Shown here in pieces: positions 1 through 64,000 of a stretch of 64,000 bases of DNA. The translations under genes were made by a program, and so were the position numbers. Source of the DNA: Breznakia pachnodae (GTDB lineage Bacteria > Bacillota_I > Bacilli_A > Erysipelotrichales > Erysipelotrichaceae); contig NZ_JAUSUR010000004.1 of assembly GCF_030814225.1 (NCBI RefSeq), forward strand, positions 124,001-188,000, in the 5' to 3' direction. The notes below the pieces were generated by a model. It was given only the letters and a program-made list of their open reading frames with translations. It searched no databases and was not told the origin of the DNA. Positions within the stretch are counted from its first letter, which is position 1. Every line of letters starts with the position of its first letter.

Positions 1-29
1 TCAAATAATGATGGATTATTTTTTTTCAT
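1..29 (-). CDS. Start of an unidentified protein, cut by the left edge
   Basis: Only nine codons are visible, reading MKKNNPSLF. The ATG overlaps the stop codon of the preceding 57-codon gene (ATGA arrangement), and a GAGGTG ribosome binding site lies in the end of that gene. The tight overlap suggests translational coupling. Nothing can be said about function. Confidence 0.5.
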
Positions 30-199
30 TTTAGCACCTCTTCATTCTTTGATATATTAAATTTATTACTTCCTGATCTATACTCAGAAGTATCACTTAC
101 ACAATTTGCTTTATCTAATACTTCACTGGATATTAATCCAGTTGCTGACATCAATCCCATCATTCCTAAGAAAGATGCGACTATTATTAAATTTTCCAT
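26..199 (-). CDS. 57-aa small hydrophobic-start peptide, unknown function
   Basis: A short ORF starting at ATG 199 with a strong AAGGAG ribosome binding site (207-212) seven bases upstream. Residues 3-24 are hydrophobic (LIIVASFLGMMGL and onward) and could be a membrane segment or uncleaved signal. The C-terminal half is polar, with one Cys near residue 33 and several Ser, Asn and Lys. It overlaps the next gene by four bases, so the two are probably one translation unit. I do not recognise the family. A secreted or membrane peptide is an inference from the hydrophobic start only. Confidence 0.55.
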   Translation of the reverse strand: MENLIIVASFLGMMGLMSATGLISSEVLDKANCVSDTSEYRSGSNKFNISKNEEVLK

Positions 200-250
200 T
201 TCCTAACTCCTTCATAGTTTATATTTGTTTAATTAATTAGATTTATTTGT

Positions 251-344
251 TATAATTGCTTATATATATTTGATTGGGACCCATTCTCATTAAATATATG
301 TATTATGGAATGCCTGTATCCCTCATAGATCAGGCATTTTTTTT
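251..344 (+). ncRNA. Possible plus-strand small transcript ending in an intrinsic terminator
   Basis: A clear rho-independent terminator faces the plus strand: arms AATGCCTG (309-316) and CAGGCATT (331-338), followed by a run of T to 344. No plus-strand gene precedes it. A TATAAT hexamer at 251-256 could be the -10 of a transcript of about 80 nt, but no convincing -35 is seen. The terminator is well supported; the RNA is an inference. Confidence 0.4.
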
Positions 345-443
345 GTTATTTATTTACTACCTTATTTCTTCTCTTTTTTTATTTAGATATATGTTTCAAA
401 TACTTATTTCTTACTAGCGGAATTAAGCATTTTTTTAATTAAC

Positions 444-546
444 TTTGTGTCTGAGCATTACAGGGTTGAAGTATTTAATTTTAATAAACCAATCTATACA
501 TGGATTCCAATTTTGAAGGGCTTTCAAAAATAAGCTCAGACACAAA
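444..546. repeat. 13-bp perfect inverted repeat in a gene-free stretch
   Basis: TTTGTGTCTGAGC at 444-456 is matched by its exact reverse complement GCTCAGACACAAA at 534-546, leaving 77 bases between. It lies in the gene-free stretch 345-626. No ORF with a ribosome binding site is visible there. The pair could be the ends of a small non-autonomous element or part of a long-range RNA structure. The sequence does not decide between them. Confidence 0.5.
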
Positions 547-626
547 CAAACAAGATTCCAAAGGGCATTGGAAATTATCTTATTTGCCTATTAATTATTC
601 GGGGTAATAGAAATCCACGTTTTATT

Positions 627-803
627 TTAGGAAATCATAGAATTATTCAAGCGATTTGTTATCCAGTTCTCATGTTCATAAAATTTATTCATCACTATAA
701 ACTCTTTTTTTCCTTTAACAGTTTTCCCTATTAAAAGCTTCTTTAGTCCCTGGTTTTTTTCTTCTGATTTTTTCAATTTATATTTTTTCCATTTTTTTAA
801 CAT
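627..803 (-). CDS. 58-aa highly basic protein, unknown
   Basis: The start is placed at ATG 803 because GAGGAG lies six to eight bases upstream; a longer reading from 848 has no ribosome binding site. The product begins MLKKWKKYKLKK and is very rich in Lys, with a more mixed C-terminus containing an aromatic HENW stretch. No signal peptide or membrane segment is seen. Such basic small proteins are common on mobile elements, but no family is recognised. Confidence 0.45.
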   Translation of the reverse strand: MLKKWKKYKLKKSEEKNQGLKKLLIGKTVKGKKEFIVMNKFYEHENWITNRLNNSMIS

Positions 804-914
804 GAATTTCTCCTCGTATTTTGTTAAGCCTGATTGACTAACTATCATATTTCTTATATTCCATCACACTGCCTTGCCATGTATTAATCGAATGGATTGT
901 ATCCATAATATTTA

Positions 915-1550
915 TTATTCTTTTGACGAAAATATTTTATGTTCTATCTTTTCAAGTTCTTTTTCTTTACTAGCCTTTATCTCTTTTCGAGATTGTTTTT
1001 TCTTGGTTTCAATTACTCCAAGTTCATCTAATGCCTGATAATAAAGCCAACATACCATTTCCCAACTTGCATATTGATTTATTTCAAAATCGGTTGTATG
1101 ATCATAAACTTTCTTTGTATAAATTCTTAAATTATTGACCTTGAGTATGTATTCATGCTTAGGTCTATCTGGAGTGAAAAGATTTTCGTTCTCCTCAAAT
1201 GTAATTGAAATTAATGTATTACTTATCATCCCAATTAATTTAGTATGCTTTACAATGATTTGATCAAAACAAGTAATCATTCCTCTTTTTGTATATAAGT
1301 TTTTCTTTTTTCTTATGGAGATAAAAATATTAAATAAAAGAATTATCATAACTACTTGTATGGCTATTGCTAGCACTACATTCCAATGAGCTTTTCCCAA
1401 AGCACTCCAAATATAAATAAATATTTTATCGCTAAATATCAAAGCAACTGGAATCGTTAACATTTGTAATATCCATAGCAATCTCATTAAATATTTTCTT
1501 CTTGTATAAAACCTTCTACTTTTATCTTTGTATCTTTTTATGTATTCCAT
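915..1550 (-). CDS. 211-aa membrane protein of the accessory island, unknown
   Basis: GGAG lies six bases before the ATG. The basic N-terminus (about residues 1-20) is followed by two membrane segments at roughly 22-42 and 55-78. A mainly polar domain follows, and the Lys/Glu-rich tail (KKKQSRKEIKASKEKELEKIEHK) is probably helical. The topology suggests a two-pass membrane protein with a large cytoplasmic C-terminal domain. It follows the Spx-like gene at 1568-1921 by 17 bases and is probably co-transcribed. No family was recognised. Confidence 0.7.
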   Translation of the reverse strand: MEYIKRYKDKSRRFYTRRKYLMRLLWILQMLTIPVALIFSDKIFIYIWSALGKAHWNVVLAIAIQVVMIILLFNIFISIRKKKNLYTKRGMITCFDQIIVKHTKLIGMISNTLISITFEENENLFTPDRPKHEYILKVNNLRIYTKKVYDHTTDFEINQYASWEMVCWLYYQALDELGVIETKKKQSRKEIKASKEKELEKIEHKIFSSKE

Positions 1551-1567
1551 CCTTCACTCCTTTTTAC

Positions 1568-1921
1568 TTATTGCATTCGCCCTGCTAGTTCGATTTCATC
1601 ATCAGACCATCCAGTTATAAGAATATCTTCATTTACAACCACAGGGAGCTTTAACATGTTTGGCTTCTCCTGAATGAAATGCGCAAGCTGACTAATAGAC
1701 ATATCATCTATATCTTTATGAATTTGCATATATGGTTTTGACCTGGTACTAATTAAATCTGATGTTCCATTCTCACAACGGCTTAACAAATATTTAATTT
1801 CTCCAGTTGATAATTTTGAAGTTTGAATATTCTTTTCTACAAATACCTTTTTATTCTTTATGAGAAAATCTTTAGCTCGTTTCGATCCAACATTTCCCCA
1901 GTTCGTATAAACTACAATCAT
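1568..1921 (-). CDS. Spx/ArsC-family protein lacking the redox cysteines
   Basis: The 117-aa product has the length and layout of the Spx/MgsR/ArsC thioredoxin-like family. The N-terminal strand (MIVVYTNWGNVGSKRAKDFL) aligns with that of Spx, and the C-terminal part (LPVVVNEDILITGWSDDEI) matches the Spx RPI-containing end. Spx has a CxxC switch at residues 10 and 13; here these are Asn and Ser, so no disulfide switch is possible. Spx proteins bind the RNA polymerase alpha subunit and redirect transcription. Whether this one still does is unknown. GGGAGG lies eight bases before the ATG. It is probably part of the island operon. Confidence 0.75.
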   Translation of the reverse strand: MIVVYTNWGNVGSKRAKDFLIKNKKVFVEKNIQTSKLSTGEIKYLLSRCENGTSDLISTRSKPYMQIHKDIDDMSISQLAHFIQEKPNMLKLPVVVNEDILITGWSDDEIELAGRMQ

Positions 1922-1936
1922 TCTTTATACCTCCCT

Positions 1937-2629
1937 TTAGTAAAGTTCTTTTTCAAATCTATGCTCCAATTGATGGATTCCAACTTTTCTATATAATCTG
2001 CTAGTTCTGCATTGCATAGATTTTAATCTATCCCAATAATCTGGTAAGTGATTATACATATTTCTTAATTCTTTTAAATTCTTATTTCCACAACAGAAAC
2101 AACTTGCACGATCTAACAAGTCATATAATCGGAATCCTTCTTCTATGTATTCAATACCATTTTTATAGCAATGATTTAATGCATCAGCTTCTGTCATCTC
2201 CCAATCATTCAATGGAAATACTTTTATTCCTTTTCTCTTCTTTACAATTCTTTGTTGCTCATCATGTGCAAAACCAATATACTCAATATTGCCTCTACAG
2301 TATTTTTCTAAATTCCTGATTTTTTCACTTGTTCCCCATCTTGCAAGACCTCCACACCACGAATATCCTTTTTGGTGAGTTCCATCTCGTTTCCTTACAT
2401 CTTTTTCAAAAGCTAGATAATCAAATGTATGTTCGCTTTTTATTGTTGTAAACTTTATTCCCAAGGTCTCGCATTTCATCTTGTGTTGTTTAATGTTTTC
2501 ATATACAGCATCAAATTCCCATGTTGTATCAAAAAACACGACTTCATCAATTGGCATACCCTTCTCAATCATTAAGTTCAGCATCGCTGTACTATCTTTT
2601 CCCCCGCTGAACTGGACAATATGTCTCAT
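1937..2629 (-). CDS. PP-loop (PAPS-reductase-like) nucleotide-binding protein
   Basis: The N-terminus carries the PP-loop motif SGGKDST at about residues 8-14, which binds ATP pyrophosphate in PAPS reductases, tRNA thiolation enzymes and DndC-like proteins. Two Cys-containing motifs follow, SWCGG (around residue 92) and ASCFCCGNKN (around 178), which could bind metal or an Fe-S cluster. At 230 aa it matches the short versions found on phages and integrative elements. No sulfate-assimilation genes are nearby, so assimilation is unlikely. A nucleic-acid or nucleotide modification role is an inference from known relatives. GAGG precedes the ATG by eight bases. Confidence 0.75.
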   Translation of the reverse strand: MRHIVQFSGGKDSTAMLNLMIEKGMPIDEVVFFDTTWEFDAVYENIKQHKMKCETLGIKFTTIKSEHTFDYLAFEKDVRKRDGTHQKGYSWCGGLARWGTSEKIRNLEKYCRGNIEYIGFAHDEQQRIVKKRKGIKVFPLNDWEMTEADALNHCYKNGIEYIEEGFRLYDLLDRASCFCCGNKNLKELRNMYNHLPDYWDRLKSMQCRTSRLYRKVGIHQLEHRFEKELY

Positions 2630-2632
2630 AAG

Positions 2633-2815
2633 TTAATCCTCTTTGTTCAATGTATTCATAAGGCTCATATTCATTTCTACTTGCTCTATGTCCTTTATAT
2701 AAACAGCAGCTGCACAGTGCGCTGAACAGTAAACCCTATTATGTGTTGTATATACTACATCACCTTCATGAATATCCTCATTACATTCATCACAGTTAGC
2801 AATTACCTCTTTCAT
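2633..2815 (-). CDS. 60-aa zinc-binding-like small protein
   Basis: Two cysteine pairs, CDEC (residues 8-11) and CSAHC (about 30-34), are spaced like a treble-clef zinc site. The C-terminus is acidic and Met-rich. AAGGAG lies four bases before the ATG. The start overlaps the end of the upstream membrane protein gene by 20 bases, and the stop is three bases before the PP-loop gene start, so this is one operon. It may work with the PP-loop protein, judged by adjacency only. Confidence 0.65.
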   Translation of the reverse strand: MKEVIANCDECNEDIHEGDVVYTTHNRVYCSAHCAAAVYIKDIEQVEMNMSLMNTLNKED

Positions 2816-3029
2816 AATTCTCCTTACTTAAATTTTCCTTAATACTCTTTTCGACCATAAGTCTATGAATGGCATTTATTTCCATAGCAACTTGAAATAG
2901 CATTACAAATATCGCTAATAATCCAGTAAATAATATATCTCCATCTAATACCATTTGAAGCGTTAGTAGAATTATGAATGCAAATACTGTAAATTGTAAT
3001 ATTTTCACTCTCTGTTTTACATATTCCAT
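2796..3029 (-). CDS. 77-aa two-pass membrane protein, unknown
   Basis: Two hydrophobic segments are visible at about residues 9-28 and 32-50, followed by a polar tail. The ribosome binding site GGAGAAAATT directly precedes the ATG. The last 20 bases overlap the small Cys-rich protein gene. It belongs to the island operon; no family was recognised. Confidence 0.65.
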   Translation of the reverse strand: MEYVKQRVKILQFTVFAFIILLTLQMVLDGDILFTGLLAIFVMLFQVAMEINAIHRLMVEKSIKENLSKENYERGNC

Positions 3030-3047
3030 AATTTTCTCCTTTATTTT

Positions 3048-3275
3048 TTATAGTTTATCTACATCAAATTTATTTATGCGTAATTTTCTAGTATGACCTT
3101 TACATAAATTCATATCAAAAGGTTCTTTTTCAAAAGGAATCCAAATGATTTCTTTATTAGTTTTGATTTGTACAAGCGGATTACCATTCACTACTGCTGA
3201 AGCAGTTATAAAACCATCACCTCTTGGTGTCTGAAAGGTAATACCTAAATACGGTGTTATATCATAAATCCTCAT
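3048..3275 (-). CDS. 75-aa hypothetical protein of the island
   Basis: I chose the ATG at 3275, giving MRIYDITPYLG, because a GGGG-type ribosome binding site lies about seven bases upstream. An in-frame ATG at 3296 overlaps the end of the lipoprotein gene and has no such site. The product is beta-rich (TFQTPRGDGFITASAVVNG, KTNKEIIWIPF) and soluble, with no recognisable motif. It directly follows the lipoprotein gene. Confidence 0.55.
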   Translation of the reverse strand: MRIYDITPYLGITFQTPRGDGFITASAVVNGNPLVQIKTNKEIIWIPFEKEPFDMNLCKGHTRKLRINKFDVDKL

Positions 3276-3285
3276 TGCCGATCCC

Positions 3286-3669
3286 CTATTCCACATCTAT
3301 TGTAATTGGGATGATTTGTTCTGGTTTAAATATTAATTCGTATTTATACTTATCTACTTCAATCCATTCCAATTGCTCAACTGTATAAGTAACAGTTGGT
3401 GATAAACCAAAGAAATGCTTTTGGTAACTATTATCGCCAATCTTACAAGTTACTTCGAGTTGTTCATCCTCCATATCCGCTGTAATGGAACAATTCCCTT
3501 CCACTGAAAATAAATATGTATCAGTCATTGTATTCATAAATACAATTCTTCTTCTCACTCTAAACTCATCAGCTTCTTTGCTGATATTTTCAGATGCAAC
3601 ATCCGACTCCCTACTACATCCAACTAAAACTAAGCTAACTGCAAATACCATCAATATTAATTTTTTCAT
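3286..3669 (-). CDS. Small lipoprotein, beta-sandwich type
   Basis: A lipoprotein signal peptide is evident: MKKLILMVFAVSLVLVGC, with the lipobox LVGC placing the lipidated Cys at residue 18. The mature part of about 110 aa is beta-rich. It resembles proteins annotated as beta-sandwich lipoproteins on Gram-positive phages and integrative elements, in particular the stretch with SRESDVASENISKEADEF. It is anchored on the outer face of the membrane. Its ATG overlaps the stop of the upstream membrane protein gene (ATGA). Surface or superinfection-exclusion roles are conceivable but not shown. Confidence 0.75.
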   Translation of the reverse strand: MKKLILMVFAVSLVLVGCSRESDVASENISKEADEFRVRRRIVFMNTMTDTYLFSVEGNCSITADMEDEQLEVTCKIGDNSYQKHFFGLSPTVTYTVEQLEWIEVDKYKYELIFKPEQIIPITIDVE

Positions 3670-3920
3670 TTTTTACTTTCTCCTCTATTAAATATTTGTT
3701 TAAATGTACTTTTTGATGATTTCAATGTATTTTTCACTAATTTCCAAATACCTATAATTACGATTGGTATTAGGAATAGAAACCATAATGCGAATACTGA
3801 AAGTAAGCTCTTTTCTTGAGCATTTTTAGAAAATACTAGAAAATAAAGTCCTACTGTTAAACCTCCAAAAGGTATCCATATAAATATGATTCCAATGATT
3901 ATATTTAAAATTTGTTCCAT
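3666..3920 (-). CDS. 84-aa two-pass membrane protein, unknown
   Basis: Hydrophobic segments lie at about residues 5-30 and 42-61, followed by a basic C-terminal tail (KLVKNTLKSSKSTFKQIF). It is translationally coupled to the lipoprotein gene by a four-base overlap. No family was recognised. Confidence 0.65.
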   Translation of the reverse strand: MEQILNIIIGIIFIWIPFGGLTVGLYFLVFSKNAQEKSLLSVFALWFLFLIPIVIIGIWKLVKNTLKSSKSTFKQIFNRGESKK

Positions 3921-3948
3921 ATCAGTTCCTTCCTAAACAACAACTACC

Positions 3949-4176
3949 TCAAACTTTTTTTGATACTTCAGCAATATAAGTTATATCTTTCTTTTTCCTA
4001 CCTACCTTATGTAGGGTTTCATCAGCTATAATGGATGTTTTAATTTCTACATCTACACCCATTTGAGTTTTAATTTGTTGCGTCACTTTTTCTACTCCAT
4101 GCTTTTTTATTAACTTATTAGGAATCAAGCGATTATTGTAATTATTTAAATTCCATCCAACCCATTGAGGAATCAT
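3949..4176 (-). CDS. 75-aa soluble hypothetical protein
   Basis: It starts with MIPQWVGWNLNNYNN and is followed by Lys- and Ile-rich sequence. The ribosome binding site is a strong GGAGGAG eight bases upstream. The ATG overlaps the stop of the upstream 91-aa gene (ATGA), indicating coupling. No motif was recognised. Confidence 0.6.
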   Translation of the reverse strand: MIPQWVGWNLNNYNNRLIPNKLIKKHGVEKVTQQIKTQMGVDVEIKTSIIADETLHKVGRKKKDITYIAEVSKKV

Positions 4177-4448
4177 AAACGTGTCTCCTCCTTCTCATCT
4201 TCAGTTTCACCAATGGAAAGATTATTTCTTTCCAGATACCTCATACACTCGTCTTCAAGCTGCTTGATATTATCATTAATAAAATGGTTACGACCTATCA
4301 TCATCAAAAGTTCAAATGTATCTTCTATTGTTGACTTGTGATTTCTTTCTTCATTTTTGTTGTAGATATTTCGCATTTTCACAATCTTCTGTAATCTTTC
4401 AACTTGCTCGTTTGTGAGTTCGTGTTCTATTTCAATCGTTATTTTCAT
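4173..4448 (-). CDS. 91-aa hypothetical protein, acidic, helical C-terminus
   Basis: The N-terminal MKITIEIEHELT strand is followed by a predicted helical region with charged residues and an acidic end (GETEDEKEE). GAGG lies six bases before the ATG. Small proteins of this kind occur in the early regions of Gram-positive phages and integrative elements. No specific family is assigned. Confidence 0.6.
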   Translation of the reverse strand: MKITIEIEHELTNEQVERLQKIVKMRNIYNKNEERNHKSTIEDTFELLMMIGRNHFINDNIKQLEDECMRYLERNNLSIGETEDEKEETRL

Positions 4449-4549
4449 TACTATCCTCTTTCTGTATAATTTTTAATATGTGTAGCACACCAATTGCATT
4501 GTCAATCAATTTGGTTCGAGTCCTTTGGACCTAAACCCTTTTACGTGTT

Positions 4550-4843
4550 TTACTTATTTCTTGCTGGGTATTGCTTTCTATGAATCTTTTCTAATTGGTC
4601 ATAAAGCTTGCTTATTTTACCGCTAATTATAGGAAAGTCAGGTGTACCAATAGCTGCTTCTAATTCAGCTGTTTTATCATCTAATTTTCTACTTATTCTT
4701 TCATATTGAGTTTCTAAAATATAATCATCTATCTGTTTATCTATATCTCTTCTAAAATAGCCAAATCCATTACTTAGAAAGAAATCAATGATCTCTTCTT
4801 TCGTGCAATTCTTCATCAACTTCAGATAACGTTTATCTTCCAT
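4550..4843 (-). CDS. 97-aa phage/ICE-type hypothetical protein
   Basis: The soluble product (KNCTKEEIIDFFLSNGFGYFRRDIDKQ at the start, shown in part) looks helical throughout and ends in a basic tail. GGAGG precedes the ATG by nine bases. It is the first gene after the promoter at 4885-4913 and probably heads the accessory operon. The 100-base gap after it (4449-4549) holds a short hairpin without a T-run. Function unknown. Confidence 0.65.
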   Translation of the reverse strand: MEDKRYLKLMKNCTKEEIIDFFLSNGFGYFRRDIDKQIDDYILETQYERISRKLDDKTAELEAAIGTPDFPIISGKISKLYDQLEKIHRKQYPARNK

Positions 4844-4874
4844 GTGTTAAATCCTCCATTTTTTCTAAATACTA

Positions 4875-5012
4875 TTGAAATATATTTATAATTTGCTATA
4901 ATAAGGTTGTAAACATGACGAAAAGTGTAGTTTTACTACTATAAAATTTTGGTTCATGTGTATTCTGTAATCTAATTCATGCTTTGGACGGCTTGGGAAT
5001 TAGATTTTTTTT
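4875..5012 (+). ncRNA. Likely plus-strand small RNA with promoter and terminator
   Basis: A promoter TTGAAA (4875-4880), 16-base spacer, TATAAT (4897-4902) points rightward. About 70 bases after its expected start lies a strong intrinsic terminator: arms AATCTAATTC (4969-4978) and GAATTAGATT (4997-5006), then T's to 5012. The only ORF between is nine codons (MTKSVVLLL). The predicted transcript runs from about 4909 to 5012. Its 3' end reaches the end of the convergent repressor gene. A regulatory RNA of the mobile element is the simplest reading. Confidence 0.55.
4885..4913 (-). promoter_or_regulatory. Promoter for the accessory minus-strand operon
   Basis: On the minus strand TTTACA (4908-4913) and TATAAA (4885-4890) are separated by 17 bases and lie just upstream of the gene starting at 4843. 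The site overlaps, in opposite orientation, a plus-strand promoter (4875-4902), so the two would compete for polymerase. Confidence 0.55.
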
Positions 5013-5298
5013 ATTTCCTTTTTTTCTTCTTTTTTTGTAATTCTTCAAATTCACTTCTTTCTTTATCTGATAGTGCTGATATCATCACTTCATTAGAAAC
5101 TCCAAATTCTTTAGCTAGCATTTCAATTGAACGTTCTTCAATAAACATCTTATTTTTATTATTTACTAAACTATATGTAACTGAATATGCTTTATTTAGT
5201 TTTTTGGACAACTGAAGGATACTCATTCCTCTTTTTAATAAATAATATTGCGATCGTTCCGCTAAATTCTTCTTTGTTTCATATAAAATTTCATACAT
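5011..5298 (-). CDS. XRE (Cro/CI)-type helix-turn-helix repressor
   Basis: The 95-aa product has an XRE-type HTH at about residues 17-60 (KRGMSILQLSKKLNKAYSVTYSLVN and following), then a short acidic/basic C-terminus ending KKKKKRK. AAGGAG lies six to seven bases before the ATG. The promoter region contains a palindrome between -35 and -10, which suggests autorepression. This is typical of the lysogeny or excision regulator of a phage or integrative element. It is the gene nearest the tRNA. Confidence 0.75.
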   Translation of the reverse strand: MYEILYETKKNLAERSQYYLLKRGMSILQLSKKLNKAYSVTYSLVNNKNKMFIEERSIEMLAKEFGVSNEVMISALSDKERSEFEELQKKKKKRK

Positions 5299-5324
5299 AA
5301 TATGTTCTCCTTTCTCATTTTTAC

Positions 5325-5354
5325 GTATAATCTGGTAACTAACCTGTTAGTCAA
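5325..5354 (-). promoter_or_regulatory. Repressor promoter with palindromic operator
   Basis: On the minus strand TTGACT (5349-5354) and TTATAC (5325-5330) are 18 bases apart. The perfect palindrome ACTAACCTGTTAGT (arms of six, centre two) occupies 5338-5351, covering the spacer and touching the -35. Such a site would let the downstream XRE protein repress its own promoter. Confidence 0.6.
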
Positions 5355-5362
5355 AACACAAA

Positions 5363-5397
5363 AAAACAGACATCTAGTTTAACTAAATGTCTGTTTT
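5363..5397 (-). terminator. Terminator after tRNA-Trp
   Basis: Eleven-bp stem with arms AAAACAGACAT (5363-5373) and ATGTCTGTTTT (5387-5397). On the minus strand the T-rich stretch of 5361-5369 follows, just after the tRNA 3' end. Confidence 0.75.
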
Positions 5398-5406
5398 GTG
5401 CTTTCT

Positions 5407-5480
5407 TGGCAGGGGTGACAGGAATTGAACCCGTATCAGCGGTTTTGGAGACCGTTATACTACCATTGTACTACACCCCT
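5407..5480 (-). tRNA. tRNA-Trp (anticodon CCA)
   Basis: The acceptor stem AGGGGTG/CACCCCT, the T-loop TTCAATT within a GGG/CCT stem, and the anticodon loop CTCCAAA (anticodon CCA) are all present. The 3' end CCA is encoded (5407-5409). A promoter TTGAAA, 17 bases, TATTAT precedes it on the minus strand. The accessory island lies immediately downstream of its 3' end, the usual position for elements integrating into tRNA genes. Confidence 0.93.
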
Positions 5481-5634
5481 AGATTTTCACTGCTAGATTA
5501 TAATACCATGAACTCCCCTATTTTTCAACAATCTTTAAGGAAATTAATGAATTATTGTAAATTTTTCCAATTGTTACATTAACATATTAATAACCTTTAA
5601 AAATTATCATTAAAGACACACTAAAAATATCTAA

Positions 5635-5660
5635 TAAAGGATAATATATAGTTATCTATA
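5635..5660 (+). repeat. Left 26-bp inverted repeat of the invertible segment
   Basis: The 26 bases from TAAAGGATAA to TTATCTATA are the exact reverse complement of 10269-10294. Within the repeat, GATAA (5640-5644) and TTATC (5652-5656) form a dyad around a seven-base asymmetric centre, the layout of a tyrosine-recombinase core site. It ends 13 bases before the ATG of the downstream gene, leaving only the ribosome binding site between. Confidence 0.9.
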
Positions 5661-5673
5661 GGAAAGGATAAAC

Positions 5674-8600
5674 ATGAAATATTTGACTGAAAAATATTGG
5701 ATAAATTTTGAGAAAAAAGTTGTTATTAAAGGGGTAAAAAAGATTATAAAAGATGGAAAAAAATTTGAAAATTTAATAAAAGATTTACTTGCTCTTGAAT
5801 ATGGGGATAATAAATGGGTTCCAACTCAAGATAGTTGGGATGGAAGTAAAGATTTTTATTTTTACAATGACAATAATAAGTGGGCAGAGTGTAAAAATTA
5901 TAAAAGTGATATCTCACTTAATACTTTATCACCAACCTTAGTCATGGCAGAGATAAAAGGTATTGATGAAATTCTATTTTTTTGCTATTCACAAATAATT
6001 GATAATGCTAGATATAAAATAATTAACTTTTGCAATAGAACTAATAAAATTGTAAAGTTTTATGATGATACAACTCTGGAGCAACTAATAATAAAACATA
6101 GAAACAAATTATCAGATTTTTTTGATTTTACTAAGTTAGAAAATGATATAAATTTTATAGAAGATCCACTAATTGATTACTCAATTAATAAAGACTTTTT
6201 AATGAATTATGATGTAAAAATAAACGAAGATGTTATAAAACGCGATTTGCATGATATAAATGTAGACGAATTATTTAGAATTGATATTGCAATTACAAAT
6301 AGAATTATGAAGGAAATTAAAATTCTTTTGAAGTTTGATAATAAAGATATATATCAACTTGAAAATATTGAATTCATTACATTCTCTGAAATGAAATATG
6401 AAAATGCAGTGATAGATATAGATGGTAATGATAGTAAAATTATTAGCATTATTCTTAAAGTGAAATCATATACTGAATGGCTGCATATACCAAATATTGA
6501 AATAGAAGAAGTTAATTCAAAGTTTAAATATAGTATTTCATTTTCATCAATAAAATGTAATTTTTTAAAAACACCAAAATTGATAGGAAGCTCATATAGA
6601 GACAAATTAGATTTATTTAAAAACAAAGGGTTAAGAGAATATTACTTTTCATCATTTTTGTTATTTGGACAAAGTGGAGTAGGAAAAACTAAATTATCAA
6701 AATCCATGTTAGAAGAAGGTTTAAGGAAAAAATTTAATATTCTGAAATTTTATGGCGATAATTCTAATAACAATGACAATTACAGTGTGAATACTTTACT
6801 AAAAGAATTGATTTATTCTGTTTACAATATACCAGATGTAGATACTTTGTATTCTTCCGAAATAGAAATATATGGAGAGAATGATAATTCTAATAATACT
6901 AGTTATGCTTTTCATTTGATAAAGGAAGTTTTTTCGTTAAAAAAGGAGGAAGAAACTATAAAATTTATTGATGAAAAGATAAAAGAATTATTTTATTTGC
7001 TTTTTTCTAATAAGTATTTACTAATTATTGACAATGTACAATATTTTGATAATCTCTCTCTTTTCTTAATACAAAAACTAATTACCTATGGATTAGAAAG
7101 TAATAGAGAATGCAATCTTTGTCTAGTTTTAATATTTAATGTAGATTATATTACTCCGAATTCTAGACTTGAAAAATATTTTGAAAATCTTTTACGTTTA
7201 AACGATAAAATTTATCCTATTCATCTCAAAGGGTTTAAAGACAAAGGAGAATCTAAACAATATCTAAAGCAGTTACTATCTGGCATAGAATTTGATGAGC
7301 AATCATTAAAAAAAATTATAAACAAAAGTTCTAATAATCCATATGTTATTAAAGAAGTTGTTTTATGGCTTGAAGATAATAATTGTATAAAATATGAAGA
7401 TAATAGCTATCATATTCGCGACCACAATAAATTTTCAAAAATGATAGAAATCATACCTGATTCGGTAAATAAACTGCTTGAAAATAGATGGAAAAAGTTT
7501 TGTGAATGCGATAAGTCCCTCAGAATTATATCAGCAATTCATTTTTTAGATGGATTAAAACTAAATGATATAAATTTGTACAATTTATCTAAAGAGAGTA
7601 TTTCATTACTATTAAAACATAAATTTATCTCTATAGATGAAATGGATAAAAATTTATATATCTTTGATCACGATTTAATTGAAAACTTTTTTATTGATAG
7701 AGATAGTTCGTTATCAGAAATTTTCATAAACTGGATAGGACTAGAAAAGCTAAATGATATGAATCTCGATTTTTTTAGAAGTTATTATATACAACTGTTG
7801 ACACCTAATAATAAGAGTAGTCTAAAAGCTCTAAGTTTAGTACTTGATGATTTAAGTTTTTTAGAAATACCTCAAAAATTAAAATATGATTTTTATACAA
7901 TAATTTTTAAGAAACTATTTTTTGCATTTAATCATACAAAAAATAAGAATGATTGGTTAGAATTATGTTTTAAATACCTCCAAATAACTCACCATAATAC
8001 AAAGAATATATTTATTAGAGATTTATATGAAAAGGTATACTCAAAAGTTGAGTTAAGCGAAGAAATACCTAAAATTACCAAAGAATATTATTCATTTATT
8101 CTTTATTATACAGAATTATTGGATTCAATAGGAAATTACAATAAAGCAATACAAATTACTATGAAATTATGTAAACTATTCGAAAAAGAAAAAAATACAG
8201 TATCTAAAAATTATGAATTAAATGTAGGATATAGTTATTTATTAAATCGTCTTAATGTATATGAAAGGCATAAACACAATTTTCCTATCAATAGTTCCAT
8301 CATATTAAATTATCTCGAACAATCACTATCGATTAGCAAAGAAATAAATGATGATATTATGATTTATACAAATTATTCTGATTTTGGATACATGTATTTT
8401 ATTGATAGAAATTACACTAAAACTGTTCTTTCTTATTGGGAGAAAGCGGCTTCTTTTTTTGAAGAAAAAGAAGCAATTGATAGTCCTGTAAAAGAAAAAA
8501 AACTTAACTATTATAGAAAAAAAACACAAATAGCTATTATTTCACATGATTTTAAAATGGCTTCAAAATATTGTTCATATGGAATTGATTACATAGAAAA

Positions 8601-9105
8601 TGGAGAATATTCTTATCAAAAAATACTATTCAGGAGATGGTTTAGTATAGCAAATATAGCAATTCTATTATTGAACTATAGTAATAAAAAGAATAGTGAA
8701 ATTGAGAGTGCTTTACAAAATGCTGATGACTATGAAATATTAATGGATTCTCCTAAAAAATTTGTAGTTTCATATTTGCGTTCAATTTATTACTTTAAGA
8801 TAAGAGATGAGAATAGAATGATAACCTCAATTATACAAACATATTTTTTATTAAAAGATAGTACATATTGCACTTATAAGAGCAATATAATTAATCAGTT
8901 CTTGGATAATATCATTATCATGTGTAAAAATGTAAACATTAAAAAATTAAGACTAGAGTTTGAAGAGTTTGATAATTCTGACTATAATCAAATATTTAGT
9001 ATATTAGGATATTCTATAAATAAATTTAATATTTATATTGATAATTATGAACCTACAGCAATAATTCATGAAGATATATATAAACTTAATTACCCTGAAA
9101 TCTAG
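5674..9105 (+). CDS. PD-(D/E)xK nuclease + STAND-like NTPase, Avs-like defence protein
   Basis: The 1143-aa protein begins with a restriction-endonuclease-like domain: E32, then WDGSKD (D60), then AECK (E72, K74), the Mrr-type PD-(D/E)xK pattern. A P-loop NTPase follows, with Walker A GQSGVGKT at 332-339 and Walker B LLIID at 449-453. From about residue 680 the protein is helical, resembling TPR-like repeats. Antiviral STAND (Avs) proteins share this nuclease, NTPase and helical-sensor order, so an antiphage role is likely but inferred. The gene is very AT-rich and looks foreign. AAAGGA precedes the ATG. It is one of two genes inside the inverted repeats, and no clear promoter is seen on its side. 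Confidence 0.75.
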   Translation: MKYLTEKYWINFEKKVVIKGVKKIIKDGKKFENLIKDLLALEYGDNKWVPTQDSWDGSKDFYFYNDNNKWAECKNYKSDISLNTLSPTLVMAEIKGIDEILFFCYSQIIDNARYKIINFCNRTNKIVKFYDDTTLEQLIIKHRNKLSDFFDFTKLENDINFIEDPLIDYSINKDFLMNYDVKINEDVIKRDLHDINVDELFRIDIAITNRIMKEIKILLKFDNKDIYQLENIEFITFSEMKYENAVIDIDGNDSKIISIILKVKSYTEWLHIPNIEIEEVNSKFKYSISFSSIKCNFLKTPKLIGSSYRDKLDLFKNKGLREYYFSSFLLFGQSGVGKTKLSKSMLEEGLRKKFNILKFYGDNSNNNDNYSVNTLLKELIYSVYNIPDVDTLYSSEIEIYGENDNSNNTSYAFHLIKEVFSLKKEEETIKFIDEKIKELFYLLFSNKYLLIIDNVQYFDNLSLFLIQKLITYGLESNRECNLCLVLIFNVDYITPNSRLEKYFENLLRLNDKIYPIHLKGFKDKGESKQYLKQLLSGIEFDEQSLKKIINKSSNNPYVIKEVVLWLEDNNCIKYEDNSYHIRDHNKFSKMIEIIPDSVNKLLENRWKKFCECDKSLRIISAIHFLDGLKLNDINLYNLSKESISLLLKHKFISIDEMDKNLYIFDHDLIENFFIDRDSSLSEIFINWIGLEKLNDMNLDFFRSYYIQLLTPNNKSSLKALSLVLDDLSFLEIPQKLKYDFYTIIFKKLFFAFNHTKNKNDWLELCFKYLQITHHNTKNIFIRDLYEKVYSKVELSEEIPKITKEYYSFILYYTELLDSIGNYNKAIQITMKLCKLFEKEKNTVSKNYELNVGYSYLLNRLNVYERHKHNFPINSSIILNYLEQSLSISKEINDDIMIYTNYSDFGYMYFIDRNYTKTVLSYWEKAASFFEEKEAIDSPVKEKKLNYYRKKTQIAIISHDFKMASKYCSYGIDYIENGEYSYQKILFRRWFSIANIAILLLNYSNKKNSEIESALQNADDYEILMDSPKKFVVSYLRSIYYFKIRDENRMITSIIQTYFLLKDSTYCTYKSNIINQFLDNIIIMCKNVNIKKLRLEFEEFDNSDYNQIFSILGYSINKFNIYIDNYEPTAIIHEDIYKLNYPEI

Positions 9106-9128
9106 TCTCTTTCTATATGACTAGATTT
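9098..9128. terminator. Bidirectional terminator between the two convergent genes
   Basis: Arms AAATCTAGT (9098-9106) and ACTAGATTT (9120-9128) surround the stop codons of both convergent genes, with A/T-rich flanks on each side. It would stop transcription coming from either direction, so only one of the two genes is read from an outside promoter. Confidence 0.6.
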
Positions 9129-10255
9129 TCTAAGTCAGTATAATTAATGAAATTACCATGTATATCTACTATTAAATCATGGTTTACATTTCGCAGTGTA
9201 GACCATATTTTATTGTCAAATAATGAGGTGAAGTTATCTACGAAATAAATAACAGGAGTAATTAAATCAATTAAATAAGACTCCAATACACCTGAGAGTG
9301 ATATATGTTTTATATTACGTTCTTTTAATGGATAATGATAAACATCATATATATTAAGCTTTAAATTATATTTAAAGAAATCTATATATTCATGAGAAGT
9401 TGGAAAAGTACTTAGGTTTACAATAACATAGTTTTCTTGTATGTTATTTGTATTTTTTTTATACCACTTAAAGCTTTTTGCTAACCAACTTTGGTAATCT
9501 ATGGAGCGAATATTTATATACTTACTATAAAAAGCAGCCTTTGAGTCTTCTCTAAGATATCGGAATGAATAATATTTAGAATTATTATCATTAGTATCAC
9601 CAATATGATAAACACAAGAGTTCGCAGCAACAAATGTATTTAAACCATGTTTTAATAGTTTTAGACAATAAGCATTATCACAATAAATATAAGGCATATC
9701 AGTATCAATACCATTTACTAATTCAAAGTTTTTTTTCGAAGTGAAAAAAATCGCACCACATGCTGATTGAACTTCTCTATCTGATAAAGTATATGGATGA
9801 TTATAAGGGAGCCCCTTTGACATGTGAATGACATTGTAATCTAAGTATGCCATTCCAAAATCCATAATTCTATTGCTAAGAGGATTAATGATTTTTGAAC
9901 TTACAACACCAACATTTTTATTAGAAAAATAGCATTTAATTAATTCTTCTAACCAATTATCCCAATAAAAAATATCAGGATCACAAAACAATAAATATTC
10001 AGTATTTGAAAGCTTTGCGCCTAAATTAATTGCACCTGGCCAAAATAAGTTTTTATTTCTCCTAATCACTTCAATATTTTTTTCTTTAAATTTTAAACTT
10101 AATTGACTTTTATCATAGTTATTTGCAATAACCTTAATTGTAATGTCATTTGGTATTGTTCTTAATAATGTCTTAATACTCAGTTTAATCATTTCCTTAT
10201 TTTTATGAAAAGGTATTATTATTGTTAAATTATCATATATTTCCCTGAAATCCAT
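9113..10255 (-). CDS. Family 2 (GT-A) glycosyltransferase
   Basis: The 380-aa protein starts with a GT2 fold (LTIIIPFHKNKEMIKLSI). The nucleotide-sugar/metal motif DPD lies at residues 92-94, and an acceptor-side region follows (SACGAIFFTSKKNFELVNGID, then YCDNAYCLKLLKHG at about 170). The C-terminal 130 residues have no recognised motif. No membrane segment is seen, so it probably acts at the cytoplasmic face, adding a sugar to a surface polymer or protein. No other glycan genes are nearby. AAGGAGGG lies just before the ATG, immediately inside the right inverted repeat. A promoter outside the repeat (10312-10317) would drive it in the present orientation. Confidence 0.85.
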   Translation of the reverse strand: MDFREIYDNLTIIIPFHKNKEMIKLSIKTLLRTIPNDITIKVIANNYDKSQLSLKFKEKNIEVIRRNKNLFWPGAINLGAKLSNTEYLLFCDPDIFYWDNWLEELIKCYFSNKNVGVVSSKIINPLSNRIMDFGMAYLDYNVIHMSKGLPYNHPYTLSDREVQSACGAIFFTSKKNFELVNGIDTDMPYIYCDNAYCLKLLKHGLNTFVAANSCVYHIGDTNDNNSKYYSFRYLREDSKAAFYSKYINIRSIDYQSWLAKSFKWYKKNTNNIQENYVIVNLSTFPTSHEYIDFFKYNLKLNIYDVYHYPLKERNIKHISLSGVLESYLIDLITPVIYFVDNFTSLFDNKIWSTLRNVNHDLIVDIHGNFINYTDLENLVI

Positions 10256-10268
10256 ATTTCCCTCCTTG

Positions 10269-10294
10269 TATAGATAACTATATATTATCCTTTA
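10269..10294 (-). repeat. Right 26-bp inverted repeat of the invertible segment
   Basis: Exact reverse complement of 5635-5660. Similarity continues outward imperfectly (TA, one mismatch, then the repeat). It lies between the outer promoter and the ribosome binding site of the glycosyltransferase gene. The segment between the repeats is about 4.6 kb. No direct target duplication flanks the repeats, which argues against a transposon. Confidence 0.9.
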
Positions 10295-10311
10295 CTATTT
10301 TCTTTTACTGC

Positions 10312-10320
10312 ATTATACCA
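10312..10320 (-). promoter_or_regulatory. Extended -10 promoter pointing into the invertible segment
   Basis: On the minus strand the sequence TGGTATAAT matches an extended -10 (TGnTATAAT), with TATAAT at 10312-10317. There is no clear -35, as is usual for extended -10 promoters. The predicted transcript starts near 10305 and runs through the repeat into whichever gene lies next to it. Confidence 0.6.
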
Positions 10321-10370
10321 AAATACTTTCACAGTTACTATTTCATTATATTTTTAAATTAAAAGTATAT

Positions 10371-10376
10371 TATAAT
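10371..10376 (+). promoter_or_regulatory. -10 box for the recombinase gene
   Basis: TATAAT lies 22 bases before the recombinase ATG, with an ACGGAGG ribosome binding site between. The -35 is weak. It is divergent from the inward-facing promoter at 10312, so both share an intergenic space of about 100 bases. Confidence 0.5.
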
Positions 10377-10397
10377 ACTAATTACGGAGGTATTTAA

Positions 10398-11309
10398 ATG
10401 CGATTAGACTATTCTACAATTGATAACTATATCAATTACTGTGAAAACCAAAGAAAACTAGGAAAGCAAACCATAAAGGCTTATAAGATAGATATGAATC
10501 AATTCCATTGTTTCTGTAAAAACTTTGATTACATAGTAGATAAGACAACTCTACAAAGATATATGGAGCATCTTAATAAAGCTTATAAATCAAAATCAGT
10601 GAAACGGAAGATTGCTACAATCAAAGCCTTTTTTAATTATTTAGAATTTGAAGAAAAAATAGAATTAAATCCTATGAGAAAAATAAGAGTATCTATTAAA
10701 GAACCTATTACCTTGCCTAAGACTATTCAACATAATGATTTAGATAATCTATATAAATTATTATACAGTTGGAAGAAGGAAATAAACGAAGAAAAAGAAT
10801 ACAACAATATTCTAAGAGATATTTGTATATTAGAGTTATTAATATCAACTGGTATTAGAGTATCAGAAATATCTGACTTAAAACCTTCAGATATCAATTT
10901 ATCTGAAAAGAATATCTTAATAAGTGGTAAAGGAAATAAAGAAAGAATTGTGCAGATTGGAAGTAAAGAATTATATGACATATTAAGTGAGTATATGTTA
11001 GATACACAAGTACAATCCAATCCATATCTTTTTATGAATAAACGTAAGTCTAGAATATCCGATCAATCAATTCGAATGCTTATATCAAAATATGCAAAAC
11101 TTGCTGGTATAACAGAACGTATCACACCACATATGTTTCGCCATACATTTGCGACGTACTTGTTAGAGGAAGATGTTGATATTCGTTATATCCAAAAGAT
11201 ACTAGGTCATTCTTCAATTACAACAACCCAAATATATACACATATTGCTTCTAGTAAACAACGATATATATTAGAGAATAAGAATCCCAGAAGTAGAATA
11301 CACACATAA
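10398..11309 (+). CDS. XerC/D-like tyrosine recombinase, probable site-specific invertase
   Basis: The 303-aa protein has an N-terminal SAM-like DNA-binding domain (about 1-95) and a complete catalytic domain. The active-site set is present: R154 (STGIR), K178 (GKGNK), H245 and R248 (HMFRH), H271 (LGHSS) and nucleophile Y280 (QIYTH). XerC/D proteins resolve chromosome dimers, and close relatives in Firmicutes and Bacteroidetes invert promoters and genes. Here the gene sits about 100 bases outside the right inverted repeat, so it is the natural candidate to invert the neighbouring segment. A chromosome-dimer role cannot be ruled out from sequence alone. GGAGG precedes the ATG by six bases. Confidence 0.88.
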   Translation: MRLDYSTIDNYINYCENQRKLGKQTIKAYKIDMNQFHCFCKNFDYIVDKTTLQRYMEHLNKAYKSKSVKRKIATIKAFFNYLEFEEKIELNPMRKIRVSIKEPITLPKTIQHNDLDNLYKLLYSWKKEINEEKEYNNILRDICILELLISTGIRVSEISDLKPSDINLSEKNILISGKGNKERIVQIGSKELYDILSEYMLDTQVQSNPYLFMNKRKSRISDQSIRMLISKYAKLAGITERITPHMFRHTFATYLLEEDVDIRYIQKILGHSSITTTQIYTHIASSKQRYILENKNPRSRIHT

Positions 11310-11310
11310 A

Positions 11311-11337
11311 AATAGCAGCGTTTTGCTGCTATTTCTT
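11311..11337. terminator. Terminator between recombinase and P-type ATPase genes
   Basis: Nine-bp stem AATAGCAGC (11311-11319) and GCTGCTATT (11325-11333) with loop GTTTT, followed by T's on the plus strand and A's on the other side. It serves the recombinase gene and probably also the convergent ATPase gene. Confidence 0.75.
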
Positions 11338-11341
11338 TTGC

Positions 11342-14008
11342 TTATTTTAATCCTGTTACTTTCTTTAAAATTGTTACTAATACGGTAGCAATTACAGATA
11401 TCGTAATAATTAATACCCAGTCAATAAGTGGCAGAGGTACTGTACCTACTACATCATTTAAGAATGGTACATAAATTACCATTAACTGTAAACTTACTGA
11501 TAAAAGCATTGAGATAATCATTGTTTTATTTTGCAATAGTGATTTATCAATACCAAAGATTTTATCTCTACGTACATTTAGGATATGTAATAACTGCATA
11601 ATCGCCATTAATGTAAATGTAGTTGTTTGTGCTTCAATAACTGGTGCACCACGCATTAGCATAATTTGGAAAATCGCAAATGATGATAATCCTAATACTG
11701 CTCCACTAAGTAAAATCTTTAATAAGAATTTCTTAGATAGTAATCCTTCATTCTTATCTCTTGGCGGTTGTTTCATAATATTATCTTCAGCTGGTTCAAA
11801 TCCCAATGACATAGCTGGGAAAATATCTACAACTAAGTTTAACCATAAAATATGTAGTGGCAATACTGGTAAGTCTGGTAATAAGAAAATCAAACTTAAC
11901 ATAATTGCGGTAATCTCAACCATATTACATGAGAATAAATAATACACGAACTTTTTAATGTTGGCAAAGATAATTCGTCCTTCTCTAACTGCATCTACAA
12001 TCGTTGAGAACTTATCATCTGTAAGAATCATATCTGAAGCTTCTTTTGCTACTTCAGTTCCACGGATTCCCATTGCAACTCCAATATCGGCACCATTTAA
12101 TGCTGGTGCATCGTTTACACCATCACCAGTCATTGCAACAACTTCACCATTGTTCTTAAGTATATTTACAATCTCTAATTTATTTCTTGGTGATACACGA
12201 GCAAACACTCCAGTCTTACATACTTCTTTTGAAAAACTATCATCCTTCTCTGATTTATCAAATTCAAATCCAGTCATTGTTTCTTCGTATTCACTCATTC
12301 CAATATCTTTTGCAATCATAGAAGCTGTCTGAGGGTGGTCACCTGTAATCATCTTAACGCGAATTCCTGCATCCTGACAGATTCGTATTGCTTCTTTTAC
12401 ATCTTCTCTAGGTGGGTCAATAATACCAACCAGACCTAATATCTTAACATTACCATCACAGTTATTGGTATAAATAGCTTCGTTATCTGTAATCTCACCA
12501 ATTGCTAGTACACGAAGACCTTTCTTCGCTAACTCTTGGTTTGCTCTATCAATTTCTTCTTTTGTATCTTGATCATGATGCGACATATCAAGCAATACAT
12601 CAGGTCCACCTTTTATATATGTCTTTTTACCTTCTGCTGATTCATATAAGGTAATCATATATTTTAATTTTGAATTAAATGGAATTTCATCTAAACGTTT
12701 ATATTCACTTTCTTCTAAACCACTACGTGTTACCTGTAACTTTTCTCCTAATACAATTAAGGCACCTTCTGTAGGATCTCCGATAATTGCATTTTCATTA
12801 TTATCATCTATTGTAATCGTAGCATTGGTATTTAATACAGATGCATAGATAAAATCTTTTAGTTGTTTATCTTCTTCTAAGGATACATTCTTGCCATCCT
12901 TCGTAACATCACCTTTGGTCTGATATCCTCCACCAGTGACTTCATATACTCCATCATTTAATAAATAAATACGTTCTACTGTCATCTGATTTTCTGTTAA
13001 TGTTCCTGTCTTATCACTACAGATAACACTAGTAGAACCTAAAGTTTCCACTGCAGGTAAACTCTTTACTAATGCCTTATGTTCACTCATTCTCGACATC
13101 CCACGAGCCAATGTAATTGTAGATACTGCAGGCATTGCTTCAGGGATTGCTGCAATCGCTAGAATTAAGGCAATCTGAATAATAAATCCAAACTCTCTAC
13201 CAGTCAATAATCCAACAATAATAACTAATACTGCAAAAATTGCTGCCAGTAATATTAATAATCTTCCTAAGTGTTCCAACTCTTTATTCAGAGGAGTTTC
13301 TTCTTTCTTGTGGTCCTTTAGCATACTACTAATTTGACCAACCTCACTATCCATTCCAGTAGCTGTTACAACCGCTGTTGCATTACCTCTGGTTACAGCT
13401 GTACCAGCAAATACAAAGTTTGTTCGATCTCCAATTGAAACTTCTTCTTCATCAAATACAGCTTCACTGTCTTTTGACACTGGCGCTGACTCGCCTGTTA
13501 ATGCAGACTCTATACAGGCAAAGTTCTGATCTTGTACCAGTCTACCATCCGCACTAATCGAATCACCACCAACTAACAACATAATATCTCCAGGTACAAG
13601 TTCTTCTGAAGGAATTATCTTCTTCTCTCCATCACGAATAACGGTTGTTGTATTTTCAATCATGCCCTGTAATGACTCTACTGATTTTTGTGCCTTGAAC
13701 TCGGTCACAAAACCAAAAATAACCGCAATAAATACTGCTATCAGAACCGCGACACCTTCAATCGGGTCGTTCATTAAAAACGACACAACAGACGCACTTA
13801 GCAATAAGTATACGATTATATTGTTTACCTTTTCAAATAATATTTTCCATGCAGATATTTTCTCACCAGTCTCCAAAACATTCTTGCCATACTGCTCAAC
13901 ACGTTTCTGCACTTCTTTGTCACTTAATCCACTTTCTATACTTGTATTTAATTCTTCTACTACTTGCGAGCTACTCGCTCGATAAAACTCTTTTCCTTTG
14001 TTTTCCAT
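11342..14008 (-). CDS. P-type cation-transporting ATPase (Ca2+-ATPase-like, type IIA)
   Basis: The 888-aa membrane pump contains all P-type signatures: TGES (171-174), phosphorylation site DKTGT with Asp332, GDGVNDAP in the P-domain, and an N-terminal cation-ATPase domain. The M4 ion-binding motif reads PEAMP (289-293) instead of the usual PEGLP/PEALP. About ten membrane segments are visible, with four grouped at the C-terminal end. The layout fits bacterial Ca2+ or Ca2+/Mn2+ pumps; the ion is not certain. A GAAAGGG ribosome binding site lies about nine bases before the ATG. It stands alone. Confidence 0.88.
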   Translation of the reverse strand: MENKGKEFYRASSSQVVEELNTSIESGLSDKEVQKRVEQYGKNVLETGEKISAWKILFEKVNNIIVYLLLSASVVSFLMNDPIEGVAVLIAVFIAVIFGFVTEFKAQKSVESLQGMIENTTTVIRDGEKKIIPSEELVPGDIMLLVGGDSISADGRLVQDQNFACIESALTGESAPVSKDSEAVFDEEEVSIGDRTNFVFAGTAVTRGNATAVVTATGMDSEVGQISSMLKDHKKEETPLNKELEHLGRLLILLAAIFAVLVIIVGLLTGREFGFIIQIALILAIAAIPEAMPAVSTITLARGMSRMSEHKALVKSLPAVETLGSTSVICSDKTGTLTENQMTVERIYLLNDGVYEVTGGGYQTKGDVTKDGKNVSLEEDKQLKDFIYASVLNTNATITIDDNNENAIIGDPTEGALIVLGEKLQVTRSGLEESEYKRLDEIPFNSKLKYMITLYESAEGKKTYIKGGPDVLLDMSHHDQDTKEEIDRANQELAKKGLRVLAIGEITDNEAIYTNNCDGNVKILGLVGIIDPPREDVKEAIRICQDAGIRVKMITGDHPQTASMIAKDIGMSEYEETMTGFEFDKSEKDDSFSKEVCKTGVFARVSPRNKLEIVNILKNNGEVVAMTGDGVNDAPALNGADIGVAMGIRGTEVAKEASDMILTDDKFSTIVDAVREGRIIFANIKKFVYYLFSCNMVEITAIMLSLIFLLPDLPVLPLHILWLNLVVDIFPAMSLGFEPAEDNIMKQPPRDKNEGLLSKKFLLKILLSGAVLGLSSFAIFQIMLMRGAPVIEAQTTTFTLMAIMQLLHILNVRRDKIFGIDKSLLQNKTMIISMLLSVSLQLMVIYVPFLNDVVGTVPLPLIDWVLIITISVIATVLVTILKKVTGLK

Positions 14009-14110
14009 AAATATATCCCTTTCTTTCCTATATACATTTTAATATACATCACTTCATTTTCTTAGGGATATGCTCGATAAATTTATTTTACTTCTTACAG
14101 AAGACATAAA

Positions 14111-14138
14111 ATAAGCGATGACTATTGACATCGCTTAT
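14111..14138 (-). terminator. Terminator of the BceAB-type operon
   Basis: Ten-bp perfect stem ATAAGCGATG (14111-14120) and CATCGCTTAT (14129-14138), loop of eight. On the minus strand it is followed by a T-rich stretch (TTATTTTATG), 44 bases after the permease stop codon. Confidence 0.7.
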
Positions 14139-14181
14139 GATTAAAATGCTTATTTTCACTATATGCTTTTTGATATGAATC

Positions 14182-16215
14182 TTACTTCATTTTAACAATA
14201 TTACAGTAATATTTATAAGTAACAAAGAAGTAAACTCCATAGATTAATACAATACATCCTCCTCCCATTAGGGATGATGCAAAGATATCTCCTTTTCCAT
14301 ACAACAATACAATTGTATTTACTACCTGTATACCAACAATACTATGAACAATAGCTAATGCCAATGGAATCATAAAGTACATTAGTAATTGCAGTAAGAC
14401 TGATTTGCGAATCATTTTGTCATCGGCACCCATCTTCTCTAAAATCAGATAACGACGTTTGTTGTCACTTGCCTTTGATAATTGTTGAAGCGATAATACA
14501 GCAGCACTTGCAATCAGGAAGGTAATTCCTAAATAAATACCTACATAAGTAGCTAATACGGATACACCTTTATTAGATGTATAAACATCATCATGATCAA
14601 CTACATCAATGTATGTGTAACCATTGTATTCCTCTCCTTCTTCTACTGCTAGTTCTTCATATATTTGATCTGTTTTTCTATTTAATTCCTCCACTACCTT
14701 CGTTACGTCTACACCCTCTTCAAAATCGAAGTTATAATATCTCATATATTCAGCATAGTTTGAATCAGCAATTTCATTATCATTAATAATTATAACCGTT
14801 GATACCGTACTATTTGCTCGTGTTGTTGCCACATTCATTAATTCATACTCATATGGTTTAATTGTATATGCCTTGCCTGAAAGAGTAAGTTCTTTCAGTT
14901 TTCCTGAATCCACTATTTCTTCTAATTCTTCTGATCTTCCCTGATGATTTGACCATAATGCAATTTCATCATCTTTTAATTCTAATGGCTCCATATCTAC
15001 ATCTTTCATCAACTGATTATATTCACTTAATTTAATCAGTTGAATCATTGTAGTACCAGTATACTCACTATCATAATAGCTGGTTTCTTTTGCGGTTGTG
15101 TATTCTCCAAGTATGCTTTCATTTAATTCACTGTAATACACATGCAGTTCCTGCATATTTTTCACACCATCAATTTCATCTAATCCAAAATCTTCGACTG
15201 GATCTCGGTTTTCTGGCGTGAACATTAAATGAACCGAAAGGTCATATGGAGTCATCATTTCCATTGCTGTATTTGATGCACTATTTAAACTTAATCCAAT
15301 AGATAATGCACCTATTGAAAACAATAGTAAGATACATACAAAACTCATTGATATAAAGTTTGATTTAATACTTGAGTTTACTTCTCGTAGTACAAACATA
15401 TTTAAGTTTCTGAAATATAGTCGTTTGCTTGTCTGAACAAATCTTAACAGGAATCCTGCAAGTGATAAGAAGAACAATAAGGTTCCAATTAATCCTAAAG
15501 GTATAATTATATTTAAATAATTGAATGCCTCTATTCCTTTACTTAACCCCATGTAATATGCAGTTCCCAATAATCCTATAGATACAAGGAACATTAGTAC
15601 ATATAACTTTACATTCTTAACTTTTAATATTTCATTTTTACGGTCTGCATACAACAAGTCAATTAGTTTATACCTTCTTAAAACAATCGTATTAAAAATC
15701 ATTACAATAATAAAGATAACTGAGAATGCAAAGATGGTAAGCATCGTTGCATCAACAGAGAATACAAAACTGTAATTTAATGGAATCGTAAACATTCCAG
15801 CAGTTACTACTGTTAATACTTGTGATAAACCAATACCTAATAACATTCCAACAATTAGTGATATAAGTCCAATTAGAAATGTTTCATATACAAGAATCTT
15901 TGACATCTTTCCTTTTGGCATACCTAGTAATGTATATAAACCAAATTCTTTTTTTCTTCGCTTAATCAAAAAGTTATTTGAATAAAGAATTAAGAATCCT
16001 AATACTAATGCCACAAAGACTGATAACCAAGTAAGTACTTCAGCCAATCCTTCAATAATCTCAGATTGAGCAGCCGTCATATCCAATACTGCCTGTTGCG
16101 CTTGAAAGGAATTAAACGTATAAAACAGACAGACAGAGAATGCCAATGTAAGAAAGTAAATAAAGTAATCTTTATAACTTTTCTTTACATTCTGCATTGC
16201 TAACTTAAAGTACAT
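14182..16215 (-). CDS. BceB-type ABC transporter permease
   Basis: A 677-aa permease when started at ATG 16215 (MYFKLAMQNVKKSYKDY), which has GGAGGAG nine bases upstream; a longer reading to 16233 overlaps that site. It has about ten membrane segments with two FtsX-like domains. A large extracytoplasmic part lies at about residues 310-540, between membrane segments, as in BceB/YtsD/VraG. These proteins sense and remove cell-wall-active peptides such as bacitracin and signal to a BceS-type kinase. No two-component system lies next to it, so its kinase must be elsewhere. It overlaps the ATPase gene by 11 bases. Confidence 0.85.
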   Translation of the reverse strand: MYFKLAMQNVKKSYKDYFIYFLTLAFSVCLFYTFNSFQAQQAVLDMTAAQSEIIEGLAEVLTWLSVFVALVLGFLILYSNNFLIKRRKKEFGLYTLLGMPKGKMSKILVYETFLIGLISLIVGMLLGIGLSQVLTVVTAGMFTIPLNYSFVFSVDATMLTIFAFSVIFIIVMIFNTIVLRRYKLIDLLYADRKNEILKVKNVKLYVLMFLVSIGLLGTAYYMGLSKGIEAFNYLNIIIPLGLIGTLLFFLSLAGFLLRFVQTSKRLYFRNLNMFVLREVNSSIKSNFISMSFVCILLLFSIGALSIGLSLNSASNTAMEMMTPYDLSVHLMFTPENRDPVEDFGLDEIDGVKNMQELHVYYSELNESILGEYTTAKETSYYDSEYTGTTMIQLIKLSEYNQLMKDVDMEPLELKDDEIALWSNHQGRSEELEEIVDSGKLKELTLSGKAYTIKPYEYELMNVATTRANSTVSTVIIINDNEIADSNYAEYMRYYNFDFEEGVDVTKVVEELNRKTDQIYEELAVEEGEEYNGYTYIDVVDHDDVYTSNKGVSVLATYVGIYLGITFLIASAAVLSLQQLSKASDNKRRYLILEKMGADDKMIRKSVLLQLLMYFMIPLALAIVHSIVGIQVVNTIVLLYGKGDIFASSLMGGGCIVLIYGVYFFVTYKYYCNIVKMK

Positions 16216-16972
16216 TAGATGCATCTCCTCCAAGGAGAGTAACTACTTCAATAATTCGATTAAAGAATTCCTTTCTAGTATCTTCACCTCTGTGTAATTC
16301 ATTAAATATTTTTCCATCTTTGATAAACAAGATACGTTCTGCATACGATGCAGTAAATGCATCATGAGTAACCATCATAATTGTTGCATTCCATTCCTTG
16401 TTTAACTTTTCCATTGATTCCAGTAACATTCTACTTGATTTTGAATCAAGCGCACCGGTTGGTTCATCCGCTAAAATCAAACTAGGGTTATGCACAAGTG
16501 CACGTGCAGAAGCAACTCTTTGCTTTTGTCCACCACTCATTTGGTAAGGATACTTTTGTAGTACATCCTCAATTTCCAAACGTTTGGCAACTTCATTAAC
16601 TTGTGCTTCAACTTCTGAGGGTTTCACTTTTTGTATTGTTAATGCTAGTGCAATATTTTCAAATGCTGTAAGTGTATCTAACAAGTTGAAATCCTGAAAG
16701 ATAAATCCCAGTTCATTTCTACGAAATGCTGATAACTGTGATCCCTTTAACGTTGTAATATCCTGATTATTAATCAAGATATGACCACTTGTTACACGAT
16801 CAATTGTCGAGATACAATTTAATAATGTTGTTTTACCAGAACCACTAGGCCCCATCACTCCTACAAATTCTCCTTCATCGACTGAGAAACTGATTTGATT
16901 GATTGCCTTTGTAAGACTATCTTGTGTTCCATAAAACTTTTCTATGTTTTTAACATCTAATATTTTTTCCAT
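16205..16972 (-). CDS. BceA-type ABC transporter ATPase
   Basis: I place the start at ATG 16972 (MEKILDVKNIEKFYG), nine bases after AAGGAG; an upstream in-frame start at 17029 lacks one. The 255-aa protein has Walker A GPSGSGKT (41-48), a FIFQDFNLL Q-loop, the signature MSGGQKQR, Walker B LILADEPTGALDS and an H-loop THD. It belongs to the MacB/LolD-like group used by peptide-resistance transporters. It drives the adjacent permease. The operon appears to be controlled by a BceR-like box at 17050-17063. Confidence 0.9.
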   Translation of the reverse strand: MEKILDVKNIEKFYGTQDSLTKAINQISFSVDEGEFVGVMGPSGSGKTTLLNCISTIDRVTSGHILINNQDITTLKGSQLSAFRRNELGFIFQDFNLLDTLTAFENIALALTIQKVKPSEVEAQVNEVAKRLEIEDVLQKYPYQMSGGQKQRVASARALVHNPSLILADEPTGALDSKSSRMLLESMEKLNKEWNATIMMVTHDAFTASYAERILFIKDGKIFNELHRGEDTRKEFFNRIIEVVTLLGGDASNVL

Positions 16973-17003
16973 AGTATATCTCTCCTTTAACTGATTACAG
17001 TAT

Positions 17004-17063
17004 ATTATATCCAAGTATAATCGTGACATTGCTTCCGCTTACATTTATATTACATTTTTGTAA
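17004..17063 (-). promoter_or_regulatory. Promoter with BceR-like operator for the ABC transporter
   Basis: TTACA-TTTT-TGTAA at 17050-17063 matches the inverted-repeat consensus TnACA-N4-TGTAA known for BceR-like response regulators. A minus-strand TATAAT lies at 17004-17009 without a good -35, as expected of an activator-dependent promoter. The operator centre is near -59. A second TATAAT further upstream is visible but less well placed. Confidence 0.65.
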
Positions 17064-17103
17064 GGTTCACATTATTATAGCATGTAATCAAGAGCATATG
17101 AAA

Positions 17104-17123
17104 ACCCTACAATATTGTAGGGT
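17104..17123 (-). terminator. Terminator after metA
   Basis: Perfect stem ACCCTACA (17104-17111) and TGTAGGGT (17116-17123) with loop ATAT, followed on the minus strand by TTTTC. It overlaps the last codon region of the metA gene. Confidence 0.7.
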
Positions 17124-18035
17124 CTACTTTAAATCTTCTAAATTATATGGAGTCTGTTGATAAACATAGTTTAACCAGTTATGGTAAAACAAGTTTGCAT
17201 GTGATCTCCATGTATTAATTGGAATACTTGTTGGATCATCATTACGGAAATAATTATGAGGCATTTGAATATCCAAACCTTTATCAACATCTCTTTGATA
17301 TTCTTTGGCTAATGTAAATGCATCATATTCCAGATGTCCAAGAATAAATATATTCTTACTGTCTTTGCTTGTAATCATATTGATTCCAGCAGGATGAGAA
17401 TAAGTTAATACTTCCAACTCCTCATGTTCTTCTACCTGTTTCTCATTGATTCCAGTATAACGAGATTGTGGTGTATGGAATTCATCATCAAATCCATCCA
17501 CAAGGAAATGAGTACTACACAGATGTTGGCCATAGATACCAAACAACTTTTGATTATAAGTTACTTTATCCACTCCATAATGATAGTAAAGTCCTGCCTG
17601 TGCTCCCCAACAGATATGTACGGTTGAGAATACATGTGACTTACTCCACTTCATTACTTCGCAGATTTCATCCCAGTAATCCACTTCATTAAATTCTAAA
17701 TGTTCCAGTGGTGCCCCAGTAATAATCATTCCATCATAACGGTTATCTCTGATTTCATCAAAGGTCTGATAGAATTTCTTTAAATGACTGATACTTGTGT
17801 TTTTTGATACATGAGATTTCATTGTTAGAAAATCAACATCAATTTGTAATGGTGTCTTACTGATTAATCTTAACAGCTGAATTTCTGTATCAATCTTATT
17901 TGGCATCAGATTTAATATAAGAATACGAAGAGGCCGAATATCCTGATGGATTGCTCTTTCATCATCAATTGAAAAGATATTCTCTTTCTCTAACACATCT
18001 TTTGCAGGAAAATCATTTTGTAGTTTAATTGGCAT
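17124..18035 (-). CDS. metA: Homoserine O-acetyltransferase (MetA family)
   Basis: The 303-aa protein is full length for MetA. The catalytic Cys is C142 (HICWGAQAG). Residue 111 is Glu (GAPLEHLEF), the residue that in this family goes with acetyl-CoA use; Gly there goes with succinyl-CoA. It therefore probably makes O-acetyl-L-homoserine, which fits the O-acetylhomoserine sulfhydrylase encoded four bases upstream. Together they form homocysteine for methionine synthesis in the cytoplasm. The pair is under the T-box leader at 19318-19590. The symbol metAA is also used for this acetyltransferase. Confidence 0.93.
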   Translation of the reverse strand: MPIKLQNDFPAKDVLEKENIFSIDDERAIHQDIRPLRILILNLMPNKIDTEIQLLRLISKTPLQIDVDFLTMKSHVSKNTSISHLKKFYQTFDEIRDNRYDGMIITGAPLEHLEFNEVDYWDEICEVMKWSKSHVFSTVHICWGAQAGLYYHYGVDKVTYNQKLFGIYGQHLCSTHFLVDGFDDEFHTPQSRYTGINEKQVEEHEELEVLTYSHPAGINMITSKDSKNIFILGHLEYDAFTLAKEYQRDVDKGLDIQMPHNYFRNDDPTSIPINTWRSHANLFYHNWLNYVYQQTPYNLEDLK

Positions 18036-18039
18036 AGAA

Positions 18040-19317
18040 CTATCCTAACGCTGCAAATGCTTGGGTTAAATCTTCTAGGATGTCATCGATATGTTCAATC
18101 CCACAAGACAGACGAACAAGACCTGGTGTAATACCACATTCTAATAACTGTTCATCATTTAACTGACGATGTGTTGAGGTTGCTGGATGTAAGATACAAG
18201 TACGAATATCTGCTACATGCACTTCCAAAGAAATTAACTTTAATTGATCAATCAGTGCTGCTGCTCTTTCTCTTCCACCTTTTACTTCAAAAGAAATAAC
18301 TCCACAGTTTCCTTTTGGAAGATATTTTTGAGCCAACTCATAGTAAGGACTACTTTCTAATCCTGGATAATTAACCTTTACTACATCATCCTGTGCTTCT
18401 AAAAATTTAGCTACCGCAAGTGCATTTGAGTAATGACGTTCCATTCTTACAGGTAATGTTTCTAATCCTGTATTTAAGTAGAAAGCATTTTGAGGAGCTG
18501 GTGAAGACCCTAAATCTCTCATCAACTGAACTCTCGCTTTTACAATATATGCCTGTTCTTTGAATGTTTCCACATAACTAATTCCATGGTATGTAACATC
18601 TGGTTCTACAAGACCTGGGAACTTACCATTGTTCCAGTTGAAGTTACCACTATCTACAATTACACCACCAACTTGTAATGCATGTCCATCCATGTATTTA
18701 GTAGTACTGTGAATTACAATATCTGCACCAAACTCAATTGGTCTACAGAAATAAGGTGTTGGGAATGTATTGTCGATAAGCAATGGTACATCATTGTCAT
18801 GTGCCAGTTTCGCAAACTTTTCAATATCCAATACTGTAAGTGCTGGATTTGCAACTGTTTCTGCAAATACTGCCTTAGTATTTTCTTTTACATACTTTTG
18901 TAGTTCTTCAAGTGGTAAATCCTGATCAACAAATGTTACTTCTATTCCAAACTTCTTAAAGGTATGAGCAAATAGATTTACCGTTCCTCCATAAATATAA
19001 GAGGAAGAGATAAAGTGATCTCCACATTCTAAGATATTTAATATCGCAAAGAAGCTAGCTGCTTGTCCTGAAGAAGTACATAGTGCTCCAACCCCACCTT
19101 CTAAAGAAGCAATTTTTTGTTCAACTGCATCTACTGTTGGATTGGCTAATCTTGTGTAGAAGAATCCTGGTGCAGTTAAATCAAACAATTGTCCAACATA
19201 TTCAGTTGAATCATATTTGAATGTTGTACTTTGACAAATTGGTAGAACTCTTGGTTCTCCATTTTTTGGTTTATAACCTTCATGTAATACTTTAGTTTCA
19301 ATTTTCATATTGCTCAC
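18040..19317 (-). CDS. metY: O-acetylhomoserine aminocarboxypropyltransferase (sulfhydrylase)
   Basis: The 425-aa protein belongs to the Cys/Met-metabolism PLP enzymes. The PLP lysine lies in HSTTKYMDGH, the PLP-phosphate region includes GGVGALCTSSGQAA, and the C-terminus has the family motif VRLSCGIEHIDDI. It converts O-acetylhomoserine plus sulfide to homocysteine. A GTG at 19317 opens the frame; an in-frame ATG nine bases later is an alternative, and the ribosome binding site does not decide. It is followed after four bases by metA and preceded by a T-box leader. Confidence 0.92.
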   Translation of the reverse strand: MSNMKIETKVLHEGYKPKNGEPRVLPICQSTTFKYDSTEYVGQLFDLTAPGFFYTRLANPTVDAVEQKIASLEGGVGALCTSSGQAASFFAILNILECGDHFISSSYIYGGTVNLFAHTFKKFGIEVTFVDQDLPLEELQKYVKENTKAVFAETVANPALTVLDIEKFAKLAHDNDVPLLIDNTFPTPYFCRPIEFGADIVIHSTTKYMDGHALQVGGVIVDSGNFNWNNGKFPGLVEPDVTYHGISYVETFKEQAYIVKARVQLMRDLGSSPAPQNAFYLNTGLETLPVRMERHYSNALAVAKFLEAQDDVVKVNYPGLESSPYYELAQKYLPKGNCGVISFEVKGGRERAAALIDQLKLISLEVHVADIRTCILHPATSTHRQLNDEQLLECGITPGLVRLSCGIEHIDDILEDLTQAFAALG

Positions 19318-19590
19318 GCTCTCTTTCTAAAAATAAAAAATCTTTCATCTATATAGGACGAAAGATTCGTGGTACCACCTAATTTTGTTATAGCTTCACA
19401 ACTATAACCTCTTCGAGTACTAATATACTCTATCGCTGTAACGTGCGAATACGTCATTCTCTAACTATTGTTCGAGCAATGCAACTCCAAGACCATCTTC
19501 TAATATCATCACTTTATTCCATTTCACCATACTGGAATTCTCTAAGAAAGCTTCTATATTGTACTCTTCTCTTCAACGTATTTTATTGAT
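19318..19590 (-). promoter_or_regulatory. T-box riboswitch leader of metY-metA (probably tRNA-Met)
   Basis: The T-box sequence AGGTGGTACCACG lies on the minus strand at 19368-19380. It is followed by an intrinsic terminator stem, AATCTTTC (19339-19346) with GAAAGATT (19360-19367), and a T-run. A leader of about 270 bases upstream can form stem I. The target enzymes are for methionine, so uncharged tRNA-Met is the expected ligand. I see a possible AUG specifier but cannot place it with certainty. The leader fills the gene-free stretch here. Confidence 0.9.
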
Positions 19591-19594
19591 TTCA

Positions 19595-19622
19595 ATTTTA
19601 TCATAAAGCCTATCGATGTCAA
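19595..19622 (-). promoter_or_regulatory. Promoter of the T-box/met operon
   Basis: Minus-strand TTGACA (19617-19622) and TAAAAT (19595-19600) are separated by 16 bases. The predicted start near 19588 agrees with the beginning of the T-box leader. Confidence 0.7.
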
Positions 19623-19681
19623 TACTAATTTCATTTTTTTACAATTCTTTCATTAATTTTCATTTGAGTTTCAATTTAAAA

Positions 19682-20137
19682 CTAATCTTTTAATGAGTGT
19701 TCTACATCATAAGCAGTAATATAGTTTTCTTCTTTTGCTAACTTATCAAGCCAGCGATTTTCAAAATCTCTTCTTATTGTGTAATGATCTGCGATTCCAT
19801 ATAACTGTAATTTCTTTGGTTTATGAATATCTTTTAAATCTTTTGTTTGTTTCATTAATCTATCATAATTGCTTTGCTGTTCTTGTGTTAGTTCTTTACC
19901 TTTTACTTTTTCACTTATTTTATTATCTACATCAATATAACTATCTACTCTTTCATACTCATATAAATAGAATACTATCGTAATATTACATTCATTAGCG
20001 TAGCCAAAAAATGTTTCTTCATTATGTACATCTAATGAAAATCGTCTACGATCATACCCTGTTTTTCTTAATGGTATAAGGGTAATACCATATCTTTTCC
20101 CTAACTCTAGAAAATCCTTTTCATTTAATATATCCAT
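19682..20137 (-). CDS. 151-aa hypothetical protein
   Basis: AGGAGG lies six bases before ATG 20137 (MDILNEKDFLELGKRYG), so I prefer this start over 20155. The protein is soluble, charged and mixed alpha/beta, with several paired charges (RRRFSLDVHNEE, RRDFENRWLDKLAKEE). No family was recognised. It stands alone between the met leader and the amylase gene. Confidence 0.7.
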   Translation of the reverse strand: MDILNEKDFLELGKRYGITLIPLRKTGYDRRRFSLDVHNEETFFGYANECNITIVFYLYEYERVDSYIDVDNKISEKVKGKELTQEQQSNYDRLMKQTKDLKDIHKPKKLQLYGIADHYTIRRDFENRWLDKLAKEENYITAYDVEHSLKD

Positions 20138-20194
20138 TTGGGTCCTCCTGTCCATAATAACTATAGTATACTACATAATCATACAAAGAAAAAA

Positions 20195-20213
20195 AGAGAG
20201 TTTTTCACTCTCT
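20195..20213 (-). terminator. Terminator after the alpha-amylase gene
   Basis: Stem AGAGAGT (20195-20201) and ACTCTCT (20207-20213) with a five-base loop, then a run of T on the minus strand. It overlaps the amylase stop codon. Confidence 0.75.
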
Positions 20214-21675
20214 AAATAATCTGATCAATTGCTTTCTCTGAAATCCATACCGATGCTGATCCATCATTCACGGCAAAGTCAGCACATCCATCTTCTTCAA
20301 TGGTAAGTTTCTCTTCACGATTACCTGTACAATCGACAAAGATTTCTCCAGCATGTTGAGCACCAACACTCATACGTTTGATTCCACCTTTGGCATTGGT
20401 AACAACAACTGCCAATCCTGAGTCTTCATGTTCATCATCACCAAAACGAGTAAAACCAATTACATCCGGATGATCAAAGTAATCCATCTCAGGTCCATAA
20501 GCAAACTTCTCACGTACTTTTATCAAAGCTTTAAGTTCATCTCCAACTGGAGCTATTTCTTGGTTAGGGATACCATAGAGGTCTCCATAGAAGACACATG
20601 GTACACCTTCATCTTTTAATAAGATCAATGCATATGCCTGCACCTTAAACCAACCTTCTACCCAAGACTCTAAACTTTGTCCTGGTTGGGTATCATGATT
20701 ATCAACAAAGGTAACAGCCCAATTATGGCGTTCTTTCAATAACGTATTTTCAAAGATATTACGCATATCAAATCGCCCGTCTGAATTTGATGCATTCTGT
20801 AAATTATAATGCAAAGGAACATCAAACAAACTCATCATTCCTCCACAAGAATCCAGATAGTTTACTAACTTGTCCAAATCTCCATGCCAGTATTCACCTA
20901 CCGCAAACATATCTTTACCTGCTTCTTCATTTCGATTTTTCAACCAATCAATAAAGAAAGAGAACTGAATATGCTTCACTGCATCTAAACGATATCCATC
21001 AATACCTGTTGTTTCCTGATACCATTTTCCCCAGCGATTTAACTGTTCTACAGTTTCTGGATAATCCATATCCAAGTCAGCACCCATCAGATAATCAAAG
21101 TTTCCATTTTCATCATCTACATTCTGTTCCCAGCGTTTTCCTTCAAACCCAAAGATTGCACTTTCCTTAGTTTTCTCATCCCAGTTTACACCTTTAAAAT
21201 TATTCCACCACCAGTGATAATCATTATACATTCCATTTCTTCCAGGAAACGTAAAACGTGTCCATGCAAGAATTTCTTCTTTATCACTAATCGGTTGATT
21301 ACGGTTCGTATCTGAAAAGCGAATTGCCTCTACAGTTTCAGCTTCATCAGCACCCATAAAATGATCGAATACAATATCTGCATATGCTTCTAATCCAACT
21401 TCATGTAAGGTGTTGATAGCATGCAAGTACTGATCCTTTGTTCCATACTTGGTAGCTACTGTACCTTTTTGGTCAAACTCTCCTAAGTCAAATAAGTCAT
21501 ATACTCCATATCCTACTTCATCTTTACCTGCTGAACCTTTATATGCAGGTGGTAACCAAACACCTGAAAAACCCATCACTTTCAGTTGATGAGCAATTTC
21601 GCTTATATGTTCCCAGTGATTTGAATCTGCATCCAAATACCACTCAAACGCTTGTAATATTGTTTTATTCTCCAT
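20212..21675 (-). CDS. Cytoplasmic alpha-amylase, GH13
   Basis: The 487-aa protein has no signal peptide and starts with the TIM barrel (TILQAFEWYLDADSNHW). The GH13 catalytic triad is present: D231 (GYRLDAVKH), E261 (VGEYW) and D328 (VDNHD). Length and sequence match the intracellular AmyA/AmyS type (GH13_5). It would hydrolyse alpha-1,4 bonds in maltodextrins or glycogen in the cytoplasm. GGAG lies five bases before the ATG. A promoter TTGCAT, 18 bases, TATAAT is at 21708-21737. Confidence 0.93.
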   Translation of the reverse strand: MENKTILQAFEWYLDADSNHWEHISEIAHQLKVMGFSGVWLPPAYKGSAGKDEVGYGVYDLFDLGEFDQKGTVATKYGTKDQYLHAINTLHEVGLEAYADIVFDHFMGADEAETVEAIRFSDTNRNQPISDKEEILAWTRFTFPGRNGMYNDYHWWWNNFKGVNWDEKTKESAIFGFEGKRWEQNVDDENGNFDYLMGADLDMDYPETVEQLNRWGKWYQETTGIDGYRLDAVKHIQFSFFIDWLKNRNEEAGKDMFAVGEYWHGDLDKLVNYLDSCGGMMSLFDVPLHYNLQNASNSDGRFDMRNIFENTLLKERHNWAVTFVDNHDTQPGQSLESWVEGWFKVQAYALILLKDEGVPCVFYGDLYGIPNQEIAPVGDELKALIKVREKFAYGPEMDYFDHPDVIGFTRFGDDEHEDSGLAVVVTNAKGGIKRMSVGAQHAGEIFVDCTGNREEKLTIEEDGCADFAVNDGSASVWISEKAIDQII

Positions 21676-21707
21676 AATCTCTCCATCACCATTCCTATAT
21701 TACCCTT

Positions 21708-21737
21708 ATTATACTTTTTTTTAGTACTATCATGCAA
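21708..21737 (-). promoter_or_regulatory. Promoter of the alpha-amylase gene
   Basis: Minus-strand TTGCAT (21732-21737) and TATAAT (21708-21713) with an 18-base spacer. No clear catabolite-responsive element is seen around it. Confidence 0.6.
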
Positions 21738-21758
21738 ATGATACACAACATTTTAAAA

Positions 21759-21782
21759 GGAACTCTCCTAATGGAAAGTTCC
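21759..21782 (-). terminator. Terminator after the surface-protein gene
   Basis: Stem GGAACTCTCC (21759-21768) and GGAAAGTTCC (21773-21782), one G-T pair, followed by TTTTAAAA on the minus strand. Confidence 0.7.
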
Positions 21783-21796
21783 CTGTTTCATATTAT

Positions 21797-24700
21797 TTAA
21801 TCCTTTTTTAGTTTTAATGCTGTAACTGCGCCAAAACTTGCGAGCAGTAATAAAATCAATAGTTGTGTATTTTTATTATCGCCTGAATTTACTCCAGCCA
21901 TACTAGCACTGCTATTGTTTCCATTTGGATTCGTACTTGGATTGAATGTGGCTTCTCGACCAATTGCCTTATAATACAACCTTAGAGTTAGACTTCCATC
22001 ACTATCAATCACTCCACTTTGCTTCGTATTAACATGGAATGTATTTGAAACATATCCAGTATAAGTTTTATAACTTGCACTTACATTTGAACCAATCGTT
22101 CCTGTTTTATTTTCCACTTCTTTTACCACATATGTTCCGTCTGTCTGTTGTAAGTAGTGTTCTACTTTATACGATGCTGTTGTTTGCGTTGGTGGAGTAA
22201 CAACTGTTTTTTCACTCCACTGTGCATACAATGTAACATTACCTGTTATCATAATCATATCATTTACACTATATGCTGTACCACTGCCATCAGCCTTGGT
22301 ATTCCATCCTTTAAACTCATAATTATCACGTACATAATTTAGGTTTGTATCACTACTTGCTAATACTGTATGCGAACTACTGTAGTTAGCACTTACTGAG
22401 TAGTTGCTTCCACTTCCACCATTTGTATCATAAGTAATCGTATATGAATTAATTTTCCATTGTGCATATAGTGTTACATTAGCAGTAATTGTTATTGGCG
22501 TATTCACTGCATAAGCAGTTCCACTACCATTTGCACTAGTATTCCACCCATTAAATGTATATCCTTCACGTACTAATGCTCCTTGACTCATTACAGTAGC
22601 AGTAGCATTTGCCAAATATTGATTTGCATCAACTGGTACATTTCCTGAAGTTGCATTATTCTTATGATAAGTTATGCTATATTTTTCAGGAACTTTCACT
22701 ACTCCATTCACAGTAATAACTAAATCACCATTTACATTAGGAATTGAAATAGCACCTGTTGTTTTGTCATAAGTAAATCCTGTTCCTTGTACTAATGAAA
22801 TTCCATTCATTGTTACAGTAATTGTATCTGGTAAAACATAACCACTATCTGCTGTTGTAGTTGCTGTATAAGTTGCACCAGGTGCAATACTATCAGCACC
22901 ACTAATTGAAGCATTCGTTGCTGTTTTCGTTACTGCATAATCGGCAGTTCTTGCTAATACATCCACAGGTAAGATAAACTTCACCAACACCTCAGCATCA
23001 CTTGTTCGTGTAATATTACCACCAACATTGAAATCATTTCCTTGAAGCGTTCCAGTAACTGTACCATCACTATTGTCAGTAATTGTTCCTGTAGCATCTG
23101 CATCACTATAAGCAAATACAAATGTATTGTCAATTACTCCTGCTGTACCATCACTAGCAATTCCAGTATAAGTAAATGGTTCTTCAGCTGTATTTACATG
23201 TAAATCATTAATATCTATGAAATACACATCTCGCTCATTCACTGATCCTAATGTTCCTGTTGCACTAGAATTAATACCAGAAACTTTGTCATTCACTCCT
23301 GTATTCAAACAAAATACTTCAGAAATATCAATTGAATATGTATCTTGTGGCATAATTCTTAGTCCTATTACATTTCCATACACTTCACTATTTGCACCTG
23401 TAAACTCCATTGAACTGAAGCAAGATTTAATTGTTGAACCATATACTCTTGAATTACCACTCCAGTTTCCTGCCTGCCCTGCAATTCCTCCAGCGAATAA
23501 TCCTTTGCTTGCCAAACCTCCTGTAGCATTTGAGGTGATGGATCCTACAGCACTACATCTTAATACTTCAGCACCACCATCAATAGAACCAACAACTCCA
23601 CCTGCACTAATTCCTCTAAATCCAGTTGTAGTAAAACTACCTGTGAAATTCATATCATACGTTGCAGTACAATCAACAATTTCAAAAACAGCATTGGTTC
23701 TACCTACTAATCCTCCAACTGCCTCTGGCCAAGTAACATTCGTACCTGCTGATGATCGGTTTACTTTGAAGTTAATTACATTACTGTCATGAACTGATGA
23801 TGCTGATGACGCTGGTCCAGGTCCCCCAATCGCACCATAGTCATTTCCATGTCCGCCAACTAATCCACCGATTGCCAGTAAATATCCACCACCACTTGTA
23901 CTATAATTTACTGTTGAATTAATTGTAGTACAGTTAACGACTTTTGATGGTGTTGTATCAATATTCCAGTTCAATGATCCTACTAACATACCTGCCGTAT
24001 TCCAACCATCACAGTTAATATTAGTTAAATTCATAGTACTGTCTTTTACGGTAATGTTTTCAAATGTTGCACCTCTTACTGCACCAGCAACGATTCCAAC
24101 ATGATTTGTTTCATATTGCCCAAGACTAGAACCCTGTTGATCAATTGTTGCATTTTCAACAACTAAATTTTTGATAGTACCACCATATACAAAACGAAAC
24201 ATTGCAGTACCATTCATTGCATCTCCTGCAGAATTTGTCGATACAGAACGACTCAATCTCATTCCACTAATTGTATTACCACCACCATCAAATGTCCCAG
24301 CAAAACTTAAATCCGAATTATAAGCAATTGGTAACCAAGTATATGCACTAATATCAATATCATTCATCAATTTAATTGTTTTTCCACTAAATGGAGCGTA
24401 TGAATTACTCGTCATATATGCAAATGCTGCAAATTCTTCTGCCGTATAAATCTCAAATGTATCACTTGAACTATAGTTACTAGAAGTAGTCGTTCTCCAT
24501 GCAGCATCATAATGAAGTTCCCAACCATCACTAGAACGTGGTTGGCGAAGAAGCGTGGCTGCAGTATCTGCGCTTACTACATCTGTCTTCACATCATCTG
24601 TGTTTTCTTCTACTTCTTCATTCTCTGAATCAACTTCATCCAAAGTAGTTTCTTCTTCATCATTCTGATCAGTTCCCATTTCTTCTTCCATTAGTTCTTC

Positions 24701-24856
24701 TTTTGAAGTTTCTTCAGCCTGTTCACTAGAAACTTCTTCTCCTTGCATATCTGTTTCCTCTGAAGCAGATACAACATTAAATAGCCCTAAGCTAACAAAT
24801 GCTACAAGCACTGCTATCATAATCTTTAATGTCTTTGCTAATTTAAGTTTACTCAT
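21797..24856 (-). CDS. Large repeat-containing cell-surface protein
   Basis: 1019 aa. A signal peptide spans about residues 1-31 (LKIMIAVLVAFVSLGLF, ending SAS), followed by an acidic Glu/Asp-rich stretch to about 90. The next 450 residues are beta-rich with repeated G-G-N/G-x-G turns, like the GLUG/pectate-lyase type found in adhesins. Near residues 730-870 there are two InlB B-type repeats ending in NVTLYAQW. A MucBP-like module follows (YKVEHYLQQTDGTY). The C-terminus has GVNSGDNKN, a hydrophobic segment and LKLKKD, a sorting-signal-like end without LPxTG. It is probably a wall-attached adhesin. A sigma-factor gene precedes it by 14 bases. Confidence 0.85.
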   Translation of the reverse strand: MSKLKLAKTLKIMIAVLVAFVSLGLFNVVSASEETDMQGEEVSSEQAEETSKEELMEEEMGTDQNDEEETTLDEVDSENEEVEENTDDVKTDVVSADTAATLLRQPRSSDGWELHYDAAWRTTTSSNYSSSDTFEIYTAEEFAAFAYMTSNSYAPFSGKTIKLMNDIDISAYTWLPIAYNSDLSFAGTFDGGGNTISGMRLSRSVSTNSAGDAMNGTAMFRFVYGGTIKNLVVENATIDQQGSSLGQYETNHVGIVAGAVRGATFENITVKDSTMNLTNINCDGWNTAGMLVGSLNWNIDTTPSKVVNCTTINSTVNYSTSGGGYLLAIGGLVGGHGNDYGAIGGPGPASSASSVHDSNVINFKVNRSSAGTNVTWPEAVGGLVGRTNAVFEIVDCTATYDMNFTGSFTTTGFRGISAGGVVGSIDGGAEVLRCSAVGSITSNATGGLASKGLFAGGIAGQAGNWSGNSRVYGSTIKSCFSSMEFTGANSEVYGNVIGLRIMPQDTYSIDISEVFCLNTGVNDKVSGINSSATGTLGSVNERDVYFIDINDLHVNTAEEPFTYTGIASDGTAGVIDNTFVFAYSDADATGTITDNSDGTVTGTLQGNDFNVGGNITRTSDAEVLVKFILPVDVLARTADYAVTKTATNASISGADSIAPGATYTATTTADSGYVLPDTITVTMNGISLVQGTGFTYDKTTGAISIPNVNGDLVITVNGVVKVPEKYSITYHKNNATSGNVPVDANQYLANATATVMSQGALVREGYTFNGWNTSANGSGTAYAVNTPITITANVTLYAQWKINSYTITYDTNGGSGSNYSVSANYSSSHTVLASSDTNLNYVRDNYEFKGWNTKADGSGTAYSVNDMIMITGNVTLYAQWSEKTVVTPPTQTTASYKVEHYLQQTDGTYVVKEVENKTGTIGSNVSASYKTYTGYVSNTFHVNTKQSGVIDSDGSLTLRLYYKAIGREATFNPSTNPNGNNSSASMAGVNSGDNKNTQLLILLLLASFGAVTALKLKKD

Positions 24857-24870
24857 TTTGCCCTCCTTAC

Positions 24871-26196
24871 TTAAATTTTATTATTTACTTGAATATCAAG
24901 AGTATTACCTGCATAATCACTTATTTTGAAAGTGTCTAATGTGTAATGATCCGGAACTGTTAATGTGTTATTTCCTACATTAAATTGATAATCATAACTT
25001 TGCACACCATCTCGATAGAATTGTATTGATTCTGGATTAATCTGGGATAAATCATCATAAAGGTATAGAATATAATAATCACCTTTATGTTCAAACGTTC
25101 CAGTAGGACTTTGGGTATCAATATTCATGATTGTCACTTCTTTTTCATCTATGATCGTACCTTCTTTTGCCAACTGTACTGTATAGGTTCCATTCGCTAG
25201 AATCGTTGTTGTTTCTACACCATTCACTAGAATTTGATCATACTCCTCATTTGTAGTACTAATTTCTAGATTGACTGGTTGATTGGTCCAATACTGACTA
25301 AAAACAGTATCTTCAATTTTTGCAGTTTCAATCTCTGGTTCTACCACTGGCTGCTCTTGCACTACTGGCTGTGGTTCCACAGCTACAATTGGTTCTTCCT
25401 CTTTTGGTGGCGAATAGTTTAACACTGTCACACCAACAACTGATGCACAAACAGCAACCCCTGCAATCACCTTATACGATAGTAAAGATGTTGCTTTTCC
25501 TGCAGCTGCTGTAACGGAAAGAGCTCTGATTGCGGTCTCACTTGGAATACTTTGAACAACATAGACTTCACTTAACATTTCATATGCATGATGAATCATT
25601 GCAGGTGTCAGCAATGCAATTCCATAATTTTTTGGAGAAATACCATTATTCTGTAAATCCGAACGTAATACTTTTTTTATCTTGTCTATTCTTGAATTCA
25701 CTGTGCCCCTGGGTATATTTAGTATCTCTGCAATTTCTTTTAACTGCATTCCATCATAGAACCGTAGCATCCCTACACTTCTTAATGGAGTACTCATATT
25801 CTCAAGTGAATTCATTATAATCTTATTTACCCTGTCATCTTCCATTTTGTCTAATGTACTTACATGTTTCTGATCACCGAAATCTTCTACAGTCATCTCA
25901 CTTCCAAGATCCACAATTTTCATTTTTCTACGATTTTGATTTAGGCAAATCGTATAGGTAACTTTTTGAATCCATGTATTAAAAGTTTTGGGTTCTCTCA
26001 AGTCTTTTAATTTCTTATGAACCCGTATGAATACTTCTTGCACAACATCTTTTGCCATTTCTTCATTGTGAAAGTATTGCATCGCTATAAAATAAATCTT
26101 ATTGTAATATGCTTTGTATATACTGCTAAATGCTTCAGTATCTCCTCCCTGCGCTCGTCGTACTGTATCTTCTGTAATTGCACTAAGTTGTTTCAC
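24871..26196 (-). CDS. ECF-type sigma factor fused to a membrane anchor and outer domain
   Basis: The 441-aa protein has a sigma-70 region 2 (about 20-90, with YHNEEMAKDVVQEVF-like sequence) and region 4 (about 125-180, YDGMQLKEIAEILNIPRGTVNSRI). A single membrane segment follows at about 241-260. After a Pro/Glu-rich linker (PIVAVEPQPVV) comes an outer beta-rich domain of about 140 aa, Ig-like in appearance. Ordinary ECF factors are about 180 aa, so this is a fusion. The start is GTG 26196; the ribosome binding site is weak. It is in one operon with the surface protein, which it or a proteolytic fragment may control. That control is an inference. Confidence 0.85.
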   Translation of the reverse strand: MKQLSAITEDTVRRAQGGDTEAFSSIYKAYYNKIYFIAMQYFHNEEMAKDVVQEVFIRVHKKLKDLREPKTFNTWIQKVTYTICLNQNRRKMKIVDLGSEMTVEDFGDQKHVSTLDKMEDDRVNKIIMNSLENMSTPLRSVGMLRFYDGMQLKEIAEILNIPRGTVNSRIDKIKKVLRSDLQNNGISPKNYGIALLTPAMIHHAYEMLSEVYVVQSIPSETAIRALSVTAAAGKATSLLSYKVIAGVAVCASVVGVTVLNYSPPKEEEPIVAVEPQPVVQEQPVVEPEIETAKIEDTVFSQYWTNQPVNLEISTTNEEYDQILVNGVETTTILANGTYTVQLAKEGTIIDEKEVTIMNIDTQSPTGTFEHKGDYYILYLYDDLSQINPESIQFYRDGVQSYDYQFNVGNNTLTVPDHYTLDTFKISDYAGNTLDIQVNNKI

Positions 26197-26383
26197 TTCT
26201 ATACCAACCTTTCTACTTGCCCTTTTCCTCCTATTAATTAGTAGTGATTTTCTCTGTAATCGTTCACTTTTTGTTCAATACTTGAGATATCATATTTAAA
26301 GAAATGTTTTCCCAGCATGACATTTCTCCAAATCACTACATAGACACAATGAATGTATAAAATTGTCGCAGTTTTGACATAAA

Positions 26384-26415
26384 AAAATCAGTATAAATTT
26401 TTATATACTGATTTT
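26384..26415 (-). terminator. Terminator of the hydrogenase-maturation operon
   Basis: Twelve-bp stem AAAATCAGTATA (26384-26395) and TATACTGATTTT (26404-26415), followed by a run of T on the minus strand. It overlaps the end of hydF. Confidence 0.8.
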
Positions 26416-27585
26416 ATCTAAAATATTATTTACATATGCAATAGTGACTCCATAGTTTGTAATTGGAACACCAGCCTGCTTTGCCTGTTGTAATCTTGAT
26501 AATACATACTTTCGATTAAACATACAAGCTCCACAGTGGATAATTAAATCGTAATCTCTTACATCTTCTGGAAAGTTATTTCCACTTACAATATCGATCT
26601 GTAAGTTTGGATCAATTCGCTTCTTCAACATTCTTGGTATTTTTTCCCGACCAATATCTTCCGTCAGTGGAGCATGGGTACATGCTTCCGCAATCAATAC
26701 CTTTGAATCTTTGGTAAGTTTGTCAATTGCATTTGCGCCTTCCACAAACGTATGAATATCACCTTTGTAGTCTGCAAAGAGTACCGAGAATGAAGTAAGT
26801 TTACTTTTCTCTGGCTTCTTATCATATACAATTTTAAATACCTGTGAGTCACAAATAATTAAATCCGGTTCTTTTGATAACGATTGTAGCGTCTGATCAA
26901 TTTTATCAGTTGTACAACTTACCACAATACATTTCTTATCCAGTAAATCTCGAATTGTCTGTACCTGTGGTAGAATTAATCTTCCTTTCGGTGCCTGAAT
27001 GTCCTGTGGCATAACTAACATTACTAGGTCATCTTCTTTTGCCAACGACTTTGTGATGCTATCCATCCCATAGTCTTCTGGTAATAAACGAATGATTGCT
27101 TTACGAATCTCATCAGTATGATCAGCTTTCGCATTGATTACCATTACATCTTCCTGTAGGGTTGCTTCCACTAATTCTTTTATCTTTTGAGTATCATTTT
27201 TATTAGTATCATTCACTACTAATAAAGTAGTAATATTTAATTCCTTAAAGAACTGATACCACTGTACTCCTTCTTCAATCTCTTCATCTGCAAACATGAC
27301 AATTGCGATATCACTTTTCTGAGCAGCAAGACGTGTCTTTTCCATTCGCTGCTCTCCAAGTTCACTGACATCACCAAAACCAGCAGTGTCAATGAATACA
27401 ACAGGACCAATCCCGTGTAACTCCATTGCTTTATAGATTGGATCGGTTGTTGTACCTTCCTTGTCAGAAACTATTGCAACTGACTGCTTGGTAAGTGTAT
27501 TTAGCAGTGTTGATTTTCCACTGTTTACTTTCCCAAATATTCCAATGTGTAATCTGTTTGCATGAGGTGTGTTCTGTAATCCCAT
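26401..27585 (-). CDS. hydF: [FeFe] hydrogenase maturation GTPase HydF
   Basis: The 394-aa protein begins with a GTPase domain (G1 GKVNSGKST, about 18-26; G3 DTAGFGD). The HydF cluster ligands follow: CTH (in EACTHAP) and CGAC about 55-60 residues later, the C-x-H...C-x2-C pattern. HydF is the scaffold that receives the 2Fe subcluster made by HydE and HydG and transfers it to the hydrogenase. It is the last gene of the operon, after hydG (9-base gap). AGGTGAG precedes the ATG. No hydrogenase structural gene lies in the window. Confidence 0.95.
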   Translation of the reverse strand: MGLQNTPHANRLHIGIFGKVNSGKSTLLNTLTKQSVAIVSDKEGTTTDPIYKAMELHGIGPVVFIDTAGFGDVSELGEQRMEKTRLAAQKSDIAIVMFADEEIEEGVQWYQFFKELNITTLLVVNDTNKNDTQKIKELVEATLQEDVMVINAKADHTDEIRKAIIRLLPEDYGMDSITKSLAKEDDLVMLVMPQDIQAPKGRLILPQVQTIRDLLDKKCIVVSCTTDKIDQTLQSLSKEPDLIICDSQVFKIVYDKKPEKSKLTSFSVLFADYKGDIHTFVEGANAIDKLTKDSKVLIAEACTHAPLTEDIGREKIPRMLKKRIDPNLQIDIVSGNNFPEDVRDYDLIIHCGACMFNRKYVLSRLQQAKQAGVPITNYGVTIAYVNNILDKISI

Positions 27586-27593
27586 AAACTCAC

Positions 27594-29006
27594 CTAGAAA
27601 CGGAAGTCACGTTTACCATCATGAAGTTCTTTTAGATAACCTTCGGCAATAGCGCGAACTTTCTCGTTTTTAATATGAGGAATTTCTTTACGAATCACTT
27701 CTTCACCCAATGCTCTAGTTTCTTCACTGGCATAGTCTTCCAGATATTCTTTTAATGTCATAAGTGCATTTGGCTGACAGATATTTGCAATCTGGCCTGA
27801 TTTTACAAGACTCATAAAACGGTCACCCGTTCTACCTTCACGATAACATGCAGTACAGAAACTTGGAATAAATCCTAATGATAATAACCAGTTCACTACT
27901 TCATCTAAGGTTCTGGTATCACTAACATCAAATTGTGCACTGTTTTCTTCTTCAGGTTCTACATATCCACCAACACTTGTTGATGAACCACCACTTAACT
28001 GTGATACTCCCAAGTCAAGAACGCGTTCTCTTGATTTTTGTGATTCTCTTGTAGAGATAATCATTCCTGTATAAGGTACTGCAATACGAATGATTGCAGT
28101 AATCTTTGCAAATACATCATCACTGATTGCATCTTCAAAATCCTCTGGATCAATATCATCTGCAGCACGAATCCTAGGTACACTAATTGTATGTGGACCT
28201 ACACCAAAACGTTCTTCTAAATGTTCTGCATGCATCAGTAAACCAACAAAGTCATAACGATACATGTTCAGACCAAACAATACACCAATTCCAACATCAT
28301 CAATTCCACCCTGCATAGCACGGTCCATAGCCTCTGTGTGGTAGGCATAGTTATGTTTTGGACCTGTTGGATGTAATTCTTCATAATTCTTCTTGTGATA
28401 CGTTTCCTGGAACAAGATATAGGTTCCAATTCCTGCATCATGCAATCGCTTATAATTTTCAACTGTAGTCGCTGCGATATTTACATTTACTCTACGAATT
28501 GCACCATTTTTATGTTTGATTGAATAAATTGTTTCAATACTTTCCAGTACATATTCAATAGGACTGTTAATTGGATCTTCTCCAGTTTCCAGCGCTAAGC
28601 GTTTATGTCCCATATCCTGTAATGCAATTACTTCCTGTTTGATTTCTTCCTGTGTTAATTTCTTTCTTGCAATTGTCTTGTTTTTATAGTGATAAGGACA
28701 ATAGACACATCCATTTACACAATAGTTAGAAAGATAAAGTGGCGCAAACATAACAATACGATTTCCATAAAACTTCTGTTTGATTTCTCTTGCCAACTCT
28801 TCAATTCTTTTATTTTCTTCTGGTAAATCACATTCCAATAGCACTGCTGCTTCACGATGTGACAACCCCTTACAATCTTTTGCTTTTTCTAAAATACTAT
28901 CAATTAATTCTTTGTTTGATTTATTTGCTTTCGCATACGCAAGTGTATCTAAAATTTCACCATCATTGATAAACTCTTCTGCTTTTTCTGATCCTTTATT
29001 GTACAT
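27594..29006 (-). CDS. hydG: [FeFe] hydrogenase H-cluster radical SAM maturase HydG
   Basis: The 470-aa radical SAM protein has CVNGCVYC (CxxxCxxC) near residue 96. It also has the C-terminal CTACYREGRTGDRFM motif, which binds the auxiliary cluster. HydG cleaves tyrosine to supply the CO and CN ligands of the H-cluster. It is full length, starts with MYNKGSEKAEEF after GAGG, and is separated from hydE and hydF by 8-9 bases. Confidence 0.96.
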   Translation of the reverse strand: MYNKGSEKAEEFINDGEILDTLAYAKANKSNKELIDSILEKAKDCKGLSHREAAVLLECDLPEENKRIEELAREIKQKFYGNRIVMFAPLYLSNYCVNGCVYCPYHYKNKTIARKKLTQEEIKQEVIALQDMGHKRLALETGEDPINSPIEYVLESIETIYSIKHKNGAIRRVNVNIAATTVENYKRLHDAGIGTYILFQETYHKKNYEELHPTGPKHNYAYHTEAMDRAMQGGIDDVGIGVLFGLNMYRYDFVGLLMHAEHLEERFGVGPHTISVPRIRAADDIDPEDFEDAISDDVFAKITAIIRIAVPYTGMIISTRESQKSRERVLDLGVSQLSGGSSTSVGGYVEPEEENSAQFDVSDTRTLDEVVNWLLSLGFIPSFCTACYREGRTGDRFMSLVKSGQIANICQPNALMTLKEYLEDYASEETRALGEEVIRKEIPHIKNEKVRAIAEGYLKELHDGKRDFRF

Positions 29007-29014
29007 AACTTCCT

Positions 29015-30052
29015 CTACTTTCTAAAATCTCCTCTGTCATATGAAATTGTATAACCAATCTTTTCTAAACGCTTTTGAAGTGACGCTAATGATTCTGCAG
29101 CCTCATCATCCATACATGCTTTATCATTGTATAATAAATACTTCTTACGAAAGCGTATAGGAGACAAGTTAGGCATTACAACATTTGCACCTGCCAATAT
29201 TCCTTTATCTCTTCCATCATCTGCAATTGTAGCAAGTGCAGTTGTGGAAGGAATAAGTGCATATGGATGCATCAGTCGTAATATTGCAACCACAATTAAG
29301 GTCAATTCCAAACTACCTTTTTCCTTATCTTTAAACGGTGTATCCTTATGTGGCAAGTAAGGTCCAATCCCAATCATCTGTGGTTGTAATTCTTCTAAGA
29401 ATAAGATATCTTCCACAATGTTATCAATTGTCTGATTTGGTGACCCTACCATAATTCCACTACCCGTTTGAAAACCAATTTTCTTTAAATTAAACAGACA
29501 TTCACTTCTTGTCTGTATGGTCATCCCCTGTGGATGAAGTGATGCATAATGTTCAGCATTAATTGACTCATGACGAAGTAAATAACGATTTGCACCCGCA
29601 TCATAATACTGCTTATAAGTATCATAATCTTTTTCACCTAAACTTAAAGTAATTGCACAATCCGGATACTTCTCACGAATTGACTTAATAATATCTACCA
29701 TTACCCTAGGTGTATAACTATCATCTTCGCCCCCCTGCATTACAAAGGTACGAAATCCTAAACGATATCCTTCTTCACAACTTTCCAACACTTCTTCTTT
29801 TGTGAGACGATAACGCTGCGCTTTATCATTACTACGACGAATACCACAATAATAACAATCGTTCTTACAATAATTCGTAAGTTCAATTAAACCGCGAATA
29901 AAAATTCCATTTGAAAACTGCTCTTGCGCTACCTCTCTGGCATTCAAAAACAGATACTCCTGTTCTTCTTTCGTAAGTGATGTTAGTAATTGCTTATATT
30001 CATCTGGTTGTAGTTTTCTTGTCTCTCTTAAACGATGAATCAACTCTTTCAT
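29015..30052 (-). CDS. hydE: [FeFe] hydrogenase H-cluster radical SAM maturase HydE
   Basis: The 345-aa radical SAM protein has CKNDCYYCG (CxxxCxxC) near residue 63 and a barrel of the biotin-synthase type. HydE acts in building the dithiolate-bridged 2Fe precursor. GAGGTGG precedes the ATG. It lies between the regulator (10-base gap) and hydG (8-base gap) in the operon. Confidence 0.95.
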   Translation of the reverse strand: MKELIHRLRETRKLQPDEYKQLLTSLTKEEQEYLFLNAREVAQEQFSNGIFIRGLIELTNYCKNDCYYCGIRRSNDKAQRYRLTKEEVLESCEEGYRLGFRTFVMQGGEDDSYTPRVMVDIIKSIREKYPDCAITLSLGEKDYDTYKQYYDAGANRYLLRHESINAEHYASLHPQGMTIQTRSECLFNLKKIGFQTGSGIMVGSPNQTIDNIVEDILFLEELQPQMIGIGPYLPHKDTPFKDKEKGSLELTLIVVAILRLMHPYALIPSTTALATIADDGRDKGILAGANVVMPNLSPIRFRKKYLLYNDKACMDDEAAESLASLQKRLEKIGYTISYDRGDFRK

Positions 30053-30061
30053 TGTCCACCT

Positions 30062-30307
30062 CTAAATATTTGCATATAAAGTCTTTGACTTAATATGCTC
30101 AATCATTCCCAGTTTACCTGATAATGCCGAGATGACATCACTAGGTGCATCAATGATAATACTAATTACTGAAACTCCTCTTTTCTTATAAGGAATTCCC
30201 ATTCTACCAACAATATACTCCCCATACTGATGTAAAATCTGATTCATCTTTTCCACCGACTCTGGTGATTCTACAATAATTCCAATTTGTGCGATCCTTG
30301 TTTCCAT
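30062..30307 (-). CDS. Iron-only hydrogenase system regulator (TM1266-like)
   Basis: I chose ATG 30307 (METRIAQIGIIVES), five bases after GGAGG, giving 81 aa, the usual length of this family; a longer frame to 30400 runs through the leader terminator. The family has a NikR/ACT-like fold and is found with hydEFG in clostridia and Thermotoga. It is thought to be a putative regulator, without established ligand. It is the first gene of the operon, downstream of a structured leader. Confidence 0.85.
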   Translation of the reverse strand: METRIAQIGIIVESPESVEKMNQILHQYGEYIVGRMGIPYKKRGVSVISIIIDAPSDVISALSGKLGMIEHIKSKTLYANI

Positions 30308-30415
30308 GAAACCTCCAAAATAAAAAGTCCTTGCACCACAAAAAGCAAGGACATACGTTTCATATATCTTCGCCTTAATGCTTGGGACGAACCCTTGCAT
30401 GCAGTACGACTACCA
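30307..30415 (-). promoter_or_regulatory. Structured leader with intrinsic terminator before the hyd operon
   Basis: From the predicted start near 30413 to the first codon the leader is about 105 nt. It contains a hairpin with stems ATGC/GCAT and GGG/CCC around a UUCGU-type loop (about 30372-30397). A perfect terminator stem GTCCTTGC/GCAAGGAC with T5 ends 14-20 bases before the start codon (about 30322-30352). This is the layout of a riboswitch or attenuator. It does not match a riboswitch class I can recall. Confidence 0.6.
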
Positions 30416-30420
30416 TTCAT

Positions 30421-30449
30421 ATTGTACTCCTTTTCAACCAAATAAACAA
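30421..30449 (-). promoter_or_regulatory. Promoter of the hyd operon
   Basis: Minus-strand TTGTTT, 17-base spacer and TACAAT (about 30421-30449) lie just upstream of the structured leader. Confidence 0.6.
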
Positions 30450-30550
30450 CACAATCATTTTTTTACATGCTTATGGTTTTACTAACGATTAAAAACAGTT
30501 ATAATAGTAGTAACAAATATAAAAATATTTTGGGACTGGAGGATACAGAC

Positions 30551-30811
30551 ATGAAAAAATTTGTTGGAATTACACTTGCAGCATTAGCAGCAACAGGAGT
30601 TGGTCTTGCGATTGCAGCGAAAAGAGAAAAGAACAAAATCAAACGTGAACTAGAAGAAAAAGATCCAGAAGAACTAATCAAAATTTTAAGTGATGCTACT
30701 GCATTACTTGAATTAGAAAAGATTGCGAATATGGATGAAGCAACTAGTGAAAAATTTGAAATGGCTAAAAACAAACTTAAAGAACACATGAAATCAAAAG
30801 ATAGCGAATAA
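30551..30811 (+). CDS. 86-aa small membrane-anchored protein
   Basis: The start is ATG 30551 (MKKFVGITLAALAATGVGLA), eight bases after GGAGG; upstream ATGs lie in the leader. One hydrophobic segment at about residues 4-23 is followed by a strongly charged helical tail (KREKNKIKRELEEKDPEEL). The layout fits a small membrane protein with a cytoplasmic helix. TATAAT at 30500-30505 is a likely -10. No family was recognised. It is divergent from the hyd operon. Confidence 0.75.
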   Translation: MKKFVGITLAALAATGVGLAIAAKREKNKIKRELEEKDPEELIKILSDATALLELEKIANMDEATSEKFEMAKNKLKEHMKSKDSE

Positions 30812-30826
30812 CCGCTATCTTTTTTC
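30796..30826 (+). terminator. Terminator of the small membrane-protein gene
   Basis: Eleven-bp stem AAAAGATAGCG (to 30806) and CGCTATCTTTT (from 30813), with a T-run on the plus strand; it overlaps the stop codon. Confidence 0.8.
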
Positions 30827-30891
30827 TTTACTTTAGAAATGCTCTAAGATATAGATGATTTACGTCTGAATATAGGATAATCACATATTTT

Positions 30892-31602
30892 TTAGGATTT
30901 TCTTTTTATTTTTTTTCTCTTCACCCTTTCTTTAACATCTTTTTCAACCATATTTATTTTATCAATAATCTCTTCTTCATTCTCTACAATTTCATAATAA
31001 TTCTGGTTAATTATAGATATTATTCTTTTTAAATCTCTGAAATTGAACCCTTTGACTTTATTAATCAACCTGAATACGTTTCCGTCCAACTTTTTTAATA
31101 CTTTTATAATATCATCTGACTGACCTCTTAATTCGTATTCCTTAATAATAAAATCATGAATTTGAGTAAAGTATGTAATCATAGATTGTTGCGGATCATA
31201 ATAAGATTCAACGTTATCTAAAACTAATTTATTCTCTAAATCATCATAAATCCTTTTTCCTTGAGTACTAAATTCAAAAATACCATCATCATATGAAAGA
31301 AGTCCTAAGATATTTTCACGAAGTAAAAAAGAGGAATTTATATTCGAAATCGTTCTAAATACACTCAGTGCTTCATCTTCTTGTAATCTATCAATGTCTT
31401 CAATAATCAAGAAAAAACGTTTGTTGTATATTAACATTTTCTTAATTTCTTTTACAAAAAAATCTTGATATATTCTGCTATAATCTTTTTTGAAAATAAT
31501 TATATAAGGTATCATTATTTTATAGATTACATAAGTGAGAATCACAATTATAATTATTAGTCCTAATTGATGATTTACAAGAGAAATAAAATTGTTTCCC
31601 AT
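30892..31602 (-). CDS. KAP-type P-loop NTPase, C-terminal part (separate frame)
   Basis: A 236-aa ORF starts with a membrane segment (residues 13-37). It then has a Walker B-like RFFLIIEDIDRL at about 62-73, typical of KAP NTPases (hhhhDDhDR), followed by helical sequence and a Lys-rich tail. There is no Walker A; that lies in the upstream ORF, which overlaps this one by 28 bases in another frame. No ribosome binding site is seen before its ATG. Either a frameshift split one gene, or the two parts are translated by coupling. KAP NTPases are often tied to mobile elements and phage exclusion. Confidence 0.65.
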   Translation of the reverse strand: MGNNFISLVNHQLGLIIIIVILTYVIYKIMIPYIIIFKKDYSRIYQDFFVKEIKKMLIYNKRFFLIIEDIDRLQEDEALSVFRTISNINSSFLLRENILGLLSYDDGIFEFSTQGKRIYDDLENKLVLDNVESYYDPQQSMITYFTQIHDFIIKEYELRGQSDDIIKVLKKLDGNVFRLINKVKGFNFRDLKRIISIINQNYYEIVENEEEIIDKINMVEKDVKERVKRKKIKRKS

Positions 31603-33236
31603 ATCAGTTTTATCAAACGTAGAGAAAAAAGAATATATATATAATTATTAAGTGTAAATCCATGGGCAATTTCTGCATTAAATAATAAGTAAACATAATC
31701 CTTCACTGCATAAAGGAAAGTAACAATAGATATCAATAATGTCATAAAAAAGGGAAAGCATTGAATACCCGGTTTGTGAAAAATAGTTTTAGTTTTTCTT
31801 TTTATCTGCATAAATAATAAGTACAAAAAATCATGATCTGAATTGGCTTCCCATGGAGAGATAATAATTGGACTTCTATTCTCATTTAATGTCCATACTA
31901 AATCAAAAGTTGTCTTTCCTACTCCAAACTCACCCTTGTGATAAAGGAATTTTCTTTTGTCATTGACTTTTGAAGGCAATTTAAACTTATTTAAGCTATT
32001 TTCACCATTTAAATCTACTATGTGATAACAGTCAATAAAAACATTTGAAAAATTAAATATTTCATTATTATAAGAATATTGACTAGAATAAGTATATATA
32101 CTTTCACCTATCTTATTAAATTTAAATTTTAATGGAACTAAGCTTGAATCCACTTCACCAACTAAATCGCTATTAGCAATTGAAAAATTAACATAAAATT
32201 CTAGTTTTTCATATAATACTTTTCCGTTTTTATTTATTTGAATAATTAAATTAAAGTATTTGACCCCTACTACATTATCATTAACTGGTATTATATAGTA
32301 AAAATATTTTTTCTCTTCTATTTCTCTGTTGTTACCAAAATAATAATCTTTATAATTTAAGACACGAAAACCATTCGCACCTTGTCTCTCTAGAAATTTC
32401 GATATATCTATTTTAAACAATTTATATCTTGTAATTTTTTTATCAATGAAGTTATTCATGATAAATACACGACTTGTTAAAATATCACTTAATTCCAAAT
32501 TTGTATATCTTATTGTAATTTGATTCTCTTGAATAATATAATTATCATACTTGGGTATTGATAAAAATATACTAAAGAAATATAAAATTATACAACCGAA
32601 GATTCCTAAATTGGAAATTTCCATTTTCCCTATGCCAAGTATGTTCTCTCTGAATAGAAACAGAAGGAAAATAAGAATAAATTGATGTATATGAAATCCT
32701 AAACGAAACCCTATGTGAAATCCTATATTTTTTTTCATTAAATAATAAATATTTATTATTTTACTAATTATTTTATTTAAAGCATTTCGATTATTCTTCT
32801 TCTCTCTAATAATATCCTTATTGCTCGATGTTATTATTGAAAAATTTAAAACTATTAAAATTATATATTGAAAAACAACTAGATAATTGAGGCAAGCCAA
32901 AGTGAAATGTAACTGAATATTGTCATAAATGAAATATTCCAGTATGAATACAATAATTAGCTGAAACAGTCCCCACCACCAATAATAAATATAATAATTA
33001 AGTTCTTTTTCTATTCTTCCTTTATTATTAGAATAAAAGAAAATTACTATACAAGGTATTGCCCAAGCAGCTATAAAAAAAGCCCAAATTTGGATAAACT
33101 CCTTTTCTATAGATATTGGAATAAATAATAGAATAAATTGAAAAGCTAAAGCCACAATAGATACTAATAATGCAAATATTTTTCCCCACAACTCTTCATA
33201 TACCAATTTGTACAAAATCATTTTAACACTATTCAA
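31575..33236 (-). CDS. KAP-type P-loop NTPase, N-terminal part with Walker A
   Basis: The 553-aa ORF has about six hydrophobic segments in the first 240 residues and a soluble region. Walker A GEFGVGKTT lies at about 435-443, followed by IIISPWEANSDHDFLYLL, as in KAP NTPases, where membrane segments follow the Walker A half. The ORF ends soon after those segments, and the Walker B half continues in the -1 frame in the next ORF. The start is TTG 33236 with GGGGGA upstream. Base composition is more AT-rich than the neighbours, consistent with horizontal gain. The combined length of about 780 aa would be normal for a membrane KAP protein. Confidence 0.65.
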   Translation of the reverse strand: MNSVKMILYKLVYEELWGKIFALLVSIVALAFQFILLFIPISIEKEFIQIWAFFIAAWAIPCIVIFFYSNNKGRIEKELNYYIYYWWWGLFQLIIVFILEYFIYDNIQLHFTLACLNYLVVFQYIILIVLNFSIITSSNKDIIREKKNNRNALNKIISKIINIYYLMKKNIGFHIGFRLGFHIHQFILIFLLFLFRENILGIGKMEISNLGIFGCIILYFFSIFLSIPKYDNYIIQENQITIRYTNLELSDILTSRVFIMNNFIDKKITRYKLFKIDISKFLERQGANGFRVLNYKDYYFGNNREIEEKKYFYYIIPVNDNVVGVKYFNLIIQINKNGKVLYEKLEFYVNFSIANSDLVGEVDSSLVPLKFKFNKIGESIYTYSSQYSYNNEIFNFSNVFIDCYHIVDLNGENSLNKFKLPSKVNDKRKFLYHKGEFGVGKTTFDLVWTLNENRSPIIISPWEANSDHDFLYLLFMQIKRKTKTIFHKPGIQCFPFFMTLLISIVTFLYAVKDYVYLLFNAEIAHGFTLNNYIYILFSLRLIKLIWETILFLL

Positions 33237-33263
33237 TTTTAAACATCCCCCTTCAATTCTTTT

Positions 33264-34433
33264 TCATCGCATATATTTCCCTGCTAAATATCCACTTACA
33301 AATGCAATTGTAATATTATAACCACCTGTATGTCCATGCACATCTAACATCTCACCACAAAATGCGATGTTATTGTGTAATTTAGATTTCATGGTTTTAG
33401 GATCTACTTCTTTGATATTGATTCCACCATCGGTCACAAATGCATTAGTAAATCCTCTTGTTGTATAAATAGTGAGTGGAAATTTTTTTATACTTGTTAG
33501 GATATCAGCATTCTTATCATACTGTGTTTTTAAATATTCACATAAACGTTTTGGTAATTCACAAGCACTAAAAATTTCTTCTATTGTCTTCGTTTTTAGT
33601 TCCTCTTGTAACATCTCTAACGATACACTAGGTAAGAAATCAATATTAATCATTACAGGTGTTTCTTTCACTAATACTTTTTGTACATAGTAACTAGCCT
33701 GTAATGCTGCAGGTCCTGAAATACCAAAATGAGTAAAGATTAAATCATGATCTACTTTGTACTTTGCTTTTCCTTTTTGTAAGACTGTAACTCTAACATT
33801 ACTAAATGATAATCCCTGTAGTTCTTTTGATTGAATTACCTGATCATTTGATACAAGTGGAACCTCTGCTGGCTGAAGATTTGTTACTGAGTGTCCAAGT
33901 TGTTTAGATAGTTCATATCCTGTGCCATCTGAACCAGTCATTGCGTAGGAACAACCTCCTGTTGCCAGTATTAGATAATCATAGGTATAAATACCTCTAT
34001 TTGTAATGATTGTTTTATCCGTTACTTCTTCTACTGTTGTATTGTATTCAATTTTTATATTTAGTTCTTTCATCTTTCTTTTTAATGCAAAGATAATATC
34101 ATTGGCATCATCACTTTGAGGAAATACTCGATTATGTTCTTCTACTTTTAACGGACAATCGAGTTGTTCAAAGAAAGAACAGATATCTTTTGTATTGTAT
34201 TGCATTAAAGCACTGTAAAGAAATTTTCCATTCTTCACAGTGTTTTTGATTACTTCTTCGTTTGTTACATCTGCAGTAACATTACAGCGACCACCACCAG
34301 TTAACTTTAATTTCTTACCAAGTACATTGTTACGTTCGACTAGAATAACATCAAGATTTGAATGATGTTCCTTGGCTGAAATTGCTGCCATCATACCAGC
34401 AGGTCCTGCTCCAATAATATATAATGTTTTCAT
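33264..34433 (-). CDS. HI0933-like FAD-dependent oxidoreductase
   Basis: The 389-aa flavoprotein begins with the dinucleotide-binding motif GAGPAG (8-13). It has LTGGGRCNVT at about 45-54 and ends HGHTGGYNITIAFVSGYLAG, both characteristic of the HI0933/YhiN/BaiN family. Substrate is unknown; a member of this family in gut clostridia reduces bile-acid intermediates, but most are uncharacterised. A TATAAT lies only eight bases before the start codon, so the message could be nearly leaderless. Confidence 0.88.
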   Translation of the reverse strand: MKTLYIIGAGPAGMMAAISAKEHHSNLDVILVERNNVLGKKLKLTGGGRCNVTADVTNEEVIKNTVKNGKFLYSALMQYNTKDICSFFEQLDCPLKVEEHNRVFPQSDDANDIIFALKRKMKELNIKIEYNTTVEEVTDKTIITNRGIYTYDYLILATGGCSYAMTGSDGTGYELSKQLGHSVTNLQPAEVPLVSNDQVIQSKELQGLSFSNVRVTVLQKGKAKYKVDHDLIFTHFGISGPAALQASYYVQKVLVKETPVMINIDFLPSVSLEMLQEELKTKTIEEIFSACELPKRLCEYLKTQYDKNADILTSIKKFPLTIYTTRGFTNAFVTDGGINIKEVDPKTMKSKLHNNIAFCGEMLDVHGHTGGYNITIAFVSGYLAGKYMR

Positions 34434-34453
34434 CTTTTCCTATTATAACAAAA

Positions 34454-34475
34454 AAATACCGTAATAACGGTATTT
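34454..34475 (-). terminator. Terminator of the rhomboid/dCMP deaminase operon
   Basis: Perfect stem AAATACCGT (34454-34462) and ACGGTATTT (34467-34475) with a four-base loop, followed by a long T-run on the minus strand. Confidence 0.8.
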
Positions 34476-34668
34476 AAGTTGCAAAATAATAGATAACTCC
34501 CAGAATAATAATTGCTGGCAGGAAAAATCCAAAGGTAATATGTATAATTATTTTTAATACATAGTATGCAAAGGATATTAATACCAGAGGAATTAATACT
34601 CTTAGAAATGCTTCAAAGTATTGTTTTTGATCTATTAAGTTCATCGTTCTGTCAATATAATTTCTCAT
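34474..34668 (-). CDS. 64-aa small membrane protein
   Basis: The start is placed at ATG 34668 (MRNYIDRTMNLID), where GAGG lies five bases upstream; an earlier reading overlaps the dCMP deaminase gene. Two hydrophobic stretches fill residues 20-62. It is the last gene of the operon. No family was recognised. Confidence 0.6.
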   Translation of the reverse strand: MRNYIDRTMNLIDQKQYFEAFLRVLIPLVLISFAYYVLKIIIHITFGFFLPAIIILGVIYYFAT

Positions 34669-34678
34669 AATAACCTCA

Positions 34679-35164
34679 CTAGTTGTTATCCTCAGTTTCA
34701 ACCTGTAACTTTACACAATATGGTAATTTGTCATAAGTTACACCTGCAGCATCAAACATCTTACGACTTGCAAGTCCTGTATCTTTATAGAAGTTTTTAT
34801 CACTTTCATAAATTACGCGTTTGATTCCACTTTGAATAATTGCTTTTGCACATTCATTACAAGGAAACCTTGAAACATAAAGACTGCATCCACTTAAGTC
34901 AGTTCCACTGTTTAAGATTGCATTTAATTCTGCGTGTACAACATAAGGAAATTTAGTATCTAAGTAATCTCCACCTTTACCCCAAGGAAATGTATCATCG
35001 TCACATCCTTTTGGTAACCCATTGTATCCAATTCCTACAACTTTCATATCCTTAGACACAATACACGCACCAATTTGGGCAACTGGATCTTTTGAACGTA
35101 GAGCACTTAAATGAGCAAGTCCCATGAAGTACTCATCCCAAGTTAAAACATTTTCTCTTTTCAT
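34679..35164 (-). CDS. comEB: dCMP deaminase
   Basis: The 161-aa zinc enzyme has the deaminase motifs HAE (about residue 80) and PCNEC (about 104-108). It converts dCMP to dUMP for dTTP synthesis. Length is typical of the ComEB family. It follows the rhomboid gene by two bases. Confidence 0.9.
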   Translation of the reverse strand: MKRENVLTWDEYFMGLAHLSALRSKDPVAQIGACIVSKDMKVVGIGYNGLPKGCDDDTFPWGKGGDYLDTKFPYVVHAELNAILNSGTDLSGCSLYVSRFPCNECAKAIIQSGIKRVIYESDKNFYKDTGLASRKMFDAAGVTYDKLPYCVKLQVETEDNN

Positions 35165-35166
35165 TT

Positions 35167-36399
35167 TTACTCTCCATATAATCGATCAACATTTTTTTCC
35201 AGATAATTTGCATAACCATCTAGTCCTAATTTTCTAACATCCTTAATCACCTGATAATCCGTTGTTGGATATAAAGGTTTTACAGTATTGTTGTTTAATC
35301 CATAAAAACTAAGTCCACCAATCAGAATTACAAAACAGATTGCAACGTGAGGCTTTAAGAACTTCCACTTCGCGTTTTTCACAAACAGGAAGGACATAAT
35401 TGCTCCAGCAACGAAACCTCCCATATGCGCTGTAAAACTAACTCCTGGCAGTAATGAAATTAGTAAGTTAATCCACACTACTCGTAAGAGTGAAGATCGA
35501 ACCTGTGGGATTCGAAATGTCTGATTCTCAATGGCAATTACAATTACGGATGCCATTAATCCATATAGTCCACCAGATATACCAGCGCTAATTTGATTAT
35601 TTTCAACTACAAACACTAACAAGTTACCACAAATAATGGATACCAATAGGATTGCAACATATTGTTTTTTATTAAATGATTTCTCTACTACACTTCCTAA
35701 TGAATATAAAGCTAACATATTCATTAATAAATGCGATATACTCAAATGATGAAAACCAGCTGTTATAAAACGCCAGTATTCATGAGCAGCAACTACAAAG
35801 GTTTTATAGTAAGCTCCTGCAATTAATAATGCTTTGGTCCATGCATCACCACCTAGTTGCATTGCCAGCAACTGAGTCAATAAGAAGACTGCAATACACA
35901 CTCCCATAATCCCTAACGTAAACTTAGGAATCTGGCGTACCGTATTCGCTCTTGTTTTCTTCATTTGGAAATTACGTAAACTCTGATTAATTCTACGGAT
36001 TTCACTATCATTGTTGTCTACTTTCTTCACTGCATATTGAAGGTGAGGAAATGTCGCAAACAACATACTGCTTTCTTTTTCATCATGAAACAGAATTTGT
36101 TGAAAGTTATTTTCTTCAAACTCCGTACTTGCTTCATTAGTATTTATAATCAATATTTTTTCATTTGACTGTAAAAGTCGACGCATAAACATTGTTACTC
36201 TTTCTAAATAATCCTGTTCAAAGATTAGTGACGTACTAGTAGCCGGATTCAACCGAATCACTGGATACTTTGGATTATCTTTGTTGGTTAGCCATAGGTC
36301 TTGTTTCTGTCCCTGAAAACGAATAATTGAATACCCATAATCTTCTACCAGACAATCCATAATCTGATAAAGAATGACATCATTTCTTTCATAACTCAT
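35167..36399 (-). CDS. Rhomboid-family intramembrane serine protease
   Basis: The 410-aa protein has a soluble N-terminal domain (about 1-165) and a rhomboid core with the catalytic motif GISGG (Ser) and HMGG (His), plus the family's HHLSISHLLMNM segment. The domain order resembles B. subtilis GluP (YqgP). It cleaves membrane substrates within the bilayer; substrate unknown. It lies three bases after the rluD-like gene and two bases before the dCMP deaminase gene. Confidence 0.9.
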   Translation of the reverse strand: MSYERNDVILYQIMDCLVEDYGYSIIRFQGQKQDLWLTNKDNPKYPVIRLNPATSTSLIFEQDYLERVTMFMRRLLQSNEKILIINTNEASTEFEENNFQQILFHDEKESSMLFATFPHLQYAVKKVDNNDSEIRRINQSLRNFQMKKTRANTVRQIPKFTLGIMGVCIAVFLLTQLLAMQLGGDAWTKALLIAGAYYKTFVVAAHEYWRFITAGFHHLSISHLLMNMLALYSLGSVVEKSFNKKQYVAILLVSIICGNLLVFVVENNQISAGISGGLYGLMASVIVIAIENQTFRIPQVRSSLLRVVWINLLISLLPGVSFTAHMGGFVAGAIMSFLFVKNAKWKFLKPHVAICFVILIGGLSFYGLNNNTVKPLYPTTDYQVIKDVRKLGLDGYANYLEKNVDRLYGE

Positions 36400-36402
36400 A
36401 GG

Positions 36403-37311
36403 CTACTCCTTTCTTAATTCTTCCAATACTTCTTTGAAAACATCAGGCATATCTGCCTGTACTACAACTTTCTCACCTGTAGTTGGATGTGTAAATTCCA
36501 GTTCATATGCATGTAGCAGTTGACCTGAAGTATCCATTGTCTTCTTATACGAATATGTTTCATCTCCAACAATCGGAAATTTTATATATTTCATATGTAC
36601 ACGAATCTGATGCGTTCTTCCAGTTTCTAAAGAACATTCGATTAATGTATAATCATCAAAGCGTTCAATTACTCTGAAGTGAGTAACTGCATCTTTACTG
36701 TTCTGTTCACATACACACATCCGTTTACGATCTTTTACATCTCTACCAATTGGTGCATCAATCGTTCCATACTCATGAGGAATCTCCCCATGAACCAGTG
36801 CATAATACTTTCTAGATACAGTTTTACTTTGCAGTTGTTCACTTAATGATTGATGTGCTTTATCATTTTTGGCGATAATCAGTAATCCGCTTGTATCTTT
36901 ATCAATACGATGAACAATACCTGGACGTAAAACACCATTGATACCACTCAAGTCTTTACAGTGATACAAAATTGCATTTACTAATGTCCCATGCAAATTA
37001 CCAGGTGCAGGATGTACAACCATCCCTTTCGGTTTATTTACTACCATAACATCATCATCTTCATAAACGATATCAATTGGAATATCTTCTGCTAATACTT
37101 CATATTCTTCATTCTCTGGAATATGAATCATTATCTCATCATCTTCTTTTAAACGATAATTACTTTTCACAACATCTCCATTTACTAAGATATCACCATC
37201 AGTAACTAATGTCTGAATACGACTTCTTGATAAATCTAAACGATCACCCAAAAAGCGATCAATTCTTGTTTTCTCATGTTCTGCACTGACTTTTATTGTT
37301 TCATCGTACAT
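36403..37311 (-). CDS. rluD: RluD-type 23S rRNA pseudouridine synthase
   Basis: The 302-aa protein has an N-terminal S4 domain (about 14-75) and a RluA-family catalytic domain with HRIDKDTSGLL (catalytic Asp). It overlaps lspA by 11 bases, the usual pairing (lspA-rluD). In low-GC Gram-positives this gene is often called ylyB. Confidence 0.92.
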   Translation of the reverse strand: MYDETIKVSAEHEKTRIDRFLGDRLDLSRSRIQTLVTDGDILVNGDVVKSNYRLKEDDEIMIHIPENEEYEVLAEDIPIDIVYEDDDVMVVNKPKGMVVHPAPGNLHGTLVNAILYHCKDLSGINGVLRPGIVHRIDKDTSGLLIIAKNDKAHQSLSEQLQSKTVSRKYYALVHGEIPHEYGTIDAPIGRDVKDRKRMCVCEQNSKDAVTHFRVIERFDDYTLIECSLETGRTHQIRVHMKYIKFPIVGDETYSYKKTMDTSGQLLHAYELEFTHPTTGEKVVVQADMPDVFKEVLEELRKE

Positions 37312-37786
37312 TCAACTTTCCTCCAAAACTAGTTCGTAGTTCATCCAAAACAATCAGTCCTATCCCTATAACCAAACACATATCGGCTACATTAAATACT
37401 GGAAAATCATATCCGAAAATCGTGAAGTCCAAGAAATCACGAACATATTGAAGAGTTAAACGGTCAATGAAATTACCTATTGTTCCTGAAATTGCTAATA
37501 TAATTCCAGTATAAGCAATTAAACTAGCGTTTTTCATATTTCTTAAAAATAAAATCAACAATACCAACGCAACGACAGTAACTATATAAAAGAATGTCAT
37601 TTTTCCTTCAAAAATACTCCAGGCAGCCCCAGTATTTTGAACATACCTGATTTGAAAGAATGAAGGTATAATCTCAATCGCTTCCCCCAAACGCAAAGAA
37701 GCTGTAACTATATATTTAGTAACCTGATCAATAATTAACGTAATTGCAAGTATTGATGCAAGCAAGATTTTTGTCTGTTTCTTCAT
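37301..37786 (-). CDS. lspA: Lipoprotein signal peptidase
   Basis: The 161-aa protein has four membrane segments and the two catalytic Asp motifs, NFIDR and NVAD. It cleaves prolipoproteins such as the island lipoprotein at 3286-3669. A promoter TTGGAA, 17 bases, TATAAT lies at 37816-37844. Confidence 0.95.
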   Translation of the reverse strand: MKKQTKILLASILAITLIIDQVTKYIVTASLRLGEAIEIIPSFFQIRYVQNTGAAWSIFEGKMTFFYIVTVVALVLLILFLRNMKNASLIAYTGIILAISGTIGNFIDRLTLQYVRDFLDFTIFGYDFPVFNVADMCLVIGIGLIVLDELRTSFGGKLNVR

Positions 37787-37815
37787 ATGAAATATACTCC
37801 TATTTACATTGTACC

Positions 37816-37844
37816 ATTATAACATTTTTATAGTAGTTTTCCAA
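37816..37844 (-). promoter_or_regulatory. Promoter of the lspA operon
   Basis: Minus-strand TTGGAA (37839-37844) and TATAAT (37816-37821), 17-base spacer. It starts the lspA-rluD-rhomboid-dCMP deaminase unit. Confidence 0.7.
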
Positions 37845-37900
37845 AGTCTTACGCTATTATTTCAAGCAAGATAAAGAAAAAGCAGACAATGTCTAATTAT

Positions 37901-38554
37901 CTACTTTGTTTTTGCTAATTTCTTCTTATATAGTTCAAACTTTTTGTTCTTACAAAATCCAACAAATGCACATTCATCACATTTAGGATTTCTGGCTGTA
38001 CAGTGGTAACGTCCAAAGAAAATAAATAAGTGATGTGCCTGATTCCAGTCTTCACGTTTAATCTTTCTTCTTAGTTTCTGTTCTACCACTTCTACACTGT
38101 CACCAAACTTCGCAAACCCTAAGCGTTTTGATATCCTCTCTACATGTGTATCCACAGGCATCGATGGAATATCAAACCATACCGAACGCACAACACTGGC
38201 TGTCTTCCTACCCACTCCAGGTAAACTCATAAGTTCTTTAAATGAACTAGGTACATGACCATCAAAGCGTTCATCAACTTCTTTGGCACAGGCTTTGATA
38301 TTTGCTGCTTTATTGCGATATAATCCAATTCGACGAATACAGTTTTCAATTTCCTTAATATCTCCATCACCCATTGCTTTCGGTGTAGGAAACTTTTCAA
38401 ACAATCCTGGAGTAATCTTATTTACGGCCTGATCGGTTGTTTGGGCACTAAGAACTACGGCAATTAATAATTCAAAATCATTTTTATGAATTAACTCACA
38501 CTCCGCATCAGGAAACATCTCACGCATTGTATCTAAAATAAAAGGTACATCCAT
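37901..38554 (-). CDS. nth: Endonuclease III
   Basis: The 217-aa base-excision glycosylase has the helix-hairpin-helix LPGVGRKTASVV with the catalytic Lys, the catalytic Asp in PVDTHVERISKRLG, and the C-terminal Fe-S cluster Cys set (C-x6-C-x2-C-x5-C). It removes oxidised pyrimidines. It overlaps the dnaD stop by one base. A T-rich hairpin just after the stop (about 37876-37910) may be the operon terminator. Confidence 0.95.
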   Translation of the reverse strand: MDVPFILDTMREMFPDAECELIHKNDFELLIAVVLSAQTTDQAVNKITPGLFEKFPTPKAMGDGDIKEIENCIRRIGLYRNKAANIKACAKEVDERFDGHVPSSFKELMSLPGVGRKTASVVRSVWFDIPSMPVDTHVERISKRLGFAKFGDSVEVVEQKLRRKIKREDWNQAHHLFIFFGRYHCTARNPKCDECAFVGFCKNKKFELYKKKLAKTK

Positions 38555-39096
38555 TAGCGATTTCCTTCCTCATAATCATGAGCAGTCAGTTTCTTTTCTT
38601 TCCACTTGATTAAGATGACATCAATATAATCAAAACTGCGAGTTTCATATACCACTGCTTCACGCAGTGCATATTCAATTAACTTTAGTTCATACGTTGA
38701 CATCCATTCACTTAGACGTTGTGATTCACTCATCGTTAGTGGGCGTCCGAATTCGCTTTCATACAAATCAAACAGGCTTTGAAATTCATTGGTTGGTAAT
38801 ACATCCAAGTTTTCTTTTACTTTGAATACCTGATCCAAACAATAGACAACTTTACGGTTTTCCATCTTAATTTCTAAATAACCTTTATTAATTAAATGAT
38901 TCATTAAACCATCAAGCACAGTTGGCTGCATTTTCATTTTACGTGCACAAGTTTCTAAATCAAAGTTAATATTGAATTCATTACAGTAATCAATATAAAG
39001 AAGGACAAATGCTTCTTCCACATTTACATCTAAATGTTCGATTTCACTTAGAATAAAGTTACGATGATTAAAATATGTTTTTTGGTATAACTCCAT
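38554..39096 (-). CDS. dnaD: DnaD-like replication initiation protein
   Basis: The 180-aa protein has an N-terminal winged-helix region and the DnaB/DnaD C-terminal domain (residues about 105-170, including LIEYALREAV and DYIDVILIKW). It acts with DnaB/DnaI in loading the helicase at the origin. The dnaD-nth order is the same as in B. subtilis. Confidence 0.85.
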   Translation of the reverse strand: MELYQKTYFNHRNFILSEIEHLDVNVEEAFVLLYIDYCNEFNINFDLETCARKMKMQPTVLDGLMNHLINKGYLEIKMENRKVVYCLDQVFKVKENLDVLPTNEFQSLFDLYESEFGRPLTMSESQRLSEWMSTYELKLIEYALREAVVYETRSFDYIDVILIKWKEKKLTAHDYEEGNR

Positions 39097-39098
39097 CC

Positions 39099-39551
39099 TT
39101 ACTTTCCTCCACTACTATAAATAACTTCTAATGTATCAAAATCAACTACTAAGACGTAGATGCCTTTTGTAATATAATATGCTGGTGCTTCATATCCATA
39201 ACCAACACGAACTTCTGCACCTTCTAATTCTGAATAATCGCTAACGATTTTTTCAACATCTGAGAACTTTGCTTCACTTTTCTTACGAGTTGCAATCTTC
39301 TCACCATTTTCATCAAAAATAACATAGTTCTTTGAAGTCTCACATGTATAAGTCACAAATTGAAAACTAATACGGTCAATCACATCACATGATTCTTCTT
39401 TTTTTATCGTTGCTTCTATTTTTGCTTCATCATTCTCCTGCTTACGAAGTGGACCACTAACATAAACGCCTAAAATTGAAACAACAATCAATCCTAATAA
39501 CAGTAAAAGGAAACAAGTTAATAATATTTTTTTATAGTTTAAATTTTTCAT
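39099..39551 (-). CDS. TseB/YpmB-like membrane protein
   Basis: The 150-aa protein has one N-terminal membrane segment (about 9-30) and an outer domain with a DUF5590-like pattern, ending IYVLVVDFDTLEVIYSSGG. Upstream position next to dnaD-nth is as for ypmB in B. subtilis, where TseB affects penicillin-binding protein turnover. Assignment rests on context and overall layout. Confidence 0.65.
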   Translation of the reverse strand: MKNLNYKKILLTCFLLLLLGLIVVSILGVYVSGPLRKQENDEAKIEATIKKEESCDVIDRISFQFVTYTCETSKNYVIFDENGEKIATRKKSEAKFSDVEKIVSDYSELEGAEVRVGYGYEAPAYYITKGIYVLVVDFDTLEVIYSSGGK

Positions 39552-39565
39552 GTTTCCTCCTTAAT

Positions 39566-40240
39566 TTATTCATTAATAAACTTAACACAGAATGCTGCAG
39601 ATCTCACACTTGCTTTTTGTGCATACGTATAGAAATCCATTTCACTACCTTCTTTGGTTGCATTGTCTGAAAGTGAACGTAGTACAATACAAGGCACTTG
39701 ACGACGATTACATACATACGAGATTGCACCTGCTTCCATTTCACAGGCAATTACATCTTTAAAGTTATGTTTAATTAATTGTATCTGATCATCTCTTCCA
39801 ATGAAGACATCACCACTGGCAATTGTACCAATGTAGACATTTGATTCTTCATCTTCAAGCAGGCGATAAGCTTTCTTGATTAACGCTTCATCACAAGATG
39901 AATATAACCCAATTCCCTCAGCACCATCTGCAACACTTGTATCAAAATCGTGTTGCACCACTTTATCTGCAATTACAATATCCAGTACCTTCTGTTCTTC
40001 TTTAAATCCACCAGCAGTACCAATATTAATAACATACTCGATATCATATTCATGTAAGATTGTTGCTGTTGTCATCGCCGCATTGACTTTACCAACACCA
40101 CTTAATACTAATACAACATCTTTATTCCCAATCTTACCAGTTGTCAGCGAAACATCTGCAATCGAGTGCTCTTCAATATCACTCATATGCTCTTTTAGAG
40201 CCGCTACTTCTATTTCTAATGCGCCTATAATTGCAATCAT
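39566..40240 (-). CDS. mtnN: 5'-methylthioadenosine/S-adenosylhomocysteine nucleosidase
   Basis: The 224-aa protein has the nucleosidase motifs: MIAIIGALEIEV at the start, GTAGG and the catalytic Asp in SLSDNA. It splits MTA and SAH, and it feeds AI-2 synthesis where LuxS exists. It overlaps the methyltransferase gene by four bases. Confidence 0.93.
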   Translation of the reverse strand: MIAIIGALEIEVAALKEHMSDIEEHSIADVSLTTGKIGNKDVVLVLSGVGKVNAAMTTATILHEYDIEYVINIGTAGGFKEEQKVLDIVIADKVVQHDFDTSVADGAEGIGLYSSCDEALIKKAYRLLEDEESNVYIGTIASGDVFIGRDDQIQLIKHNFKDVIACEMEAGAISYVCNRRQVPCIVLRSLSDNATKEGSEMDFYTYAQKASVRSAAFCVKFINE

Positions 40241-40938
40241 TTCTGCTCCTTCCTACAAACGAAGAAATGTTTTTCTCCACTTTGTATTCCTTCTTTATCA
40301 AAATCAGTATAAATACTCACTTTAAAACCAGTTTCTTCTAATAACTGTTTTACCTGCTTTGGGTCAAACACATTTTGAACATGGTGTTCATACGAAGGAA
40401 CTCCCTGTTCATTATAGAAGATAAAACTGTGATAAAGTGAAGTATCTTCACTTTGAATATTCCAGACAAACTCAATTCCATCCACAATACCTGCTTCATA
40501 AAATTCATCAGAAAACTCATCTAGACGATCTAGCGTATGCATATCAAATAAGAATACTCCATCCTCATTCAAATGAGCATATACTGAGTGAAACATATCA
40601 CTTAATTGTGAACCTTCTAAATAATTCATACTATCGCAATAACAAAGTACATTATCAAATGTGTCTTCACTATCGATATCTGTCATATCCATCCACTTGT
40701 AGTCTACCAAGTGTTCTTCATCTTTTTCTTTAGCAACATCTAGCATCTGCTGTGAAATATCCGTAGCCAGCATATCAAAACCAACTCTTGCAAGTGCAAG
40801 TGAAATCTCTCCACTTCCACAAGCTAATTCCAATGTTTTTTTACCACTGGTATTTGCTGTTGTAAAATCTACATATGCTTTGGTTGCATCTTCATCTTTT
40901 ACTAAACTATCGTAATGTTTGGCTAATACATCATACAT
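40237..40938 (-). CDS. yqeM: Class I SAM-dependent methyltransferase (YqeM-like)
   Basis: The start is placed at ATG 40938 (MYDVLAKHYDSLVKDE), the normal start of YqeM; the longer reading from 40971 lies inside rsfS. The SAM-binding loop is LELACGSGEISLALA (about residues 40-54). Substrate unknown. It ends the yqe operon after rsfS, overlapping it by eight bases. Confidence 0.88.
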   Translation of the reverse strand: MYDVLAKHYDSLVKDEDATKAYVDFTTANTSGKKTLELACGSGEISLALARVGFDMLATDISQQMLDVAKEKDEEHLVDYKWMDMTDIDSEDTFDNVLCYCDSMNYLEGSQLSDMFHSVYAHLNEDGVFLFDMHTLDRLDEFSDEFYEAGIVDGIEFVWNIQSEDTSLYHSFIFYNEQGVPSYEHHVQNVFDPKQVKQLLEETGFKVSIYTDFDKEGIQSGEKHFFVCRKEQK

Positions 40939-41275
40939 TGTACTGACTTTCCAATCGAGGAAGATCAGCATACAGTCTTTCTAATTGATATAAATCACGT
41001 TCTTCATCTAAGAAAATATGAACAACGATTTCATCCGCATCAATCAAAATCCAACGTGAATCTCTACTTCCTTCAAAATGATGAATTGTGTATCCTTTTT
41101 CTTTCAATTCATCACGAATGTTGTTTGCAATCGCAAATACCTGACGCAGGTTATCTGCATGCGTAATCACTACGCGATCAATAAATGGGTTTAGTGCTGT
41201 AAAATCATACACTAAGATATCTTCCCCTTTTGTCTTATTGATTGCGTTCAATATCACTTCTAATTTTTTCTCCAT
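40931..41275 (-). CDS. rsfS: Ribosome silencing factor
   Basis: The 114-aa protein matches RsfS/YqeL (DUF143) in length and motifs (DRVVITHADNLRQV, HFEGSRDSRWILIDADEIVVHIF in part). It binds L14 and blocks subunit joining when nutrients run low. It overlaps the upstream nadD-yqeK gene by 41 bases. Confidence 0.92.
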   Translation of the reverse strand: MEKKLEVILNAINKTKGEDILVYDFTALNPFIDRVVITHADNLRQVFAIANNIRDELKEKGYTIHHFEGSRDSRWILIDADEIVVHIFLDEERDLYQLERLYADLPRLESQYNV

Positions 41276-42299
41276 CTACATACTCCTTACCATAACATTT
41301 CATTTGGTCTTCTTTAACTTCCTGATATCCCAAATGGATATCTTTATATGCATATGCCAATAATTCACTGGTGTCTCCACGTAATGGATCAAGTTTATCA
41401 GCAATATATAACAACTTTGAATAAATACCTAAGTGTTCACCTAATACATGGTGTTCCACTGCAGCCAATACCCGTTTATCACGAATTCCCAGATTATGTC
41501 CACAGACATATGCTCCCAGAAACCCATGCCAGATGCTTTTCTTCACATCAATCAGTTCAGGTCGTAACTGCGAAACCAACGTTCTTCCATCATCTTCATT
41601 AATATAAATAAACTCTTTATTAATATCATGATAGATTCCACACATATATGCAATCTGCTCATCTAGATGATGTGCCTTTGCTAAATTTACACAAAGCTTT
41701 GCTACACTTACACTATGATTGTAACGATATTCACTCATATAACTACTTACAATTCCTTCGTACAAGAAATTCTCTACAATGTAATCCTTTACCTTTGGAT
41801 GTAAGTATTTTAACTTTCCTTCACGAATCTCGCTACTGCTGATTGGATAAGGTTCCATTGATAACATCCTCACATTATAAGGTGTATCAACTGTTTCACC
41901 ATCTCGCATAAAACCACATAACTGTACTTCACTTTGCAGTTTCTCAATATCTTTCCATTTATTTAGTTGTTTGATCTGATCGCCACCAATCATAAAGAAG
42001 AAGGTTGCATCTTTATGCTGTGTCTTTAAACGTCCTACTGTATCAATTGTATAATTCTTACCATTACTGGTTTCTTCAATTGTACATAGTTTAAAACCAT
42101 CAAAGCCATTCAGTGCCAGTTTTACCATTTTCTTGCGTGCATCATAATTACTTAATGTACGATCCTTTAATGGTGTATCATAACTCAATACAAACCAGAC
42201 TTCATCCAACTGCAGTTGTCTCTTTGCCTGCTTTGCCATTTCAATATGACCAAGGTGAATGGGATCAAAGCTTCCACCAATTAGTCCGATTCTACTCAT
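41235..42299 (-). CDS. NadD-YqeK fusion: nicotinate-nucleotide adenylyltransferase + HD phosphatase
   Basis: The 354-aa protein combines two usually separate enzymes. Residues 1-190 are NadD, with the GGSFDPIHLGHIEMA nucleotidyltransferase signature, ISSSEIR and a KDYIVENFLY end. Residues 190-354 are an HD domain (HSVSVAKL, GIYHDINKEF), the YqeK-type Ap4A hydrolase. It makes NaAD in NAD synthesis and may break down diadenosine tetraphosphate. In B. subtilis the genes are adjacent (nadD, yqeK); a fused form is known in Mollicutes. Confidence 0.9.
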   Translation of the reverse strand: MSRIGLIGGSFDPIHLGHIEMAKQAKRQLQLDEVWFVLSYDTPLKDRTLSNYDARKKMVKLALNGFDGFKLCTIEETSNGKNYTIDTVGRLKTQHKDATFFFMIGGDQIKQLNKWKDIEKLQSEVQLCGFMRDGETVDTPYNVRMLSMEPYPISSSEIREGKLKYLHPKVKDYIVENFLYEGIVSSYMSEYRYNHSVSVAKLCVNLAKAHHLDEQIAYMCGIYHDINKEFIYINEDDGRTLVSQLRPELIDVKKSIWHGFLGAYVCGHNLGIRDKRVLAAVEHHVLGEHLGIYSKLLYIADKLDPLRGDTSELLAYAYKDIHLGYQEVKEDQMKCYGKEYVDGEKIRSDIERNQ

Positions 42300-42580
42300 A
42301 GTTCAATGATCCGTTTTTTACTCCTGCGAAACAATACAATGGTACGACCAACGATTTGAACAACCTCACTGTTTGTCATACCTGCCATATCTAATGCCAT
42401 CTCTTTGACGTTATCATCACAATTCTTCAGCACACTGATTTTAACTAACTCATGTGCTTCTAAAGCCAAGTCCACAGTCTCTATAAGATTTGCACTTAAC
42501 CCATCTTTTCCTATTTGAATAATTGCTCGTGTTGTCACGGCAATACTTCTTAAATGTCTTTTCTGTTTTCCACTTAGCAT
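42296..42580 (-). CDS. yhbY: YhbY-type RNA-binding protein
   Basis: The 94-aa CRS1/YhbY-domain protein has the GKDGLSANLIETVDLALEAHELVKI stretch (in part) and the GxxG-like loop. It binds pre-50S particles. It overlaps nadD by four bases and yqeH by one. Confidence 0.92.
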   Translation of the reverse strand: MLSGKQKRHLRSIAVTTRAIIQIGKDGLSANLIETVDLALEAHELVKISVLKNCDDNVKEMALDMAGMTNSEVVQIVGRTIVLFRRSKKRIIEL

Positions 42581-43650
42581 TAAATCATCGCCTCTCTAAA
42601 TATTACATCTACATTCTCATTTACATAGACATCAATCTGGCTTACATTACCTTGGATACAAAACCATCCAAGTCCTGCAATTACCACGTCCATCTTTGGT
42701 ATTTTCTTTGTATTTGTATACTTCTTCATATCTTTAAATTCATCATTAATTGATGGTGACAACAGTTCATTTAAATGAGTTTCCCATAACTGATCTGCCT
42801 GCTCCATCTTTCCTCGATGAATATTCAAACGTTCATTGAAGTAACAAACAACATTTACTTTATCACAATCTTTTAAATCCAAACGTACATATCCACCTAC
42901 TGCCAATGACTGATTCTTTGTCAGTTGAAATTTCTTTGGATTGATTTGCTTTTGAAAGATTACATCTTTTAACTGTTCTACAGGAACATACGTCAATAAT
43001 GACTTACTGTTTACAATTCCTGGAGTATCATACAGTGTATATCCATTATATTCAATAGGATTCAAATCAAGAGTTGTTCCTGGATGCCACGATGTTGTAA
43101 GTTCAGATGAATTCATTAACCCATTCAACAGAGTACTCTTTCCAGCATTTGCATTCCCAAGCAATACTACATCACGATTGTTACGTACATGTTCAATTGA
43201 CTCATTTACATTTTCAATTGATTCAGGATCTTGTTTATGTAAGTCAGGACATAGTGTCACACCTACAATTTTGATTCCATGTTCCTTCAATCGGCGCATA
43301 ATAAAATTCGCAATTTTATTTGGGTTAATATCTCTTGGTAATAAATCACTCTTTGTACAAACCAACAGAATATCTTTACCAATCAGATGACGGTTCATCC
43401 CTTTGATGAGACTTGACTCAAAATCAACCACATCAACAACCCAAACAACTAGAGCATCTAAATCATTTACTTTTTTTAATAACTCATCGTTGTCAATTCC
43501 CTGTTGCATTGAAATAACTACATCATTATAATGCGTTAAACGGAAACAACGCTGACAATATTCTTTATCAAGATTTGGTGTATATCCAATTTTATCAGGA
43601 TGTTCATTTTGTAATGTAACACCACAACCTTTACATGTTTTACTCATCAA
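42580..43650 (-). CDS. yqeH: Circularly permuted GTPase YqeH
   Basis: The 356-aa protein starts with a zinc finger (CKGCG, CQRC). The permuted GTPase order follows: TKSDLL (G4) before GNANAGKSTLLN (G1) and DTPG (G3). The C-terminal domain binds nucleic acid. It is needed for 30S assembly in B. subtilis. It overlaps yqeG by 11 bases. Confidence 0.95.
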   Translation of the reverse strand: MMSKTCKGCGVTLQNEHPDKIGYTPNLDKEYCQRCFRLTHYNDVVISMQQGIDNDELLKKVNDLDALVVWVVDVVDFESSLIKGMNRHLIGKDILLVCTKSDLLPRDINPNKIANFIMRRLKEHGIKIVGVTLCPDLHKQDPESIENVNESIEHVRNNRDVVLLGNANAGKSTLLNGLMNSSELTTSWHPGTTLDLNPIEYNGYTLYDTPGIVNSKSLLTYVPVEQLKDVIFQKQINPKKFQLTKNQSLAVGGYVRLDLKDCDKVNVVCYFNERLNIHRGKMEQADQLWETHLNELLSPSINDEFKDMKKYTNTKKIPKMDVVIAGLGWFCIQGNVSQIDVYVNENVDVIFREAMI

Positions 43651-44164
43651 ATACTCCTCTTTTCATTACATTTTTCTTTTCTAATCGACGATAAATCTGA
43701 TTCTCTAAACGTCGATTTAACTTTGTTGTTTTCAAATCACGGGTTACTAACGGATGAGTTAGAATCGTATCAATACTCATTCGGTTTCCACCAAATACAT
43801 CGGTTAATAACTGATCCCCAACCGCAACAATATCGCTTGGTTTCATATTATAGTCTTTTAAAATTTGTTTATAGGTCAATCGTAACGGTTTCTTCGCAAA
43901 TCCATAATAAGGTACTTCCAGCGCATCCGCAAATAGCTTTACTCGATCCTTATTGTTATTGCTGATTAGGCATATCTGTAATCCTGCATCTTGTACTCGT
44001 TTAATGAAATCTTTTGCTTCTTGTGAAGGTAATGCTTCATCATGTGCCACAAGTGTATTATCGATATCACAGATTACTAATTTCTTCTTATGCTCTATAA
44101 GATTATCTACATCGATAGAGCGAAAACTTCTAACATATTTAAATGGTTTAAATAATCGAATCAT
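43640..44164 (-). CDS. yqeG: YqeG-family HAD phosphatase
   Basis: The 174-aa HAD-IIIA protein has DIDNTL (motif I) and GDQLLTDVFGGN (motif IV). It is the first gene of the yqe operon. A promoter TTGATA, 17 bases, TACTAT lies just upstream (44197-44225). Confidence 0.9.
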   Translation of the reverse strand: MIRLFKPFKYVRSFRSIDVDNLIEHKKKLVICDIDNTLVAHDEALPSQEAKDFIKRVQDAGLQICLISNNNKDRVKLFADALEVPYYGFAKKPLRLTYKQILKDYNMKPSDIVAVGDQLLTDVFGGNRMSIDTILTHPLVTRDLKTTKLNRRLENQIYRRLEKKNVMKRGVFDE

Positions 44165-44196
44165 AACTACTCACTTTCTAAATTACACTTGTATTT

Positions 44197-44225
44197 ATAG
44201 TATCATTTTTTCTACTCATTATCAA
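44197..44225 (-). promoter_or_regulatory. Promoter of the yqeG-yqeM operon
   Basis: Minus-strand TTGATA (44220-44225) and TACTAT (44197-44202), 17-base spacer, upstream of yqeG. Confidence 0.65.
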
Positions 44226-44272
44226 TTTTTCAAAGGGTAAATTCATCATTAATTTACACCTTGAAAAACTGA

Positions 44273-44300
44273 AATACCACAATTATTAAACTGTGGTATT
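44273..44300 (-). terminator. Terminator of the infB-rbfA-VanZ operon
   Basis: Perfect stem AATACCACA (44273-44281) and TGTGGTATT (44292-44300). The minus strand then reads TTCAGTTTTTC. It overlaps the end of the last gene in the operon. Confidence 0.65.
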
Positions 44301-45341
44301 TTCTTCAAATGATTGGTAACTTAATTCTATCGAAAGTTTTTCGTTGATTTTCTTTAAAGCTTTTAAAAATGCTTCTTTATCATAGATTGCTAAATCAATA
44401 TAAGAGTAGGTTGTACCAATCGCACCACCAATACTCTTCGCAATTCCCTGCGGGAATAATAAATCATTTAATTTCTTCTCCAACTGTTGGCGATAGATTG
44501 CATCTGCTTCATTACCAGCATTGTTTTTATAATACAAGAAACCAAACTCCCCACCATAATCAAAGAACTGATGGTAAGTAACTAATTGACCTTCTAACAC
44601 TTCACTGATTAAGATTGGATGAACAGTAAATATCATCTTCATATCTTTACGTACATCTTTACTATCAATTTCATCTTTTAAACTATATACACGATAAATC
44701 GTAGTAGGATCATAGTATTCAGGCCATTCCTTCTCTTCAATAATATCAATCATTATTTCATAGAATTCAGGTAAGATACAAGCATTTCCACTACGTTCAC
44801 TATCAATGACATCAATCGTACCAATATATGCTTCTAATGCACATTCACCAATGAATAACTGCAGCATATACACTGCTATTTCATTGGCTTTATTTGGATC
44901 TAAAAACTGAAATGCATTACAGTATAATTCTACATGAAAACTTTTGTTTGCTTCATCAAGATCATAAAACACTCTGAAATCTTCAGGGTAATATTCCTGG
45001 TCTTTAATTCTTAATACTGTATTCAATGCCTTATCACTAAGTGGAGGTAAATAAGAGTTAATAATCCACTTCTCATTCACTCCCTCAGGTACAAATTGTT
45101 TTAATAATGCAGTAACTAACTGTACATTCTTATCTTGTCCTGTATGGAATGTAAGTTCATAGAAATCATCACTGATTGCTACTTCCAGTGAAGAATTACT
45201 ACATTCTTCATAATATGTATTTAAGATTTTCACAATCTCATTCACTTCTTGTTCTTTATTTTCACTTAACGCATTTTCCAGGTTGACCTTTTCTTCCATG
45301 AAAATACGCCAAAATCGCTTCACTTGTTCTCTAATTGACAT
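44286..45341 (-). CDS. 351-aa hypothetical protein
   Basis: The start is ATG 45341 (MSIREQVKRFWRIF) with AGGAGG five bases upstream; the longer reading lies in the VanZ gene. The product is soluble and acidic with many aromatic residues and no membrane segment. No known motif was recognised. It overlaps the VanZ-like gene by 22 bases, so it is probably coupled to it. Confidence 0.7.
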   Translation of the reverse strand: MSIREQVKRFWRIFMEEKVNLENALSENKEQEVNEIVKILNTYYEECSNSSLEVAISDDFYELTFHTGQDKNVQLVTALLKQFVPEGVNEKWIINSYLPPLSDKALNTVLRIKDQEYYPEDFRVFYDLDEANKSFHVELYCNAFQFLDPNKANEIAVYMLQLFIGECALEAYIGTIDVIDSERSGNACILPEFYEIMIDIIEEKEWPEYYDPTTIYRVYSLKDEIDSKDVRKDMKMIFTVHPILISEVLEGQLVTYHQFFDYGGEFGFLYYKNNAGNEADAIYRQQLEKKLNDLLFPQGIAKSIGGAIGTTYSYIDLAIYDKEAFLKALKKINEKLSIELSYQSFEENTTV

Positions 45342-45877
45342 AACTGCCTCCTGTATATAAAACGATATATCCCATATCCAATACACCCACCGATCGTATT
45401 GAATATAAGATCATCGATATCTGTAATTCCAACATACCCAATAAACTGCAACAACTCTATCGTAAAAGATAATCCAAAGGCAATACCAAAGGCTTTCCAA
45501 AAATATGGTTTCTTAAGATAAAAGTTAACCATAAACCCTAATGGAACAAACCAGGCAATATTACCAACAATATTATAAATTAAAAACAACATTGCCCTTA
45601 GTGGATCAACACTAAGTGAATATTCATATGACTCTATTAACATTTCAAACGGAATTAAGTTTACTGTTCTTGTTGAGTTCATAAATAACCCTTCACGATA
45701 AACAGTAACATAAAGTAAACATATCAAATAAAAGAGAAAAATAAAGGTAATGACTTTCTTTTCAAAAGCCCTCCCTTTATTTTTTTTATACATATAAATA
45801 CATCCAAAGATAAGAGTAGATAACAATGCTGAGACTATGAAACTGCTTAATAGTAATTCAATAATCCACTCTAACAT
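45320..45877 (-). CDS. VanZ-like membrane protein
   Basis: The 185-aa protein has about five membrane segments and the VanZ-family pattern NIVGNIAWFVPLGF followed by ELLQFIG...DIDDLIFNTIGG. VanZ of enterococci gives low-level teicoplanin resistance, but most family members are of unknown role. It is followed by the hypothetical gene at 44286-45341 and lies 15 bases after rbfA. Confidence 0.85.
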   Translation of the reverse strand: MLEWIIELLLSSFIVSALLSTLIFGCIYMYKKNKGRAFEKKVITFIFLFYLICLLYVTVYREGLFMNSTRTVNLIPFEMLIESYEYSLSVDPLRAMLFLIYNIVGNIAWFVPLGFMVNFYLKKPYFWKAFGIAFGLSFTIELLQFIGYVGITDIDDLIFNTIGGCIGYGIYRFIYRRQLCQLENK

Positions 45878-45892
45878 AGCTAACCTCCTACT

Positions 45893-46240
45893 CTACTTAT
45901 CTTTTGCATGAATGTCTGCAATAATCTGATCGATCTTATTTCCTCTATCTAGCGTTTCATCTAGCAGGAATACAAGTTCCGGCACCTTACGGATAGAAAG
46001 TTTCTTAGATAGTTCACTACGAATAAATCCTTTAGAACGATCTAGTGCTTTCATCCCAGATTCTTTTCTTGCATCTTGACCTAAAAATGAAACATAGATT
46101 TTCGCAACTGATAAATCACTTGCAACCATACAATCCGTAACCGTAATGAATCCAATTTTTGGATCCTTTACTGCTCTTGAAATGATTTCAGAAATATTAC
46201 GTTGGATCAGTTGTGCAATCTTTTCATTTTTTAATCCCAT
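45893..46240 (-). CDS. rbfA: Ribosome-binding factor A
   Basis: The 115-aa protein matches RbfA (KH-like fold, ISRAVKDPKIGFITVTDC, KVPELVFLLDETLDRG). It is needed for late 30S maturation. It follows infB by six bases. Confidence 0.95.
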   Translation of the reverse strand: MGLKNEKIAQLIQRNISEIISRAVKDPKIGFITVTDCMVASDLSVAKIYVSFLGQDARKESGMKALDRSKGFIRSELSKKLSIRKVPELVFLLDETLDRGNKIDQIIADIHAKDK

Positions 46241-46246
46241 AATATA

Positions 46247-48082
46247 TTATTCCACCTCTACTTGTTGGTCCTCAAATGCTTCAATAACATCATTTATTTT
46301 AATATCATTAAAGTTTTCAATTGTGATACCACAGTCATAACCATTACTTACTTCCTTAACATCATCTTTAAAACGTTTCAATGATCCAAGTTTTCCTTCA
46401 TAAACAACAATTCCTTCACGAATCAGACGGACTCCACAATCTTTCTTGATGACTCCATCAGTAACCATACATCCTGCAATTGTTCCCAGTTTACTTACTT
46501 TATAAGTTTCACGAACTTCTGCCTGACCAATAATTACTTCTTCATATACTGGTGCTAACATACCTTTCATCGCACTTTCCATTTCTTCAATGGCTTTATA
46601 GATGATGTTATGTAAACGGATGTCCACACCTTCGTCTTCTGCTTTCTTTCTTACTGCTGCATTTGGACGTACATTAAATCCAATAATTAGCGCATGTGAA
46701 GCACTTGCTAACATTACATCAGATTCAGTAATAGCACCAGCAGTTGAACGGATTACATTTACACGTACTCCCTTAACTTCAATCTTTTCAAGTGAAGCTT
46801 TTACTGCTTCTGCACTACCTTGTACATCTGCCTTAACAATCGTATTAATACTTTGAATATCGCCTTCTTCAATTTGGCGTGCCAAATCTTCCAAGCTCAT
46901 TGCTGAAGAAGCATTTCTTTCTTCTTCCACACGAACATTCAGACGAGCTTCTGCTATTTGTCTTGCTTTCTTTTCAGAATCAAAGGCTTTGAATACATCA
47001 CCAGCAATTGGAACACTGTTTAATCCAATGATCTCTACTGGAGTTGATGGACCAGCCACCTTGATTTCTTTACCCATATCATCTGTCATTTTACGTACAC
47101 GACCAAATGCTGTACCAACAACAATTGCGTCTGATGCATGTAACGTTCCAGCTTCAATTAATAATGTTGCAACCGAACCACGACCTTTGTCTAGTTTCGC
47201 TTCAATTACGGTACCAACAGCATTTTTGTGAGGATTTGCTCTTAGGTCTGCAACTTCTGCAACTACTAAAACGTTTTCCAACAGGTCTTCAACACCTTCA
47301 CCAGTTTTTGCACTTACTGGTACAAAGATTGTGTCTCCACCCCATTCTTCAGGCATACAACCCAATTCACTCATTTCGCTCATAACACGTTCAGGGTTTG
47401 CCCCTTCTTTATCCATCTTGTTGACAGCAACAATGATTGGTACACCAGCAGCTTTCGCATGGTCAACTGCTTCTTTTGTTTGCGGCATAACTCCATCATC
47501 TGCAGCTACAACAATGATTGTAACATCGGTAACTTTTGCCCCACGAGCACGCATAGCAGTAAATGCCTCATGTCCTGGAGTATCTAAGAAAGTAACTTTA
47601 CGTCCATTTACTTCAACTTGGTAAGCACCAATATGTTGTGTAATTCCACCAAACTCACCTTCAGTAACTTTTGTTTTACGGATGGTATCTAACAATGTTG
47701 TTTTCCCATGGTCAACGTGTCCCATAATTGTAACTACTGGAGGGCGACTTTCTAATTTCGAAGGATCTTCATCCTCTTCCATTTCTTCAAAGTTAAACTC
47801 CTCTACAATGTTTTCTTTATGGACTTCAATTCCAAATTCCATACCAACAAGTTCAATATTCTCGTCGTCTAGTACAGTATTGATTGTCGCCATGTTACCT
47901 AGCAAGAACAAAAACTTAATGATTTCAGAAGCTTGCTTATGCATTAACTTCGCTAATTCACCAACTGTTACCTGTCCAGAATATGTAATCTCTGTAACTG
48001 TAACCTCTTGTTTCTTAGGCGTAAAATCTCTTTTTGTGTTTTTGTTGCGATTGTTATTTTGTCTTTTCTTCGCTTTTGCCAT
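46247..48082 (-). CDS. infB: Translation initiation factor IF-2
   Basis: The 611-aa protein has a short basic N-terminus (about 1-25), the IF2 N2 domain, and the G domain with [11 protein letters not shown] and [12 protein letters not shown] and later motifs, then domains II-IV. It is shorter than E. coli IF-2 (890 aa) and B. subtilis IF-2 (716 aa) because the N-terminal extension is almost missing. It delivers initiator tRNA to the 30S subunit. Confidence 0.97.
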
Positions 48083-48090
48083 ATCCTCAC

Positions 48091-48387
48091 CTATCCTTTC
48101 AATATTTCGCTAATCTTCTTTGCAAACCCCTGATCCAAAATACCAACTGCTTTGATATTATGTTTTCCAACGGCATTGCTTAATTCTTCACTACTTTCTA
48201 TAAAACCATATTTCACATGGTAATATGTACACTTATCGGTTATCCGTTTCTTTGTATTATCAGATGCATCTTCTGCAATCACCACATACTTGCAACGGCC
48301 TGCGCGAATCTCTTTAATCAGAGTTTCACCAATCGATATTTTTCTTGATGCTGCAGCCAATCCAAATATTCCATATTGGCTATTCAT
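48091..48387 (-). CDS. ylxQ: L7Ae-family RNA-binding protein YlxQ
   Basis: The 98-aa protein has the L7Ae/L30e pattern ([22 protein letters not shown] in part). It lies between ylxR and infB as in B. subtilis and overlaps ylxR by eight bases. Confidence 0.9.
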
Positions 48388-48643
48388 TTACTAACTTCCT
48401 TAGTTCATCATATACAGCATCATCTACTTCAACATTCAGTGCACGATTAAGAATTTTCTTCTTTTGTGCCAAATCAATTGCATCAATTGATTTCTTTAAA
48501 TATGCACCACGGCCATTCGCTTTTCCAGTTTCATCCACAATTACTTGTTTCTCTGGAGTGCGAACTACTCGAATCAGTTCTTTCTTAGGCAACTGTTCCT
48601 GCGTAGCCACACATTTTCTCAAAGGTACTTTTCGCAAGTTCAT
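48380..48643 (-). CDS. ylxR: YlxR-family (DUF448) RNA-binding protein
   Basis: The 87-aa protein contains the DUF448 motif RKCVATQEQLPKKELIRVV (in part) and GRGAYL. It is located after nusA as usual. Structural relatives bind RNA. Confidence 0.9.
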   Translation of the reverse strand: MNLRKVPLRKCVATQEQLPKKELIRVVRTPEKQVIVDETGKANGRGAYLKKSIDAIDLAQKKKILNRALNVEVDDAVYDELRKLVNE

Positions 48644-48652
48644 CCCTCTTTT

Positions 48653-50368
48653 CTATTCTTCGTCGTAGAATTCATCGTACTCATCGAAGTCAATATCATC
48701 ATTAATCCAATCTTTTTCTTGTTCGGCTTGTTCAGCAGCTGCAATTTCAGCCAATTCTTCTTCAGTATAGATTGGTTTCAACTCGTAATCCTTTTCATTT
48801 GGATCAAATGTAGGTTGAGGAGTTGAATCTTCAAAGATGTTATCATCATCGTTTTTCTTATATTTTTTCTTCGCTTTTGGTTTCACTGCTTCTTCTTTTT
48901 TAGCTCCAGCAATTTCTTCAAATTTCGAAACATAAGCACGTTTTTCTTCGATATCAATTCCTTGTGCTTTCTTTTCTTTCGCTAAACGAGCAGCCTTTTC
49001 AAGCTCATCTTCTTCTTTTGGTTTTTCTTCAACAACTTTTTTCTTCGCTTTCGGTTTTGCTGGTTTCACTGGTGCTGCTTCTACTGTTTCTTCCACAACT
49101 TCAGTTTTTGCTTCTTCTACAACTGGTGCAGTTTCTGCAGGCTTATCAGCTTCTTTGATGAATTCTTCTTCAATAATTTCATCACCTAATAACTCATCAC
49201 TAAATTCTTGTTCCACTTCTTGGCTTTGAAGTTCACTAAAGATTTGTTGTTGTTCAAGTGCACGTTTTTCTTCTTTTTCTTGGGCAACACGTTGCGCCTC
49301 ATTTGCAGAAATCGTTTGCCAGTCAATACCCATTCTTTCAGCATCACTGATTGATTTGATATCGATTGTGCTTCCAGTTAATTTAACAGCAAGGCGTGCA
49401 TTCTTACCTTTTTTACCGATTGCAAGTGATAATTGATCATCATTTACAATAACCATTAATCCACGTTTTGCTTCATTTGGAATTACTGCAAGAATTTCAG
49501 CAGGAGCAAGTGCGTTTTTAATTAACTCACCAACATCTTCACTCCATTCGAAGATATCAATCTTTTCACCCTTTAATTCTTCAATAATTACTTGTACACG
49601 AGTACCACGAGGTCCAATACAAGCACCAATTGGATCAATGTTTTCATTGTTTGAATAAACTGCCATCTTACAACGTTCACCCGCATCACGAGCAATTGCT
49701 TTAATTTCCACAATTCCTTGGAAAATTTCAGGAACTTCTTTTTCAAACAAACGTTTTACTAACACAGGATCTGCACGAGATACTAATACTTGTGCTCCTT
49801 TTGTTTCTTTATTTACATCACTAATAACAACTTTTAAATGTTGTCCTTCGTAATATTCTTCACCAGGAATTTGTGCAACCTTTGGCATAAGTGCCAATGT
49901 CTTACCAATATTAACAAGACAGAACTTATCTTCCACCGTTTCCACAACACCAGTTACTAACTCTTCTAACTTGTCAGAGTATTCATCGTACACTGCTTGT
50001 TTCTGAGCTTCTCTAGTTTTTTGTTTCATTACGTTTTTCGCTAAAATAATTGCGATACGACCAAACTCAGTGAAATCAACTTCTTCTTCCACAAAATCGC
50101 CTAATTGATAGTCTTCACGAATCGCTTGTGCATCTTCCAAAGAAATTTCTAATTCATCATCTTCCACTTCTTCAACTACCAACTTCTGGTGGTATACTTT
50201 AATGTCATCGTTATCAAATGAAACACGTACATATGCATCTTGAATATCGATATGTTTACGATATGCTTTTGTTAGTGCTTCTTGCAACGCTTCAATAATA
50301 ATGTCTTTTGATATACTACGATCTTGTTCAATTTCCTGCATCGCTTTGATTACATCTTTTAATTTCAT
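48653..50368 (-). CDS. nusA: Transcription termination/antitermination protein NusA with long acidic tail
   Basis: 571 aa. The core (about 1-350) has the NusA N-terminal domain, S1 and two KH domains (GERCKMAVYSN, CIGPRGTRVQ, AIGKKGKNARLA). The next 220 residues are an unusual tail rich in Glu, Lys and Ala (KPKAKKK repeated, ending EYDEFYDEE). B. subtilis NusA is 371 aa and ends near the KH domains. Such tails occur in Mollicutes and Erysipelotrichia. NusA controls pausing and termination. It follows rimP by 14 bases. Confidence 0.95.
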   Translation of the reverse strand: MKLKDVIKAMQEIEQDRSISKDIIIEALQEALTKAYRKHIDIQDAYVRVSFDNDDIKVYHQKLVVEEVEDDELEISLEDAQAIREDYQLGDFVEEEVDFTEFGRIAIILAKNVMKQKTREAQKQAVYDEYSDKLEELVTGVVETVEDKFCLVNIGKTLALMPKVAQIPGEEYYEGQHLKVVISDVNKETKGAQVLVSRADPVLVKRLFEKEVPEIFQGIVEIKAIARDAGERCKMAVYSNNENIDPIGACIGPRGTRVQVIIEELKGEKIDIFEWSEDVGELIKNALAPAEILAVIPNEAKRGLMVIVNDDQLSLAIGKKGKNARLAVKLTGSTIDIKSISDAERMGIDWQTISANEAQRVAQEKEEKRALEQQQIFSELQSQEVEQEFSDELLGDEIIEEEFIKEADKPAETAPVVEEAKTEVVEETVEAAPVKPAKPKAKKKVVEEKPKEEDELEKAARLAKEKKAQGIDIEEKRAYVSKFEEIAGAKKEEAVKPKAKKKYKKNDDDNIFEDSTPQPTFDPNEKDYELKPIYTEEELAEIAAAEQAEQEKDWINDDIDFDEYDEFYDEE

Positions 50369-50382
50369 TTTCTTAGTCCTTC

Positions 50383-50850
50383 CTATAATTTAACGGATAA
50401 GCGAATCAGACGAATATTATCCTTTTCGACTGATATCTTCTTCTTAATATTTTTCACAAGATATTCTATTTCAATGCTGGTGTCATCTACTGCACGCAGA
50501 TAACCCAATACTTCATCCAGTCCAGCTTTTGGATCATTCAATTTCACATAGATGAATTCTCCAAGCGCTTCCTTAATTTCTTCATCAGTTCTAAGCTCAC
50601 GCTCAGCCCCAGGTGAACACACTTCCAAATAGTACTCATACTTGATGATATCCAGTTCATCTAACTTATCTGAAATAACACCTGATACCTTTGCACAGGT
50701 ATCAATATCCATTTTTCCTTCTTTATTAAGAATTGATACTTGCAAAATCTTCATGTTGCCATCTTGTGTCCAGACAATATCATACAAGACTAAGTCCTCA
50801 GCTTCGACAATTGGCTCAATAATTTCTTTTAATTTTAAAACCGTAGCCAT
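50383..50850 (-). CDS. rimP: Ribosome maturation factor RimP
   Basis: The 155-aa protein matches RimP (DUF150): EAEDLVLYDIVWTQDGNMKILQV (in part), and the SPGAERELRT motif. It is required for 30S assembly and heads the rimP-nusA-infB operon. A promoter (50913-50941) and a stem-loop (50872-50895) lie upstream. Confidence 0.93.
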   Translation of the reverse strand: MATVLKLKEIIEPIVEAEDLVLYDIVWTQDGNMKILQVSILNKEGKMDIDTCAKVSGVISDKLDELDIIKYEYYLEVCSPGAERELRTDEEIKEALGEFIYVKLNDPKAGLDEVLGYLRAVDDTSIEIEYLVKNIKKKISVEKDNIRLIRLSVKL

Positions 50851-50871
50851 GCTACCTCCTATTCAATAAGT

Positions 50872-50895
50872 AAGAGTGGGCTCACACCCACTCTT
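50872..50895 (-). other. Stem-loop in the rimP-nusA leader
   Basis: Perfect nine-bp stem AAGAGTGGG (50872-50880) and CCCACTCTT (50887-50895) in the short 5' leader. The T-run after it on the minus strand is weak, so it is not a clear terminator. It could serve in message stability or NusA-dependent control, an inference. Confidence 0.5.
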
Positions 50896-50912
50896 GTTTT
50901 CCATATGTGCAC

Positions 50913-50941
50913 ATTCTATCACAGTTTATAGCAAACTTCAA
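50913..50941 (-). promoter_or_regulatory. Promoter of the rimP-nusA-infB operon
   Basis: Minus-strand TTGAAG (50936-50941) and TAGAAT (50913-50918) with a 17-base spacer. Confidence 0.65.
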
Positions 50942-50958
50942 TGATTATTACCATTTTC

Positions 50959-53049
50959 TCACTTGCCCTTCGTATGCTCATAAATATACTGAATAATCTC
51001 TTGTGGCTGTTTTGCACAATCCAACATTTCATAAAACTTTTGATCAGCCATCAGATCAATCAATTCATTCATCGCCTGCAAATGTAATTCACTGTTGGTA
51101 GAACTCAAAGAAAAAATATACTTCACTGGATCATTTTCAGCACTTCCAAATTTAATTGGTTCCTTTAATACACTAATACCAATTGCTGTACCATAAGCTC
51201 CTGCCTCAGGTAAAGCATGGGGTAATGCAAAATGTTTAGTAATTACAAAGTAAGGACCAAGACGACGCATATCTCTAATAATTGTTTCAATATATTCATC
51301 ATTTACAATCCCATCTGTTTTCATTTCTAAGAATCCTTCACGGATTGCATCTTCACGATTTTTTGCTTCTAGCCCTAGATGAATATAGCGTTGATTAAGT
51401 AAGTCAATCAATTGCAGTGATTTTTTTTCTTCATTTAATACCTGAAAACTAAAATCAGTAAAATAAGAAGCCAAATCACTATATAAGTCTTGTTCCTCTT
51501 TTACTTCTGCATATTTACGTATAATATTCATTACCACATCAATATTTGGTCGATTAGTAAACGTATTACCAAATAATGCATATAGTTCTCGTACAACTTG
51601 ATATCGTTCTCTGGTGTTCATTACTGGCGATACTCTTACAATTGGAATATCTAAATCAACATCATTTAAAATATAACTGGTGGCAAATACAATATCTGCC
51701 TGATCTTTCATTTCCTGTAACTTCCCCACATTAATTGGCGGTAAGAAGTGAAGTTCAGGAAACAGATTCTTTAATTCATTATAAAGAATTGCAGAACTTC
51801 CGATTCCATTTCCACACACAACAAGTGCGGTTTTCTGTTTATTATTTTCAAGCATTCGATGATTGGAAAAAATCGTCGCAAAATGCATTGTAAGATAAGC
51901 AATTTCTTCATCAGGAGTTTCCTGAGGAAACAGAAAAGCAACTGATCGCATTGATTCCTTCACTAATTTATAAAGTTCGGGGAATTCATCTTGGATTCTC
52001 TCACTTAATGGGTTGTAGATCGGAAGTTTCATAATCATTCGATAATATGCTGGACGAATATGTCCATAAAGTTGTGTGAATATTTTTTCTATATCTTTAA
52101 AATGAACACCACTTAATGATTCAAAACGCATCAGCACTTTCATTACCAGTTCAGATATCAATGTCCAGTCTTTGGTATCTTCATTAATATCTCCTACTGA
52201 GATACCAAGAATCCACGAACTTATATAATAAATATCTGCTTTTGGTATATTCTCTGTATTCTTATAATTTTTTAATAACTCAACTGTAAATTTATATTCT
52301 TTTAATGATTGAAGAATTGCTGGTTGAATATGAATCAGTAGTTCTTCATTTTCATGACTGCTGTTTAAAATTCGCATCTTTAAAAAGATAAAGATATAAA
52401 TAAACTCATTCAGACGATCCTCCACAAAATGAATATTGTGTTGATTTGCCAGTTCATCAATTACTAACTTTGAATATTGAAAAATATCTAAATGAAATTC
52501 ATCAATAAACAAATCAAACATTCTTCCACTTGGTTCTTTTGATAATGTTGATAATACAATCTCAATCATATAACGACGAATATCTCCTTCATCACCTTCC
52601 AGATAGTATCCGGACATTCGATCATTCTTCACAACAATCGAATAACTTGTTAGTTCATCCGACAATGCTTTTATGGTTTGAAGTACAGTAGAACGACTTA
52701 ACTGCAGAGAATTGATAAAGTGTTGAAGTGAAAGATATTCAAAATTTAAGAACATCATTAAAAATAGGTAATTTTGCCGTTCTCCTTTATTCAAGTAATA
52801 AGGCTGCACCTGTTGTTGTTTATGCAGAATCAGTTCAATTGCACTACGAATATCTGGTGTGATTACAAGTTCTCCATTACTGCTTAGCTGAATGGTTAGC
52901 TGATTTGTTGTTTTTAAAATCTGATTGATTTTATCTAAACGATACATAATCTGTCGTTTAGATACTTTGGTTTGAATCATCAGATCATCAACTGAAAGAT
53001 ATGCTTTATTGGCAATTGACTGCATTAGTAGTAATAATTCTACTTCCAT
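50959..53049 (-). CDS. PRD-containing PTS transcriptional regulator (MtlR/LicR type)
   Basis: The 696-aa regulator has two N-terminal helix-turn-helix regions (about 1-150), two PRD domains (about 165-400) and a GatB-like EIIB domain with the phosphorylatable Cys in VVCGNGIGSS (about 408-417). A C-terminal EIIA domain carries the His in HFALPHALPE (about 610). Phosphorylation by HPr and EII tunes its activity. It stands downstream of the IIA-IIB-IIC-SIS-aldolase operon and probably activates it. A TATAAT at 53107-53112 is its likely -10. Confidence 0.9.
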   Translation of the reverse strand: MEVELLLLMQSIANKAYLSVDDLMIQTKVSKRQIMYRLDKINQILKTTNQLTIQLSSNGELVITPDIRSAIELILHKQQQVQPYYLNKGERQNYLFLMMFLNFEYLSLQHFINSLQLSRSTVLQTIKALSDELTSYSIVVKNDRMSGYYLEGDEGDIRRYMIEIVLSTLSKEPSGRMFDLFIDEFHLDIFQYSKLVIDELANQHNIHFVEDRLNEFIYIFIFLKMRILNSSHENEELLIHIQPAILQSLKEYKFTVELLKNYKNTENIPKADIYYISSWILGISVGDINEDTKDWTLISELVMKVLMRFESLSGVHFKDIEKIFTQLYGHIRPAYYRMIMKLPIYNPLSERIQDEFPELYKLVKESMRSVAFLFPQETPDEEIAYLTMHFATIFSNHRMLENNKQKTALVVCGNGIGSSAILYNELKNLFPELHFLPPINVGKLQEMKDQADIVFATSYILNDVDLDIPIVRVSPVMNTRERYQVVRELYALFGNTFTNRPNIDVVMNIIRKYAEVKEEQDLYSDLASYFTDFSFQVLNEEKKSLQLIDLLNQRYIHLGLEAKNREDAIREGFLEMKTDGIVNDEYIETIIRDMRRLGPYFVITKHFALPHALPEAGAYGTAIGISVLKEPIKFGSAENDPVKYIFSLSSTNSELHLQAMNELIDLMADQKFYEMLDCAKQPQEIIQYIYEHTKGK

Positions 53050-53178
53050 GTAACTTCCCTCCGTTAATTATATTTTATAAGTTCAATATAATTATCTGCG
53101 CTTTTTATTATAGCACTTACACTCACCCAATACCTATATTTTTTGCAAATTCTCCCTTACAAATGATATAGACAGTTT

Positions 53179-53202
53179 CAGAGATGTCACTTAACATCTC
53201 TG
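53179..53202 (-). terminator. Possible terminator of the PTS operon
   Basis: Nine-bp stem CAGAGATGT (53179-53187) and ACATCTCTG (53194-53202) lies between the aldolase gene and the regulator. The T-run on the minus strand is weak, so it may instead be a processing or regulatory hairpin. The rest of the 218-base gap holds the regulator's promoter region and no gene. Confidence 0.4.
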
Positions 53203-53267
53203 GTTTATCTGTTCTCTTTTTATGGATTTGGTCATTCTCACTTATGACACAAACCTTTCTATCTTTA

Positions 53268-54152
53268 TTATAACTTACCTTTATAGTAATCTAACATTTC
53301 CTGTATTTTCTTATCATCTTCTTTTGTAGGTGTTTCAAGTGGTAAACGAACTTCGCCAACATTTAATCCTGATAGTACAAGGGAACGTTTCAATACTGCT
53401 GGTTGAATCTTCAGTTTATTTACACCTCTTAACGTCTCAATATCAAGTTGTGCTTTCTGCGCGGCTTCGATATCACCTTTCAGATAATTCTGATAAATTG
53501 CAACATCTATTTTCGTTAATAAATTAGAAGTTGCAGCAACCGCTCCTGTTGCACCTGCCTGTAATGCTTTTAGAATCATGGAATCAGATCCTGCAAGAAC
53601 AATAAAATCTTTCTCTTTTGTGACTTCAATATATGCTTTCATATTATCGAAATCACCACTACTATCTTTTATCCCCTTAATGTTTTTTACATCACTTAGT
53701 TCTTTTACAACTTCTAGTGAAATTGGATTTCCTGTAAGGGAAGGAATATTATAAAGTAAAATTGGCAAATCAACATTTTCAGCTATCGTTTTGTAATGTG
53801 CTATCAGTTCTTTATCTGATAGTTTTTGAAAGTAAGGTGCAATTAGCGATACTGCATCGACTCCCACATCATTCATCTTATTGGCTAGATCAATTGATAG
53901 CTTTGTCCCACAAGATCCTGCACCTGCATATACTGCAACTCGCTTATCAACAATATCTACCACTAAGCGACAAAACGATACTTTCTCTTCATCACTTAGA
54001 CTTTGAAACTCTCCATTCGTTCCTAGGATAAAGATTCCATCAACTCCATCTGCAATTAGTTTTTCAATCAACTCTTTAGTCATTTCTTCATTAATTGTAT
54101 AGTCAGCGCGAAATGGTGTGACCATTGCCGTAATCATTCCTTCAATTTTCAT
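53268..54152 (-). CDS. DapA/NanA-family Schiff-base aldolase
   Basis: The start is ATG 54152 (MKIEGMITAMVTPFRAD), after GGGAGGG; an in-frame start at 54200 lies inside the upstream gene. The 294-aa protein has the family motifs: TNGEF, the Tyr in YNIPSLTG, the Schiff-base Lys in GIKDSSGD and AGSD. DHDPS, N-acetylneuraminate lyase and keto-deoxy-sugar-acid aldolases all share them. Clustering with a PTS and a SIS isomerase favours a sugar-acid aldolase. The exact substrate is unknown. It overlaps the SIS gene by four bases. Confidence 0.85.
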   Translation of the reverse strand: MKIEGMITAMVTPFRADYTINEEMTKELIEKLIADGVDGIFILGTNGEFQSLSDEEKVSFCRLVVDIVDKRVAVYAGAGSCGTKLSIDLANKMNDVGVDAVSLIAPYFQKLSDKELIAHYKTIAENVDLPILLYNIPSLTGNPISLEVVKELSDVKNIKGIKDSSGDFDNMKAYIEVTKEKDFIVLAGSDSMILKALQAGATGAVAATSNLLTKIDVAIYQNYLKGDIEAAQKAQLDIETLRGVNKLKIQPAVLKRSLVLSGLNVGEVRLPLETPTKEDDKKIQEMLDYYKGKL

Positions 54153-54757
54153 TTGTTTCCCTCCCTGATACTTTTTCCTAACGAACCACCTGGATGCCAT
54201 TTTACATATTCACTTGGAGTAATTTTTTTATATTCCTGAAGTAGGATTGATAACCCCTGAAGTACAATCATTTCTGCAATAATTGAAGATCTTGGTGGTT
54301 TATTCAAAACATCTCCTTCTCGCTTTACACCCGCAAACAAACATACATCACATTCTTTCGCTAACCATGAATCAACATTTCCTGTAACAGCTATTAGCAC
54401 TGCTTTGTTTTGTTTCAAGGTTCTCACGGTTGCCTTTAACTCTTCTGTTTCACCACTGTTGCTAATTGCGATGACAACATCTCCTGCCACTACCTGACCT
54501 GAACTACCATGAATGGCTTCGGTAGCATCTAAGACATAAGCTGGTGTTCCAGTAGAAGAAAACAGGGATGCAGCATATTCTGCCACATGGGATGGTTTTC
54601 CAATTCCTGAAATATGTACACGGTTTCCATTTGCTTCTGCTTTTACAATCATCTCTTTGGCTTTTTGTAATGCATCTGCATCTATTTTATTCATAAAACT
54701 TTCAATTTCTTCTTTACTAATCGTTATGTAATTCTCTAATATCTCTTTTTCTCTCAT
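54149..54757 (-). CDS. SIS-domain sugar-phosphate isomerase
   Basis: The 202-aa protein has the SIS fold with GIGKPSHVAEY and SNSGETEEL, similar to arabinose-5-phosphate and 6-phospho-3-hexulose isomerases (KpsF/GutQ/HxlB type), without CBS domains. It acts on an aldose or ketose phosphate. It lies between the PTS IIC gene (54-base gap) and the aldolase gene (overlap of four bases). Confidence 0.85.
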   Translation of the reverse strand: MREKEILENYITISKEEIESFMNKIDADALQKAKEMIVKAEANGNRVHISGIGKPSHVAEYAASLFSSTGTPAYVLDATEAIHGSSGQVVAGDVVIAISNSGETEELKATVRTLKQNKAVLIAVTGNVDSWLAKECDVCLFAGVKREGDVLNKPPRSSIIAEMIVLQGLSILLQEYKKITPSEYVKWHPGGSLGKSIREGNK

Positions 54758-54811
54758 TACTAAGCTCCTTTAATTTTAACGAAAGGCAGAAACCAAGTTT
54801 CTGCCTTATCT

Positions 54812-56116
54812 TTAGAATCCAAATAAAGATTTAACAAATTCTACTACTTGGTATAATGCACTTCCGATAATGTTGTAATCGATGTTTGGGAATGATGCTC
54901 CTTCGATTCCCAGAGCTGAGAATGTTGGATATAGAAGTAGTGGTAAAGCTACTAATCCAATACCGACAATAAATGATCCGATAAAGGCTCCTTTCCAACC
55001 TCCATATGCATTTCCAAATACCCCACAGGTTCCTCCAGAGAAGAAACAAATACCGGCTGCTGGAATCATAATAACTGAACTATTGAGAGCAACCATAGCA
55101 CCCATGGCAACAAGTCCACCTAGGAATGAACCAACAAATCCTACAACTACTGCTGTTGGAGCAAACGGGAAGATTGCTGGACAGTCAACTGCTGGTTTTG
55201 AATTAGGGATGTATTTTTCAGAAATTGCAACGAATGCTGCTGTAATTTCAGCGATAAATTGACGAACCCCATAAATCAGAACACTCATACCTGCTGCAAA
55301 TTGTAATCCTTGAAGTAATGGGTAAATAAACCATAAATCGGTTCCTGCTAATTCTTTTACTGTATCCATATGACCGTTTGCTACACATGCAAATACTGCT
55401 ACATAGAATAGTACAACCATAAATAATGCTACTGAGAAAATGAAATCTCTAAATAAATCAAAGAATTTAGGCATTTTCACTTTACTTGAATCAGCTGGTT
55501 TTTCAGATTTTCTTTCGAATTTCCCAATTACTTTTCCAACCCATCCTGAGAATGCGTATCCTACACAGTTAAAGTGACCAATTGCGATATCATCATTTCC
55601 TGTGATTTTATTCATATATTTCTGACAAAGTGTTGGTAAGGCAGCTCCACAGAATCCTAGAATAATACCTCCAACAATTACGGTTACAACCATTGGTGCA
55701 CCTAATGCAATCATTACTAGACCTAACACACATGCAAAGTATAGAAAGTGTTGTCCAGTTAAGAAGATTGCTTTGAATCTTGTGAACTTAGCAAATAATA
55801 AGTTAGCGGCAAATCCAACTAACAACAAGAGGGCGACCTCGGTTCCATGTACATTTAACGCCATACTAGTGGCAACCTCAACTTGTGTTGTAACTCCTTC
55901 AATTCCAAATCCTTGATTAAATAATGTTGTGAAATTCGTTACGATGGTTCCTAAGAAATTTGAACCAATATTGAAAATCATAAATCCAATAATAGTCTTT
56001 GAAGTTCCTGATATAACTTCTGTTGCTGACTTCTTTTGTAGCAACAACCCAATACAAGCGATAATACCGACAATTAAAGCTGTATTTCTCGTTTGGGCTA
56101 AAATAGCATCTAACAT
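54812..56116 (-). CDS. PTS transporter IIC, ascorbate (UlaA/SgaT) family
   Basis: The 434-aa permease has about ten or eleven membrane segments (LIVGIIACIGLLLQKKSA start; FNCVGYAFSGWVGKVIG; SGGTCGVFGNAYGG). These match the UlaA/SgaT family of PTS IIC proteins. The sugar may not be ascorbate, since no ula catabolic genes lie here. It forms the IIA-IIB-IIC transporter with the two upstream genes. AGGAGG precedes the ATG. Confidence 0.88.
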   Translation of the reverse strand: MLDAILAQTRNTALIVGIIACIGLLLQKKSATEVISGTSKTIIGFMIFNIGSNFLGTIVTNFTTLFNQGFGIEGVTTQVEVATSMALNVHGTEVALLLLVGFAANLLFAKFTRFKAIFLTGQHFLYFACVLGLVMIALGAPMVVTVIVGGIILGFCGAALPTLCQKYMNKITGNDDIAIGHFNCVGYAFSGWVGKVIGKFERKSEKPADSSKVKMPKFFDLFRDFIFSVALFMVVLFYVAVFACVANGHMDTVKELAGTDLWFIYPLLQGLQFAAGMSVLIYGVRQFIAEITAAFVAISEKYIPNSKPAVDCPAIFPFAPTAVVVGFVGSFLGGLVAMGAMVALNSSVIMIPAAGICFFSGGTCGVFGNAYGGWKGAFIGSFIVGIGLVALPLLLYPTFSALGIEGASFPNIDYNIIGSALYQVVEFVKSLFGF

Positions 56117-56140
56117 CTCTTTTCCTCCTTATATGTTTTA

Positions 56141-56422
56141 TTATTTTTCTACTGCTTCTAAGAAGCCTTCTAGTTTCTCTTTAATCTCTCCTTTGTTCAT
56201 AATATTTAGAACACCAAGAGCATAATAATCTCTTCCTTGTAATTCTTTGGCAAGGTCATCCATGGTAACTACTAAGTCTCCAGTAAATCCATTTAATGAA
56301 TCTAAGTTTCCATGTTCTGTTTCAATATCAAAGTTATTTTCTTTGATTACTTGATCCACTTTAATTTTCAGCATCATACTAGAACCCATTCCAGCACGAC
56401 AACAAACAAGTGCTTTATGCAT
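56141..56422 (-). CDS. PTS IIB component, ascorbate/galactitol type
   Basis: The 93-aa protein begins MHKALVCCRAGMGSSMMLK, with the phospho-accepting Cys in the CxxGxGSS loop of the lactose/ascorbate/galactitol IIB fold. It passes phosphate from IIA to the sugar. It lies between IIA and IIC. Confidence 0.9.
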   Translation of the reverse strand: MHKALVCCRAGMGSSMMLKIKVDQVIKENNFDIETEHGNLDSLNGFTGDLVVTMDDLAKELQGRDYYALGVLNIMNKGEIKEKLEGFLEAVEK

Positions 56423-56427
56423 AACAT

Positions 56428-56880
56428 TTACCTCCTTTCTTTCTCACTCACATACTTAAGAATTTCTTTTGGTTGTGTTGCCTGATCCAAAACTTTATAG
56501 AAGTTCTCATCTTCCAGTAAATCAGCTAATTCTGCAAGTGCCTCTAAATGCTCTTTGTTCTCTTTTGCACTTAAACAGAAAATATACTTTACTGGATCAT
56601 TTTCCTTATTACCAAACACAACAGGTTCTTTCAACGTCGCGACACCAATCGCAGTTTCAATAACTCCCATTTGTGATCTGGCATGAGGAATTGCAACATG
56701 TTTGGTAATTACGATATATGGACCACTTTCTTTTACACTATCGATAATGGCATCTACATATCTCGCTTCTACCTTGTTTGATAAAACCAATGGTTGCGCT
56801 GACTGACGTATTGCGTCACACCAATCTTTTGCATCAATATTTAGTTTTATCAGTTTCTCACTTAATAACTTACTTAACAT
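56428..56880 (-). CDS. PTS IIA component (mannitol/fructose type)
   Basis: The start is ATG 56880 (MLSKLLSEKLIKLN); the longer frame to 56946 begins upstream of the promoter at 56918-56946, so the internal start is favoured. The 150-aa protein has the phosphorylated His in HVAIPHARSQMG. It resembles the EIIA domain of the downstream PRD regulator, which may be an evolutionary copy. First gene of the operon. Confidence 0.88.
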   Translation of the reverse strand: MLSKLLSEKLIKLNIDAKDWCDAIRQSAQPLVLSNKVEARYVDAIIDSVKESGPYIVITKHVAIPHARSQMGVIETAIGVATLKEPVVFGNKENDPVKYIFCLSAKENKEHLEALAELADLLEDENFYKVLDQATQPKEILKYVSEKERR

Positions 56881-56917
56881 CGCTCTCTCTTCTCCTTGCC
56901 ATTTCCTTTGCATCTCT

Positions 56918-56946
56918 ATCATAAATCTGACCCGTTTTCTTTTCAA
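56918..56946 (-). promoter_or_regulatory. Promoter of the PTS/aldolase operon
   Basis: Minus-strand TTGAAA (56941-56946) and TATGAT (56918-56923) with a 17-base spacer; start near 56911, giving a 30-base leader. No catabolite-responsive element was clear. Confidence 0.65.
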
Positions 56947-57016
56947 TTTGTTTTCGGTCCAACTTTTGTATGTGATTCTTACATTTTATAAACTCTTTAG
57001 AATTTATCACAAAAAA

Positions 57017-57040
57017 ACACCTTAGTTTTCACTAAGATGT
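57017..57040 (-). terminator. Terminator of the MurT/GatD operon
   Basis: Stem ACACCTTAG (57017-57025) and CTAAGATGT (57032-57040), with one G-T pair; then a run of seven T on the minus strand. Confidence 0.75.
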
Positions 57041-57064
57041 CGTTCAATTTGTTACATGAAAATG

Positions 57065-57355
57065 TTAAAATTCTTTTCTGTTTATCAAATATTTTTTGAT
57101 ATCTAAAACATCAACAATACAAATAGCAATGAATAAAATAAAGACGAAAGTAAACAATAGATATTCTTTTTGCATAAAAAATAAATAACTCATACCTCCA
57201 AGCAAAACTGGCCAAATAAGATATTTAAGTGTAACTCCCAAAACATAAATTATCCATGCTCCAGTTCTTACGCTTAGATGTAGTTCATCATTTTTTCTTG
57301 CACTATTTATTTTAGAAGACAGTTTTTCCCAATAAATACCTATAAATGATCCCAT
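57065..57355 (-). CDS. 96-aa two-pass membrane protein
   Basis: Two hydrophobic stretches (about 34-60 and 66-86) flanked by charged ends. It is the last gene of the MurT/GatD operon. No family was recognised. Confidence 0.65.
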   Translation of the reverse strand: MGSFIGIYWEKLSSKINSARKNDELHLSVRTGAWIIYVLGVTLKYLIWPVLLGGMSYLFFMQKEYLLFTFVFILFIAICIVDVLDIKKYLINRKEF

Positions 57356-57373
57356 AGTTTTCCTTTCTCTTTA

Positions 57374-57748
57374 CTAGTTTAATCCTTGTTGCAACAATCC
57401 TTTAATCTCATCCGCATATAATACAATGGATTCCTCTTGTCCTGGATTAATTACAATATTATTCTCTTTCAATGTTTCTAACAAGTCCGCAGCATTTGCT
57501 TTCACATATGGAGTTTCATTTTCTCCCAAGAACGTTTCTAATGACTGCATTGACAAGAAAATCGGAACATAAGAAATATCATCATGTTGAATTGAGAATA
57601 CACGAAGGTTATCACCTTCTTTAACTCTAGTTCCATCTATATCACTTGATGCGATAATATATACATCATTCAGCAATAATTCAAAGAAAAATTGTTTCTG
57701 CATTTCTTCATCACGAAATGCTTGTTCAAAAAGACTATCTAATGCCAT
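57374..57748 (-). CDS. SseB-domain-like protein
   Basis: I prefer ATG 57748 (MALDSLFEQAFRDEEMQKQF), preceded by AAAGGG; it lies in the end of the GatD gene. The 124-aa protein resembles the N-terminal domain of SseB-like proteins (VYIIASSDIDGTRV and FLSMQSLETFL). Function unknown. It belongs to the MurT/GatD operon. Confidence 0.6.
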   Translation of the reverse strand: MALDSLFEQAFRDEEMQKQFFFELLLNDVYIIASSDIDGTRVKEGDNLRVFSIQHDDISYVPIFLSMQSLETFLGENETPYVKANAADLLETLKENNIVINPGQEESIVLYADEIKGLLQQGLN

Positions 57749-57749
57749 A

Positions 57750-58487
57750 TTACCCTTTCTTTGCATGCATCCGTTTACGCATTGCTTCTTTCGCTTGTAG
57801 TTCTAACGTATCATCAAGTGGTTTTAATTCTACATTATCATATTCTTTTGACAATGCTTTCTTAATAATGAAATCTGCCACTTCTGGGTTTTTAGGTAAT
57901 AAAGGACCATGCATATAGGTTCCTAACACTTGTCCATTATAGAATCCTTCATATTCTCCTTGGTATACATTTCCATGGCCTGATACTACTTTACCAAATG
58001 GTGTAGTAACATTCATTGTTTGACCACCATGGTTTTCAAAACCAACAACCGTTACTTTCTTTCCATCCAAATCAGCTTCAATTTCAATATTACCAATACA
58101 TCTACCAACATTTGGATTACTTTTTGTATAGTAATCAAAAATACCAAGACCTTGGATTTCACGATTATTGTTATCAATATAGTATTGACCAAAGAACTGA
58201 TAACCTCCACAAATTAACAACACAAATGATTTTGCATCAATTGCGTCTAAGATATCTTGTTTACGATTCACCAAATCTTCGTATAACAATCCTTGTTCAC
58301 GATCAGCACCACCACCAATAAAAATCAGATGAAAGTCACTTAGATTCTTTTCTTCATTGATTCCACATGTATCTACTTCAATTTCAATATCACGATCCAA
58401 ACAACGTTTCTTTAATACCTGTATATTTCCACGATCACCATATAAATCCATAATGTCATGGTACATCCACAATACTTTCATTTTCAT
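57750..58487 (-). CDS. gatD: Lipid II isoglutaminyl synthase, glutaminase subunit GatD
   Basis: The 245-aa glutaminase of the CobB/CobQ-like type has the catalytic Cys at C93 (ICGGYQ) and a His in GTYMHGPLLPKNP. With MurT it amidates the D-Glu of lipid II to D-isoglutamine. It is coupled to murT by a four-base overlap. GGAGG lies eight bases before the ATG. Confidence 0.92.
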   Translation of the reverse strand: MKMKVLWMYHDIMDLYGDRGNIQVLKKRCLDRDIEIEVDTCGINEEKNLSDFHLIFIGGGADREQGLLYEDLVNRKQDILDAIDAKSFVLLICGGYQFFGQYYIDNNNREIQGLGIFDYYTKSNPNVGRCIGNIEIEADLDGKKVTVVGFENHGGQTMNVTTPFGKVVSGHGNVYQGEYEGFYNGQVLGTYMHGPLLPKNPEVADFIIKKALSKEYDNVELKPLDDTLELQAKEAMRKRMHAKKG

Positions 58488-59797
58488 GAGGCATTCCTCC
58501 TCAGTACTCCACGCATTGGTTGTAATGCAGTATAAGTTGCAATTACATATGCATGATTATCTAAACTTTTTAACTTTTTAATTGCATCATCCATATCTTC
58601 TAGCACAATTAAGTTTCCTTCGTAATTTTCATAACGTAATCGTAATGCCATATCATAAGCACGTAGCCCACAACAAATAATATTTTTCGTTGTATCATTT
58701 ACTAACAAATCGAAATGAGCATCCCATATCCACGATACATCAGTACCATCCTGATCATTGTCATTTAATACGATCACAATATCTTTCGCTTCTTTATCAC
58801 GCATAATATATTTCATTACTTCATTGGCACCAGTTGGATTCTTAACTAAATTCAACAGACAATCTTTACCAATATCAAAGTGTTCCATTCTACCATCTTT
58901 TAATTCAAATGACTTTAACACATCTCTAGCAATCGCTAAATCCATGTTTTCTAATTTCGCCAATGAGATTACCCCTACACAATTATAAATCGCATACAGT
59001 GCATCCTGTGGTGCATGAAACTGCATTCCATCTACCACAAACGTTTGATTCGCAATGTCTACTTCATGAGCTTCCAGATAGAATTCATTGTGTCCAAATG
59101 AACAGTTAGGACAATGAAAACGACCAATGTGTGAATATTGATAATAATCATACTTCAATTCCGCATTACAACGGAAACAGAACTTTCCTTCACTTGCTTC
59201 ATTGGATACTTTCATACTCATTTCATTTTCATCTACACCAAAGTAATGTACTTGAGCATGTGTTGCTGAATCTGCTAAACGCACAACATTTGGATCATCA
59301 CCGTTTAATACCAATGTTCCTTTGTATTCTTTTAATGCAGATTCTACTCTACCTACTACATTTTCCATTTCTCCTGCACGATCTAATTGATCACGAAAGA
59401 AGTTATTTACCAATACTTTTGTAACTGGTACATATTTCATTACATGAGGTACATTTAATTCATCTACCTCAATTACAATACAATCCGCATTTACTTTCTT
59501 ATTCATTGATGTATTCTTCAACATCAGTGTAGTAATACCAACTAATAAGTTATCACCACGATTGTTGCAGATAACACGATTGTATTTTTTCTGCATCAGT
59601 GCATATACCATATTTGTGGTCGTTGTTTTCCCATTTGTACCACTTATCAAAATGATATCTTTTGGGTATGTAATTTTACTTAAAATATTCTTATCTAGTT
59701 TCAATGCAATCTGCCCTGGTAAAGAACCACCTCTACCAAATAAGCGTAAAATTGCAGTAATCAGTTTTACGATAATAATTGTAATTCTAGCTTTCAT
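58484..59797 (-). CDS. murT: Lipid II isoglutaminyl synthase, ATPase subunit MurT
   Basis: The start is ATG 59797 (MKARITIIIVKLI), five bases after AGGAG. The Mur-ligase-like protein has the ATP-binding SGTNGKTTTT at about residue 50, a four-Cys zinc ribbon (CFRC...CPNC) at about residues 195-230, and the C-terminal MurT domain. It activates the lipid II glutamate with ATP for GatD. First gene of the operon. A TATAAT sits about 30 bases upstream. Confidence 0.92.
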   Translation of the reverse strand: MKARITIIIVKLITAILRLFGRGGSLPGQIALKLDKNILSKITYPKDIILISGTNGKTTTTNMVYALMQKKYNRVICNNRGDNLLVGITTLMLKNTSMNKKVNADCIVIEVDELNVPHVMKYVPVTKVLVNNFFRDQLDRAGEMENVVGRVESALKEYKGTLVLNGDDPNVVRLADSATHAQVHYFGVDENEMSMKVSNEASEGKFCFRCNAELKYDYYQYSHIGRFHCPNCSFGHNEFYLEAHEVDIANQTFVVDGMQFHAPQDALYAIYNCVGVISLAKLENMDLAIARDVLKSFELKDGRMEHFDIGKDCLLNLVKNPTGANEVMKYIMRDKEAKDIVIVLNDNDQDGTDVSWIWDAHFDLLVNDTTKNIICCGLRAYDMALRLRYENYEGNLIVLEDMDDAIKKLKSLDNHAYVIATYTALQPMRGVLRRNAS

Positions 59798-59877
59798 TGG
59801 ATCTCCTAACAATAACTGCCATAATTATAGCATTTCCCCAAGAAAAGTAATAGCAGTTTTCTTCCAACCTACGCAAA

Positions 59878-59905
59878 AAGAAGATCAATGATTTTTGACC
59901 TTCTT
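59878..59905 (-). terminator. Terminator of the flavin split-barrel gene
   Basis: Eleven-bp stem AAGAAGATCAA (59878-59888) and TTGACCTTCTT (59895-59905), one G-T pair, with a T-run on the minus strand. Confidence 0.75.
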
Positions 59906-59914
59906 CATCTATTA

Positions 59915-60352
59915 TTAAATTTCTACTTCAAAGAACTCTACAGGAACTTCTCCTTCAAATCGCCATCCTTTTAATCCAGTTAATTCAATTTCAATAAATT
60001 GATTACTCTGCATATCTTCTCCAGGTGCTCCTTCTTCAAATGCACCAACATATTTTTTACGATAGGCTTCATTAATAGCTTTATTTTCATCTGCAAATAC
60101 ACTACCTAAAAATTTAACTTTCCCTTCTCCCTGATAAATACCATTCATCCCAATACAAAATCCTATATTATTATTGGTTTCCATCTGACGATATTTATTA
60201 GAACCTTTACTTGTGTAAAAAATAATACGACCATCCACCAACAATGGACTCACTGTTCTCACTCCAACTTTTTCACCATCAGAAGTTGCAAGAATCATTA
60301 CCTCTTCTTTATTCACTAACTCTTTTACTGCTCCCACTAAATCAAAACTCAT
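59915..60352 (-). CDS. Pyridoxamine 5'-phosphate oxidase-like FMN-binding protein
   Basis: The start is ATG 60352 (MSFDLVGAVKELVNKEE), nine bases after GGAGG. The 145-aa split-barrel protein has VMILATSDGEKVGVRTVSPL, FYTSKGSNKYRQM and a C-terminal strand typical of this family. It probably binds FMN or F420-like cofactors; substrate unknown. It stands alone, downstream of the AraC regulator. Confidence 0.82.
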   Translation of the reverse strand: MSFDLVGAVKELVNKEEVMILATSDGEKVGVRTVSPLLVDGRIIFYTSKGSNKYRQMETNNNIGFCIGMNGIYQGEGKVKFLGSVFADENKAINEAYRKKYVGAFEEGAPGEDMQSNQFIEIELTGLKGWRFEGEVPVEFFEVEI

Positions 60353-60411
60353 AATGTATACCTCCATCTACTTTCCAGTATAAAGTAGAAAGAAAAAGAA
60401 GTCTTGTAAAT

Positions 60412-61215
60412 TTAAGACATCTTTCTATAATTCTCAATTAGTTTTGTTGGTGATACACCTATATAACGATCAATTTCTTTACAGAAGTGTGACTGGTCAT
60501 AGAACCCTGATTCTTCTACTAATGATATTAATTGTTGATTATTTGAATAGATTAGTAAATGAAGTGCTTTATGTAATCTTACAATATTTAAGTAAGTTTT
60601 AATCGTAAATCCACATCGCTTTAAAAATACTCGATTCATCTGGCGATCACTATAACCTAAGCGCTTAGCCAACTCATGACTATATTTAATTGTTTCCATA
60701 TTCTTAAGAGAATTGATTTCTCTTATAAACATATCCACTTGCGATGCTTGCGTGATTTCACTTAAATAATTAAGTAAAAAGTGTTTCCTTTCGTCTTCTG
60801 ACTTTTTACTAAAAATATCAGATAATGAAATATGTTTTTCTATTTCTTGATATGGTATACGTTTATCCATAACATCAACACTATTAATATTATAGATATT
60901 ATGAAAGACTCCCGTACGAAAACGTATTCCCATAAAATCAATATCTCCAGTTAATGACATATTTGTAGTTGCTTTACTCATTGCAGAAAATACAATTTCT
61001 TTTCTGTTAAAATCAATAACCAAGTCTATACACGCATCAGGAAGAATTATATTATTAACAGGTACTTCTAGATATGACTTTGACTTCATTACCCATATAC
61101 ACATAATATGTTCCTGATATTGTTTGGGAATATATTCTTTATACTTCATTCTTTTTCTATAGTCTTCATCTAGGATGTTTGGTATTTGTAGAGGATAAAA
61201 TAAATATTTATTCAC
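60412..61215 (-). CDS. AraC-family transcriptional regulator
   Basis: The 267-aa protein has a C-terminal double helix-turn-helix of the AraC type (SHELAKRLGYSDRQMNRVFLKRCG, then SLVEESGFYDQSHFCKEI, both in part). The N-terminal domain of about 150 aa is of the DUF6597 kind, found in other AraC proteins. GTG 61215 overlaps the stop of the upstream XRE gene; an ATG 22 codons later is an alternative. The ligand and targets are unknown. Confidence 0.85.
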   Translation of the reverse strand: MNKYLFYPLQIPNILDEDYRKRMKYKEYIPKQYQEHIMCIWVMKSKSYLEVPVNNIILPDACIDLVIDFNRKEIVFSAMSKATTNMSLTGDIDFMGIRFRTGVFHNIYNINSVDVMDKRIPYQEIEKHISLSDIFSKKSEDERKHFLLNYLSEITQASQVDMFIREINSLKNMETIKYSHELAKRLGYSDRQMNRVFLKRCGFTIKTYLNIVRLHKALHLLIYSNNQQLISLVEESGFYDQSHFCKEIDRYIGVSPTKLIENYRKMS

Positions 61216-61867
61216 TGACTGATGTTATTTGGCATGTAAATCCCTCTTGGGTAAACAACATCCAAATAGTTTCCCTTATACTAAGCAAATCCACTTCATC
61301 ATCCCCATTTTCTTTAGCATCCTCTACTATTGCCTCTGCCTTAGTGATTAAATCTTCACGAGATGATGTAGAACCTTGCCAGATAACTCCATATTCTGGA
61401 TCTTTTTCTACATGAAACATAAGCGTTTCCCCTTTCTTTGTACAAGTTACGCGCTCTGTTGGTTTTGAAGCATCAACTGGTTGATACTGTGTTATCGTTT
61501 CATCAAAGTCTTCATCACCTATTTCAGGAATCGGTTTCTCTTTTGTCCATCCAGATATCCCAGTTAAAAGTGTAATCAACAATATAAAACCTGCTAACCC
61601 TGCAATAACAATTGCTATCCCTTTACCAAAGGACATTGGTTCTTTCTTTGTTTCAACCTTAACTGAGATTACCTTTTCTTTCCCCACCAATTCATCTAGA
61701 GATACTTCAAATATCTCTGCAAGTTTGGCAGCTTGTTTTAAATCAGGTGCAGTCTGATCACTTTCCCAATTGGAAATTGTCTGCCTCGATACCCCTAATT
61801 CACTAGCAAGGTCTTCCTGAGACAACCCTTTCTTTTTTCTTAACTTATATATATGTTCTCCAACCAT
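61208..61867 (-). CDS. XRE-type regulator with membrane anchor (copy 1)
   Basis: The 219-aa protein has an XRE HTH at about residues 4-60 (KKGLSQEDLASELGVSRQTISNWE). One membrane segment follows at about 85-106, then a polar domain of about 110 aa on the far side. It is a paralog of the next gene upstream, with near-identical HTH and linker but a divergent outer domain. GAGGAG lies seven bases before the ATG. It may sense an outside signal and regulate locally. It overlaps the AraC gene by eight bases. Confidence 0.85.
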   Translation of the reverse strand: MVGEHIYKLRKKKGLSQEDLASELGVSRQTISNWESDQTAPDLKQAAKLAEIFEVSLDELVGKEKVISVKVETKKEPMSFGKGIAIVIAGLAGFILLITLLTGISGWTKEKPIPEIGDEDFDETITQYQPVDASKPTERVTCTKKGETLMFHVEKDPEYGVIWQGSTSSREDLITKAEAIVEDAKENGDDEVDLLSIRETIWMLFTQEGFTCQITSVSE

Positions 61868-61896
61868 ATATTTCTCCTCACCATAAACTGTATCAA

Positions 61897-62523
61897 TTAT
61901 TCATCAAAAGATTCACAATCAATTCCATTCTTTTTTAATGCTTCTTTCACTTTATCAAGAGTCTCTTCAACATTAATCAAACCATTTTCATCACGTTGAG
62001 CAAGGTCAATAATGTCATGAACTTCATCAGGTAAATCAGTTCTCCATTCATGCGAATAACTTCCATCATCAACCAATGTAAACATAGCATCTATACCATT
62101 AATTTCACAAACAAGATATTCTGCAACTGCACCTTCATCAATCATTTCTTCATACTCTTCTACAGTAAAGTCATCCACCCAAGCATCCCCTCTATTAGGT
62201 GCAGATAATGCAGCTAGTAATGTAAGTATCAGAAAGAAACCAAACAATCCTACAACAACAATCCCTACACCTTTCCAAAACGGCATAATTGGTTTCTTTG
62301 TCTCAACCTTTACTGATATCGTTTTTTCTTTACCACTTAATTCATCTAGACTAACATCAAACACTTCTGCCAGTTTTGTGGCTTGTTTTAAATCAGGAGC
62401 TGTTTGTCCACTTTCCCAATTTGAAATCGTTTGTCTTGATACTCCCAATTCACTAGCGAGGTCTTCTTGAGATAGCCCTTTTCTTTTTCTCAACTCATAA
62501 ATTCTTTCTCCAACCATATACAT
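61897..62523 (-). CDS. XRE-type regulator with membrane anchor (copy 2)
   Basis: I place the start at ATG 62523 (MYMVGERIYELRKRKG), four bases after AGGAGG; ATG 62517 is another option (the equivalent of copy 1). The 208-aa protein has the same HTH and membrane segment as copy 1, but a different acidic outer domain (DDFTVEEYEEMIDEGAVAEY). The tandem copies are 29 bases apart and probably arose by duplication. Confidence 0.83.
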   Translation of the reverse strand: MYMVGERIYELRKRKGLSQEDLASELGVSRQTISNWESGQTAPDLKQATKLAEVFDVSLDELSGKEKTISVKVETKKPIMPFWKGVGIVVVGLFGFFLILTLLAALSAPNRGDAWVDDFTVEEYEEMIDEGAVAEYLVCEINGIDAMFTLVDDGSYSHEWRTDLPDEVHDIIDLAQRDENGLINVEETLDKVKEALKKNGIDCESFDE

Positions 62524-62647
62524 GTTTCCTCCTAGTGAAATCATACAAAATTATGTATTTACGTTCCACCAAATGCCTTTATAAAAGTGTCAAATTTCTT
62601 TAACATTACCCTCTAATACTATCATATTAGGCCCTAAAAACATATAA

Positions 62648-62670
62648 AGGAGTCACCAACGGTAACTCCT
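62648..62670 (-). terminator. Terminator of the repeat-rich surface-protein gene
   Basis: Stem AGGAGTCACC (62648-62657) and GGTAACTCCT (62661-62670) with one G-T pair and a three-base loop; the minus strand then reads TTTATATGTTTTT. Confidence 0.7.
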
Positions 62671-62676
62671 AAGTAT

Positions 62677-64000
62677 TTAATTCATTTTTCTTTTCTTCAA
62701 TCCGATAATCGAACCAAGTGATGCTAATAACATCATAATCATTAAGTTTACATTTGTTTGATCTGATGTATCTACACCATTTGATGCCAATGAAGAATTA
62801 TTTGTCCCTGAGTTTTGTCCAGGAGTTGCCGTACTTGGTTTATATTCAAATGTTCTTTCAATATCGTAATATAAACGTAATACTAAACTTCCATCTCCTT
62901 TAATCACTCCACCTAATGTCGTATCTTTTGCAGTAGGTGCAAACTTGAATCCTTTATATTCTTTGATTTCAGCAAGTACATTCGTATCTGTCACACCACT
63001 CATAGCTTCACTTTCCACAAGTTTATATGTACCATCTTTTTGTTGCTGGTAATATTCAACTGTATATTTAGTATCTTTTTTAGCAGTCCATGTAGCTTCA
63101 TATACACTGTCTTTACTCACTGTCTCATCCACTTTCGGGCTCCATCCAGTAAACTCATAACCTGCGTCTCCTAATACATCTACACTAAGTTTTGGTGTAT
63201 CAGATCCATATGCTACATTCGTAATTACTTCTTCTTCAAATGTTCCATGATCACCTGGTTGATAAGTAACACTATGTCTAGTCAGTGTATATTTGATTTC
63301 AAACACTAGACTTCCATCACCTTTGATTACATCAGATATGAATAATGTTCCTACTCTCGATAGGAAACTCGCACTTTCATAACCAGTGTATGTTTTTGGA
63401 TAAACTGTAACCGTATCTCCTGTCATTCCAGTAAATGATTCTGTATCAGTTAACACATAAGTTCCATCTAACTGTTCTAGATAATGTTCTACTTTATAAA
63501 CCGTATCTGTATTTGCAGTGTAATAAAGTTTCAATACTAGTGATCCATCTCCTGCAATCACTCCACTTTCTATTGTTTCTGCAACTGTTGTATCTAATGT
63601 GTAACCTGCATATGTATTATCATCCGCATATACCGTATGACCTGTCGTACCAGTTTCAGTTATTGTATCTTCAAGAACATAAGTTCCATTTGGTTGTTCA
63701 AGGTAATGTTCTACCTTGTATGATGTATCTGTATTCGCTGTGTAATATAGTTTTAATGTTAGACTACCATCACCTAAGATAGTTCCATCTTCCAATGTTC
63801 CTAAAACTGTATTATCAAATGTGTATCCATCATATATATTTACAGTTGCACTTACACTGTCCCCTGTCATTCCATTCATGTTTATAGTATCTTCTACTGC
63901 ATAGGTACCATCTTCTTGTTCTAGGTAATGCTCTACTTTATATGCTGTATCTAGATTCGCTGTATAGTATAACTTTAATGTTAAACTTCCATCGCCTAGA
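62677..64000 (-). CDS. Repeat-rich cell-surface protein, C-terminal part (runs off the right edge)
   Basis: The frame stays open to position 64000 (reading LGDGSLTLKLYYTANLD at the edge), so the gene begins outside. The visible 440 residues hold at least four MucBP-like units of about 74 aa, each with GDGSLxLKLYY and YKVEHYLEQxDGTY; one unit contains an InlB-B-like insertion (YEFTGWSPKVDE). The C-terminus is YKPSTATPGQNSG, GVDTSDQTN, a hydrophobic segment and LKKRKMN, a sorting-like end without LPxTG. It resembles the end of the protein at 21797-24856. It is probably a wall-attached adhesin. DNA repeats of about 222 bases underlie the units. Confidence 0.85.
   Translation of the reverse strand, partial: LGDGSLTLKLYYTANLDTAYKVEHYLEQEDGTYAVEDTINMNGMTGDSVSATVNIYDGYTFDNTVLGTLEDGTILGDGSLTLKLYYTANTDTSYKVEHYLEQPNGTYVLEDTITETGTTGHTVYADDNTYAGYTLDTTVAETIESGVIAGDGSLVLKLYYTANTDTVYKVEHYLEQLDGTYVLTDTESFTGMTGDTVTVYPKTYTGYESASFLSRVGTLFISDVIKGDGSLVFEIKYTLTRHSVTYQPGDHGTFEEEVITNVAYGSDTPKLSVDVLGDAGYEFTGWSPKVDETVSKDSVYEATWTAKKDTKYTVEYYQQQKDGTYKLVESEAMSGVTDTNVLAEIKEYKGFKFAPTAKDTTLGGVIKGDGSLVLRLYYDIERTFEYKPSTATPGQNSGTNNSSLASNGVDTSDQTNVNLMIMMLLASLGSIIGLKKRKMN

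What the first reader, a model, noticed from the sequence alone, without database searches (positions are those of the whole stretch)
5635..10294. Probable invertible two-gene segment flanked by perfect 26-bp inverted repeats beside a tyrosine recombinase
The 26 bases at 5635-5660 are the exact reverse complement of 10269-10294. They enclose 4.6 kb with two convergent genes whose ribosome binding sites lie right inside each repeat. A XerC/D-like recombinase with all catalytic residues is encoded about 100 bases outside the right repeat. Inversion would exchange which gene follows the outside promoter. This differs from the common invertible promoter because whole genes of unrelated function would swap. 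The repeats and gene positions are seen directly; inversion itself is inferred.
Basis: partly seen in the sequence, partly recalled or inferred. Interest (0 to 1): 0.92.

Follow-up and report, generated by a model that had tools for sequence, protein, structure and literature searches.

The report
Flip-switch swapping two bacterial genes
A 4.6-kb piece of this bacterium's chromosome, holding an immune-like gene and a sugar-transfer gene that face each other, looks like a reversible DNA switch run by the recombinase next to it, and related switches carrying other gene pairs appear in both orientations in other bacteria.

Summary
In detail: a perfect 26-bp inverted repeat (5635-5660/10269-10294) encloses two convergent genes, a tyrosine recombinase starting 103 bp outside. 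It is the longest exact inverted repeat in the window (26 nt; next 17; shuffles at most 18). Relatives show a family. Of 80 related recombinase loci, 61 have a site GATAA-N7-TTATC (at most 1 mismatch) within 320 bp of the gene (35 of 400 control window pairs); 29 have a partner with the same core 1.6-7.7 kb away, inverted in each case, none direct. Flipping is visible in relatives: one strain's assembly holds both junctions, in four metagenome bins one inner end joins two outer flanks, two species carry one segment in opposite orientations, and contigs break at the site. In 42 of 49 cassettes the genes start near the sites and converge. About half hold a STAND/TIR/SIR2 immune-type gene, often opposite a biosynthetic enzyme; here a probable nuclease-STAND protein opposite a GT2 glycosyltransferase. 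Streptococcus plasmids carry three different pairs between the same sites. Inversion in this genome and either/or expression are inferred. Predicted state: glycosyltransferase on, STAND off. Nine paper searches showed no such switch.

The parts
5635..5660 (+). left inverted repeat; core site GATAATATATAGTTATC at 5640-5656
10269..10294 (-). right inverted repeat; core site at 10273-10289, same core reversed
5674..9105 (+). 1143-aa STAND-type protein: probable Mrr-like nuclease N-terminus, P-loop NTPase (GQSGVGKT at residue 332)
   Evidence: AAA_22 E=2.2e-5, below the curated cut-off; Walker A; N-terminus shares F-E, T, DG..D, W.E.K with L063 (Mrr_cat 2.6e-8), L039 and L050; low-confidence model whose first PDB match is AspBHI, Avs4 at rank 22
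9113..10255 (-). 380-aa family 2 glycosyltransferase
   Evidence: Glycos_transf_2 E=2.1e-14
9097..9129 (.). hairpin between the convergent genes, possible terminator for both directions
   Evidence: -12.2 kcal/mol, z -5.05 on + strand; -10.5, z -3.94 on - strand; the consensus terminator scan did not list it
10312..10320 (-). extended -10 (TGGTATAAT) reading into the segment from the recombinase side; predicted promoter
   Evidence: the -35/-10 scan alone was not significant here (p 0.48)
10398..11309 (+). tyrosine recombinase, 303 aa, presumed invertase
11310..11334 (+). terminator-like hairpin after the recombinase gene
5407..5480 (-). tRNA-Trp, the nearest gene found outside the left repeat, reading away from it

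Best explanation
A two-state DNA switch. The recombinase at 10398-11309 exchanges strands between two identical sites in opposite orientation and so inverts the 4.6-kb segment between them. The two genes start 17-18 nt inside the core sites, with no room for a promoter of their own, and their stop codons meet at a hairpin, so each orientation puts a different gene behind whatever transcription enters from outside. The one extended -10 signal found reads in from the recombinase side, so in the sequenced orientation the glycosyltransferase is predicted on and the STAND gene off; inversion would reverse that. Shown: the anatomy here, the family-wide link of recombinase and site, and inversion in relatives. 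Inferred: inversion in this genome, the promoter, and either/or expression.
For: 61 of 80 relatives have a site within 320 bp of the gene (control window pairs 35 of 400); 29 of 80 have an inverted partner with the same core (up to 1 mismatch), 0 a direct one. Cores differ between loci but match within a locus. Inversion: L099 1-91 equals the reverse complement of L100 4246-4336 while the recombinase side is identical over 4594 bp, both from Lachnospiraceae bacterium 28-4. In the metagenome bins G302, G300, G299 and G301 one inner end (33, 43, 49, 22 bp shared) is joined to two different outer flanks. L079 and L092 carry the segment reversed (83 and 88% identity) with recombinase and downstream flank forward. 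Of 34 contig ends within 10 kb on the cassette side 18 lie within 130 bp of the site, against 0 of 21 within 300 bp on the other side; in G295 the segment is a 3077-bp contig with a site at each end. Start-to-site distance in the 40 cassettes convergent by script: median 22.5 nt, 63 of 80 ends within 60 nt. Inward extended -10: 23 of 74 flanks, against 9 outward and 6.4 by shuffling.
Against: No reads or second strain of this species were available. Six of 80 relatives have a near site but no partner in 8.5-9.9 kb, and 19 of 80 have no site within 320 bp. Of 20 regions fetched from the same order only six show the near site with exact arms; five of the other 14 have a stop codon in the recombinase gene, but so do two (L202, L207) that have paired sites. 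The window's promoter is weak in the -35/-10 scan (near p 0.48, far p 0.69); 16 of 37 cassettes show no extended -10 on either side and 2 show it on both. Seven of 49 cassettes are not convergent (with the annotation). Thoeris-like pairs (ThsA opposite ThsB), which need both proteins (recalled), fit either/or expression badly.
Confidence: 0.75

Rival explanations
1. The sites are mainly a docking place for exchanging two-gene cassettes between DNA molecules, and inversion is a by-product; both genes of a pair work together and are expressed in both orientations, perhaps at different ratios.
For: S. salivarius/equinus plasmids have a homologous recombinase at the same place, the same core and near-identical outer flanks with three different cargos. 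Pairs recur, as if functional units: STAND opposite ATP-grasp, GT2 or SHMT; ThsA opposite ThsB. In 22 of 34 loci where the recombinase reads toward the site, its stop codon is 0-60 nt from the site with no terminator found, so the near gene may be co-transcribed.
Against: Two inverted sites with matching cores allow inversion in cis, and opposite junctions occur in single assemblies. L079/L092 carry related radical-SAM genes (53% identity) on both arms, as alternatives would. Homologous recombination could explain the plasmid exchange.
Confidence: 0.2
2. The repeats are fixed ends of an inserted mobile element or island and the recombinase is its integrase; nothing inverts.
For: Low G+C of the segment (0.24) against 0.27-0.38 in the 2-kb blocks outside it; position beside a tRNA gene.
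Against: The recombinase lies outside the repeats; no direct partner in 80 relatives; alternative junctions within single assemblies of relatives.
Confidence: 0.04
3. Chance repeat beside an unrelated XerC/D-type gene.
For: XerC/D-like genes are common: 257 of 294 genomes of the order have a match at E<=1e-50.
Against: 26 nt against at most 18 in shuffles; close relatives of this recombinase stand apart by score (275 bits or more against 230 or less, apart from one broken fragment of 261) and 61 of 80 of its best relatives elsewhere carry the site.
Confidence: 0.01

Closest known systems
Phage Mu G segment and P1 C segment (Gin/Cin invertases; recalled)
   Same: A segment of a few kb with two alternative gene sets in opposite orientation, read from outside, invertase gene next to it
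   Different: Serine recombinase and tail-fibre genes there; tyrosine recombinase and immune-type/enzyme genes here
Ureaplasma mba/UU376 and UU172/UU171 switches (PMC3047005; abstract and section 8 read)
   Different: There the inverting piece carries the 5' gene end and spacer and is placed in front of one gene or the other; here whole genes invert
Clostridioides difficile invertible switches and inversion surveys (PMC5903667, passages; PMC11892184, passages; PMC5386303, listing only)
   Same: Site-specific inversion in Bacillota and other gut bacteria, population heterogeneity
   Different: Passages seen concern promoter or regulatory segments, hsdS recombination and gene-intersecting invertons, not exchange of two whole genes
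S. pneumoniae hsdS inversions by PsrA (PMC7096588, start of abstract in listing)
   Same: Tyrosine recombinase, inverted repeats, defence-related cargo
   Different: There inversions rearrange hsdS coding sequence (recalled); here intact genes change place
XerC/XerD recombinases
   Same: Overall sequence (TIGR02224 E=3.1e-71)
   Different: 240 bits against a cut-off of 335, and 236 against 330 for XerD
Avs4-type antiviral STAND proteins
   Same: Nuclease-like N-terminus plus STAND NTPase (architecture of Avs4 recalled); Foldseek match to Avs4 at rank 22
   Different: No PADLOC match; Foldseek E 0.018 on a low-confidence model

Membership tests
site-specific DNA inversion (phase-variation) systems | two copies of one recombination site in inverted orientation | tested here: met
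site-specific DNA inversion (phase-variation) systems | cognate recombinase linked to the site | tested here: met
   61 of 80 relatives against 35 of 400 control window pairs; linkage only, activity not tested
site-specific DNA inversion (phase-variation) systems | both orientations observed | tested here: inconclusive
   met in relatives; the window's own species not testable
site-specific DNA inversion (phase-variation) systems | orientation changes expression | not testable with these tools
   only promoter and terminator predictions
XerC / XerD | curated NCBIfam cut-off | tested here: not met
   240.2 of 335.15 and 236.3 of 329.6
known tyrosine-type DNA invertases (NF007370, NF007371) | curated NCBIfam cut-off | tested here: not met
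   61.8 of 221 and 55 of 222
Avs antiviral STAND | match to PADLOC models | tested here: not met
   no family at E<=0.001
Avs antiviral STAND | effector domain plus STAND NTPase plus repeat C-terminus (recalled) | tested here: inconclusive
   Mrr-like N-terminus and P-loop supported; no repeat family matched in the window protein
Thoeris (relative L065, not the window) | ThsA and ThsB side by side | tested here: met
   ThsA1 E=5e-104, ThsB E=2.5e-9

The most novel reading that the evidence does not exclude
A widespread family of recombinase-driven flip switches makes an immune-type gene (STAND, TIR or SIR2) and a biosynthetic enzyme gene mutually exclusive within a clone, so that a population is always split into cells that carry the armed sensor or effector and cells that make the partner product. 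The cassettes are interchangeable between conserved sites.
Probability: 0.35. Interest if true: 0.92.

Novelty: new variant of a known kind. Interest (0 to 1): 0.8.

Why it matters
Best-known tyrosine-recombinase switches turn a promoter around or reshuffle parts of one gene (recalled). Here a recognisable recombinase family with its own site consensus inverts complete, mostly convergent gene pairs, and about half of the cassettes looked at carry immune-type proteins. If expression is either/or, immunity in these bacteria is a clonally split, heritable state, which would matter for phage resistance, for reading defence-gene inventories from single genomes and for assembly. The recombinase-site pair is also a marker for finding two-gene systems; the window's two genes, for example, have no PADLOC match.

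Tried and rejected
Promoter inside the site: GATAAT resembles a -10 box, but -35-like hexamers are not enriched 14-19 nt upstream. A general -35/-10 scan did not single out one side. Terminators between recombinase and near site: 6 of 34 loci where the recombinase reads toward the site (37 of 680 in the control), so not general. Close copies of the window's cassette: none in viral contigs by a 24-nt pattern, none in plasmids by the 1143-aa protein. The model of the L098/L106 partner protein (mean pLDDT 38) was not used. The model of the window STAND N-terminus has mean pLDDT 46; blocks from residue 21 to 150 reach 60-83. Six other GATAAY-N5-RTTATC places in the own genome have differing cores; the three of five own-genome recombinase matches that one search listed lie elsewhere, and the surroundings of the six places were not read. 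Papers: nine searches; I saw no description of such a switch in the listings and in the passages or sections read of four papers. Some listings were cut (15 of 21, 15 of 36, 12 of 96), one search returned nothing, and bioRxiv and most subscription journals are not held.
Full report
What is there. The window belongs to a 4.30-Mb, 22-contig assembly. Its family includes genomes whose contigs match, by length and the position of the recombinase match, those of Dielma fastidiosa and Anaerorhabdus furcosa, so it is probably an Erysipelotrichaceae-type bacterium (inference). The repeat 5635-5660/10269-10294 is perfect and far longer than chance. Between the repeats lie a 1143-aa gene and a 380-aa GT2 glycosyltransferase gene, convergent, 7 nt apart at their stop codons, with a hairpin over the junction. 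The recombinase gene begins 103 bp outside the right repeat and reads away from it.

The 1143-aa protein. A P-loop NTPase signature (AAA_22 E=2.2e-5, under the curated cut-off; Walker A at residue 332) follows an N-terminal domain. It aligns at 25% over 667 positions with L063, whose N-terminus matches Mrr_cat at 2.6e-8. Across the window, L063, L039 and L050 the invariant N-terminal residues include F-E, T, D-G..D and W.E.K, which fits a PD-(D/E)xK nuclease (motif recalled). The predicted N-terminal part matches AspBHI first (E 5.8e-4), then RNA polymerase subunits, EcoT38I and MspJI, and Avs4 at rank 22 (E 0.018); the model is of low confidence. PADLOC and NCBIfam give no match. I call it a STAND-type protein with a probable nuclease domain.

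The family. A scan of genome contigs with the recombinase kept the best 80 of 202 relatives, 44-52% identical. Within 320 bp of the gene, 61 of 80 have the site with at most one mismatch in its ten arm positions; pairs of random 320-bp windows in the same loci have one in 35 of 400. 29 of 80 have a partner with the same core (up to 1 mismatch), in each case inverted; no direct partner was found. Of the 32 unpaired, 26 have less than 8 kb of sequence beyond the site (17 of them 121 bp or less) and 6 have 8.5-9.9 kb and no partner. Of the 19 without a near site, two (L063, L106) have a pair farther away. The majority consensus of 67 sites is AATAAAGGATAAY-N5-RTTATC read inward: a longer conserved outer arm and a short inner arm. 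In the order, 25 of 294 genomes, the window's own included, carry a recombinase of this group at 275 bits or more; other matches reach 230 or less, and one of 261 bits is a broken fragment in a genome already counted. Regions from 20 of these 25 genomes were fetched. The near site with exact arms is in six (L195, L198, L202, L204, L206, L207), of which L206 has no partner; L205 has a pair 2.5 kb away; L201 and L214 have a one-mismatch near site without partner; the rest have none. Among IMG/VR contigs 46 loci came back, only three of them 45-47% identical; two of these three (L122, L124) have the site.

Evidence that the segments invert. (a) Lachnospiraceae bacterium 28-4: two scaffolds share 4594 identical bp of the recombinase side, and one of them continues, through the site, into the reverse complement of the other's far inner end. 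(b) Ten genomes were searched for sites. In four (G302, G300, G299, G301, all metagenome bins) two contigs share the site and 22-49 bp of the inner end and then enter different outer flanks; in G299 this is a second core, not the one beside the recombinase. In three (G295, G296, G304) contigs fork at or within 16 bp of the site; in G295 the segment is a 3077-bp contig of its own. In the other three (G297, G298, G303) no second contig with the same core was listed. (c) L079 and L092, from two species, have the segment in opposite orientation relative to recombinase and downstream flank, with boundaries at the sites; the other flank of L079 is not held. (d) Contig ends cluster at the site: 18 of 34 within 130 bp on the cassette side, 0 of 21 within 300 bp on the other side, where the nearest is 1264 bp away. 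Many of these assemblies are metagenome bins, where strain mixture can also fork contigs; 28-4, HBUAS56010 (G295) and YN15 (G296) are not labelled MAG.

Anatomy of cassettes. 49 cassettes were examined: the window; 29 paired relatives; L063 and L106; nine plasmid and phage records (L113-L121); and L122, L198, L202, L204, L205, two in L207 and the G295 contig. They are not all independent: L113-L117 are one locus in five plasmids. The Aliarcobacter sites (L118-L120) depart from the consensus. 40 cassettes are convergent by script, and L116/L117 also by annotation, so 42 of 49. Over the 40, the start-to-site distance has median 22.5 nt, and 63 of 80 ends are within 60 nt. Some arms hold two to four genes.

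Promoters. In 37 cassettes (L114-L117 dropped as near-copies of L113), an extended -10 reading inward lies within 120 bp outside the site in 23 of 74 flanks, against 9 outward and 6.4 expected from shuffles. When the recombinase is divergent from the cassette, the signal is on its side only in 7 cassettes including the window, on the far side only in none, and on both in 1; when the recombinase reads toward the cassette it is on the far side only in 9, on the near side only in 3, on both in 1. 16 have none. By my arithmetic the contrast 7:0 against 3:9 has a one-sided hypergeometric p of about 0.002. The more general scan was not conclusive.

Cargo. By Pfam, clustering and Walker A, 27 of 49 cassettes hold a STAND-like NTPase, TIR, SIR2 or Mrr gene. 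Many of the NTPase matches are below Pfam's curated cut-offs; support is weakest (Walker A, TPR or E above 0.001) in L039, L051, L073, L076, L108, L112, L119 and L205. Not every cargo gene was scanned, and L122 not at all. Partners recur: ATP-grasp in ten cassettes (L046, L051, L098, L118, L119, L204 by Pfam; L064, L090, L106, L108 by clustering), GT2 in five (window, L039, L063, L073, L091), SHMT-like in five (L076, L112, L198, L205, L234), and four TIR|SIR2-STALD pairs (L065, L088, L093, L121; SIR2-STALD of L088 by clustering), of which L065 was checked against PADLOC and matches ThsA1 and ThsB. Among 21 pairs with a recognised enzyme opposite an immune-type or large partner (L067 and L234 left out), the enzyme is next to the recombinase in 13 (window, L046, L051, L063, L064, L076, L081, L090, L108, L112, L119, L198, L204) and on the far side in 8 (L039, L073, L091, L098, L106, L115, L118, L205): both states occur. 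Other cargo: radical-SAM operons on both arms (L079, L092), radical-SAM and ATP-grasp domains (L100), carbamoyltransferase (L081), methyltransferases, GNAT, polyprenyl synthetase, and genes without a match.

Cassette exchange. On S. salivarius/equinus plasmids the recombinase (40.6-41.6% identical to the window's) sits at the same place, the core is the same and the outer flanks shown are near-identical, but the two genes between the sites are polyprenyl synthetase|unknown (L113, L114), aminotransferase|STAND-TPR (L115) or unknown|methyltransferase (L116, L117).

How it most likely works is stated under Best explanation. What rests on inference: the promoter, either/or expression, immune function, and inversion in this very genome.

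Comparison with the known. It works like the Mu G segment (recalled) with a tyrosine recombinase, and in outcome like the Ureaplasma UU172/UU171 switch, where the inverting piece is the 5' gene end and spacer (PMC3047005, abstract and section 8). PMC5903667 and PMC11892184 (passages) treat inversions in many bacteria; the passages that I saw describe promoter-bearing invertons, hsdS recombination and gene-intersecting invertons, not this design. PMC12529663 (passages) states that recombinases often lie beside anti-phage genes with unknown function in defence.

Noticed in passing
L207 (5442/8777 and 9856/11625 in the orientation used): A recombinase gene lies between two cassettes with different site cores, so one enzyme might have run two switches; its reading frame has a stop codon inside.
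   Followed up: partly
L103 (1-17, 1111-1127, 4062-4078) and G299:C29 = L239 (both ends): Further loci with two different cores close together, suggesting neighbouring switches.
   Followed up: no
L205, sites at 16912 and 17029 (orientation used): A run of N in the scaffold is bounded on both sides by the same site, another assembly break at the site.
   Followed up: partly
L113-L117 (S. salivarius/equinus plasmids): Three different two-gene cargos between identical site cores and near-identical flanks on related plasmids.
   Followed up: partly
L079 and L092: Both arms carry related radical-SAM operons (first genes 53% identical), i.e. two versions of one function on the two arms.
   Followed up: partly
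L071 10932-10948, L083 4832-4848, L084 7290-7306: Solo sites with extended palindromic arms and no partner in 9.8-9.9 kb; possibly remnants of lost cassettes or terminators.
   Followed up: no
window 5407-5480 and 1568-2629: A tRNA-Trp gene next to the left repeat; genes to its left include PAPS-reductase-like and ArsC-like ORFs, possibly part of an integrated element.
   Followed up: no
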